Assembly: GCA_030836185.1 (NCBI GenBank)
Contig: JAURQH010000058.1
Location: 1-39,962, forward strand
Length of the DNA stretch: 39,962 nt
Reading direction: 5' to 3'
Source of the DNA: Planctomycetota bacterium
GTDB taxonomy: Bacteria > Planctomycetota > Planctomycetia > Planctomycetales > Planctomycetaceae
Position numbers and translations under genes: made by a program
In this document: in pieces, positions 1 through 39,962 of the stretch
Layout of the letters: every line of letters begins with the position of its first letter
How positions within the stretch are numbered: position 1 is the stretch's first letter
The notes under the pieces: generated by a model
What the model was told of the DNA's origin: nothing
Database searches by the model: none
What the model saw: only the letters and a program-made list of their open reading frames with translations

Positions 1-139
1 AGTGGAACGCACCTTCGCCTGGTTGAAGTATCTGCGGCGATTGGGGATGCGTTGGGAGTATCATGCTTTTTTGTTTGAAGGGTTCTGGCAACTCGGCTGC
101 GTGTTCACTATTCTCAAAGGGTTATAGGACAAGCTCTAA
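1..139 (+). mobile_element. right end of an IS5-family insertion sequence
   Basis: This is the terminal part of the element carrying the transposase tail. The stop codon is followed by TAGGACAAGCTCTAA, which read outward-in on the other strand gives TTAGAGCTTGTCCTA and looks like an IS427-group terminal inverted repeat. The boundary at about 136-139 is inferred, with TAA as a possible TNA-type target duplication. The left end is outside the window, so the repeat pair cannot be compared. Confidence 0.55.
2..127 (+). CDS. IS5-type transposase, C-terminal 41 residues (5' end outside the window)
   Basis: The reading frame is open from the window edge to a TAG stop at 125-127. It carries the VERTFAWL...RRLGMRWE signature that closes the DDE domain of IS5-family transposases, where the E of VERTF is the last catalytic acid. 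The remaining residues (HAFLFEGFWQLGCVFTILKG) fit the usual hydrophobic C-terminal helix of the family. Only the tail is visible, so it cannot be told whether the full copy is intact. The stop lies about ten bases before the inferred element end, which is normal for compact IS5 elements. Confidence 0.85.
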   Translation: MERTFAWLKYLRRLGMRWEYHAFLFEGFWQLGCVFTILKGL

Positions 140-676
140 TCCACCGGCTACTCCCGGCTTTGTGAATACAATATCTGTCGATACACTCTCGATCTCATTC
201 GGAATGGAGATGAATTTGGTTCGTGTGTAGTTTGGGAGAAGTAAACCAAGCACGCTGCCAACTAAGACTTCATAGAAAGTCCCAGGAGTTTTTCTCGCTC
301 CAGGATTCCATAAATCGTAACAGATTGAGAATGCAGTGATCGAGGAATAGAGCAACCGATTGATGTCGCCAGCATTCATGCTTGATGTATGAGCCGTCCC
401 GTCAAGAGATTGAGTGAAACTTCCCCACAAGTCGTTGAATACTTCTATATCTTCGATGTAAAGGGACGAAAGGAATGGGCGGGAAAGGCGATTGTTCGCC
501 GTAAATACGGAGTAGTTCTTTGCGCCGATATTGTCGATGTGGCGAGAGGTTGCACGGGTAGCAAGCTGTTGGATTGCCTCTTCTGATACTCTGCGAAGTT
601 GTTCTGCTGGAGCTCCGCCACCATCATAATTGGCTTTTGCCAAATCATGCATACTTTTGATTTTAGTGACGCTCAT
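122..676 (-). pseudogene. truncated PD-(D/E)XK-like restriction endonuclease, cut by the IS element
   Basis: The frame opens with ATG at 676 behind a good ribosome site (AGGGGAAATC) and runs leftward until it enters the insertion-sequence end. The last four to five residues (LELVL) and the TAA stop are encoded by the element. Residues 128-180 contain GTFYEVLVGSVLG, then STDIVFTKPG. This order of Glu helix, hydrophobic segment and Asp-I-V-F strand resembles the start of a PD-(D/E)XK nuclease core. The next strand, which should hold the (D/E)xK pair, is exactly what is missing. The product would therefore be inactive. The endonuclease reading is an inference from this partial pattern; truncation by the element is the firmer part. 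No methyltransferase is visible on this side. Confidence 0.5.
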
Positions 677-794
677 GATTTCCCCTAAAGTATCAATGAG
701 AAAATTTTTATCGTTTTCGATCTACAGACGATAAGTGGCATTTCAGTCAACATTTATTTGTTAAAGCGGTAAGGTCGAAGAACCATGCGCAACA

Positions 795-830
795 AAAAAC
801 TCCCTCGGGGAATTCATCCCGAGGGAGCGA
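795..830 (-). terminator. rho-independent terminator after the slipin gene
   Basis: A perfect 10-bp inverted repeat (CTCCCTCGGG / CCCGAGGGAG, 800-809 and 818-827) with an 8-nt loop is followed on the minus strand by TTTTTT. It sits 4 nt beyond the slipin stop codon, the right place and orientation to end that transcript. Confidence 0.9.
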
Positions 831-833
831 GAA

Positions 834-1946
834 TTACAACAGCTTCAGGACGCGGTCGGTGAGTCCTTGTTCGCCGAGGACAACATTCAGATGCCCCGTA
901 GCAGCGATCTTTTCCAGGACTTCCAGTTCCTTCAGTCGCATCAACACGGGGTTGTTGTCGAGCAACTTCGCCGTGTTGGCTTGCGACCGCATTGCTGCCG
1001 TTTCTTCGCGTCGCGAAATCAGGTTGGCTTCTGCCTCCTTCTTCGCTTCCGTCACGCGGTTCATCAGGTCCTTCATATCGCCCGGCAGGATCACATCGCG
1101 AATACCGAGTGAATCGACCTTCAAGCCGAGTTCTTCGACTCGCGAACGAACCAGGTTTGACAATTCTTGGACGACGTCTTCCTTGTCGCTCAAAAACTGA
1201 TCCAGTTCTCGACTGCCGATCACAGCTCGCAACGCCAATTGGACCTCGCGGTACAATGCCTGCGACGCCGATTCGCTGGCTGTGACTGCCCGGTGCGCAT
1301 CGACCATCGAGTATGTCACGACCGCGTTGAGACGCAGTGAGACCTTGTCGGCTGTCATGATGTCCTGACCGGCGACATCGAGCAATTGCTCGCGCAGATC
1401 GACTTCCACAACCTTGGCAGTCGCTTCGCCCTTCCAGAACGCATAACGTCCTGAAGAGAGTGTTTCGATAAAACGCCCGTCAACGAACAACACACCTGCG
1501 TGGTTGCGTTCAACGGTGCAGATATCGAGGACGACGGCTGCCTTTGGCCAGTAATCGTGCAGGATCAAATCCTGATGGTCAAACCGAGGATTACGAGCAT
1601 CGATCACTTCGACACGGACAGTCTTCAGGTCGTTCCACCAAGCGTACAGTCCGGGTGTCAGGAATCGATCAAATCGACCGTCGATCCAGACGAGTGCTCG
1701 CTGATGATCCTTCAGGTCGACAAAGTCGATTTGAGAATCGAGCAGCCCCGACTTGACCATCAGGTCGAGCTGTTCGTCGATTAACCAAGGGTCGCGACGG
1801 TTACGGATTCGCAATTCACGACGACGCAGCGGATCGAAGATCCAGTGCCGTCCCGCATTGAGAACGCGAACGAGATCGCCATCCTTGAAAAGCAGTCCGG
1901 TTTCAAACGAACGAATGAGATAACGCTTTAACATCTTCAACATCAT
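834..1946 (-). CDS. slipin family SPFH/band 7 protein
   Basis: The 370-residue protein has a prohibitin-homology (SPFH/band 7) domain at about residues 150-290, followed by an Ala/Glu-rich coiled coil (EAKKEAEANLISRREETAAM) at about 298-345. Slipins form ring-like scaffolds on the inner face of membranes and help protease or transport complexes. Unusually, there is no clear hydrophobic hairpin at the N-terminus. The first 140 residues are instead a soluble region with repeated GxFxxFLxPGLYAxW-type strands, so membrane contact may be peripheral. A strong ribosome site (AAAGGAGGTG) sits 3 nt before the ATG at 1946 and 6 nt before a second ATG at 1943, so the second Met is the better start. It is followed directly by a terminator and looks monocistronic. 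Confidence 0.85.
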   Translation of the reverse strand: MMLKMLKRYLIRSFETGLLFKDGDLVRVLNAGRHWIFDPLRRRELRIRNRRDPWLIDEQLDLMVKSGLLDSQIDFVDLKDHQRALVWIDGRFDRFLTPGLYAWWNDLKTVRVEVIDARNPRFDHQDLILHDYWPKAAVVLDICTVERNHAGVLFVDGRFIETLSSGRYAFWKGEATAKVVEVDLREQLLDVAGQDIMTADKVSLRLNAVVTYSMVDAHRAVTASESASQALYREVQLALRAVIGSRELDQFLSDKEDVVQELSNLVRSRVEELGLKVDSLGIRDVILPGDMKDLMNRVTEAKKEAEANLISRREETAAMRSQANTAKLLDNNPVLMRLKELEVLEKIAATGHLNVVLGEQGLTDRVLKLL

Positions 1947-2586
1947 GCACCTCCTTTTGGTGCGTACTACGGGCTGTTCACCGATATGGTTGACCTGATA
2001 ACTATGACGATCCTACCGATGAGCTTTTCTTGCCGATGAGCTTTTCTTGGAATCGTTTTCGTCAGTGATTTCGGGTGGCGGTGGATGACCATCAGGTCAC
2101 CCACAGATCGCTTGATTCTGAGGGCATCGCTTCGCTCCGACCACCAGCCACACATCTTGTCTTTCGGTCTTGTCAAAAAATATATTGATGCTCTTCCTCA
2201 GAAGAGTTGTGTTATGAAGCCTTTGGAAAACGGAGCGAATGTTGATCACACGTTGTCGAACGGAGTTCATTTAAGTCGGCGAGGTCATCGAGTCGGCACG
2301 AATTTCTCTTCAGTTCAACAGAAGACTCTTGTCTCGCTGCGTCATTTCAGAGTTGTTCGTTCCTTGTCGAATTCATCACCGACGGCATCCACGAACTACA
2401 AAGTTCATTTCTGTGCTGCCAGACCTCATGATGCAGCGTCATCTCCAGTACGAGTCGTCTTGCGACGACAACATCTGGTGAGTCGAAATGCAGTCATTGA
2501 GGTTGGCCGATCAAACAATCGACCGTCTTCCTCCGGCTTTGCGGAGATTCTGTCGAACCTCGGTGGTGGACGATTTCCCAATCGCC
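1947..2586. other. 640-bp stretch without a convincing gene
   Basis: It holds the promoter side of the slipin gene, a short tandem duplication at 2016-2049 and the flank of the tRNA-like gene. A 181-codon frame at 2085-2630 (+) runs into the tRNA-like sequence, has Arg/Ser-rich composition and shows no domain, so it is not called. Confidence 0.5.
2016..2049. repeat. perfect 17-bp tandem duplication
   Basis: CCGATGAGCTTTTCTTG occurs twice head to tail (2016-2032 and 2033-2049) with no mismatch. It lies upstream of the slipin gene and is probably a recent slippage duplication. Confidence 0.9.
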
Positions 2587-2662
2587 TGGTCTTGTGGACG
2601 GGAGTCGAACCCGTAACTTTCAGTCCTTAAAACTGATGCTCTACCTGTTGAGCTACCACAGA
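2587..2662 (-). tRNA. atypical tRNA, anticodon UAA (Leu-like codon, short variable loop)
   Basis: On the minus strand a 76-nt cloverleaf can be drawn. It has a 4-bp D stem (GCTC/GAGC) with loop AACAGGTA, a 5-bp anticodon stem (TCAGT/ACTGA), loop TTTAAGG, a 5-nt variable loop, a 5-bp T stem (ACGGG/CCCGT) with loop TTCGACT, and an encoded 3' ACCA. The anticodon at positions 34-36 is UAA, which reads the Leu codon UUA. Bacterial tRNA-Leu should have a long variable arm, and this one does not. The acceptor stem has a U1-G72 wobble and a C2/A71 mismatch. It may be a diverged tRNA, a tRNA pseudogene or one with altered identity. The fold is seen directly; the amino acid is uncertain. Confidence 0.65.
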
Positions 2663-2772
2663 TACCGATGAATGTTTTCGAAACTGTTTACGGGACACGG
2701 TTGGCAACAATCATTGGCGTTCCGTGCCGCCAGCATCATTCATCAGTCTGTTTCAAGATGTGCTCGTCTATG

Positions 2773-2803
2773 AAAAAACCCGGTATCGTTTCCGACGCCG
2801 GGT
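2773..2803 (-). terminator. rho-independent terminator downstream of the XylR-like gene
   Basis: ACCCGG (2778-2783) pairs with CCGGGT (2798-2803), with an inner TCG/CGA pairing and a small internal loop. On the minus strand the hairpin is followed by TTTTTT. It lies about 200 nt beyond the regulator's stop and before the tRNA-like gene, so it separates the two. Confidence 0.75.
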
Positions 2804-3001
2804 GGTGTGTTTGTTGGAATCACACAACCTCAGCACGGGGTTTCTCTGCTGGGAAGCAGATTGAAGCCATTGGCATTCAATGAAAAATGAGACATGATTT
2901 GGTCCTCAAACGATTTTTGTTGGGTCTTGGTTTTGTACTGGGAGAGAAGACGCCAGATCGTTCAGAGAGGTTCGCAGATTTTCAAAATGAAGCTGAAAGA
3001 A

Positions 3002-4189
3002 TTATGAAGTGTGTGCGTATTGATTGCGATAAGAGTTGGGAGTCATGCCGGCTGCTTTGCGAAAGAACTCGCTGAAACTGGCGGCGTGCGACATGCCGAC
3101 GAGATGGGCGATTCGTTCGAGTGTGAAGTTGGTTGTTTGCAATAATTCACAAGCACGCTTAAAGCGAACTTCACGAATTTCTTCGCTGACTGTTTTTTGG
3201 GTTCGTTCTTTAAATTCAATTTGAAAGGTTCTCAGCGGAATGCGAACATGATCGGCGACATCGGAAACACGGATTCCTTCACAGGCATGCAATCTGATGT
3301 ATTCGCGCGCCCGGTCAATATCTGTGACCGGCGCACGTTGCTGACCGATGGTCGATTCACGGATCGAGATTTTTTCAGCAGGGACTTCGACAATTTTTCG
3401 TCCGAGTTTTTTTCCTTCAATGAGACGCATCAACAAACGCGTGGACTCGTATCCGATTTGGAGGTTGGGGGGATGGATACTGGTCAGCGGAATGGAATGA
3501 AGTCGCGAGGTTTCCGAATCATCCACACCAATGAGTTCAATGTCACCGGGAACGATATATCCCAGTTTTTGAATCGCCTTCAAAGTTGCCAATGCATATT
3601 GATCGTTCAAGGTCACGATTGCGGCTGACTTCGGCAGGTTTCTCAGTAACGCGAGAAGCGCTGCTTCAGGTTCCATTGATTCTGCAAGTTCTGAATGAGA
3701 GATGGCCAAAGCCACGTTCATTTCGTAGGAGTCAAAATGAATCCCCTGCTGTTTGCAGAAAGCTGCAAGTGCATCGCGACGATGGTGCGAACCATCTGAT
3801 CCTTGATATCCGACAAAGCCGACATTTCGTCGTCCTAAAGTACTGATATGCTGAATTGCCAAACGTGCGAGGGACTCGCCATCGGTATAAACGCTGGGGA
3901 GCCCGCTGTCGGCGAGATCGCCACACACCATGACGACGGGGACTTTGCCTCTCTCCAACCAGCCAACAATTCCCTCGGATTTTCCGACGCTGGCTATGAT
4001 GCCGTCCACCCGATTTTTCCAAGGAGGGGTCGACGTGAAGAAGTCTTCTGTCTCATGGTCTGCGTCGGATTCGAAGAGAAAGTCACTCAACTGAATTCCG
4101 CTATGCTCATCAACGTACTGAAGAACTCCTTCAATAACACGGTGTGAGCGAAGTCCTGTTCGATCAAGATAAAGTCCGACGGTGGTCAT
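3002..4189 (-). CDS. XylR-family regulator (periplasmic-binding-like sensor + AraC HTH)
   Basis: The 395-residue protein joins a LacI/GalR-type ligand-binding domain (about residues 1-275) to an AraC-type double helix-turn-helix (about 288-392). The sensor is marked by MTTVGLYLDRTG, VDGIIASVGKSEG, GRRNVGFVGYQGSDGSHHRRD and ELIGVDDSETSR. The AraC part is marked by IRVSDVADHVRIPLRTFQIEF and FTLERIAHLVGMSHAASFSEFFRKAAGMTPNSYR. This order is that of the E. coli xylose regulator XylR, which binds a sugar and activates transcription. No sugar kinase, isomerase or transporter lies beside it, so its ligand and targets are unknown. The start at 4189 opens directly into the first beta strand of the sensor, as in the family. 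Confidence 0.88.
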   Translation of the reverse strand: MTTVGLYLDRTGLRSHRVIEGVLQYVDEHSGIQLSDFLFESDADHETEDFFTSTPPWKNRVDGIIASVGKSEGIVGWLERGKVPVVMVCGDLADSGLPSVYTDGESLARLAIQHISTLGRRNVGFVGYQGSDGSHHRRDALAAFCKQQGIHFDSYEMNVALAISHSELAESMEPEAALLALLRNLPKSAAIVTLNDQYALATLKAIQKLGYIVPGDIELIGVDDSETSRLHSIPLTSIHPPNLQIGYESTRLLMRLIEGKKLGRKIVEVPAEKISIRESTIGQQRAPVTDIDRAREYIRLHACEGIRVSDVADHVRIPLRTFQIEFKERTQKTVSEEIREVRFKRACELLQTTNFTLERIAHLVGMSHAASFSEFFRKAAGMTPNSYRNQYAHTS

Positions 4190-4549
4190 AGTGCTTCAAC
4201 AGTTTTCAGGGTTGCTTACATCGTTGGCAGCGAGACTTGTCAAATGATACCCGCGCAAAATCGAAAGAATCAATGCGCAAAATATTAAAAATCTAAGTCA
4301 GAGGCGTTCAAAAACTCATTAAGTGCCGTTGAATTAGAGGTTTATACGAAACTTACCGAGTGTCTCACGCGGTGATTTCTGTGAGTTTCGCACTTCTGAA
4401 TGCGAACCTGCAGTTTAGGGTAAATGGATGTCCCCGCAGGTGGACTCGTTAAAGTTCCTTCACGGTCCTGAATCGAGCTAGCCCGCGAAGACCGCGATAG
4501 ACCGGTCATTCTCAAAGCGGAATCTGCTCTCCAGCGGGTTTCGTTTTTT
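4190..4549. other. 360-bp intergenic region
   Basis: This lies between the start of the XylR-like gene and the end of the long minus-strand operon. It should hold the regulator's promoter. I see no gene, no clean hairpin with a T-tract and no clear repeat. A weak GC-rich pairing (CCCGC...GCGGG, about 4480-4545) could slow the operon's transcripts but is not a convincing terminator. Confidence 0.5.
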
Positions 4550-7390
4550 TTATCGCCGTTTGCGGGCGCGTTCTTTTGCCGCGGCGAAGATGTCTTTCTT
4601 CTTCTTACTCTCGTTTTGATCGTCCGTTTGGTTGTGTGTGGGAAGTTTCTCTTCGGGTTTTGCAGTTTCGACGTTTTGTTGAAACGTCACGGATGGTTTG
4701 CGTTCCCGTTTTGTCCGTTTGGGTTTCCAGCTTGTCCACCACGATTCTTGTGGCTTCCTCGATTTGGCTTCTTCTACGGCAGTCGAGGCCGTGGTTTCAG
4801 TTCGTTTGAGACGATCCCATAACGAGAGTCTGCGTCCGGCAATTTCTGCAATGAGTAATAAAATTGAAGCGGTAAATAACCACGGCAATAAGGTTTTCTT
4901 ACTGGCTGCTCTCGGAGGATCCAGAAGGATCGACAAAACATCCGTCCTCGCAATTCCACCGCTCGTTTTGGCAACTTCCTGCAGAATCTCCAAGCCTGTG
5001 GGTAGGCCGGCACGAGGGGCGAATTCGGGAGAGTAGGGGAGCGAGACAGCCGGACCACGAGTAAATTTGTTGGCTCCCGTCTGAACGACTGTGCGGAATG
5101 AGCCGGTTCTGTCCAAAGGGAATCGGGCCTCCAATGTATTGGGGCCCGTCCATAAAAATTCCGGGTTCACTACTTCTTCCCGCCCCTGACTGGGAGGAAC
5201 CACAATGAGTTCTGGGCGTTGCGTGTTACCGGCATCGGTTCGTTCCGGGTCGAGTTCCACACGGACCACGGCATCTTGCCCGTTACGTTCGACATCGACG
5301 TAGACATCATCAGGCGAGCTGCCACTCATCAGCCAGCGGGCATGAGTGATCAGGAAGTCTTCGTAATTTTCCCATTGACCGAATTGTCCCGTGTATTGTC
5401 CATCCACTTCCATACACAAAGCCGCCGCACGCCCAATACCGCGATACCAGACTGCCGAAAGGGGAGCCGTGTACTCATCCTGAGTCACCACAACCGGCGT
5501 GGCGTCTGATTTCAGATAGCTGAGGTTATAGCCATCGACGTTGGGGAAACTTTCGGTCCCCAACTCTCCCAGTAATTGTGAGTCGGGCAAGATCGCCCCG
5601 CTGATGCCGTTGGGCTGGGTTTCGTCTTTGGTGACAAAAGTGCTGCGTGCGACACTCATTGTGTCTTCCGCAAAGAGTCGTGGCAATTCTTCGGGATCGT
5701 TCGTGAACATGATGTTCCCGGAACCGAGTTTGGCGATGTCTTTCAGTAAGTCGGCATCGGGATCGCGATCAGTTCCCAATCCGATGACACTGACAGTAAT
5801 GCCGAGCCCTTCGAACTTTTTGAGTAGAGTTTTGTAGTTACCGGGTTCTTCACTGTCCGCAGCATCTGAAAACAGGATGATATGTTTGGTCGATTGTGGG
5901 GCTTTGACCAATTCATTTCCGGCTGCAACCAGTGCTTCATAGACGAAGATTCCGCCTCCCATGCTCTCAATATTTTTGATTTTTGAGATGATGGGGGCTT
6001 TATCGGCCAGATCAATCATCGGTTGGACCACATGCGGCTGACTATCGACGGCGATCACAGAAATACTGTCTCCTGCGGAAAGCATGTTGACGCATTCTGC
6101 CGTCCCCATGTTGGCGAGATCCATCTTGGTCTGTGATCCCTTCACGGGAACCGCCATGCTTCCCGAGCGGTCAAGCGCGACGACTAACGCCATGCGGTTT
6201 TTTCGATGTTCCTCACGCATTTCCATCGAGACCGGAATGGTGTCATCCAGCGCACTTTTGAAGTAGCCTCCTGTCCCGAAACTACGTTCACCACCGGTGA
6301 GCATCAACCCGCCTCCCGTATCTTCGGTGAACTGAACCAGACGTTCCATCTTTAATCGACCAAGAGAACGAGCGGGAATGTTTTCCAGGATCACAGCGCG
6401 GTACGGGTCCAGTGCATCCTGAGTGAGCGGATGATCGAGGGCTGCTGCGACATCGAGGTTGATATGACCTGAGCGAAGTGCGCGAGTGAGGTTGTTTTCT
6501 TGTCCGTCACTATTAAGGACGAGTAACTTGGGGCCGGCATCGACGCGAACAATTCCGACACCGATGTTGTTTTCCTGCAAAGGGTCATCCGCGACTGAAA
6601 GTTCTGCGGTATAATTGAAGAAGCCTCCTTGATCGATGACATCACGAAAGAGAATTCGATTCGCACCGATATCGAGATTGACGGTTTTCTTCGATAGTTC
6701 GATCCCTTCGCGTTTTAGCGTCAGAGTGCCTTGAGTGCTGCGGTCGGAATAAATCCAGACCGGAAACTGAAAGGGTTCACGGGGGGCGACCGATTCTGGC
6801 ATGATGACCGAATCAATCGCCACATCACCAATTCGTAAGCGTTCAAAGATTCGGTAATCGATGGGAATGCGGTCTTCTCTTGCTTTGCGAGCAGCGTAGG
6901 TCGGGTTGAGACCGTTCGCTTCACCGTCTGACAAGACAAAAATGCGAGTGGGGCGTGTTTGATCGACAAGCGATAAAGAGGTTTCGATGGCACTGTTCAA
7001 ATCGCTGCCGTCAGGCAAGATCCGAAATGCGTAGTCATCGAGAATGCCTTCTTGGCGGGGGGCCGATTCCACCGCTGGGGTCGCTCCGAATGTGACCAAG
7101 CCGATTCGGTCTCCCGGGCCTCGATTGGATTGTAGATTGCGGATCAGTTCCTGAATGTTTTCGCCAGAATTGGCGGGCATTGATCGTGAGCGGTCGGCAA
7201 CAACAATCACATCGACGCCTCGGCCTCCCAGATTGACCATCGGGACAGCAAGTGTTGTGATTAAAATCAGCAGCAATGCAGCACGAAGATATCCGGTCAC
7301 TCCACGGACCCATCCGATTCTGTAAAACAGAATCCCGACAGGGACGAGTAACAAAAATAGTTCGGGGTAACGAAACTCGATCATGATCAA
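4550..7390 (-). CDS. membrane-anchored protein with two VWA domains and a glutamine-amidotransferase-like domain
   Basis: The 946-residue protein starts with a membrane helix pair (about 9-24 and 35-53). A first VWA domain follows with metal site DRSRS (66-70), then a Gatase-1-like segment (GGGLMLTGGERSFGTGGY, about 359-376) and a second VWA domain with DRSGS (407-411). A last membrane helix is at about 855-875, followed by a Lys/Glu/Arg-rich cytoplasmic tail. The Gatase-like part lacks an evident catalytic Cys and is probably a fold only. VWA domains bind partner proteins through the metal ion. In planctomycetes such proteins lie beside MoxR and DUF58 genes and are thought to form an envelope complex. 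It is the last gene of the nine-gene operon, 3 nt after the preceding stop. The precise function is unknown. Confidence 0.82.
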   Translation of the reverse strand: MIMIEFRYPELFLLLVPVGILFYRIGWVRGVTGYLRAALLLILITTLAVPMVNLGGRGVDVIVVADRSRSMPANSGENIQELIRNLQSNRGPGDRIGLVTFGATPAVESAPRQEGILDDYAFRILPDGSDLNSAIETSLSLVDQTRPTRIFVLSDGEANGLNPTYAARKAREDRIPIDYRIFERLRIGDVAIDSVIMPESVAPREPFQFPVWIYSDRSTQGTLTLKREGIELSKKTVNLDIGANRILFRDVIDQGGFFNYTAELSVADDPLQENNIGVGIVRVDAGPKLLVLNSDGQENNLTRALRSGHINLDVAAALDHPLTQDALDPYRAVILENIPARSLGRLKMERLVQFTEDTGGGLMLTGGERSFGTGGYFKSALDDTIPVSMEMREEHRKNRMALVVALDRSGSMAVPVKGSQTKMDLANMGTAECVNMLSAGDSISVIAVDSQPHVVQPMIDLADKAPIISKIKNIESMGGGIFVYEALVAAGNELVKAPQSTKHIILFSDAADSEEPGNYKTLLKKFEGLGITVSVIGLGTDRDPDADLLKDIAKLGSGNIMFTNDPEELPRLFAEDTMSVARSTFVTKDETQPNGISGAILPDSQLLGELGTESFPNVDGYNLSYLKSDATPVVVTQDEYTAPLSAVWYRGIGRAAALCMEVDGQYTGQFGQWENYEDFLITHARWLMSGSSPDDVYVDVERNGQDAVVRVELDPERTDAGNTQRPELIVVPPSQGREEVVNPEFLWTGPNTLEARFPLDRTGSFRTVVQTGANKFTRGPAVSLPYSPEFAPRAGLPTGLEILQEVAKTSGGIARTDVLSILLDPPRAASKKTLLPWLFTASILLLIAEIAGRRLSLWDRLKRTETTASTAVEEAKSRKPQESWWTSWKPKRTKRERKPSVTFQQNVETAKPEEKLPTHNQTDDQNESKKKKDIFAAAKERARKRR

Positions 7391-7393
7391 TCA

Positions 7394-9226
7394 CTAAGAG
7401 GAACGAACCTTTGGTTTCAGGACAAACCAGTCGACCAACACTGCCAGCAGTATCAATGCTGAACCCAGCAGAATCAGCCACGAAAAAGGATCGTCGAGAG
7501 CAAAAAGCTGGACCGGTTTTTTCGCAGCCGTTCGACGACCGGGTCTTAAATTGGATAGATTCGATTCAAGTGGATCGAAAAAGTTGACCGCGAATTTGCC
7601 AAAAATATTCTCGCCTGACTTGATGGTGTAAACTCCGGGTATCTCTTGGGCACTGATGAAGACGACTTCTGAACGGAGGACCGGTTTTGTGTCCGTTTCG
7701 CTCACCAAGGTTAAGGGGGCTGCCTGCTCCTCATCAGGGTCAACCAGACCTTCATACAATCGGAATTGAATGTCTTCATTCAGGCGATAATTCCATCTCG
7801 ATAATCCGGGCAACGCATTTCTTCGCTCTTCAATCAAGTTCATCAATAGGATCGGCCAGTCCGGGCTTTGAGTGAGATTGGATCGTGCCAAGTCGATATT
7901 CAAAGCAAAGCCTGTGGTAAGAGTCCCCGTGAGCCGCCCCATCAGAGGTGTGGCTCCCGCAGAAACCATCGGGATGACTTCGTACGGCCACGCTTGAGCA
8001 CCTCCCCAAACGACACCTCCCAAGACAACGCCTTCCAAAATCGGGTTCTGTTTTTCGAGCAGGTAGGGGCCGAGTAAATCTTTGGCTTGATCTTGATTGG
8101 CTTCGTCTGCACTCATCGGTCCGATTCCCAACCACCACTCTCGGATGGATGAAGCAGGTTTCGTGCTGGCAGAGCTGATTTGCAGGTGAGAGTTTTCTCC
8201 GGTCGTGATTTCTGCATCAGCCAACGCATTGACGATACGCTCGACCGGTTCTCGACCGGGATGGTCTTCGGGTAAAGTGAGTCCGACTTTCACCGTGCGA
8301 ACTTTTGGTTCGATCAAGGTGACGACATTATCAATTTCTAAGGCATCTCCGGGAGCGGAGAGTTTGATACGGACTTCACCCACTCCACCCGGGATCGGAA
8401 TTTCTATGGGGGCGGTCGATTTCGTCGAGAGCTTGGTTTTTCGAGAGAACAGTTCCTGGTTTTTGACGGTCCCCGTGATGGTCAGTTCTGTCTCTTGGCG
8501 TCCATAGTTGGCAAGACGTAAAAATAATAGCCCCTGTTGCTCGGTCGCATCGTAGATCCAACGTGCTGTTGTGAAACCGACATTAGCTAGTTTTTGACCG
8601 ACCGAAATAATCTCCATTTCATCGGGGGGCCGCAGGCTTTCCTCTGGCATGTGGTCCGTCAGGTAGAGAAGTTGCCCTTGGCCGGCTGCAAGTTGGACGG
8701 CACGGTCCCACGCAGGTTGCACATCGTGAATCGTTTCATTGGGTTTCCATTCTGCGAGCGCGTCGCGTGCTTCATTCCAACTGACTGGCCCTGCCAGTTT
8801 TTGGATTCGACGACCGGTTGTCATCAGCGTCAAAACGGTATCACGCTCTTCGCTGCGGAGACGTTCTTCCAGTTTATTGAGCGCGGCCTGTCGGAATGTC
8901 TCGCCTTCGGGAGTCACGGCTTGCATCGAGGCGGAGTTATCGAGAACGACGATCAAATGCGTGACTCGTCCCGTATTGCCGAAAATCGGATTTGCCAAAG
9001 TGAGCGAAATAAGGAGAGCCGCCAGAAGTTCGAGCAGCAATGACTTGGTGATTGGTAATCGCTCACGTTTTCGTCCTGCCGTTGTGACCTGCATTTCCGC
9101 TCCCCACAAATGCGCCCCGGTGATGAGGAGCGGAGGATAATGGTGATGGTACATATGGATGGCTGCAATCGCGGGAAGCGATAACAGTCCCAGAAGTCCC
9201 AACGGATTGGCAAAGTAAAACGGCAT
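7394..9226 (-). CDS. BatA-type N-terminal domain, VWA membrane protein
   Basis: The protein has 610 residues. The N-terminus (FANPLGLLGLLSLPAIAAIH, residues 5-24) is the BatA/aerotolerance-type membrane segment. A second helix lies at about 63-80, then a VWA domain with metal site DNSAS (96-100). The long middle region is beta-rich and probably periplasmic. A final helix at about 581-603 (WLILLGSALILLAVLVDWFV) ends in a short basic tail. The order matches Bat proteins, which act with MoxR ATPases and DUF58 proteins in the cell envelope. It begins 6 nt after the DUF58 stop and ends 3 nt before the next VWA gene, so the three are probably co-translated. Its partner and substrate are not known. 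Confidence 0.82.
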   Translation of the reverse strand: MPFYFANPLGLLGLLSLPAIAAIHMYHHHYPPLLITGAHLWGAEMQVTTAGRKRERLPITKSLLLELLAALLISLTLANPIFGNTGRVTHLIVVLDNSASMQAVTPEGETFRQAALNKLEERLRSEERDTVLTLMTTGRRIQKLAGPVSWNEARDALAEWKPNETIHDVQPAWDRAVQLAAGQGQLLYLTDHMPEESLRPPDEMEIISVGQKLANVGFTTARWIYDATEQQGLLFLRLANYGRQETELTITGTVKNQELFSRKTKLSTKSTAPIEIPIPGGVGEVRIKLSAPGDALEIDNVVTLIEPKVRTVKVGLTLPEDHPGREPVERIVNALADAEITTGENSHLQISSASTKPASSIREWWLGIGPMSADEANQDQAKDLLGPYLLEKQNPILEGVVLGGVVWGGAQAWPYEVIPMVSAGATPLMGRLTGTLTTGFALNIDLARSNLTQSPDWPILLMNLIEERRNALPGLSRWNYRLNEDIQFRLYEGLVDPDEEQAAPLTLVSETDTKPVLRSEVVFISAQEIPGVYTIKSGENIFGKFAVNFFDPLESNLSNLRPGRRTAAKKPVQLFALDDPFSWLILLGSALILLAVLVDWFVLKPKVRSS

Positions 9227-9232
9227 ATCGAA

Positions 9233-10090
9233 TTATTCGGCTCTTAAAATTCCTGCCTGGCAAAGGTCGGTGTGGCAAAGTTCTGTCAAACCGCGTTCGG
9301 CAACCAGAGTCACAAACGGTGCATGAACCCGACGCGACGCACGAGCGAGCGAGGTTTGTAGGCGTTGCAGGCGTTCTTTGTATTGTTGGATACGATCTTG
9401 GTTGATGATCATGTCGGTTTCGCCTCCCGTTTCAACATCAACAAGTCGCCGACCTCCTAATGGGGTCGGGTCTTGTTCAAAATCGTTGAGCAGTTGAATG
9501 ACCCATAACGCGGCCGATTCGGCGGCCAGTTTGCGAATGAGAGTATCGGGATCGTGAGGGAAGAGAAAATCACTAATGACAATTCTCACCGATTGCCGTT
9601 TGAACGGAATGGCTCCATCCACAAGCAGTTCTCCGAGATCTCCACTTCCGGTCAGTTCCAAGTCGTCGAGTCGGTTGAGGCTTTCGATGGTCAAATGTTC
9701 GACAGGCCGGCGGTCGTCGGCTATAAATAGAGCCGGTCGCCCTCCCAATTGTCCCGACATGAGTGCAAACATGGCCGCCAATTGTTTCATGACCAGTGAT
9801 TTGTGATCTCCACCAAGCCCCATGGAACGGCTGGCATCGATGACGATTTCCGTTCGCGGACTGATTTCCTCACGAAAGAGTCGAATCATCAATTGGTCAC
9901 TGCGAGCGTACGCTGACCAATCGAGATGACGAATGTCGTCCCCCGGCATGTATTCCCGATATTCCTGAAACTCCAATGAACTGCCGGTCCCTCGTCCCAG
10001 TAATTCCCCCGATTGACCCGCCGTGGGAACACGGAGTAGCCCCATTTGATACCGGCTGATTGCATTTTGAACTTCAGGGTCGTGCCTCAT
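9233..10090 (-). CDS. DUF58 domain protein (VWA-like, MoxR partner)
   Basis: This is a soluble 285-residue protein of normal DUF58 length. The family core is clear: EFQEYREYMPGDDIRHLDWS (40-59) followed by the VWA-like metal motif DASRSM (85-90). DUF58 proteins are coded next to MoxR AAA ATPases in most bacteria. They are regarded as the adaptor between the ATPase and membrane VWA proteins, although the biochemical role is not settled. It starts 3 nt after the stop of an ABC permease gene and lies directly before the two VWA membrane proteins. There is no signal peptide or membrane helix, so it should act in the cytoplasm. Motifs look intact. Confidence 0.9.
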   Translation of the reverse strand: MRHDPEVQNAISRYQMGLLRVPTAGQSGELLGRGTGSSLEFQEYREYMPGDDIRHLDWSAYARSDQLMIRLFREEISPRTEIVIDASRSMGLGGDHKSLVMKQLAAMFALMSGQLGGRPALFIADDRRPVEHLTIESLNRLDDLELTGSGDLGELLVDGAIPFKRQSVRIVISDFLFPHDPDTLIRKLAAESAALWVIQLLNDFEQDPTPLGGRRLVDVETGGETDMIINQDRIQQYKERLQRLQTSLARASRRVHAPFVTLVAERGLTELCHTDLCQAGILRAE

Positions 10091-10093
10091 CGG

Positions 10094-11674
10094 TTATCCC
10101 TCCGCCAGTGGATCTGAGGGAGAGTCTTCGGGAAGCTGAAACGGTTCGATGGTCACTGTGGTGTCTTGTGGGGCTGCTTTGATTGCGACAATTTCATAAA
10201 TGCTGTGAACCATTGCTTTCAAGTTCAGTAACACGGCAATCAACGCAAACACACCGAGAATTAACAGAATCGGACCGGTCCATGAGTTGTCATCGGCCAG
10301 TTCGATTATCGTTGCGAAAGGGTTGATGATTTCAAACAGAGAGTATTCACGCCAGCGGAGAAACTCCATCGCTTTCGCGATAATGGGAATCACACAACCA
10401 ATCGCAAACACAAGTACGGTAATGACTCGGACGTGATTCGGCATGATATTCGCCGCTGTTCGGCTGGCAAAACGTCCGAATGCCGAAGCAAATCCGAGAT
10501 AAATGATGATGTACAATGCCACTCCTGTGAGAGTCTTGATGGCATCAAAGAAGCTGCCGGATCCCAGACTTCCTGAGGATGCGATTGACGTGACGATTAA
10601 CAATTGCAATCCGATACAAAGTCCGAGGTTCAGGAGTAAGTAAACCATTCCACGAGCACCGCCCGGCAGGAAAGGAGCCAACAAAAAACGAAAGAGTTTT
10701 CGTTGTGGAAGCGATTTGCGAATTCGTCGGGATAGAAAATCTTCTTCTGTCGTCGCAACAAAGCTGATGGCGGTTAGTTGAACGTAACTAAAGACTGCGA
10801 AAATGACGAAAATTTCTTCATCGAATGCCGAGGCATAAAGCAGGCTCATGCCCAGAGCCAGACCGTTCATCAGCAGAAATTGTCCACTAGAGATCAACCG
10901 AATCCCTGAACTGCGATTTCCCGATTCAAAGGTGAGTTGTGCCGAGGTGATTTCAAGAAAGAGCCAGCAGTAGGAAAGTCCGACTAAGACAACGATGGCC
11001 GTTCCTTCCCAAAATTCCCAGGATTGCAATAAGGAGCTATCGGAGAACAAAGAGAGCAAGACCGCACTGGATTGTCCCAAGACGGTGAGCAATCCGATCA
11101 GCAACATGATCGATAAAATCCCCTGCCAATGTCTCTGATGGGCGAAGGTGCTGATCATGAGCGCCATAATACTCAGTGCCACTGAAATCAGAAAACCACA
11201 GACCAGGACGAAGGCGACTGCTGGAAGTTCAAACCCCTCCAATAGCGAGGTGAAGGCGATGAAGGGTGCGATTGCCGAGTAATAAATGAAGTCCTGCAGC
11301 AAAGCACTCATCAATTTTCCCCAGACTATTTGCCAAGGGGAGAGTGAAGTGATGCGGAGGGAATCGAATGTGTTTTGATCTTTTTCGCCCAACATGCTGC
11401 GGAAGGCACCGTAAGGCACGATCACTGTGACCGCGATCATTAACACCACAAAATAGAAGACAAAGAGGCGTTGTCCCGAAGCTCCGTAGTTGATGGATTC
11501 TCCCATCATGGCCACGCCAAAAACAGAGATGACCCACGATGCTAAAACGAGTAGGAGAAAGGTGGCGACGAACTGACGACTTTTCAACGATTGGCGTGTT
11601 TCTTTCACGAGAATCGCGTTCATCCAGTCGCCCGCTTTTTCGAGCCATTTCAATGTTGCTTCGACTGTACTCAT
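10094..11674 (-). CDS. ABC transporter permease (second of two)
   Basis: The protein has 526 residues and about twelve hydrophobic segments. The N-terminal NAILVKETRQSLKSRQF, then TFDSLRITSLSPWQIVWGKL, are marks of ABC-2-type permeases of the NosY/GldF-like class, where the ATPase touches the loop with the L-x-x-T-S-L-S-P sequence. Its ATG overlaps the stop of the preceding permease gene by 4 bp (ATGA, 11671-11674), so translation is coupled. The length is about twice the usual single permease, with an additional C-terminal set of membrane helices. With its partner permease and the ATPase it should form an exporter or a mechanical ABC complex in the inner membrane. The substrate cannot be told from sequence. 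Confidence 0.85.
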   Translation of the reverse strand: MSTVEATLKWLEKAGDWMNAILVKETRQSLKSRQFVATFLLLVLASWVISVFGVAMMGESINYGASGQRLFVFYFVVLMIAVTVIVPYGAFRSMLGEKDQNTFDSLRITSLSPWQIVWGKLMSALLQDFIYYSAIAPFIAFTSLLEGFELPAVAFVLVCGFLISVALSIMALMISTFAHQRHWQGILSIMLLIGLLTVLGQSSAVLLSLFSDSSLLQSWEFWEGTAIVVLVGLSYCWLFLEITSAQLTFESGNRSSGIRLISSGQFLLMNGLALGMSLLYASAFDEEIFVIFAVFSYVQLTAISFVATTEEDFLSRRIRKSLPQRKLFRFLLAPFLPGGARGMVYLLLNLGLCIGLQLLIVTSIASSGSLGSGSFFDAIKTLTGVALYIIIYLGFASAFGRFASRTAANIMPNHVRVITVLVFAIGCVIPIIAKAMEFLRWREYSLFEIINPFATIIELADDNSWTGPILLILGVFALIAVLLNLKAMVHSIYEIVAIKAAPQDTTVTIEPFQLPEDSPSDPLAEG

Positions 11675-12615
11675 CGCTCAGGATCCTCCTGTGTAACTTC
11701 CTGTTGCGAGGAGGTTGTTTGTTGATCCGGTGATAATGAAGGAGCCGAGTTGGGATGCTGGACGTTGCGAGTGATGTTGGGATTTCGCCGATAGCCAATG
11801 GGTAAGAATGTTGTGGTGAGTTGAGCCTGTGCGACTCCCAGCGAAATCAACGCGACAAAGACCATGAACACCGCAAAGCAGCCGATGCCCATTATGGCTT
11901 CCAAAATTTCGACGCCGCCTTGCAGCATCACTTCAATCAAAATTCCATAACTGGCTCCCGCTGTCGCCATGGCGACAATGAGGAGAATAATCAGGTTCAT
12001 CACTTCGAGCCAAGGCTTCTGAGAAAGTGCTCCCATCATCACAGCAAACATGGTGAGTGCGATGGCAACTAACATCAGTCCACACAGACTGGTCATGATC
12101 TCGATGAGACCCAACCCACCTAACATATAACTGAGGCAGATGAATGGTGCCACGGCAGAGGCATAGACGAGCATCATGACAATTGCACCTTGCAACTTGC
12201 CGGACACAATCTTTGCGGGGGAGAGAGTCGTCACCGCCAGCATCTCGTAGGCCCGGTTGTGAAATTCTTGAGCCATGCTGAAAAACGCATTACTGGGAAT
12301 CGCAAACATCAGGCAACCGATCAATGCCATCAGATAGACGCGATAAAAGAAAGGTCCCAGTTCTGTGTACTCCATTTGCTCAAACTGTTTGATCACACCG
12401 AAGACTGAAAATGTCCAAGAGCCTATCAGTAGCAGGCTGAAGACAGTGATGAATGATCGTGCTTTCACGATCTGACGAATTTCACGCACCACCAATGGGT
12501 TAAACCGATCGCTGAATGCGCGAATGCGATTCTCGAAGGTTCCCGTAAAATGTGTGGTTGAGGCGTGAGACATAATTTGATGAGAAAGTTGTTTGAACGA
12601 AAAATGAAGTTCCAA
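11671..12615 (-). CDS. ABC transporter permease (first of two)
   Basis: The protein has 314 residues and six to seven membrane helices. It shares with the next gene the pattern NPLVVREIRQIVKARSF near the N-terminus and EMLAVTTLSPAKIVSGKL in the ATPase-contact loop, so the pair are paralogues and probably form a heterodimer. The C-terminus is a short Ser/Gln-rich cytoplasmic tail. The gene begins 20 nt after the ATPase stop. The ATG at 12615 lies 14 codons before a second Met at about 12573. The later Met directly precedes the conserved region, so the true start may be shorter. Function is the same exporter as its neighbours; substrate unknown. Confidence 0.82.
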   Translation of the reverse strand: MELHFSFKQLSHQIMSHASTTHFTGTFENRIRAFSDRFNPLVVREIRQIVKARSFITVFSLLLIGSWTFSVFGVIKQFEQMEYTELGPFFYRVYLMALIGCLMFAIPSNAFFSMAQEFHNRAYEMLAVTTLSPAKIVSGKLQGAIVMMLVYASAVAPFICLSYMLGGLGLIEIMTSLCGLMLVAIALTMFAVMMGALSQKPWLEVMNLIILLIVAMATAGASYGILIEVMLQGGVEILEAIMGIGCFAVFMVFVALISLGVAQAQLTTTFLPIGYRRNPNITRNVQHPNSAPSLSPDQQTTSSQQEVTQEDPER

Positions 12616-12635
12616 AAAGATGGGTGAGTCGAAGG

Positions 12636-13697
12636 TTATTGGGTTAGTCCGCGGGTGAGATCCATGAAGGCATCTTCCAGTGATTCGACCTTGCCGCGGA
12701 ATTCAATGACCGGGAAGCCTTCGTTCACAAGAGACTTTAATAAGTTGTGTTGATCTTCCTGTGTCCCTTCAAATTCAAAACTGGCAGCCTGTTGCGAAAT
12801 GCTGACATCCGAAACGAACGGTTGTTGGACGAGCCATTTTTCCAGTTCTGCTCCGGCTTGAATCAAGGTCATCTCGATACTGGCATGAGACTGCCGACCA
12901 CTCGATTGACGCCGGAGTGTTAACAAATCCTGGATCGAGCCGCTGGCCAAAATTTCTCCCGCCTCAATGATGACGGCAGAGTCACAAATTTCCCCCAGTT
13001 CCGTCAGAATGTGTGAACTGATCAGAACGGTCTTTTTCAATTCAGAGGCCAGCAAGTGAATCAGTTCTCTCAGTTCGACACGAGCACGCGGGTCGAGACC
13101 GGCAGCCGGTTCGTCCAGAATTAAGACTTCCGGGTCGTGGATAAGAGTGCGGCCTAACCCTAAGCGTTGGGACATCCCTTTGGACAGAGTATTGATCGGT
13201 TTCTCGGCCAGCTTACGCAGTTCGGTAAACACGAGGACATGCTCGATGGCATCTTTTCGGCGTTGTCCTTTGAAGCCGTAGGCACGGGCGAAGAAGTCGA
13301 GATACTCGACCACATTCATGTTCGGATATTTTCCGAACGCATCGGGCATGAAACCCAATCGTTTGCGGACACGGTCGGGATAATCTACGACCGAATCGCC
13401 ACAGATGAAGGCATCGCCTGCCGTGGGAGATTCCAATGTGGCAAGAATCCGCATGGTAGTGGTTTTACCGGCTCCGTTCGGGCCGATGAATCCCATCACC
13501 TGCCCGGGGTATGCCTTGAAGGAGACTTTGTTGACGGCTTTCAAGCGTCCAAAGAAACGGTGCAGATTGCGGACTTCAAGTGTTGGTGATTGCCCAGACC
13601 GGTCAGGTGCCGAAGAAGTTACGCCGGAAATGACCGGGCTATTCTCCTCGGGACCGTCATCAAAAATGGGTTCGACCGCGCCGTCATCAATCATCAA
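12636..13697 (-). CDS. ABC transporter ATP-binding protein
   Basis: The 353-residue protein has one nucleotide-binding domain at about residues 40-265: Walker A GPNGAGKT (72-79), signature LSKGM (171-175), and Walker B VLILDEPAAGLDP (191-203). LSKGM in place of LSGGQ is the form found in the NosF/GldA/CcmA-like ATPases that pair with ABC-2 permeases. About 40 acidic, disordered residues precede the domain. The last 80 residues form a second small domain ending in SLEDAFMDLTRG, the family's regulatory tail. Its start overlaps the stop of the previous gene by 4 bp (13694-13697). It should power the two permeases coded next. Confidence 0.92.
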   Translation of the reverse strand: MMIDDGAVEPIFDDGPEENSPVISGVTSSAPDRSGQSPTLEVRNLHRFFGRLKAVNKVSFKAYPGQVMGFIGPNGAGKTTTMRILATLESPTAGDAFICGDSVVDYPDRVRKRLGFMPDAFGKYPNMNVVEYLDFFARAYGFKGQRRKDAIEHVLVFTELRKLAEKPINTLSKGMSQRLGLGRTLIHDPEVLILDEPAAGLDPRARVELRELIHLLASELKKTVLISSHILTELGEICDSAVIIEAGEILASGSIQDLLTLRRQSSGRQSHASIEMTLIQAGAELEKWLVQQPFVSDVSISQQAASFEFEGTQEDQHNLLKSLVNEGFPVIEFRGKVESLEDAFMDLTRGLTQ

Positions 13698-15754
13698 TAG
13701 TATCCATGTAACAGAAACAGACTGTTTCGTTCACTCGTTCCAGTGACTCCGATGGGAACCTCCGGGTTTTCGGCAAAGAGACCAAAATATTGTCGATCTC
13801 CGATCGTGGTATCAATCGCACTGGAGATTTGAGAGATCTTGCGTTCCGTCATACTGCGAGAAAATTGGCTGTGAAAATTGTCAACATGGCCGTAATAACT
13901 GTATGAGCGGTTGTACGATGATGTGGTATCGATATTGGCGGGGAGTGCCGGTTGATTTTCTCGCAAGAGTGAAGAGATTTCGCTTGTCTGTTGCGTGGTG
14001 GCTTCTTTGAGGTTTTTTTTGCTGTCGGCTCGAATGTTTTCTCCGTAGTAGAGTTTGCCATCACTCCCGCGAACCACTAATTGTTCGAGGTCGTATTCAA
14101 AACCGTTGGCGACTTCAAGTGAGTTCGCGGAGGGAGGTGATATGGTAAGTCGGCCTCGCTGGTCGCTGACGGCGACCGTGTAAAACTGAGTTCTGGTTCG
14201 TGATTTTAACCATCCCGCTTCGAGAGATTGTTGATTGGTCCAGTTGACAGTTCCTGATTCGAAACCGGCATCGGGTTGGTTTGGCCAAACCGGATAGACG
14301 GCTGTGTCGGCCTGAAATTGTAATCCTCCTGATGGGGCCAGACCGGAATAGAGAGAGACACGAGTAGTTGTGACGGATGTGGCGGCTTGTTGATCGACCG
14401 TCATCAGTGATCGAATTCGCGACTTCGTGCTGAAGCCGTGCGCGATGAGCGAATAACTGAATAACGAGACGCTCGTCACCAATGCAATGGCCGGAATCGT
14501 CAGGATCAACAGGTACAGTTTTTTGTGTCGACTGAGGTAGAAGTAGTTCAAAGGACCGATCACGACGGAAAAGATCGTGATCAGAATCAAAAACGCGATG
14601 ACCGGGACACCGCTGATTCCCGGAATCATAAAATGCAGAAATTCGTCATGTCCTAACCGCGAAGTTAAACCGTTGCGGTACGTCCAGCGAATACGGTCGG
14701 CACCGAGTGTGTTGAGTAACCAGGCCCATTCGTGTCTTGATCCAGGGAAGGGATCATTTTGAAAGGCGGTCACCGTTCCATTCATGAGTTCAAGAATTTG
14801 AAAGGGTGTCTCCGTTTTGTTCCATCGAGATGGTTCGCTGCTGACGCTGGTTGTGACGGTATGTCCCGAGTAGGTGTCGGGTTCGACAAGGGGAATTTGA
14901 GTCGATTCTTTGCTGGATGCTTTCCACGAGTTCTGAGCGGCTGCCGAAGATTTGTTGACTTGGCAAAGGTCGTTTAACTTTTGTGATTGTTGCGGAAGTT
15001 CTCCCACATTGGAGACAATCAAATTCCCGCCTGCTTTGACCCAATCGAGTAGAGCTTGCCGAGCGTCACTCGAAATTTTTCCGAAGTCAGACATCGAGAT
15101 GGCGACAAGATCGAGACCGGAATAATCAATCCATCGTTCCGGCAGAAGATTCGGCTCGATGATTTCATAATCTTCGGTTCTCGTTGACCCTGAATGACTG
15201 CTGTGACTTCCTGCGGATGTTGACTGGTAAGCGAGCCAATTGACGGAATTCTCGTATTGATCGAAATCGACTGTGTTCGAGGAAATCACAAGGAGGGAAG
15301 GGCGGTCGAAGGCATCAGTGTCGGTGTCTGCCAGATTGATGGTAGTTCGTAACGGAACTGCCAATGAACGATTGATATAAACATCAAGTGTGCCGTTTGA
15401 TTGTCGGCCCGTCATCGGAATCGAGAGCGAAAAGTTGGTCTTGGCATTGGTCTTCAGGGCAATCGATTTTGTAACGGTTGGTAGGCCCGAGTTGTAAGGT
15501 GAGAACTTGAAGGTGAGGTTGCGGTCTTTTCCAAGATTGGCAACTTCGATACGGATTGGGTAATAGCCACCATGAGCACAACCGGCCCAGCGCGTATCGA
15601 TAGTGAAATTCAGGTCATCGTGTCGTTTGTTAACTTCTGTTCCGATGGCCGAGACCTGCTGAGTGGCGGACACAAGTGCGATCCACCCCGCGACGAAAAA
15701 AATCGTGGCGGTCTGTTGGCAGCGAGATGAAATTGTAGGCAGGGCATCGTGCAT
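13694..15754 (-). CDS. large membrane protein with periplasmic and Gatase-like regions
   Basis: I chose the ATG at 15754 (686 residues). The open frame reaches back to 15865, but that part overlaps the MoxR gene, and the 15754 start gives a proper export helix (TIFFVAGWIALVSATQQVSA). The exported region has an immunoglobulin-like beta part (about residues 40-140). A segment with the GLDLVAISMSDFG...LLDWVKAGGNLIVSN pattern of Gatase-like/GldG-type proteins is at about 220-265. Two membrane helices at about 385-440 (VPVIAFLILITIFSVVIGPL and a second) precede a long C-terminal part. It lies between MoxR and the ABC ATPase, whose start overlaps its stop. It may link the two halves of the complex. 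No enzyme motif was recognised. Confidence 0.75.
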   Translation of the reverse strand: MHDALPTISSRCQQTATIFFVAGWIALVSATQQVSAIGTEVNKRHDDLNFTIDTRWAGCAHGGYYPIRIEVANLGKDRNLTFKFSPYNSGLPTVTKSIALKTNAKTNFSLSIPMTGRQSNGTLDVYINRSLAVPLRTTINLADTDTDAFDRPSLLVISSNTVDFDQYENSVNWLAYQSTSAGSHSSHSGSTRTEDYEIIEPNLLPERWIDYSGLDLVAISMSDFGKISSDARQALLDWVKAGGNLIVSNVGELPQQSQKLNDLCQVNKSSAAAQNSWKASSKESTQIPLVEPDTYSGHTVTTSVSSEPSRWNKTETPFQILELMNGTVTAFQNDPFPGSRHEWAWLLNTLGADRIRWTYRNGLTSRLGHDEFLHFMIPGISGVPVIAFLILITIFSVVIGPLNYFYLSRHKKLYLLILTIPAIALVTSVSLFSYSLIAHGFSTKSRIRSLMTVDQQAATSVTTTRVSLYSGLAPSGGLQFQADTAVYPVWPNQPDAGFESGTVNWTNQQSLEAGWLKSRTRTQFYTVAVSDQRGRLTISPPSANSLEVANGFEYDLEQLVVRGSDGKLYYGENIRADSKKNLKEATTQQTSEISSLLRENQPALPANIDTTSSYNRSYSYYGHVDNFHSQFSRSMTERKISQISSAIDTTIGDRQYFGLFAENPEVPIGVTGTSERNSLFLLHGYY

Positions 15755-15780
15755 CGAATGATTTTCTGAAAACGACGGGA

Positions 15781-16869
15781 TCACACAGAGATGTCTTCGG
15801 GAACTTCTCGTCCAACTTCGCGAACAGACTCTAAAAGAGAGTCGACAATTTTCGGTGGCGTCCAACCTTCTAACCGAGCCGAATAATCGAGAATGATTCG
15901 ATGAGAAAGTACGCTATTCGCGACTCGTTTGACATCTTCAAAGCCAACATTGGGTTTACGATTCAGAAGAGCGGCTGCCCGAGAGGTCGCCGCTAATGCG
16001 ATGGCGGCACGTGGCGATGCGCCAAATTTGACATATTTGCGGATGTGTTCGGAAGAGGTTTCCCGGTCGGGATGTGTGGCGGTAACCAACCGGGCGATAT
16101 AATTGGAGACGGCCGTCGGCAAATGAATTTGATCGGTCAGATCGAACAGTTCCTGAAGTTGGTCGGCATCGAGTGCTGTTGTCAGTTCGGGTGCTGCTCC
16201 TGCCCGGCGTGTGGTGATGATTTCCTGGAGTGTCTCTGAAGAGACACCGTAGACGTTGATCTTGAACATGAACCGGTCGAGCTGCGCTTCGGGGAGTGGG
16301 TATGTCCCTTCGAGTTCAATCGGGTTTTGTGTGGCCAGTACGAAAAAGGGTTTAGGGAGTTCGTGCGAATCTCCCATGACGGTCGCCCGTCGTTCCTGCA
16401 TCGCTTCCAATAAAGCCGCTTGTGTTTTCGGAGAGGCGCGGTTGATTTCGTCAGCCAGTACCAGATTTGCAAAGATAGGCCCTTTGTGGAAAACCAGTTT
16501 TCGTTGTCCGTCCCCTGAGTCTTCGAGAATCGGTGAACCGAGGATATCACTCGGTAAGAGGTCGGGCGTAAATTGAATTCGGCGGAAGCCGAGTCCTAAT
16601 AATGTCGATAACGATTTGACCAGTTCAGTTTTCCCGAGACCGGGTAAACCTTCCAACAGCATGTGACCGCGTGCCAGCAAGCAGATGACCACTTGATCGA
16701 GCAGTTCATCCTGTCCCAGAATCGCTTGCCCCAGTCCTCCTCGGAGTTTCCCAATCAGGGTCGCCGCCGCGGAGACCTGTGACTCACTCAGTAGCGAGCT
16801 TTGTGTTGTTAGAGGACTATCGGGATCAAATTCATTCGGGCCGGATGATGGGGTTTCAGATGCAGACAC
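15781..16869 (-). CDS. MoxR-family AAA+ ATPase
   Basis: This 362-residue protein has all core motifs: Walker A GLPGLGKT (74-81), Walker B LVLADE (136-141) followed by INRASPKTQAALLEAMQE, sensor-1 ATQNP (179-183) and PLPEAQLDRF (191-200). The lid domain (about 270-355) ends the protein. MoxR ATPases work as chaperones that remodel or load metal-dependent partners, mainly VWA proteins. Three VWA/DUF58 proteins are coded downstream in the same operon and are the likely clients. The first 30 residues are Ser/Pro/Asp-rich and probably disordered. The gene follows the coiled-coil/Cys protein by 65 nt and precedes the next gene by 26 nt. Confidence 0.93.
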   Translation of the reverse strand: MSASETPSSGPNEFDPDSPLTTQSSLLSESQVSAAATLIGKLRGGLGQAILGQDELLDQVVICLLARGHMLLEGLPGLGKTELVKSLSTLLGLGFRRIQFTPDLLPSDILGSPILEDSGDGQRKLVFHKGPIFANLVLADEINRASPKTQAALLEAMQERRATVMGDSHELPKPFFVLATQNPIELEGTYPLPEAQLDRFMFKINVYGVSSETLQEIITTRRAGAAPELTTALDADQLQELFDLTDQIHLPTAVSNYIARLVTATHPDRETSSEHIRKYVKFGASPRAAIALAATSRAAALLNRKPNVGFEDVKRVANSVLSHRIILDYSARLEGWTPPKIVDSLLESVREVGREVPEDISV

Positions 16870-16934
16870 GCTTGGTTCCTGTCAGGTCAATCGAGATGTG
16901 AGTCGTTGGGTGATGTTTGATGGCAAGTGAGAAT

Positions 16935-18320
16935 TCACTGATTAGAATTAAAGTAATCCTTCACCACACTGCGATGTTTTGGGGACAGTTTTCGATTCCA
17001 GGTGGCTTCACCGGTGGACGGTCCACTTTCTCTCGCGGCTCCTTTGGGGGCAGAGTCGGCAACATCCACTTCAGGAAGTGAAAAGGTTAATCGCAGAACT
17101 TCTTCCGAAGGATCGTCGAGATAACCTTTGGGGAGTACGGTCTCTTTGAACTTGATGCCTTGTTCGTCGGTTTCGTGTCCGTAGTTCAGGTCGGCATCTC
17201 CTCGACCGCGAGAGATGCCTCCTTTGCCCGGTTTCTGTCCGTTGGCGAGCCCGTCTCCTTCACATTGACCACCCTCGCAATTCCCTCCCTCACATTGACC
17301 GTTTTGGCATTGTCCCTGACATTGCTTTCGCAGTTCGGCCAGTTTTTGGGATTCCTGCTTGAGAGCTTCTTTTAACTCTTCGAGGAGCTTTTGACGCTCG
17401 GCAGGATCTTTAGGGAGAGAGAGCTGGCCGTTGGTCATCATCTGGCTCAGCCGTTCCTGCATTTCAGGGCTGAGGCTGCTCCCTTCTTTTGATCCCGCAT
17501 TTCCTTTTTCGGTCAGACGTTGCAAGCCGTTCCCAAGTTGCTCGGTCAATTGTTTGATTTGTTCTTCGGTCAGTCCATCTGAATCACCCGCTTGAGAAAG
17601 AGTTTCAGCGGCGGCGGCCGCTTTTGCCATGGTCCTGGATGATTGGTCGATTCGCATTTGCATCTTTTGGCGTAAGGCGTCGACCGTTTCCCATTTCTCG
17701 TGAGTGAGAGGTTGGTTCTTGTCTTCGAGGAGTTGTTCCAGTTCTTGCGCAATCTGTTCCTTCTCTTCGTCTTCCAGAATTTGTTCTTCTTCCAATTGTT
17801 CCATCATTGCTTTGAGTTCTTCGACGTTCTCTTCAGCAACGGACTCCTGAGTGAATTCTTCCAGAATGGAAGTTTCACGCAATGGCACAAATCCGCAGGC
17901 GATACAAAACAGGAGAGGTATCCCGACAATTTTGACAAATCGGGATGGATGAAATTTGGGTAACGATTGAGCCCATTGCGATTCCATTTGTGGCAATTTT
18001 TGTTGCCAATCTTTGTCGGGGGACTCACTCAATGACATCAGTAAGCCGCCAGCCTGTAATTTCTGATCCAGAAACGCGACCGATTCACCTTCCGTGAAGG
18101 CATCTTTCATTGCGTATTGCCAGGCAGCAATTGAGACGGGAATAGCTCCCAATCCCAGCCAAAGCACATTTGGCCACAGAGATGGCATCGTCAATTTGAC
18201 AAGTAAGACAATGGTTCCAAAGCTGAGGAGAAATGCTCCCAGCCATTCTGCCGAGGTTTTGAGGAATTGACCAAACAACAGACGCTGCAGATATTTACGA
18301 GTCCAGCGATCAAATGACAT
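16935..18320 (-). CDS. membrane coiled-coil protein with five-residue-spaced Cys repeat
   Basis: The protein has 461 residues. Two membrane helices (about 24-45 and 52-68) and a third at 130-147 frame a short loop. A Glu/Gln-rich coiled coil follows (about 150-335), then a Cys run C334, C338, C343, C348, C353 in a Gly/Gln/Glu-rich context (CQNGQCEGGNCEGGQC). The C-terminal 90 residues are soluble. It is the first gene of the operon, so the promoter should lie in 18321-18526. Proteins of this layout occur beside MoxR/Bat genes in planctomycetes, but I do not recognise a named family. The evenly spaced Cys could bind metal, act as a redox sensor or form cross-links. Confidence 0.75.
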   Translation of the reverse strand: MSFDRWTRKYLQRLLFGQFLKTSAEWLGAFLLSFGTIVLLVKLTMPSLWPNVLWLGLGAIPVSIAAWQYAMKDAFTEGESVAFLDQKLQAGGLLMSLSESPDKDWQQKLPQMESQWAQSLPKFHPSRFVKIVGIPLLFCIACGFVPLRETSILEEFTQESVAEENVEELKAMMEQLEEEQILEDEEKEQIAQELEQLLEDKNQPLTHEKWETVDALRQKMQMRIDQSSRTMAKAAAAAETLSQAGDSDGLTEEQIKQLTEQLGNGLQRLTEKGNAGSKEGSSLSPEMQERLSQMMTNGQLSLPKDPAERQKLLEELKEALKQESQKLAELRKQCQGQCQNGQCEGGNCEGGQCEGDGLANGQKPGKGGISRGRGDADLNYGHETDEQGIKFKETVLPKGYLDDPSEEVLRLTFSLPEVDVADSAPKGAARESGPSTGEATWNRKLSPKHRSVVKDYFNSNQ

Positions 18321-18526
18321 GGCATTCCTTTCAAAACAACTCTCGAAGATGGGAATCCATCAATAACTCCCGAAGAACGGGTACTTCATCATACGGAAAA
18401 TCTGCTCCCAAAGACCAATTCTTTTGTGAGAATTTGTCAGGAGAACGATTCGTACTCTCACAAGTCAGTCGATGTTGAACCGCAAATCTCAGCAGAAATA
18501 TCACCGAGAATCAAATTTTGTCGAAA

Positions 18527-19384
18527 TTATTCGTTCTGTGGGCATTTCAGAGATCGTTCCACGGCAGATTGCCAGCTTGGCATGGAAACCTGGGTTGTTT
18601 GAGAGAGCTTCGAGCAATCGAGAACACTGTAAGCCGGGCGCTGGGCAGCGGCTCCAAACTGTTCTGACGTGATTGGGTGGACGACCGTCGGCAAGTTCTG
18701 AAGTCGAAAGACCTCTTTGGCCAGTTCGTACCAAGTCATCGATCCTGAGTTTGTGGCGTGATAAAGTCCGAAAGTCGAGGTCGAAATTAATTGGTGTGAT
18801 GCCAAAGCGAGATCTTTGGTGAAAGTGGGTGTGCAGCGTTGGTCATCGACGATATTGAGTTCATCGCGTGTTTCGGCAAGTTTCAGCATCGTCTTGATAA
18901 AGTTTCCTTTGCCGGGAGACCGTGACGGTCCGTAGAGCCCGCAAGTACGTATCACGAATGATTGTTTGCAGGCTGCCAGGACGTTTCGCTCGCCTGCCAG
19001 TTTGCTTTCTCCATAGCGAGAAACGGGAAATGGAACATCGTCTTCTCGATAAGGCACATCGCGGCTGGTATCACCGCCAAACACGTAATCGCTACTGAAG
19101 TGAACGAATATGATACCGCGTCCCTCACACCATTCTGCCAATCGGGCGGGAGCCTCTGCGTTCAGCGCAAACGCAACATCTGGTTCTGCTTCTGCTTGAT
19201 CGACAAGATTGTAGGCTGCGCAGTTGATGAGAATTTCAGGTGATAATGATTCCAGCTTTGCGAAGAGTGGCTCGGCGTTTGTCAGGTCGGCATCTTTGCG
19301 CGAAAGTGCAACAACAGGTTCCTCGGAGAGTTTTTCCAGAGCGGTGCCGAGTTGTCCATAGCCCCCGAGAATGACGGTCTTCAC
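18527..19384 (-). CDS. rfbD: dTDP-4-dehydrorhamnose reductase-like (RmlD/RfbD)
   Basis: A short-chain-dehydrogenase fold of about 285 residues starts at a GTG (19384), with GGYGQLG nucleotide site directly after it. Further marks are INCAAYNLVDQAE, FSSDYVFGGD and the YGESKLAGE catalytic Tyr-x-x-x-Lys. RmlD reduces dTDP-4-dehydro-L-rhamnose to dTDP-L-rhamnose with NAD(P)H in the cytoplasm. The rest of the rhamnose pathway (rmlA, rmlB, rmlC) is not nearby, so a related sugar-nucleotide reduction is also possible. The open frame extends to 19549, but that part would overlap the SMP-30 gene and lacks family similarity. A second GTG at 19396 is an alternative start. It follows the SMP-30 gene by about 50 nt on the same strand. 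Confidence 0.85.
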   Translation of the reverse strand: MKTVILGGYGQLGTALEKLSEEPVVALSRKDADLTNAEPLFAKLESLSPEILINCAAYNLVDQAEAEPDVAFALNAEAPARLAEWCEGRGIIFVHFSSDYVFGGDTSRDVPYREDDVPFPVSRYGESKLAGERNVLAACKQSFVIRTCGLYGPSRSPGKGNFIKTMLKLAETRDELNIVDDQRCTPTFTKDLALASHQLISTSTFGLYHATNSGSMTWYELAKEVFRLQNLPTVVHPITSEQFGAAAQRPAYSVLDCSKLSQTTQVSMPSWQSAVERSLKCPQNE

Positions 19385-19434
19385 ATTGACATCCACACTA
19401 AAGTCAAAAGTTGTCTCAACGAAAGTGACGAGTG

Positions 19435-20463
19435 TTACTTTAGTTTGAGAGTGGGATGAAATCCGGTCGTTTTTAAGTTGATCTGATAAAGCCCACCCCC
19501 GGCTGTCACAAACAAGGTATGAGACTGCTTGCCGATACCAAAGGTACAATTGGTGGGAAGGGCGGGAGTCGGAATGTAGGCCCGTTCGGTCCCTTCTGGA
19601 GAATAAACGACGATTCCGAATCGACTTTCGCTGCGGACTGCCGCATAAATATTTCCGTCAGTATCAATTGTCATCCCGTCAGTTCCGACTTCTTGTCCGA
19701 AGTCGGCCAATTGTGTTTTTTCACTGACCGTGCCATCAGCATTCAATGTGAATGCGTTGAGAGTCATCGTCATTTTCGGTTTGACTTCGGGAGTTTTGGT
19801 GACATCGAAGCTGCCATTATTGGTCTCTGCGACATAGAGAGTTTTCTGATCGGGCGAAATGTGGACTCCGTTTGGTTTGGAAATATTGGTTGTCACTTGT
19901 GTGACTTTTCCTTGCGGCGTGATCCGAAAAACGGATTGATGGTCGAGTTCAATCGGCTCTGGCCCCACATAACGTGGATCGCTGAAGTAAATGTTGCCTT
20001 GCTTGTCGATGACGAGGTCGTTGGGTGAATTGAACTGCTTCCCCTCAACTTTGGAATGCAATACGGCGACAGTGCCATCCGGTTTGATTTCCACAATCGC
20101 GCGATGGCCGCCATTGGCTCCACAAGCGGCAATCAATCGGCCCTTGGGGTCAAAAAATAATCCATTGCTTTTACCACTATCTTTGCAATGAACCTTCACG
20201 GTTCCCGATTTTGGGTCGAGTTTCAGGATGCGGCCTTTTTCTTTGGGATTAAAGGCAATGTCGCTGAAATAAATATCACCTTTGGAATTGACGGCCACTC
20301 CTTCTGTGAATTCACCCTCGTTCCAGATTTCTTTCAACATTGCGTTTTTGGGAAGAATTTCTGCGTCGCCAGTCGGTTTGGTGAATATGCTGGCGTGGAG
20401 GAGTGAATTGGGCAGGCAAACTAAAATACACAGTGGCAGGCACTTCTTTAGAATTTGATTCAT
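19435..20463 (-). CDS. secreted SMP-30/gluconolactonase-type beta-propeller
   Basis: The ATG at 20463 gives 342 residues with a signal peptide (LPLCILVCLPNSLLHA, cut near residue 22); the longer frame to 20505 has none. Six blades show the family's metal residues: EGVAVNSKGDIYFSD with the first Glu, SPNDLVIDKQGNIYFSDPRY with Asn and Asp, and PNGVHISPDQKTLYVAETN. The SMP-30/gluconolactonase family hydrolyses sugar lactones or organophosphates with a bound divalent cation. Export to the periplasm or outside fits the many secreted propellers of planctomycetes. It is the first gene of a two-gene unit with the reductase. The real substrate is unknown. Confidence 0.85.
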   Translation of the reverse strand: MNQILKKCLPLCILVCLPNSLLHASIFTKPTGDAEILPKNAMLKEIWNEGEFTEGVAVNSKGDIYFSDIAFNPKEKGRILKLDPKSGTVKVHCKDSGKSNGLFFDPKGRLIAACGANGGHRAIVEIKPDGTVAVLHSKVEGKQFNSPNDLVIDKQGNIYFSDPRYVGPEPIELDHQSVFRITPQGKVTQVTTNISKPNGVHISPDQKTLYVAETNNGSFDVTKTPEVKPKMTMTLNAFTLNADGTVSEKTQLADFGQEVGTDGMTIDTDGNIYAAVRSESRFGIVVYSPEGTERAYIPTPALPTNCTFGIGKQSHTLFVTAGGGLYQINLKTTGFHPTLKLK

Positions 20464-20785
20464 GAGGTCAGTCCATTTTCGGCGGTGGGAATCGGGGCAG
20501 GACAATTTTGTTGTGAATTTATTGATAACAGGTTTGCCACTGCGATGGATAGAACAATTTATGATTTTCTGGTCGTGTGCGACGATTAGAGTTCCTCATG
20601 AGAGTGCAACAATTATGAGGTACAGCGTGAATCGCAATTTGACTGTTTGTTGGTCGTCAGATACTTTGATCTCAACAAGTGGGCGATCATCGCTTTTGAA
20701 AAAACCTCAAAATGATGATCCGATGGCTCATCTGTCCCGTTAAGACACCAACATCCATTCGTCTCTCTGATGAATAGGTATCAAT
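20464..20785. other. divergent intergenic region, 322 bp
   Basis: The promoters for the minus-strand SMP-30 gene and the plus-strand DUF6159-like gene should both be here. No gene, strong hairpin or repeat was seen. The possible ribosome site for the start at 20786 is weak (TAGG). Confidence 0.5.
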
Positions 20786-20851
20786 ATGTTTGAAAGATTA
20801 GCCAACGGCTGGGAATTGTCGAAAGAGTTTCCGCGTTTTGAAGATGGATAA
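20786..20851 (+). other. out-of-frame N-terminal segment of the DUF6159-like gene
   Basis: ATG at 20786 opens a 21-codon frame, MFERLANGWELSKE followed by a few residues and TAA at 849-851. These 14 residues look like the conserved N-terminus of the protein coded one frame over, directly downstream. Loss of two bases in the GAGAG-type run near 20825-20828 would explain the break. Confidence 0.6.
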
Positions 20852-21632
20852 AGAGCTGCTTTTGTTCCCACTTTTTAGTGGAATTTGTTGCACACTCGTG
20901 ATGGCCAGTTTTCTGGTGCCGGCTTTTATGAGTGAGCAGTTTCGAGGCATGCTTGAAAATGGTGAAGCTGCCGAAAACCCGCTGGTTTGGGCTTTGACGT
21001 TCCTCTTCTACTTCCTGAATTATTTTGTGATTGTGTTTTTCAACTCGGCCTTGGTTGCCTGTGCCATCATTCGTTTTCGCGGAGGAGACCCGACCGTTGC
21101 TGACGGATTTCGAGCTGCCGGAAAACGCTTGCCGGTCATTTTCGGCTGGGCATTGGCTTCTGCCACGGTGGGGCTCATCTTAAAAATGATCGAGTCTCGA
21201 AATGAGAAAATTGGGGCGATTGTCTCAATGGTGTTGGGAGCAGGGTGGACGATTGCCACTTACTTCGTGGTTCCGGTGTTGGTGGTTGAGAATGTTGGTC
21301 CTGTCGACGCCGTCAAACGATCTTGGAGTGTGATCAAGAAAACCTGGGGGGAATCAATCGGTGCAAACTTTGGTGTGGGATTTATGGTGTTTATCGGTTC
21401 GGTCCTGTGTTTGATCCCTCTTTTGGGAGGCGGCTGGCTGATTGCTCAGGGAACAGTTTCACTGGGAATTGCGGCTGTGATCTTGGGAGTGGTTGGCTTG
21501 ATGCTGGTCTCGTTGATCTCGTCGGCTTTGAATACCATTATTATCGCGGCGCTCTATCTGTATGCCTCTGATCAGGAAACATCGCAGCATTTTGATGAGC
21601 GTTTGCTGCGAGGTGCATTTGCGAGTCGTTGA
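20838..21632 (+). CDS. DUF6159-like polytopic membrane protein, N-terminus probably frameshifted
   Basis: From TTG at 20838 or ATG at 20844 the frame codes for about 264 residues with five to six membrane helices, for example at 8-30, 47-75, 98-114, 125-148, 182-205 and 208-240. The start MDKELLLFPLFSGI and the segment VDAVKRSWSVIKKTWGESIG are typical of DUF6159-type proteins of unknown function. Neither start has a ribosome site. Family members normally begin with about 20 extra residues of the form MFxRxxxGWxLxKxSxxVL, and just such a segment lies upstream in another frame (20786-20827). Either the gene is a frameshift mutant, the ribosome shifts there, or the sequence has an error. The gene ends 6 nt from the convergent DUF3445 gene. 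Confidence 0.75.
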   Translation: MKMDKELLLFPLFSGICCTLVMASFLVPAFMSEQFRGMLENGEAAENPLVWALTFLFYFLNYFVIVFFNSALVACAIIRFRGGDPTVADGFRAAGKRLPVIFGWALASATVGLILKMIESRNEKIGAIVSMVLGAGWTIATYFVVPVLVVENVGPVDAVKRSWSVIKKTWGESIGANFGVGFMVFIGSVLCLIPLLGGGWLIAQGTVSLGIAAVILGVVGLMLVSLISSALNTIIIAALYLYASDQETSQHFDERLLRGAFASR

Positions 21633-21638
21633 GGTAGA

Positions 21639-22397
21639 TCAGGAATCAAGCCAGCTTAGCAAGGCGTCGATATCCCGATAGATCCCTTTGTACTTCAATT
21701 GATCTTCTGACATGCTGCGGAGAGTTTTTTGCAGCGCGGGTTTGTCGATCTCGTGCTGAGGAATTGTCGATTGTCGTATCAGGAACAGTAAGGCACTATG
21801 TTCGGGGAAACCGACTGTCACCTGTCGCTCTAGCTTGATGCAGACTTGGGGTTGTTTGTCGTTCCACCGGACGGCAGCTTGATCGGGATGGTCGTTGAGA
21901 CGATCTGAAAACCGAACGCCCCAGACGTATCGCTCGAATGGTCCCGAATGAATCATGGCATCGACCAGCGACTCGCTTTGATTCAGTTTCATACCGGGAA
22001 TGGGAGAGTGGATCTCGCGAAAAGATTTGCCGATCATTTCATCGGGGCGCCAACCCGTCGGCAGCATGACAGCTCCGAACGACATGAAATCACGGTCATC
22101 CTCTTGCCGGTGAATCACGAAGTCCTCAGCAATCTGGGGAGCTAACTCTTTGAGTGAGTTCGCTTGAGTGGTCTTGTCTGGGACCAATTTCTTCAGAAAA
22201 GAAAGGACGTCGTTCTGCAAAGCGAGGGGGCAGTCTTTCTCGACCAGCCAAACTTGATCGATGGGGATTTGCTGTTTCCCAGAGATCAGACGTTCTCGCT
22301 GTTGTGGCGTACCGGTGATTATCTGGTTGTGTGAGATGGCTTTGAGCTGAGGAGTGAGCCGATAGCCATCGCGATACGGATGTGACAGATCACTCAT
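21639..22397 (-). CDS. DUF3445 protein (heme-dependent oxidative N-demethylase-like)
   Basis: The protein has 252 residues. Its central motif, SFGAVMLPTGWRPDEMIGKS followed by FREIHSPIPG, matches the family signature of a crucial His in the sequence I-H-x-P-V/I-P-G. FERYVWGVRFSD and VCIKLERQVTVGFPEHSALLF follow in the known order. The family includes the alpha subunit of heme-dependent oxidative N-demethylase, which removes methyl groups from small amines in the cytoplasm, but many members are of unknown substrate. The length is somewhat under the usual 280-320, the shortening being at the C-terminus. It lies 12 nt after the MMPL exporter gene on the same strand and is probably co-transcribed with it. 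Confidence 0.75.
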   Translation of the reverse strand: MSDLSHPYRDGYRLTPQLKAISHNQIITGTPQQRERLISGKQQIPIDQVWLVEKDCPLALQNDVLSFLKKLVPDKTTQANSLKELAPQIAEDFVIHRQEDDRDFMSFGAVMLPTGWRPDEMIGKSFREIHSPIPGMKLNQSESLVDAMIHSGPFERYVWGVRFSDRLNDHPDQAAVRWNDKQPQVCIKLERQVTVGFPEHSALLFLIRQSTIPQHEIDKPALQKTLRSMSEDQLKYKGIYRDIDALLSWLDS

Positions 22398-22409
22398 CTC
22401 AGAGACTCA

Positions 22410-25319
22410 TTAACTGGCTGACTTGCCAGAATCTTTACGGAAAAACTTGGTCTTGACTTCAGGGTTTGTGTGAATGTGGGGTTCGGGGGCCGAACTCTCA
22501 TTGCTGCTTGATTTTTCCTCAGCGATTACTGACTCACTTTTATCATCCAAATTCATGGAAGGATCTTGGTCCTCTGGTTTCACACGGCGTGCGATCCAGG
22601 TTCCCAATGATCCTGCCAACATTGCCGGCAAGAGAATCAGGTCGGCAATTAATGCTGCAAAAATCAGAGTGGCCATTAACCAACCAAAACGACTGACCAA
22701 TAATAAGTCGGCAAAGGACAACATGAATAGGCCGAGTCCAACCGCCATACTCGTTTGCCACAACGCAGGAGCACAATGCCCCATCGCGAGCGCAATGGCT
22801 TCTTCCGACGTTTTACCTTCCGCGATTCCTTCTCGGAACCAGGTTAATAAATGCAATGTTCCATCAACGGCAATTCCCAACGCAACTGACGCGGTGATCA
22901 TCGTGCCGATATCGACATCCAGTCCGCTCCAGGAAATCAATCCAAAGACAACACCGACCGGCCAAAGATTAGGCAGCATCGTAAACAGCCCGGCGACGAA
23001 GTCTTTGAGGACAATCATCATGACAATGGCAATAATGATGAACGCATACGCAAAGCTGCGAATGAGCGATTCCAAGACCGCTTCTTGTGTTCTGAGGAAA
23101 ATTGGAACCATGCCGCTGACCACATGGTCGGCCTGATACAATCGCAATTCCTCTTGAGCCATCAGGTTGATCTCTTTAGTGAGATCGGCGTAATCGAGGT
23201 CGCTCATAATGGCGACTTGAGCGGTGATTCGCCACAGCTCATCATCAGGGTTACTCAACTCGTAATGATGTTCCGAGACTTCGACAGGGGATTCTTCTCC
23301 CTCTTCAATCGGCATTGAAAGGAACGAGGAGACATCGTAACGTCCGTCACGAATTCGTTTTTCAATTTCGTTGGCGCGACGAATGGCTTGAGTTCTGGGG
23401 TTGAGCAGGCTGAATCCGCCTCCTGATTTTGTCTTTTTCGATTCCGGCTTTTCGGTCTCTTCAAAAAAGTCCGCCAACGAAACGGTACCGCTGATTTCTG
23501 GATGTTTTCGGATTCGTTCTTCCAGTTTGCGGACCACTTCCATCCGCTCAACGATTGTCATGTCATCCAACGCTTTCGCTTTGAACTTCACGATGGTATC
23601 GACGCCGACGATATGGACAAGATTTCCTTCAATGAAGTGATAGTCCTGAACGACCTTATTGTCTTCGGGGAAGTAACGAATGACTTTGGTTTCGGTACTA
23701 AAATATTTGAGGCCGTAGGTTGAGACAACAGCAGCCAAAATACAGACAGATGTGACAATTCGGTGGTTTCGGCAGAGAAAGCCACCGAGGAGTTGCCAAG
23801 GCTTGGAATTGACTTTTTGAGCATTCACATTTCTGCTGGGCCAAAACTGCAACAGTGATGGCAGGACATAGAGAACGACAACAAAGGCAATGATACAGCC
23901 AGTGGCTGAGTAAATTCCAAAATCGCGGACTGGAACCAGAGGGCTTGTTCCGAGTGAACTCAGCCCAATGGCCGTCGTCACAGAAGCCAGGAAACAAGGT
24001 TTCCAAGCGAGACGAAACGCATTGGGAACGGCCTTCTCGGGAGTTTTTAAGGCGGCATGTTTCCAGTAATTCGCGACATGAATCGCACCCGACATCGTCA
24101 GTACCATGAGCAATGTGGGCATCACGACGAGTACCATGTTCATGCTGCCATTCGTCACGGGAACCAATGCCAGTGTGAAGTAGACGGTGATAAATGCCGA
24201 AAAGATGACGAGCGTCGCGAGTCGAATACTTCGCAGCATCGCCAGAGATAATGCGACTCCGACAAACATCGAGAGTAGAATCGGTGATCGCTTGTGGAAT
24301 TGTGAGCGTGGGTATTCGGGATTAAACGCGGCTTTCAGAACTTCCTGATTGAGCGCTGCGCTGGCAACCAGCCGACCTCCCATGTGCAGATCGTCGGGAG
24401 AGATCCCTGAAGCAATCGCGACGTCACGGATCTGATCGACGGCAATTTCTTTATCAGCCTCGCCACGTTCGTTGAGTCGAACCAATAAGGCGACCGGTGT
24501 CCCAGCGGCAAAAAAGGTCGATTCAACCAGTGATTGACCTTCGGGGAGATTTTTGGACGCGGGCGAACTCAGACCCTCGATCAACTTTTGGAAAGCGGCT
24601 GTCTTCTCGGGAGAATAATTGATCCCGCGAAAACTGATCTGAAAATCGTGATTGGGAATCTCAATGAAGATCTCGTCAACTTCTTCGCCGTCTTCCGCTT
24701 CGGCTTGTTTCTCGGCTTCAATTTGACTGAGGAGTTCGTACTGTTCTTCCGTAAAATCGGGTTCGGGATATTGGAAGGGATCGAGAATTTCGACTTCCAG
24801 ATCGAGTTGAAGTTTTGCTTGAGTGGTCAATTCTTCAAAAAGTTGCCGTTGTTGTTCGGTTCCTTCTTTCGTCAATTTGACTTTCAAAGGGCCTCGGCCT
24901 ATCAGCAAACCTGTCAGACGCCGGACGGCTTCTTCCTGTTCGATACCTCGGTCGAGAATTCGTTCCAAACCTTCGGTTGGGGTCGATACGCTGGTCACGT
25001 ACGGCGATCCCTCACGACGAATCCCTTGCTCATCGGCGATGCCTTCGAGCTGACGTTCGAGCAGTTTGATCCGTGGATCGTTGACCGAACTTCCTTTCCA
25101 AGTCATGAATAATGTCGACTCTTCAGGGAAGTGAGACAGATACCAATCGAGCGCGATGGCCTGTTTGTCATTGTCGGGAAGCCAGTTCTCGACATCGTTC
25201 TCGAGATGAATTTGCTTGAGGGCAAGCCAGCAGGGAGGTACGAGAAAGATCACTGCGGCAATGATATACATTGCGAGTCCGTGACCCCATCGGTCTTTCC
25301 GTTCAAAAAAATTGGTCAT
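22410..25319 (-). CDS. MMPL/RND-superfamily exporter
   Basis: The 969-residue protein has the RND layout: one N-terminal helix (about 14-36), a large exported domain (about 40-340), and five helices (about 345-500). A second exported domain (about 530-755) and five more helices (about 765-925) follow. The segments SGAIHVANYWKHAALKTPEKA and VAVDGTLHLLTWFREGIAEG are the two paired cytoplasmic loops of MMPL/HAE3 transporters. The Asp in helix 10 (AVDGTLH) fits the proton-relay position. These proteins export lipids, hopanoids or other hydrophobic molecules using the proton gradient. The C-terminal 50 residues are Ser/Glu-rich and probably disordered. No membrane-fusion protein or outer-membrane channel lies nearby. 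Confidence 0.88.
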   Translation of the reverse strand: MTNFFERKDRWGHGLAMYIIAAVIFLVPPCWLALKQIHLENDVENWLPDNDKQAIALDWYLSHFPEESTLFMTWKGSSVNDPRIKLLERQLEGIADEQGIRREGSPYVTSVSTPTEGLERILDRGIEQEEAVRRLTGLLIGRGPLKVKLTKEGTEQQRQLFEELTTQAKLQLDLEVEILDPFQYPEPDFTEEQYELLSQIEAEKQAEAEDGEEVDEIFIEIPNHDFQISFRGINYSPEKTAAFQKLIEGLSSPASKNLPEGQSLVESTFFAAGTPVALLVRLNERGEADKEIAVDQIRDVAIASGISPDDLHMGGRLVASAALNQEVLKAAFNPEYPRSQFHKRSPILLSMFVGVALSLAMLRSIRLATLVIFSAFITVYFTLALVPVTNGSMNMVLVVMPTLLMVLTMSGAIHVANYWKHAALKTPEKAVPNAFRLAWKPCFLASVTTAIGLSSLGTSPLVPVRDFGIYSATGCIIAFVVVLYVLPSLLQFWPSRNVNAQKVNSKPWQLLGGFLCRNHRIVTSVCILAAVVSTYGLKYFSTETKVIRYFPEDNKVVQDYHFIEGNLVHIVGVDTIVKFKAKALDDMTIVERMEVVRKLEERIRKHPEISGTVSLADFFEETEKPESKKTKSGGGFSLLNPRTQAIRRANEIEKRIRDGRYDVSSFLSMPIEEGEESPVEVSEHHYELSNPDDELWRITAQVAIMSDLDYADLTKEINLMAQEELRLYQADHVVSGMVPIFLRTQEAVLESLIRSFAYAFIIIAIVMMIVLKDFVAGLFTMLPNLWPVGVVFGLISWSGLDVDIGTMITASVALGIAVDGTLHLLTWFREGIAEGKTSEEAIALAMGHCAPALWQTSMAVGLGLFMLSFADLLLVSRFGWLMATLIFAALIADLILLPAMLAGSLGTWIARRVKPEDQDPSMNLDDKSESVIAEEKSSSNESSAPEPHIHTNPEVKTKFFRKDSGKSAS

Positions 25320-25692
25320 CTATGACAGCTCTCGATGATGGATATCACCTGATTCCGTTCAGGAAGGGTGAAGATTCATAGTCTAAGTTTTGCTCGTACT
25401 GAGTTGACCAGCCGTGAGCAGATGGGATTAGGATAATCCTTCGTTTCTGGCTCACTCCGCATAAGGGATTGTCAAAAGAGCCTGAAAAGTCACGTCTTGC
25501 GACGATCGCCGACTATTCTAACAACTCTGAATTGTGATGCGAGAGGAGTCCGAGCTGCGGGGAGGGCTCAGCCCAATATTGAGTCTCTCAAGCCTCTTAA
25601 ATCTCCTGTTTTGCCAAATTTACCCGAATTCGCTGACCTTATCAGTCTGTGACTCGGTCTTCGGAAACGAATTTGTCAGCATGAACGACATG
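25320..25692. other. 373-bp intergenic region
   Basis: This holds the promoter side of the MMPL gene and the 3' flank of the hydrolase gene. A 123-codon frame at 25534-25905 (+) is mostly antisense to the hydrolase and is not called. I see no clean terminator or repeat. Confidence 0.5.
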
Positions 25693-26484
25693 TTATGCCT
25701 GATTTTCATCGAATCCTTTGAGGAGTTCGTTGTCCCACTCTTCCAGCAGCGGCCAGTCGGTGGCACAGGTGCCGAAGTCGGCCATATGCAGATAGGTTTC
25801 GAGACGATCAATGGTCTTCTGAATCATGGCTGCATCTTTACGGAAGATCGGCCCATGACTGGGGAGCAGCCATTCGACATCGCAATCTCGAATCCGTTCC
25901 AGTGATTTGATGAAATCGGGAATATCCGAGCCATGATGAGCGTCAATATTGCCAACGCAGCCATCTCGGAACAGATTGTCGCCCGAGAATAATATCTTGC
26001 CCATCCGAAACGAGAGTTGACTGTTTGTGTGACCGGGAGTGTGCCAAACCTCTAATTGTTGATCACCCAGTTGAATGAGATCTCCTTCATTGACCGGTTT
26101 TTCCAGCTTGATTTGTGGCATGTCAATCGAAATTCCCTGAGCGGGGATTTCGGCATAAGTGCTGATGCGATCTGTGCTATTGAGCAATTCGACCGCTTCA
26201 GGATGGCCAACTGTCACCGCGTTCGGCAGGACTTCCTTGATTTTTGCCAAGCCCTGAACGTGATCAACATCGGCATGAGAGGCGACCAGATATTTACAGT
26301 TGGCTAATTGGAAATCCATTCCACGGATAAGGTCGATGATGTCGGGAACGGTGTCTTCATAGCCAATATCGATGAGTAACCAGTCTGGTCCGTTGTGGAC
26401 AAGATAAACACAGCAGCCGAGTCGACGACGTGCTTGATAGTTCATCTCAATCACATGGGGGAATACCTCCCGACGAGGAATCAT
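25693..26484 (-). CDS. metallo-beta-lactamase-fold hydrolase
   Basis: The 263-residue protein has the MBL order: WLLIDIGY (strand before the site), ASHADVDH (69-75), [22 protein letters not shown] with the bridging Asp, and LPSHGPIF near the end. The metal motif is H-A-D-V-D-H instead of H-x-H-x-D-H, so one His is replaced by Asp. This variant exists in some MBL groups and does not by itself mean loss of metal. No signal peptide is present. The substrate could be a lactone, thioester or phosphoester; the sequence does not decide. It is divergent from the DUF485/symporter pair with 214 bp between. Confidence 0.85.
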
Positions 26485-26698
26485 GGCCGACTTTCTTCAA
26501 TAGTATCATTTCAGGTCAAACATCCAGTTTAAGTCGGAAAGACAACCTGGGCAACCAAGTCACGAAAATCGATGTTCGGGACAACATCTGAGGACTCAGC
26601 CGATTTCCTGATGAACTGGTTATGGATTCGAGGAATCCTCTGTTGTATGGTAGCTTCACATATTCCACACACATGAATTCTCAACACTCGAGGGCCGT

Positions 26699-26947
26699 AT
26701 GCAATCCCGAAACGCCCGCATCGGGCTGAAACTGTTTTGTGTCTATCTCCTGCTCTATGGCGGATTTGTTGGCATCAACACGTTTTCGCCTGCGACGATG
26801 GAAAAAACTCCGTTTGCCGGTGTCAATCTGGCCATCTGGTATGGCATGTTGCTCATTATCGGTGCTTTTGTGTTGGCGCTCGTGTACGGACTTGTTTGTG
26901 ATCCGCATGACGCTCCCGAAGATCAGGAAGGGGGAGCGAAAGGATGA
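26699..26947 (+). CDS. DUF485 small membrane protein, partner of the symporter
   Basis: The protein has 82 residues with two membrane helices (about 9-27 and 45-66). The middle motif FAGVNLAIWYGMLLI, followed by FVLALVYG, is that of DUF485 (YjcH-like) proteins. These are coded directly upstream of acetate-type sodium:solute symporters (ActP), as here, and probably assist the transporter in the inner membrane. The stop overlaps the next start by 4 bp (26944-26947), so translation is coupled. The length is slightly under the usual 100. Confidence 0.88.
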   Translation: MQSRNARIGLKLFCVYLLLYGGFVGINTFSPATMEKTPFAGVNLAIWYGMLLIIGAFVLALVYGLVCDPHDAPEDQEGGAKG

Positions 26948-28863
26948 TTTACGAGACCTCAACTCTTGCCATTGTCATTTTCTTCGCCTTTGTGGCATTC
27001 ACATTAGGACTTAGCTTTTACCTCGGTGGGAAAGCGAAATCGTCTGCCGGTTATTTTGCCGCTCATGGACAAATTCCGTGGTTCGTGAATGGAGTTGCCT
27101 TTGCTGGTGATTATCTGTCGGCGGCATCGTTCCTTGGTATCTGCGGGATGATTGCGTTTTCCGGGTACGATGGATTCCTTTATTCCATCGGTTTTCTGGC
27201 GGGTTGGATTGTCGCTTTGTTTGTGATTGCCGAACCGATGAAACGCCTTGGGAAATTTACATTCGCCGATGCGCTCGATGCCAAGTTTCAATCGCGTGGC
27301 GTCAAACTCGCAGCCGGCATCAGCACTTTGGCTGTCAGTATCTTTTATCTCATCCCGCAAATGGTGGGAGCCGGTGTTCTGGTTCAACCTTTACTTGGTT
27401 TTCCTCACTGGGTTGGTGTGGTCATTGTTGGTTCCGTGGTGATTCTGATTGTGGTGACTGCCGGGATGGTCTCGACCACTTGGGTCCAATTCCTTAAAGG
27501 ATCGCTATTGGTCATATTCAGTACGGTGTTGGTGGCGATGCTGTTGACTCGTGGCTTTGATGTTACCGAAGGTGGGAACGATGGATATGCCTTCAAAACA
27601 TTAACGGCCACTCAGGCCGAAGATGGTTCCCTTTCTGTGGAGGGATATCAGGTCATACCTTCGAAGGGCGAATGGAATGATTCCAGCTTCGTTCAACTCT
27701 CATCCTCCGCTGGCATGATGGTCTTTTCCAAAGAAGTGAACGCCGAAGGGCAGATCACACTGCACGAAGCGCAAACGGTGACCATCACCGAGGACGGTGA
27801 GAAGCTGATCAACGGCAAGCCCCAATCTAAAGAAAACGATTTGCATCCGGTCGGTCGTGTCAGCAAGTTGCCGGGAGACAAGAAAAGTTCAGGGCCCGTT
27901 GGCCTCCTTTCGTTCTTCAGTATATTGCAGGAAAGTGAAGTCGTCCTTTGGCGGAATGAGAAAGTCAAAAACGAAGATGGAACTAGCACAACGGTTTATT
28001 ATCAAAAGCCAACGGCAGGTTCGCGTGTGTTGCGTCCGGGGGAACACCCCAAGTTCGCCGGGATTCGCAGTGACAAATTCTCCGACAAGTTGAATTTCAT
28101 CTCACTGATGTTGGCACTGTTCTGCGGGACCGCGTCTTTGCCACATATCCTGATTCGTTATTACACGGTGAAGGATGGTGCTTCGGCTCGGAAGTCGACC
28201 ATCGTGGGGATTGCCTCTATCGGGTTCTTCTATGTCCTGACCCTTTATATGGGGCTGGGAGCGATGACTTCGGGGGCGATGGATGTGACCAACTCCAACA
28301 TGGCGGCTCCTTTATTAGCCAAGAGCATGGAGAATTGGTTGTTCGCCGTGATTTCCGCCATTGCCTTTACGACTGTTCTCGGAACCGTCAGCGGTCTCAT
28401 TCTCGCGTCCGCTGGTGCTGTTGCTCACGACTTGGCGGGCGTATTGCTGAAGGAGAAACTGGACGATGCTCAGTTAGTCCGCGTTGCGAAAATTACCTCC
28501 GTCGTGGTCGGTGCCATTGCCATCGTGCTCGGAATTCTGTTCGAGAAGATGAATGTTGGTTTCCTCGTCGGATGGGCTTTTTCGGTCGCGGCTTCCGCAA
28601 ACTTGCCTTCACTTGTGATGCTATTGTTCTGGAAGAAAACCACGAAGCAGGGGATTACTGCCGCGGTACTGGTCGGAATGATCAGTTCGCTCGCATGGAT
28701 TCTGCTTTCGGGTGATACTTTCAAATCCGTTTACGGAATCGATCCAACCACGTCACCCGTTCCTTTCGATCAGCCGGGAATCGTGACCATTCCACTCGGT
28801 TTTGTCACCCTATGGGTCGTTTCATTGATGACGCAACCCAAGGAGAAACAGCTCATTGCCTGA
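26944..28863 (+). CDS. actP: sodium:solute symporter, ActP (cation acetate symporter) type
   Basis: The 639-residue protein belongs to the SSS family. GDYLSAASFLGICGMIAFSG (sodium-binding helix 1 region), FTFADALDAKF and LPHILIRYYTVKDG are ActP-like signatures. It imports short carboxylates such as acetate with sodium across the inner membrane. It is longer than ActP (about 550) because of an added soluble stretch of roughly 150 residues between two helices (about residues 210-360), rich in charged residues and predicted to be exposed. The DUF485 gene before it overlaps by 4 bp, and a ribosome site (GGGGGAGCGAAAGG) precedes the ATG. The substrate is not proven; lactate or pyruvate are possible. 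Confidence 0.85.
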   Translation: MIYETSTLAIVIFFAFVAFTLGLSFYLGGKAKSSAGYFAAHGQIPWFVNGVAFAGDYLSAASFLGICGMIAFSGYDGFLYSIGFLAGWIVALFVIAEPMKRLGKFTFADALDAKFQSRGVKLAAGISTLAVSIFYLIPQMVGAGVLVQPLLGFPHWVGVVIVGSVVILIVVTAGMVSTTWVQFLKGSLLVIFSTVLVAMLLTRGFDVTEGGNDGYAFKTLTATQAEDGSLSVEGYQVIPSKGEWNDSSFVQLSSSAGMMVFSKEVNAEGQITLHEAQTVTITEDGEKLINGKPQSKENDLHPVGRVSKLPGDKKSSGPVGLLSFFSILQESEVVLWRNEKVKNEDGTSTTVYYQKPTAGSRVLRPGEHPKFAGIRSDKFSDKLNFISLMLALFCGTASLPHILIRYYTVKDGASARKSTIVGIASIGFFYVLTLYMGLGAMTSGAMDVTNSNMAAPLLAKSMENWLFAVISAIAFTTVLGTVSGLILASAGAVAHDLAGVLLKEKLDDAQLVRVAKITSVVVGAIAIVLGILFEKMNVGFLVGWAFSVAASANLPSLVMLLFWKKTTKQGITAAVLVGMISSLAWILLSGDTFKSVYGIDPTTSPVPFDQPGIVTIPLGFVTLWVVSLMTQPKEKQLIA

Positions 28864-28966
28864 TCGTTCGATTAATTCGACCGGAACTTTCTGAACAATC
28901 GAGTGTTAGCTTATTATCAACGATGCGTCGCTTGTAGAGAACCAATTCATTTAGAGGGAGTTCAGG

Positions 28967-29695
28967 ATGAGCGAGAGTCCTTTCAGTCGCCGATTGTTTG
29001 TGAAGCAGATGGCGTTCGCGGCTGCTTCACTTTCGACACCCGGTTTATGGGCCGAGGAATTGACGACTACGCCGCGAATGACGGAAGGACCGTTTTACCC
29101 CGACAAGTTACCTCTCGACACCGATAACGATCTGCTGATTCTCAATGACTCATTGACGGCGGCCGCAGGTGAGGTGACTCATCTCTCGGGACGAATTCTC
29201 TCAGCGGCTGGTGAACCGATTCGCAATGCTTTTGTCGAAATTTGGCAAGTGGATAATAACGGTGCTTACATCAACAGCAACGATCCACGTCTCGAAAATC
29301 GCGACACCAACTTTCAGGGATACGGTCGATTTCTGACGGATGTCCAAGGACGCTATTACTTCCGCACGATTAAGCCGGTCCCTTATCCGGGGCGGACACC
29401 CCACATTCATTTAGCCGTCAGTAAAAACGGTCAGCGAATTTGGACCACCCAACTTTTGGTCAACGGTCACGAACAGAATGCCAAAGATGGTGTGTTCCGA
29501 CGCATTCAGGATCCCAAACTGCGAAAGCTGGTTGTTGCCGACTTCAAATCCATCAAAGGATCCAAAACGGGTGAACTCGCCGCCAACTGGGATGTTGTGG
29601 TTGGTTGGACGCCTGCCGACGAACACGAAACACCCATTCAAGGGGGCATCGGTCAAGCCGAATGGGGAAAACGTCGTCCGCCACGTCGGAATTGA
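28967..29695 (+). CDS. Tat-exported intradiol ring-cleavage dioxygenase
   Basis: The protein has 242 residues. A Tat-type signal (SRRLFVK, residues 7-13, then AFAAASLSTPGLWA) opens it. The dioxygenase core follows: TEGPFYP (39-45), LSGRILSAAGEPIRNAFVEI with WQVDNNGAY, YGRFLTDVQGRYYFRTIKP and PVPYPGRTPHIHL. Likely iron(III) ligands are Tyr101, Tyr140, His146 and His148. The family opens catechol-type rings between the hydroxyl groups (protocatechuate 3,4-dioxygenase type). Export across the membrane is unusual compared with cytoplasmic pathway enzymes and points to breakdown of external aromatics. The remaining pathway genes are not nearby. A ribosome site AGAGGGAGTT precedes the ATG. Confidence 0.88.
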   Translation: MSESPFSRRLFVKQMAFAAASLSTPGLWAEELTTTPRMTEGPFYPDKLPLDTDNDLLILNDSLTAAAGEVTHLSGRILSAAGEPIRNAFVEIWQVDNNGAYINSNDPRLENRDTNFQGYGRFLTDVQGRYYFRTIKPVPYPGRTPHIHLAVSKNGQRIWTTQLLVNGHEQNAKDGVFRRIQDPKLRKLVVADFKSIKGSKTGELAANWDVVVGWTPADEHETPIQGGIGQAEWGKRRPPRRN

Positions 29696-29715
29696 TTCTC
29701 GAACACTCAACCGCC

Positions 29716-29814
29716 GATTCAAGATTTGAAGATTCGATGATTTTGGGGGGGGCCTTTTCCGAATCTTGAAATCAAATCTTCCCAAATCTTGATTCCGAAT
29801 CTTCCAAATCTTGA
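29716..29814. repeat. inverted and direct AAATCTTGA-type repeats
   Basis: GATTCAAGATTTGAAGATTC (29716-29735) is nearly the reverse complement of CGAATCTTCCAAATCTTGA (29796-29814). Between them lie two more AATCTTGA/AAATCTTCC copies and a run of eight G (29745-29752). The RNA could fold into a long hairpin at the 3' end of the dioxygenase transcript. Confidence 0.8.
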
Positions 29815-30131
29815 GCAAGTTGTTGACATCGTTCGGTTTGTGTCAAAACGCAATTGGAGTGAAAAATGACCGCAACGTCGGTGCGCATTTTCCACGCCAC
29901 GCGAAATCGCTTCCTTTTTCACGTTGCAGGGGTCGTCATTGGTAAACAAACCATGAGACGAAACGGAGTCCTGTCATCCTTGGCCGGTGGAACCGGCCCT
30001 ACAAATTTGTGCTCGTCTTTGAGTTGTCATGACGTTCAAATTGCCAAAGATCAATTCGCCTGTCGGCGAACTCCGAACGCTAACTCTGGTAGCGATAAGT
30101 TGGCAAGATGAGTTTGAGTGATCATTTTTTT

Positions 30132-30167
30132 GACGCAAAGCCGCAAAGGGGCATAAGAAACGCGAAG
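30132..30167. repeat. CGCAAAG-type short repeat block
   Basis: CGCAAAG occurs at 30134-30140 and 30142-30148, and CGCGAAG at 30161-30167, directly after a run of T. It is one of three purine-rich blocks of similar design in this island. Confidence 0.7.
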
Positions 30168-30219
30168 GGAGAAAGAAGTTGTAGCTGCGTTCGCAAGAAC
30201 GCTGAGAAATGATTTTCAC

Positions 30220-30315
30220 CGCAGAGTTCGCTGAGGAAGCGGAGAAATTAGAAAAAGGGTGGCTGGGGACGAACGCTGTGAGCCCCCAGGTTCCTCGTGT
30301 GAGAATTTGACTCAC
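30220..30315. repeat. composite repeat unit A
   Basis: The unit starts with a 9-nt-period block (CGCAGAG at 30220, CGCTGAG at 30229, AGCGGAG at 30238). It continues with AAAAAGGGT, a spacer, AGCCCCCAGG at 30281-30290 and a TGTGAGAATTTGAC tail. The second unit at 30346-30452 has the same order. Confidence 0.7.
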
Positions 30316-30345
30316 GCAGCGACGGGGCGGCGCAGAAAATAAACT

Positions 30346-30452
30346 CACCACGAATGACTCGAATCAAACGAATGAAAAAAAGGGTAGTGACGGGCGATCT
30401 GCGAAGCAGAAGCCCCCAGAGTTTATGTGAGAAAGATTTGACCGCGGATCAC
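30346..30452. repeat. composite repeat unit B
   Basis: The unit starts with CGAAT at 30351, 30360 and 30369 (9-nt period), then AAAAAAAGGGT, a spacer, AGCCCCCAGA at 30411-30420 and TGTGAGAAAGATTTGAC. It parallels unit A module by module, although the 9-nt block has a different consensus. Confidence 0.7.
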
Positions 30453-30471
30453 TTAGCCCGACGTAGCCGGA

Positions 30472-30490
30472 ACCAAAATTCATTTTTGGT
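30472..30490. repeat. short perfect hairpin
   Basis: ACCAAAA (30472-30478) and TTTTGGT (30484-30490) pair with a 5-nt loop. Outer CCCG/CGGG bases (30457-30460 and 30491-30494) could extend it with a bulge. Confidence 0.65.
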
Positions 30491-30562
30491 CGGGTGACTT
30501 TAGAGCAACTGAGGTCGCCGAGCAATAGCGAGGATTCAAGACCGAAGGCGGTAGTTACTATC

Positions 30563-30625
30563 TTCACATCATGCGGGAACGATTTTCTTGACGCGACTCA
30601 CTTGATTGAACAATCATGATGTGAA
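30563..30625. repeat. perfect 11-bp inverted repeat, 41-bp spacer
   Basis: TTCACATCATG (30563-30573) and CATGATGTGAA (30615-30625) are exact reverse complements and bracket a small segment. It could be a stem or the border of a small repeat element. Confidence 0.75.
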
Positions 30626-30631
30626 TTTCTT

Positions 30632-30664
30632 GTCGCTTCGCGACCCAGCCATTTGGGAAATGGC
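30632..30664. repeat. two adjacent perfect hairpins
   Basis: GTCGC-TTC-GCGAC (30632-30644) is followed by GCCATTT-GGG-AAATGGC (30648-30664), then CGGGCCACCCG. No T-tract follows, so these are repeat-type stems and not a classic terminator. Confidence 0.75.
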
Positions 30665-30728
30665 CGGGCCACCCGCATGGACCAACAATGGCGGAATACT
30701 CAATTCTGCTGCGAATGAGACGATCGGC

Positions 30729-31649
30729 TCATTTCGCTTTGCGATTCAGTTTTGAAGTGACCGTTAAGTCGAGTTCTCCCGGGATTTCGTTGCCGCCTGG
30801 TCCGAGGAATACGAGATCGCCTTTGAAGTTCATTGTTCCGTTTGACTTGGTGAGCCCTTTGCGTCCCGGTTCGGAAAGGAATGTCGCCGAGCTTTTGCTC
30901 ATATCGAGATCGCTCGATTTGATGCCCAAGGGGATTGCCGAGCCGGCTTCAATGTCGAACTTGGGATCTTTGTAAGTCGCGGTGACTTTCTCGTAAGTCT
31001 TGCCATCTTGCTCGATTTGTCCTTCGTATTTGTATGTCGTTGTGTAGGAGAAATATTGCCCTTGGCCTGCGTCGAAAACTTCTGATCGTTCCCAGGTGTC
31101 TCCTTTTTTGACCGCATCAGTCGGTATGCGTTTGAATTCCTGATTCATTTGATCTTTGAGTCGCTCGTCGCTAATGAAAGATTTCATCTCTTCTGGAAGC
31201 GAGTCGAGGCCTTCAGCGTTAATCGAGAGCTCGTCAATTTCGCCTGAATTGTTCAATTCCATTGATGCAGTCAGGTTGCTGACCACTTTGAGTAACTCGA
31301 ACAATGGTTTGAGTTGCGGGATTTCCGGTTCACGATCCGGGTTTTCTGATGAGAATGATGCCGTCACACCACCCGGCAAAGTCATGTTGAATTGCATGCG
31401 ATTGGTTTTTAGCTCGAATGAGGTCGACGTTTCCGACTTCTTGGTAACATCGAGTTGCCGTTCATCCATTGTTGAGACGGCGGTTTCGATATTCATTCCG
31501 TTGAGAGAAAGGGTTTGGTTGATCTCCACGGTTGCCTCATAGACGTGGCTGTCTCCCTTTTTGTAGTCGGGAAAGAGAATGACTTCTTCCGCAGTTGCTT
31601 GCGTCGTGAATGCCAGACAGATCAGTAGTAGAGAAAAACGAGCGAGCAT
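30729..31649 (-). CDS. secreted protein of unknown function (DUF6263-like)
   Basis: The ATG at 31649 gives 306 residues with a signal peptide (FSLLLICLAFTTQATA, cut after about residue 18) and a ribosome site AAGGA 8 nt upstream. The longer frame to 31778 lacks these. The mature part is beta-rich, with alternating polar and hydrophobic strands: ATVEINQTLSLNG, SFELKTNRMQFNMTLPGG and KKGDTWERSEVF followed by YTTTYKYEGQIEQDGKTYE. This resembles lipocalin/LolA-like or DUF6263 proteins seen in planctomycetes. No catalytic motif or Cys was found. It sits alone, 89 nt after the zinc-ribbon gene on the same strand. The family name is a guess from overall pattern. Confidence 0.75.
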   Translation of the reverse strand: MLARFSLLLICLAFTTQATAEEVILFPDYKKGDSHVYEATVEINQTLSLNGMNIETAVSTMDERQLDVTKKSETSTSFELKTNRMQFNMTLPGGVTASFSSENPDREPEIPQLKPLFELLKVVSNLTASMELNNSGEIDELSINAEGLDSLPEEMKSFISDERLKDQMNQEFKRIPTDAVKKGDTWERSEVFDAGQGQYFSYTTTYKYEGQIEQDGKTYEKVTATYKDPKFDIEAGSAIPLGIKSSDLDMSKSSATFLSEPGRKGLTKSNGTMNFKGDLVFLGPGGNEIPGELDLTVTSKLNRKAK

Positions 31650-31738
31650 GTTGAGTTCCTTGAAGTGAGAGTTCTGAAAGATCGACAAGAGAGAGTACCT
31701 TGCAACAGGTTGCTTCAGTTTCATTAGCTCATAAAAAA

Positions 31739-32062
31739 CTAGGAATGGATGTTCGACCATTTGTTGCAGTACGTGCATTTGAAATCACCGCTCGGCGAGA
31801 CTTCGGAATTATCACCCAATGCTGCGCCGCATTGATCACAATTGTAATTGCGGGGGCGGTTGTGGTCTGAGATCTCTTGTTGTTCGGTGCGATCAATCTC
31901 TTTTTCGATTTGATCGAAAATACGATCCTGAAAACTCCCAATTCGTCTGGAGGTCTTGAAAATGTTAATGGCCGCAAAGACAAATACCACGACGAACAAC
32001 AGGCCGAATAGTTCTATAATGATGTGATCCTGAATCAATTGGTTTCCAGACAACGAACGCAT
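31739..32062 (-). CDS. small membrane protein with C-terminal zinc ribbon
   Basis: The protein has 107 residues. A single membrane helix lies at about 15-33 (IELFGLLFVVVFVFAAINIF), followed by a charged helix (about 45-68). A zinc ribbon closes it, with CDQCG (76-80) and CTYCN (97-101). Two CxxC pairs 17 residues apart are right for one zinc. The ribbon would be cytoplasmic if the N-terminus is outside. Function unknown; such ribbons bind nucleic acid or proteins. It lies upstream of the secreted-protein gene on the same strand, and the two could share a transcript. Confidence 0.75.
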   Translation of the reverse strand: MRSLSGNQLIQDHIIIELFGLLFVVVFVFAAINIFKTSRRIGSFQDRIFDQIEKEIDRTEQQEISDHNRPRNYNCDQCGAALGDNSEVSPSGDFKCTYCNKWSNIHS

Positions 32063-32372
32063 GAACTGCTTGAACGGATCTTTGTAAAATGTGTTTCTGG
32101 TGGAGCCCTCTCTAAATCGATGATTCGAAACCTGTTACCGATTTGGGAGTCACTCAACAATGTAGGGAGAGCAGAGCGATGTCAACGTAAATTTGCCAGC
32201 CTGGGCGTGGTGACACATGACTGATGCACTGGGCGGATTGCCTATTTGTTGAGAGACACACTAGATTCCAGAACTGAGATGCTTAGTCTAAATAGAAGGT
32301 CAGGTTTGTGGACCTTCACGTTGATTTGGATATTCACTACGGCAACATGACTCACTTAGGAGGAAAGTTACG
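32063..32372. other. divergent intergenic region, 310 bp
   Basis: Promoters for the minus-strand zinc-ribbon gene and the plus-strand lipoprotein gene should be here. A strong ribosome site (AGGAGGAAAG) sits 5 nt before the lipoprotein ATG at 32373. Otherwise no gene, repeat or hairpin was recognised. Confidence 0.5.
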
Positions 32373-32687
32373 ATGAATCTTGAACTTAAAAAACTGAGGC
32401 TGAAAGCAATGCTGATTCCCTGCTTGCTATTGCCTCTCGCGTTCAGTGGCTGTGATAGTAGTGATGGGACTGCCGAGAAAGTCGGACAAGAAATTGACGA
32501 AGCTGTCGAAGATGGCGGAGACATGATTGAAGAGGCTGTCGAGGATGGAAAAGAAGTGATTGAAGAAGGTAAAGAGAAGGTCGAAGAGGCTGTCGAAACG
32601 GGCAAAGAGAAGGCCGAAGAAGTTAAGGAAGAGATCAAAGACGAAATTGACGACGCAACGTCCGAAGGGTCTTCCGCGACAGAGTGA
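32373..32687 (+). CDS. small lipoprotein with Glu/Lys amphipathic helix repeats
   Basis: The 104-residue protein starts with a basic n-region and a hydrophobic stretch ending in a lipobox (LAFSGC, Cys27), so it should be lipidated. Almost all the rest is one charged helix with repeats of 11 and 7 residues: EEAVEDGKEVI, EEGKEKV, EEAVETGKEKA, EEVKEEI. Eleven-residue spacing is seen in LEA-type and apolipoprotein-like helices that lie on membranes or protect proteins under stress. There is no other domain. A clear terminator follows 50 nt downstream, so the gene is monocistronic. The lipid anchor would hold the helix at a membrane surface; the role is not known. Confidence 0.8.
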   Translation: MNLELKKLRLKAMLIPCLLLPLAFSGCDSSDGTAEKVGQEIDEAVEDGGDMIEEAVEDGKEVIEEGKEKVEEAVETGKEKAEEVKEEIKDEIDDATSEGSSATE

Positions 32688-32736
32688 ATCGATGTTTTGA
32701 AATTTCACGTTTTGGAATTTCCCTGAGAGTAAATTT

Positions 32737-32774
32737 GAGTCTCGTGGCATTTCTTGGGTCACGAGACTCTTTTC
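32737..32774 (+). terminator. rho-independent terminator after the lipoprotein gene
   Basis: GAGTCTCGTG (32737-32746) pairs perfectly with CACGAGACTC (32760-32769) over a 13-nt loop and is followed by TTTTCGTTT. It ends the lipoprotein transcript. Confidence 0.9.
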
Positions 32775-32931
32775 GTTTATTGAGTGGCGACTTTACGGAG
32801 CCACAGAACCGAGACCACGCCTCTTCCAAAAGTCGGGACATGCGATGATTGAGCTAATTGATTTTTGCGTGGAAGGGTGAATATGGGTGAATCCCCTTGG
32901 CTCAGGTCTTGTTTGTCCCTACTGACCGTTT

Positions 32932-32958
32932 ATGATCACTGATGATGATCTGAGTGAG
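32932..32958. repeat. direct repeat, copy 1 (before the GroES-like gene)
   Basis: ATGATCAC-T-GATGATGATCTG followed by AGTGAG. A second copy, differing by a few bases, lies at 33348-33371 over the end of the GroES-like gene. The spacing is about 415 bp. Confidence 0.6.
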
Positions 32959-33013
32959 AAATTTTGGTTAAGGACAGATCTCTTCTGCGTAATGTTAAGG
33001 GAAGTTTTCACTG

Positions 33014-33370
33014 ATGACTGAATTTGTCGAACCGCTGGGCATGCGAATCCTGATCCGTAAGGACGAAAGTCGTCAGACGACTCGCGGTGGAATTGTGCTG
33101 CCCGACGATGCGGAGATTCCGACAATTACCGGCAGAATCGTGGAAATTAGTGCTCAAGTGGCCCGAGATGTGCATTTTCCGATTCGTAAGTACGATAAGG
33201 TTCTCTTCCATCCTAAAAATGCGATCCCTGTTGATTTGGAATCCGATAATTTGCTGTTTGTCGTACCAATTGACGATATTGTGGCGGTATTTCGCAAATC
33301 GGATGCTCTCAACAGTCAGTCCGAACCATTGGACGACCAACTCAGCGATGATCACGATGATGATCTGTGA
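33014..33370 (+). CDS. GroES-like co-chaperonin, divergent, no GroEL beside it
   Basis: The protein has 118 residues against the usual 95-100. The fold runs from PLGMRILIRKDE through a mobile loop (SRQTTRGGIVLPDDA, about 20-35), GRIVEIS (the GKVVAVG position), KYDKVLFHPKNA and FVVPIDDIVAVF. The mobile loop keeps the GGIVLP tip that binds GroEL. An acidic Asp/His-rich tail of about 20 residues replaces the normal end. GroES caps the GroEL cage in the cytoplasm. Planctomycetes often carry several GroES-like genes, and this one stands alone, so it may serve a special GroEL or another partner. A ribosome site AAGGGAAG precedes the ATG. No CIRCE-type operator was seen. Confidence 0.85.
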   Translation: MTEFVEPLGMRILIRKDESRQTTRGGIVLPDDAEIPTITGRIVEISAQVARDVHFPIRKYDKVLFHPKNAIPVDLESDNLLFVVPIDDIVAVFRKSDALNSQSEPLDDQLSDDHDDDL

Positions 33371-33371
33371 G
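33348..33371. repeat. direct repeat, copy 2 (3' end of the GroES-like gene)
   Basis: ATGATCAC-GATGATGATCTG followed by TGAG; it encodes the acidic tail (DDHDDDL) and the stop. See copy 1 at 32932-32958. Confidence 0.6.
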
Positions 33372-33508
33372 AGCTCGGAGATTGTGAGAATTCGCGGTAT
33401 CCTTGGCGTTTTGTAAGTCGTTTGGTTATGGTGAGCGGGGTACACAGGACGGTCAATCGACGGTCGTCCCGGATTGTTTTCATTGATTAGATACAGGTTC
33501 TCTGCGCC

Positions 33509-35257
33509 ATGAGTTCGGATACTCCGAAACCGTCCGAGCAGGACACAGTCTCCACTCCACAACCCGAAGCGGATGCAACTCCCGCGGAAGCGACTCCCAT
33601 TGAGGAATCGCCCGCCGTAGATGCTTCTCCTGCGGAATCTCCCATCACTAATGAGCAAAAACCCGAAGAAGCTTCGGCTCCTGCGGAAGCTACGGATTCT
33701 GTGGAGGCTCCTTCCACGGATCAACCTAAGGTGAGCGAGGCTCCGGCAATTTTAGAGCCATCTGCTCAGCCTTCACCTTCGGTCGAAACTCCCGTTCAAT
33801 CGGCAGCCCCACCGGTTCCCGTTGAACAAGAAGCAAAGAACTCTGCCTCTCTGCGCGACAAACTGAAGCAAGCTCAAACACCCGAGGCATCGCAGGCGGT
33901 GCCCAGTGATCAACCAGACACACCAGCCGCGGTCGATCCGTCACAAGTCCCACCGAAGGGGCCTGTTGAAATCCCTAAAGATGTCGAAGACTTTGATGCC
34001 GAGATGGAAGCCGAGATTGAAGCGGCTCTCGCCAGCGGAGAAATCGGCGATGCCGTGACGGGGACTCCAGTTGCCGAGGATTCAAGCAGTAGCGAAGCAG
34101 GAGATGAAGAAACCCCGCAGACAGAAGAAGATCTGATCGAAGGGATGACGTTGCTCGCAACCGTGCAAACGATTGATGATGAGAACGTCTTTTTGGATCT
34201 TGGCTTCCGGTCGAATGGTCTGGTCTCCAAGCGTCAGTTCAATGAAAAGACGATGCCTCAACCGGGTGCAAAAATCAGCGTTCGATTCGATCGCTATGAT
34301 GCGGAAGAAGGACTAATCCACGTCAACTTGCCTCACGGTCGTAAGAAAGTGACGGGAAACTGGAGCGAACTTTCTGTGGGACAGATTGTGGATGCTTTGG
34401 TGACCAAAACCAACAAAGGTGGTTTAGAAGTGACTGTTGGCAGCATGCGAGGATTCATGCCAGCCGGTCAGGTTGACCTTGTCTACCATTCCGATCTCGA
34501 ACCGTTCATCGGTCGAAAACTGCAATCGACAATAATTGAAGCCAACGAAAAGAAACGAAATCTGGTCGTCAGTCATAAAGCGTTCCTCGAAATCGAACGT
34601 AAGGAAAAGGCCAAGACTCTCTGGGAAGAGTTGGCTGTCGGGCAGACATTGACCGGTTACGTCAAGAATCTGAAAGATTATGGAGCGTTCATCGATATCG
34701 GTGGTGCGGATGGCTTTTTACACATCGGCGAGATGAGTTATCAGCACATCAAACATCCCAAGGAGATTCTGAAAGAAGGTCAACAGGTTGACGTTCAGAT
34801 CATCACGCTCGAAAAGGAACGCAGCCGCATTGGGCTCTCTCTGAAAGCGTTGCAGAAAGATCCCTGGATGATTGCTGCCGAGACTTATGGTCCGGGAGTC
34901 ATTACTCGTGGCAATGTGACACGCACTACGAAATTTGGGGCGTTCGTGAAACTGGACGTCGGTGTGGAAGGTCTCATTCACATCAGCGAACTGGCCCACG
35001 CTCACATTGGTCGTGTCACCGACGTGGTGAAGGTCGATCAAGAGATTGAAGTCAAAGTGCTGTCAATCGATCCTGATAGCCGACGGATGTCGCTCTCCAT
35101 CAAAGAATTAACACCCGCTCCAGAGCCCGTCAGAGATGAGGATCTCGCTCCCTCCGGTGATGGTGAATATCAGCGGAAACACAAAGGCCCACTGAAAGGT
35201 GGCAGTAGCGGTGGAACTGGCTCCGGGTTATTCGGTAATCCTTCTGATTTCAAATAG
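33509..35257 (+). CDS. rpsA: S1-domain RNA-binding protein (ribosomal protein S1-like)
   Basis: The 582-residue protein has four S1 domains at about 212-275, 289-355, 376-447 and 463-534. The last two are the best conserved (GYVKNLKDYGAFIDIGGADG and GNVTRTTKFGAFVKLDVGVE). The first 205 residues are disordered, rich in Pro, Ala, Glu and Ser, with no aromatic residues in long stretches. A Gly-rich tail closes the protein. S1 brings mRNA to the 30S subunit; proteins with four domains occur in several phyla. It may be the organism's S1, or an additional RNA-binding protein. The strongly acidic head is unusual. It is the third plus-strand gene in a row after the lipoprotein and the GroES-like gene. 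Confidence 0.82.
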   Translation: MSSDTPKPSEQDTVSTPQPEADATPAEATPIEESPAVDASPAESPITNEQKPEEASAPAEATDSVEAPSTDQPKVSEAPAILEPSAQPSPSVETPVQSAAPPVPVEQEAKNSASLRDKLKQAQTPEASQAVPSDQPDTPAAVDPSQVPPKGPVEIPKDVEDFDAEMEAEIEAALASGEIGDAVTGTPVAEDSSSSEAGDEETPQTEEDLIEGMTLLATVQTIDDENVFLDLGFRSNGLVSKRQFNEKTMPQPGAKISVRFDRYDAEEGLIHVNLPHGRKKVTGNWSELSVGQIVDALVTKTNKGGLEVTVGSMRGFMPAGQVDLVYHSDLEPFIGRKLQSTIIEANEKKRNLVVSHKAFLEIERKEKAKTLWEELAVGQTLTGYVKNLKDYGAFIDIGGADGFLHIGEMSYQHIKHPKEILKEGQQVDVQIITLEKERSRIGLSLKALQKDPWMIAAETYGPGVITRGNVTRTTKFGAFVKLDVGVEGLIHISELAHAHIGRVTDVVKVDQEIEVKVLSIDPDSRRMSLSIKELTPAPEPVRDEDLAPSGDGEYQRKHKGPLKGGSSGGTGSGLFGNPSDFK

Positions 35258-35311
35258 AGTTGAACCGCTCCTGTTCGCAGAAATTCGGTGGGACACGTTC
35301 GAGGTGGATAG

Positions 35312-36241
35312 ATGGCGGAATGTCTGGTGACGGGAGGAGCCGGGTTTATCGGTTCTCATCTGGTGGCAGGGCTCATTCGTGCCGGGCACCAAGTGGCGGT
35401 ACTCGATAACCTGAGTACCGGTCATCTCGAAAACCTGGCTGGGCTAGCGGGGCAATATCGTTTGGTTGAAGGGGATTGTGCGGACCCTCAAATTGCTCTC
35501 GCAGCCGTCGAGGGGATGGAGTGTGTGTTACATCTGGGAGCGCTTCCCTCGGTGCCATTGAGCTTGGACGATCCTCTCAGGAGTCATCATCATTGCACGA
35601 CGGCGACTGTTTCCATGCTCGATGCCTGTCGGCAAGCGGGAGTCAGGCGTTTTGTGCTGGCAAGTTCTTGCGGTGTTTATGGCGAGCGGCCCGAATTACC
35701 GAAAGAGGAGACTCAGCTTCCACAAACATTATCTCCCTACACGGCTGCCAAGCTGGCCAGCGAACAATATTGCGAAGCGTTCGCGGCATGTTTTTCTCTG
35801 GAAACCGTCTGCTTGCGGTACTTCAATGTCTATGGTCCGCGGCAGGATCCCAAAAGTCCGTATTCCGCAGTCATTCCATTATTCATCGATGCGTTTCGAG
35901 CGGGCGAGCAACCGACGATTTTCGGGGATGGACGACAATCCCGCGATTTTGTCTATGTTGAGGATGTTGTTCAGGCCAACCTGAAAGCGGCTTTTGCAGA
36001 AAATATCTCAGGTGAGGTCTTCAATGTCGGGACGGGCCACGCCACGACATTACTGGACTTGGTGGATCAGATCTCTGAATTACTGGGTGTCGATGCGAAT
36101 CCGAATTTTCAGGAGGCACGCTCGGGAGACATCCGACATTCCTGGGCCGATATCTCAAAAAGTTGCAACCGGCTGGGATTTGAACCAGTATTCTCTCTAT
36201 CAGAGGGGCTCCGCAAAACGGTTAATTCTTACTTGCGCTAA
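35312..36241 (+). CDS. NAD-dependent sugar-nucleotide epimerase/dehydratase
   Basis: The 309-residue extended short-chain dehydrogenase has the NAD site GGAGFIGSH (8-16) and the acid after strand 2 (VLDNLSTG). The catalytic Ser region is ASSCGVYG (118-125), and Tyr143 and Lys147 lie in SPYTAAKLASEQY. The later segments RYFNVYGPRQDP, FGDGRQSRDFVYVEDVVQAN and NVGTG are those of UDP-glucose/UDP-GlcNAc 4-epimerases. It converts nucleotide sugars in the cytoplasm for surface polysaccharide. It begins 54 nt after the S1 gene with a ribosome site GAGGTGG. No glycosyltransferase is adjacent, so the exact sugar is unknown. Confidence 0.9.
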   Translation: MAECLVTGGAGFIGSHLVAGLIRAGHQVAVLDNLSTGHLENLAGLAGQYRLVEGDCADPQIALAAVEGMECVLHLGALPSVPLSLDDPLRSHHHCTTATVSMLDACRQAGVRRFVLASSCGVYGERPELPKEETQLPQTLSPYTAAKLASEQYCEAFAACFSLETVCLRYFNVYGPRQDPKSPYSAVIPLFIDAFRAGEQPTIFGDGRQSRDFVYVEDVVQANLKAAFAENISGEVFNVGTGHATTLLDLVDQISELLGVDANPNFQEARSGDIRHSWADISKSCNRLGFEPVFSLSEGLRKTVNSYLR

Positions 36242-36341
36242 ACTCTGATGAATCTTGTGTTTCGGGGAATTCCCGGTTTGCACTTTCAAATAGGGCAAGC
36301 CACAATGAAGAGAGTAAAAAACTTGGAGAAATTAGTGATCC

Positions 36342-36356
36342 GCGTTGCGGCAACGC
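36342..36356. repeat. short GC-rich hairpin between the epimerase and the next gene
   Basis: GCGTTG-CGG-CAACGC is a perfect 6-bp stem. No T-tract follows. It lies in the 200-bp gap that should hold the promoter of the next gene. Confidence 0.55.
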
Positions 36357-36442
36357 TCGTTGAGTCACCAGATGATAAACCATGATCACCGGAGAACTCT
36401 TTTTGAGATCCTCCGCAGCCATCGCAAAAAGGGTATTGAATT

Positions 36443-38176
36443 ATGTTAAGGCTTACAATTTGTGGCATCGCTTTATTGGCGAGCACGTTGACCGCTCAAG
36501 CGGCGAAAGTTCCCGTTGAAGCATTTCCTTCTAACTCTGCACTGGTCATTCGTGTTGCCGATGTCGACAAAACGACCGTGAAACTGAAAGAACTGGTCGA
36601 AGCTGTTGAGCCAGCTCAAGCCGAGATGGCCAGCGCGACGGTGGGGGGAATGTCGGGAACGATCATCGATAACCCTGCGAAATTGGGTGTCAAGAAAGGA
36701 ACCGATTGGTGGTTTGCCGCGATTGCTGAAAAGGGATCACCCAAACCGGTTTTGATCATTGCGGTCGAATCAGATGATGTGGCTGCCGTCAAAGATGCTG
36801 TCGGCGATGCTTACACCTACGTCGAATACGAAAACTGGCTGCTCTATTCACGTGATGCCGACGCCATGAAAGCGGTTCAGGCGTGTGTCGATGGCGAAGC
36901 CGAGAATGTCTCGAAGGCTGCCGATATGAAGGCACAGATGATGATCATGCAAGCCGATGTCGGGGTCTTCATCAACATCAAGCAAATTGCCTCTCAATAT
37001 CAGGGTGAGATTGAAGCGGCCCGCGATAACATTGATGTCGTTCTCGATGCCGCCGTCGCAGAAGCTCAGGGAGCGGCTGTTCCTGCAGGTATCGATATGG
37101 CAGCGATCATGGATTTTTACAGCGATCTTGCGAAATCGCTATTGGATTCTGTGAAAGATATGGATGGCTGTTTGATCGCGATGTCTGTCTCGAAAGAAGG
37201 AATTCAATTCGACGAGTATCTTGCCGTGAAAAAAGGGTCTGCGACCTCAAAATTTCTCTCCGGTTCACAACCAGACGCCATGCAGAATTTTTCCAAGTTA
37301 CCTGCAGGAGAAGTGATGTACGCCGGGATCAGTCTCGATATGGCGAAAATGATGAGGTGGAGTGTTGAGTTGATGTCGAAGTTCTTCGGTGACAGTGTCT
37401 CTGAAGAAGCGGAAGTCGATGACATTGTCAAGAAACTCGAAGCCCTCGATATGAAGGGATACGTCAGCTCTTTCGGACTCGGCGATTTAACCAGTGGTCT
37501 GTTTCGTGTGGCCGCTGTTTACGATGTCAATGATACATCCGCCGCGAAAGAGGCGTTTCAGGGGATGTTTAAATTGATGTCCAACATTGATACGCCCATG
37601 CTGAAACAGACGATGACCTACGAAGACGCCGTCGAAACCATCGATGGTCAATCAGTTGACAAGATGACCTTAACACAAGAGTTTCCCACACCCGAGGGAG
37701 AAGACCTTAATCCTCAGCAAGCTCAAGCCAAACAAATGCAACAGATGGCGATGCAAATGATGTACGGTCCTGAAGGGGCTGTCAGCCGCATGGTTTATCT
37801 GAAAAAGCAAATTCTGGCAACGACCGGTGGTGGAACAGAAGCGATGACAGCTTTGATGAAGTCTGCAGCCTCACCTTCGACGAGTCCTGCTCTGGACGCA
37901 ACACGCTCCAAGCTAGGGGCTGAAGCAAATGTTATCGTTTTGTTTGACTTGCCTTCACTGGTTGCTCAAGGAGTTGAACAGGCCTCTCAGTTCGGTTTGC
38001 TACCTCCGGGAGCATTATCACTTGATGGGATTAAACCTTCTTATCTCGGATATTCCTTGTCGGTTTCTGAAGGGGGACTCGATGCCAAAGCTCATATTCC
38101 CGCTGCCCAACTACAAGGACTATATCAGCTCGGGATGCAAGGCTTCATGATGTTTCAGCAATTTCAGGGTCAATGA
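36443..38176 (+). CDS. large secreted protein of unknown function
   Basis: The protein has 577 residues with a signal peptide (LTICGIALLASTLTAQAAK, cut near residue 20). The mature part alternates helices and strands: ALVIRVADVDKTTVKLKELV, GTDWWFAAIAEKGSPKPVLI and EYENWLLYSRDADAMKAVQA. Met/Gln-rich runs are near residues 430-450. The order resembles DUF3352-type proteins that planctomycetes export in many copies. No enzyme motif, metal site or membrane anchor was seen, and Cys is rare. It is flanked by a GC-rich hairpin on the left and a strong hairpin on the right, so it is probably transcribed alone. Ribosome site AAAAAGGG precedes the ATG by 9 nt. Confidence 0.75.
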   Translation: MLRLTICGIALLASTLTAQAAKVPVEAFPSNSALVIRVADVDKTTVKLKELVEAVEPAQAEMASATVGGMSGTIIDNPAKLGVKKGTDWWFAAIAEKGSPKPVLIIAVESDDVAAVKDAVGDAYTYVEYENWLLYSRDADAMKAVQACVDGEAENVSKAADMKAQMMIMQADVGVFINIKQIASQYQGEIEAARDNIDVVLDAAVAEAQGAAVPAGIDMAAIMDFYSDLAKSLLDSVKDMDGCLIAMSVSKEGIQFDEYLAVKKGSATSKFLSGSQPDAMQNFSKLPAGEVMYAGISLDMAKMMRWSVELMSKFFGDSVSEEAEVDDIVKKLEALDMKGYVSSFGLGDLTSGLFRVAAVYDVNDTSAAKEAFQGMFKLMSNIDTPMLKQTMTYEDAVETIDGQSVDKMTLTQEFPTPEGEDLNPQQAQAKQMQQMAMQMMYGPEGAVSRMVYLKKQILATTGGGTEAMTALMKSAASPSTSPALDATRSKLGAEANVIVLFDLPSLVAQGVEQASQFGLLPPGALSLDGIKPSYLGYSLSVSEGGLDAKAHIPAAQLQGLYQLGMQGFMMFQQFQGQ

Positions 38177-38200
38177 CAGACTCGATGCGTCCTCACACTC

Positions 38201-38234
38201 CAGAAGTCCGACTGTTTGGTTGGTCGGACTTCTG
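38201..38234 (+). terminator. strong hairpin without T-tract after the secreted-protein gene
   Basis: CAGAAGTCCGAC (38201-38212) and GTCGGACTTCTG (38223-38234) form a perfect 12-bp stem with a 10-nt loop, 24 nt beyond the stop. No run of T follows on either strand, so it may end transcription poorly or protect the 3' end of the mRNA. Confidence 0.65.
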
Positions 38235-38280
38235 ATTGAGGGATAATGCGTTCTATGCACCAGACCAGGGAGTGAATCTG

Positions 38281-38991
38281 ATGAGTGATGCTCAATCCAC
38301 GGCGAGTCCTGAACCTGAAAAGTCCAGTGTGCCTGACAGTATTTATCTGGTCTCCTACCCCAAAATTGTCTACCTCTACCCAAGTTGGATTGCTTCACTC
38401 GTGGCGGGTATCTATTTGCTGGTTCAAAAGAATGAGAACATTCCTGAAACCAGCAATGTAGCACTCATTTTTTTGGGCATTCTGGCGTTGAACCTGGTTG
38501 TGCTGTCGTTTGACTTCCCGCGCACCACGTCGTTAACACTCTTTTTCTTCTGTGTTTCAGTCGGTGTGATCGCGTGGGCGGTGTTTGAATTTAATCCTGA
38601 CTTCTTACCCGCTGTGACCAATGTGTTAAAAGCGTTGCAGCCGTTTTGTAACTCGGCCTTCTACTTCTGTTTCTTTACGATGATGACACTCATCTATATC
38701 GGAGTGTTAATCAGCGTGCAGTTTGATTATTGGGAAGTTCGACCCAACGAATTGCTACACCATCATGGCTTCCTGAGTGACCTTGAACGCTACTCGGCTC
38801 CGCATTTACGGATCGAGAAAGAAATCACAGACGTGTTCGAGTATTTCCTGCTACGAGGTGGTCGATTGATTTTGCATCCGACTCAAGAACGTCGTGCCAT
38901 TGTTTTGGAGAATGTTTTCTTCATCAATACCAAAGAAACCAAGATCACACGTATGCTGGGCGCACTTCAGGTGCAAGTTCGCAAAGATTAA
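38281..38991 (+). CDS. polytopic membrane protein of unknown function
   Basis: The ATG at 38281 has a ribosome site (AGGGAG) and gives 236 residues; an upstream TTG at 38236 abuts the hairpin and is less likely. Four membrane helices are seen at about 38-58, 70-88, 92-112 and 132-155. The C-terminal 90 residues are soluble (YWEVRPNELLHHHGFLSD and HLRIEKEITDVFEYFLLRGG) and look like a PH-like or small regulatory domain. I do not recognise a family name. The gene is convergent with the small gene at 39007-39228, only 15 nt apart. Confidence 0.75.
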   Translation: MSDAQSTASPEPEKSSVPDSIYLVSYPKIVYLYPSWIASLVAGIYLLVQKNENIPETSNVALIFLGILALNLVVLSFDFPRTTSLTLFFFCVSVGVIAWAVFEFNPDFLPAVTNVLKALQPFCNSAFYFCFFTMMTLIYIGVLISVQFDYWEVRPNELLHHHGFLSDLERYSAPHLRIEKEITDVFEYFLLRGGRLILHPTQERRAIVLENVFFINTKETKITRMLGALQVQVRKD

Positions 38992-39006
38992 TTGTGCAAC
39001 GCGACT

Positions 39007-39228
39007 TTACTTTTCTTGTTCCTGAACCACTGGCACAACTTCTTCGCGTTTTGATTTTCGATCGACTGCGAGAAATGCGATAAAGAAAACTCCTGTTGTT
39101 GCCAAGTGCAATCCAATATAGGTAACGGGAGCAATTTCTTGCAGGAGCCAGCTTGCACAAATCGCCCAGACGATGATTCCCAGCAATAACACGTGGGAGA
39201 GTCGGCAGTTTTCAAAATACCATTTCAT
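39007..39228 (-). CDS. small two-helix membrane protein
   Basis: The protein has 73 residues with two membrane helices (about 11-29 and 36-55) and a charged C-terminal tail. A ribosome site (AGGAAAG) sits at suitable distance before the ATG at 39228. Other frames here are shorter and lack helices. Function unknown. Confidence 0.6.
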   Translation of the reverse strand: MKWYFENCRLSHVLLLGIIVWAICASWLLQEIAPVTYIGLHLATTGVFFIAFLAVDRKSKREEVVPVVQEQEK

Positions 39229-39763
39229 GAGCTGGACTCTTTCCTGACTATGGGGGATGAAATCGGCCCGATTTTCAGAGAATATTACTCCAAGGCTTAT
39301 TGTATATAATCATTCTGACATGAGATCAAGGTGGGTCAATACAAGTCCTGTGTCCTCCTTCAAGAATTTTCGAATACTTTTCTGCCGCTTCACGCACAGT
39401 GAAATTCTGATCCGATCGTGATAAAGGCTTAAATCGCTCATTTACGGGCGATAGAGCATCACGCACCAACCCTAAGATTTTGACGCGAATGGGCTTAATC
39501 TGGAATGTGAGTCGTCGATACCCATAAATCAGAAGAATGTAGATGTGAAAACGGTGCTACATTTTTCTCGACGTTCTCGGTGAACTCTTCGGTTTAATGT
39601 TTTTTTCAAACAATATCCGGGGGCTTGCGTTTCACGGAGCGCCCGCGGCAACCCGGTTTTGATATTCCATTTCTACAACTTTCGAAAATTCAACCAATTT
39701 GCAAGTCAAGCCGTTATAGTGAACTTGCGGTAGACCAACAATAACGGAGAACAAATCTTTCAT
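39229..39763. other. 535-bp stretch before the IS3 remnant
   Basis: No gene is seen. TGAACTTGCGGTAGACCAAC begins at 39720, directly outside the transposase stop. It starts with TG, as IS3-type ends do, so the element may end here. The part from 39229 to 39719 is ordinary AT-richer intergenic DNA in which I recognise nothing. Confidence 0.45.
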
Positions 39764-39961
39764 TCACGCAGCCAGCCTGGCTGCGTAGTCTTTCTCGAAT
39801 TCCTCAGGCGTCTGGTAGTTTAACGTCTGCTGAAATGACTCACTCGTGTACTGACAACCTCGGTCACTGTGATGCAGTAGATGACCTCTTTCCGGTCGGC
39901 GTGACTCAATCGCCTTCCGCATCGCACTGGAGACCAACGGCGTTGCCAGCGAATCACTCAG
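39764..39961 (-). pseudogene. IS3-type transposase remnant with internal deletion (partial)
   Basis: Read leftward from the window edge, the frame shows SSAMRKAIESRRPERGHLLH, then HHSDRGCQYTSESFQ. This includes the second catalytic Asp of the DDE domain of IS3-family OrfB. It then passes directly to QTLNYQTPEEFEKDYAARL, the family's C-terminus. In complete proteins 60-80 residues with the catalytic Glu lie between these two parts. The deletion is in frame, so a short protein could still be made but cannot catalyse transposition. The 5' part is outside the window. Confidence 0.8.
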
Positions 39962-39962
39962 C

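Follow-up and report, generated by a model that had tools for sequence, protein, structure and literature searches.

The window analysed here, a 39,962-nucleotide stretch of one contig from a Planctomycetota bacterium (JAURQH010000058.1), contains on its minus strand a tRNA-like element followed by a gene for an SPFH-family membrane protein. At 2587-2662 ARAGORN reports the sole tRNA of the window, on the minus strand and with anticodon taa, and the Rfam tRNA model RF00005 matches 2662-2590 with 58.2 bits, above the gathering score of 29. A preliminary description of this DNA, which gave no strand, had noted a UAA anticodon, four arms, a five-base variable loop, a U1-G72 pair, a C2/A71 mismatch and a CCA end, all of which hold as judged by ARAGORN and by direct reading. 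The acceptor strands, UCUGUGG and CCACAAG, form five standard pairs besides these two weak distal positions; the D, anticodon and T stems are all perfectly paired, the anticodon loop is UUUAAGG, the 5-nt variable loop is AAGUU, and position 72 is followed by ACCA. Is such a gene required to read UUA? The source genome (107 contigs, 47 tRNA matches) carries elsewhere an ordinary long-arm tRNA-Leu(TAA), an 86-nt match at G000:C16:20135-20220, whose possible presence the preliminary description had raised. Thus the window copy is unnecessary for reading this codon.

The SPFH / band-7 gene lies downstream of the RNA at 834-1946 (minus strand), encodes 370 amino acids and matches Pfam PF01145 with an E-value of 4.9e-29; against NCBIfam the protein gives HflK matches only, far under cut-off, and PADLOC returns no match for it. 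Further downstream, at 122-676 (minus strand), is a match to a type II restriction enzyme (PADLOC PDLC03502). Upstream of the element, at 3002-4189 (minus strand), lies a regulator with LacI-type and AraC-type parts, and the genus neighbour G001 has a gene resembling it at the equivalent place, judged by its start. A terminator-like hairpin also precedes the element at 2772-2802 (minus strand; CCCGG...CCGGG followed by TTTTTT, direct reading); it is missing from the terminator scan, whose length limit its loop exceeds. As a similar hairpin stands upstream of the element in G001, the RNA would need its own promoter in both. A scan for sigma-70-type promoters on the minus strand of 1900-3100 gave no site. 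No recurring neighbour of the SPFH gene was noticed by eye in eight relatives whose genes were compared by length and start.

Homologues are widespread among Planctomycetota, and in them the tRNA-like sequence belongs to a composite RNA, in which a covarying 5' hairpin domain is followed by the tRNA-like domain and then by about 370 bases with further structure. The apparent tRNA is therefore one domain of a longer RNA, beyond what the preliminary description could see. The 5' hairpin domain, at 2664-2748 (minus strand), consists of an outer stem, a CUG/CAG stem, an internal loop and an apical stem. The internal loop, GGC / GUCCCGUA in the window and mostly CGGC / GUUCCGUG in relatives, is conserved, and the outer closure is CCA/UGG, CCG/CGG, CCC/GGG or CUG/CAG. 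On the 3' side of the tRNA-like domain a small hairpin at 2568-2586 (minus strand; GGCGAUU...AAUCGUCC) was read directly and not scored separately; a hairpin at this place is present by eye in many relatives and is part of the consensus fold of 11 of them. The 3' domain, at 2220-2540 (minus strand), carries the conserved blocks AAAGCCGGAGGAAGACGG (2540-2523), TTTGTAGTTCGTGGATGCCG (2402-2383), GACTTAAATGAACTCCG (2277-2261) and GTGTGATC (2251-2244). Given that conserved blocks reach about 2220, the RNA would be about 530 nt long, running on the minus strand from about 2748 to 2220. A weak candidate for its 3' end lies at 2172-2207 (minus strand), where the hairpin CTCTTCTGAGGAAGAG is followed 7-8 bases later by a T-run; the scan lists this stem on the plus strand only, and the minus-strand T-run is a direct reading.

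The proposed structure is borne out by covariation. The covariance model R1, built from 38 elements, scores 124 bits against window 2591-2748, the window copy being among the 38 sequences. Alignment A1 comprises 38 of the 49 parsed loci, the 11 awkward ones being omitted (L077, L086, L087, L089, L102-L105, L113, L115 and L116); over the 5' and tRNA-like domains it offers 45 pairs, 34 of them with changes on both sides, and a covariation score of 0.524 as against 0.200 in shuffled and at most 0.158 in slid alignments, for a structure drawn from A1 itself. In A4, made of 72 named loci, fitted to the model and containing the same or overlapping sequences, the score is 0.467 versus 0.178 shuffled and at most 0.121 slid, with 93.2% of cells paired. 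The 5' domain contributes 27 tested pairs in A1 and A4, with both-side changes in 24 and 24, and the tRNA-like domain 18 pairs in the tests on 38 and on 72 sequences. For the 3' domain a long closing arm of 20 tested pairs in A5 scores 0.296 (0.162 shuffled, at most 0.101 slid), and its number of further pair types is equalled by 11 of 500 shuffles; the 18 sequences of A5 were picked by hand for likeness from 115 and come from 17 genomes (L088 and L230 share one), the window copy not included, and nine of them are also in the 11-sequence subset from which the arm was drawn. Aligning the 3' region of 74 sequences about a single block yielded no consensus structure; the subsets of 11 and 18 gave one. 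The search of related genomes suggested by the preliminary description thus finds fold and flanks conserved with compensatory changes, which is more than chance.

When 59 genomes were searched at the DNA level, 21 had matches, of which one, from the same genus, was close (G001, 86% identity); many of the other weak matches are ordinary tRNAs by their calls. Matches with the element have flanks conserved both upstream and downstream, and the open frame downstream in relatives resembles the SPFH gene of the window. Searching 148 genomes of the class with the SPFH protein yields 76 matching genomes at E up to 1e-20, of which the 52 with E below 1e-100 were used as having an orthologue. Fifty of these are the loci L067-L116, and the remaining two, G050 and G046, had already been seen with the element as L013 and L014. 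An nhmmer profile of seven elements finds an upstream match in 49 of the 50 loci, three of the 50 being seeds; in the fiftieth, from G088, the element stands about 2.9 kb upstream of the gene (148 bits). In L102, L103 and L113 no single nhmmer match spans the 5' domain and the tRNA-like part, and L104 and L105 give two separate matches each. L102-L105 come from four genomes of one genus (f5/g39) and hold an extra tRNA-like sequence between the 5' domain and the tRNA-like domain.

R1 was then applied to 392 genomes from the phylum. Ordinary tRNAs also score with this model, so every genome matches; short matches reach 82 bits, and only full-length matches of at least 92 bits were counted. At this threshold, of 40 same-class genomes, those with a full SPFH orthologue have the element in 17 of 19 cases, and among those lacking the orthologue it is found in 0 of 21, with a best score of 74.2; since 15 of the 17 positives helped to build R1, the independent part of this comparison is the 0 of 21 together with G019 and G088. 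Three of the 21 (G005, G034 and G061) hold an SPFH fragment or a distant match, and five were counted negative from their absence in the match rows, taking two samples of 148 genomes as the same. The two misses, G040 and G068, have matches of 73.4 and 72.1 bits at the SPFH locus, with two tandem tRNA-like domains. In G005 the last 67 SPFH residues alone remain (G005:C1:4162201-4162416, 81% identity) and the element was not found, which may reflect a joint loss of gene and RNA. Outside the class 13 matches (L147-L159) score 92.6-106 bits, and by eye an SPFH start lies within 1.5 kb downstream in 11 of them, none being seen within 1.5 kb of L155 and L156.

Likewise, among the best 80 of 518 named relatives of the SPFH protein, R1 places the element upstream and on the same strand in 72 loci; the distance to the gene is at most 1 kb in 66 of these (median 466 nt) and 1.4-2.9 kb in the other six. 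Eight of the 80 have no R1 match at E 0.01; five of these have less than 300 nt of upstream DNA, and in L176, L179 and L233 the gene and upstream DNA are present. Eight of the 72 named elements are identical to one of the 49 parsed, five of those being in R1, and L187 is the G088 locus. The titles of the 80 name Planctomycetota or a subgroup, with two exceptions: L177 is called 'bacterium', and L244 'Rhodothermales', which may be a mislabelled bin. Candidatus Kuenenia, the title of L191, is a planctomycete. Three contigs catalogued as viral in IMG/VR encode the SPFH protein, with the element upstream in two (L254 and L255) and no upstream DNA in the third. As the search models include the tRNA-like part, copies that do not have it would be missed.

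The element often follows a tRNA array. Among 107 distinct loci with at least 250 nt of upstream sequence, 62 have a same-strand tRNA within 160 nt upstream and 45, among them the window, have none; the tRNA near the element is tRNA-Cys(GCA) in 46 of the 62, Arg(GCG) in seven, Trp in seven, Glu in one and one called SeC in another. Within the region examined in G128, 26 tRNA genes stand ahead of the element, and the largest upstream count among the loci is 32. The window and G001 have no tRNA array beside the element. Elsewhere in the source genome (contig C7, L043 463-632, outside the window) two low-scoring tRNAs, a short-armed Leu(CAG) and a Lys(CTT), stand behind a tRNA-Glu and resemble what a degenerate tRNA array would leave behind. 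Association with RtcB was uninformative, the protein being near-universal (140 of 148 genomes).

Is the anticodon of this domain still under selection? In 113 distinct loci, 104 have 7-nt anticodon loops, which show 36 anticodons with A34 in 36 of the 104, and the other nine have loops of 5, 6, 8 or 81 nt. The 49 parsed copies (7-nt loop in 45, 23 anticodons, A34 in 16) and the 72 named loci (7-nt loop in 65, 30 anticodons, A34 in 20, the others with 5, 6, 8 or 81 nt) give the same kind of picture. A34 is rare among bacterial tRNAs. The 81-nt loop occurs in one element (L195 3199-3434), at a position like that of an intron. The copy of the genus neighbour G001 has the anticodon UGA, and weaker DNA matches with similar flanks have AGG, UAG, CUG, AUU and GAA. 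One genus, represented by 17 genomes, yields 10 matches; leaving aside the single ordinary tRNA among these, seven distinct loops are found in nine elements. The frame of the loop is conserved, U33 being found in 37 of 45 parsed and 46 of 65 named copies and A38 in 41 of 45 and 52 of 65.

We compared the rate of these changes with that of the neighbouring gene in 217 locus pairs, binned by the fourfold-site divergence of the downstream gene (the SPFH gene being taken as the longest downstream frame) and excluding seven duplicate loci, loops other than 7 nt and pairs below 70% protein identity; the pairs share sequences and are not independent. Over four bins, anticodon divergence is 0.28, 0.65, 0.69 and 0.70, fourfold-site divergence 0.21, 0.41, 0.53 and 0.65, and divergence in the rest of the domain 0.02, 0.10, 0.14 and 0.16. 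Outside the anticodon the domain therefore changes far more slowly than the fourfold-degenerate sites. Acceptor positions 1-3 differ about as much as the anticodon (0.71 and 0.60 versus 0.67). When the locus pairs above 82% identity were listed, using 109 of 121 loci, one pair differed in all three anticodon bases despite 98% identity in the rest of this RNA part, and several close pairs shared one anticodon. An internal pairing partner for bases 34-36 was sought within the RNA, and pairing reaches 18% of sequences at the best site; windows including bases 32-33 pair with conserved columns in up to 51% of sequences, which we attribute to the conservation of C32 and U33.

The remainder of the domain combines a firm core with a loose end. 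In the 49 parsed copies (for L102-L105 the second of the two domains was used) the T-loop TTCRANY is found in 49 and the D-loop GG in 48, and pairing in the D, anticodon and T stems is 99-100% complete in 72 sequences, with covariation. Acceptor pairs 5, 6 and 7 are present in 49, 48 and 48 of the 49 copies, pair 6 being nearly invariant, and pair 4 in 39 versus 18.9 in shuffles. Pairs 1-3 occur in 19, 19 and 22 copies against shuffled values of 18.7, 19.5 and 15.6 (sd 3.1, 3.1 and 2.5); thus pairs 1 and 2 are at the shuffle level and pair 3 is slightly higher. NCCA follows in 11 of 49 parsed relatives, so that an encoded CCA is not general, yet is more frequent than chance would give for three bases (1 in 64). 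L149 and L150, from another class, have a complete 7-bp acceptor stem with a G3-U70 pair. This pair is an alanine identity element.

Taken together, the conserved fold, the scrambled anticodon and the negative results lead us to conclude, with considerable confidence, that the feature is not a decoding tRNA but the tRNA-mimic domain of a conserved, structured non-coding RNA about 530 nt long. An anticodon that is free to change is not that of a normal tRNA and would not be read by the ribosome. Of the three options put forward in the preliminary description, a tRNA used for another task is the one that survives. A tRNA of changed identity does not agree with 36 anticodons in 104 loci, A34 in 36 of them and odd loop sizes in nine more, nor with acceptor pairs 1-2 at the shuffle level and pair 3 slightly above it. 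A decaying copy is at odds with covarying stems that are 99-100% paired in 72 sequences and with a slow-changing remainder of the domain. Degenerate tRNA clusters containing partly degraded tRNAs have been reported in planctomycetes (PMC4807772), and the element could be a pseudogene left by such a cluster; compensatory stem changes in the domain and its flanks across many genomes make this origin barely credible. That a non-standard tRNA still delivers an amino acid also seems highly improbable. The tools score the domain as a good tRNA. NCCA is present in 11 of 49 copies and some out-of-class copies have the complete acceptor, so some copies may be aminoacylated; against this stand the turnover of the anticodon, A34, the odd loop sizes and the weak pairing of the distal acceptor.

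What, then, is the mimic for? In its plainest form our explanation has the tRNA elbow bind a protein, PNPase-like as for YrlA, with the anticodon arm as a free spacer. The near-invariant elbow signatures, the lack of constraint on both distal acceptor and anticodon, and the precedent of YrlA, whose tRNA-like domain binds PNPase (PMC8394870), argue for docking of this kind, and the retained U33 and A38 and the mostly 7-nt loop suggest more than a free spacer; we consider docking alone a serious candidate that falls somewhat short of probable. The loop might also be a target for anticodon nucleases, whether from phages, from competitors or among the toxins of the cell itself, and its cleavage would spare real tRNAs or report damage, the scrambled anticodons being the mark of an arms race. 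Such a bait or sensor is compatible with the tRNA-mimic explanation and accords with an anticodon that differs at least as much as fourfold sites (0.65 versus 0.41 in the 33 pairs with fourfold divergence of 0.30-0.45, the rest of the domain 0.10), with the nearly identical pair that differs in the whole anticodon, with seven loops among nine elements of one genus, with the retained loop frame and with the missing internal partner; tRNA arrays in mycobacteria are, moreover, considered a putative antidefense system (PMC12803027). An anticodon that is simply unconstrained explains the data almost equally well, however, for acceptor positions 1-3 are similarly divergent and the pairs are not independent. 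In the six closest pairs the anticodon is just above the fourfold sites (0.28 versus 0.21), several close pairs share an anticodon, and the SPFH protein is without a PADLOC match. We therefore hold the bait to be possible but on the unlikely side.

A role in cis, as an attenuator-like leader in the SPFH mRNA that senses through the tRNA-like part, is suggested by the position of the element, upstream and on the same strand in 72 of the best 80 named loci, by its being found with the gene, and by terminator-like sites between the two in 11 of 49 loci as compared with 3.7% of mononucleotide shuffles. In the remaining 38 loci, the source genome among them, the scan lists no such site, the gene lies 1.4-2.9 kb away in G088 and five other named loci, and by our reading the size and the 3' domain resemble a stand-alone RNA more; a leader is accordingly doubtful. 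Docking and bait both fit and do not exclude each other, and a leader can hold with either. Joining several of these ideas, one may picture a new class of large non-coding RNA, in which a freely varying anticodon serves as bait or damage sensor for anticodon-cutting nucleases; the RNA, a tRNA array acting as backup and a membrane scaffold of SPFH protein would form one translational-stress or defence system across Planctomycetota. This broader picture is speculative, and we offer it tentatively.

Returning to the tRNA-mimic explanation, the RNA is most likely tied to the tRNA-array/SPFH locus, given that the element lies upstream of the SPFH gene on the same strand, that the two occur together across genomes and that a tRNA array often precedes the element. 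We envisage that the RNA is transcribed, in arrays probably together with the tRNAs and freed from them by tRNA processing, that it is not aminoacylated, that its elbow docks a tRNA-binding protein and that it would serve the locus during stress on translation; the mechanism, including any role as bait, is inferred. Nature has in effect run an experiment here, preserving the tRNA fold while releasing it from decoding, and the element links widespread, unexplained tRNA arrays to a specific RNA and a specific, deletable membrane-protein gene. Because ARAGORN and Rfam call these elements tRNAs, with the isotype set by the local anticodon, planctomycete tRNA inventories likely hold a false entry.

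Among known RNAs, bacterial tRNA-Leu(UAA) shares with the domain its anticodon and cloverleaf and differs in having a long variable arm (class II, as against 5 nt here), a firm acceptor and an anticodon conserved among orthologues. The 7-bp acceptor stem of an elongator tRNA is absent here, L149 and L150 excepted, and the loss of stem constraint that goes with a tRNA pseudogene is not seen. In tmRNA the tRNA-like domain has no anticodon arm and is split by the coding part, whereas the window domain is a contiguous cloverleaf with an anticodon arm, and ARAGORN reports no tmRNA in the window. Of other Rfam families only tRNA is found at gathering, weak matches below threshold being taken as chance. 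The Rhodopirellula-1 motif appears in a 2010 list of 104 candidate RNAs, in Proteobacteria and Planctomycetes, and its line in the table, as we read the columns, marks it as likely cis-regulatory and gives no Rfam accession (PMC2864571). The excerpted text of PMC11109978 makes no mention of planctomycetes, slipin or SPFH, and among the open-licence literature we found no paper on this RNA.

YrlA, or bacterial Y RNA (RF02553), is also a tRNA mimic, and its binding partners are Ro and PNPase (PMC8394870). Like the element it is non-coding and has a non-decoding tRNA-like domain that keeps the D and T loops; the element differs in the long 3' region and the SPFH gene that come after its tRNA-like core. 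At E 1e-3 the YrlA model has no match in the source genome; at this E-value it matches 8 of 40 genomes, one of them (G012) over cut-off, and 7 of 14 controls below cut-off. In G008, G040, G049 and G050 YrlA-like matches below cut-off stand beside TROVE (Ro) genes and away from the element. The source genome gives no TROVE match; TROVE is present in 43 of 148 class genomes, 19 of the 52 with an SPFH orthologue and 24 of the 96 others, taking two samples as the same. GOLLD and ROOL are likewise large structured RNAs near tRNA islands, and in GOLLD tRNAs sometimes lie in the linker (PMC12286853, PMC6582537); unlike these, the RNA described here has the tRNA-like part as a constant component and an SPFH gene as its partner. 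Neither family has an Rfam match at gathering in the whole window, L011 or six relatives, nor in the six relatives at E up to 1 (13 same-clan overlapping matches were left out) or in window 2400-2900 at E up to 5. As for the locus as a whole, a single repressor, relieved by translational stress, controls a tRNA operon, rtcB and a slipin-family gene in Anabaena (PMC10272220). Unlike the arrangement described here, the Anabaena tRNA operon sits on a plasmid, apart from the slipin gene, which is chromosomal and has another locus name; there as here, a tRNA array is joined with a gene of the SPFH family (PMC10272220).
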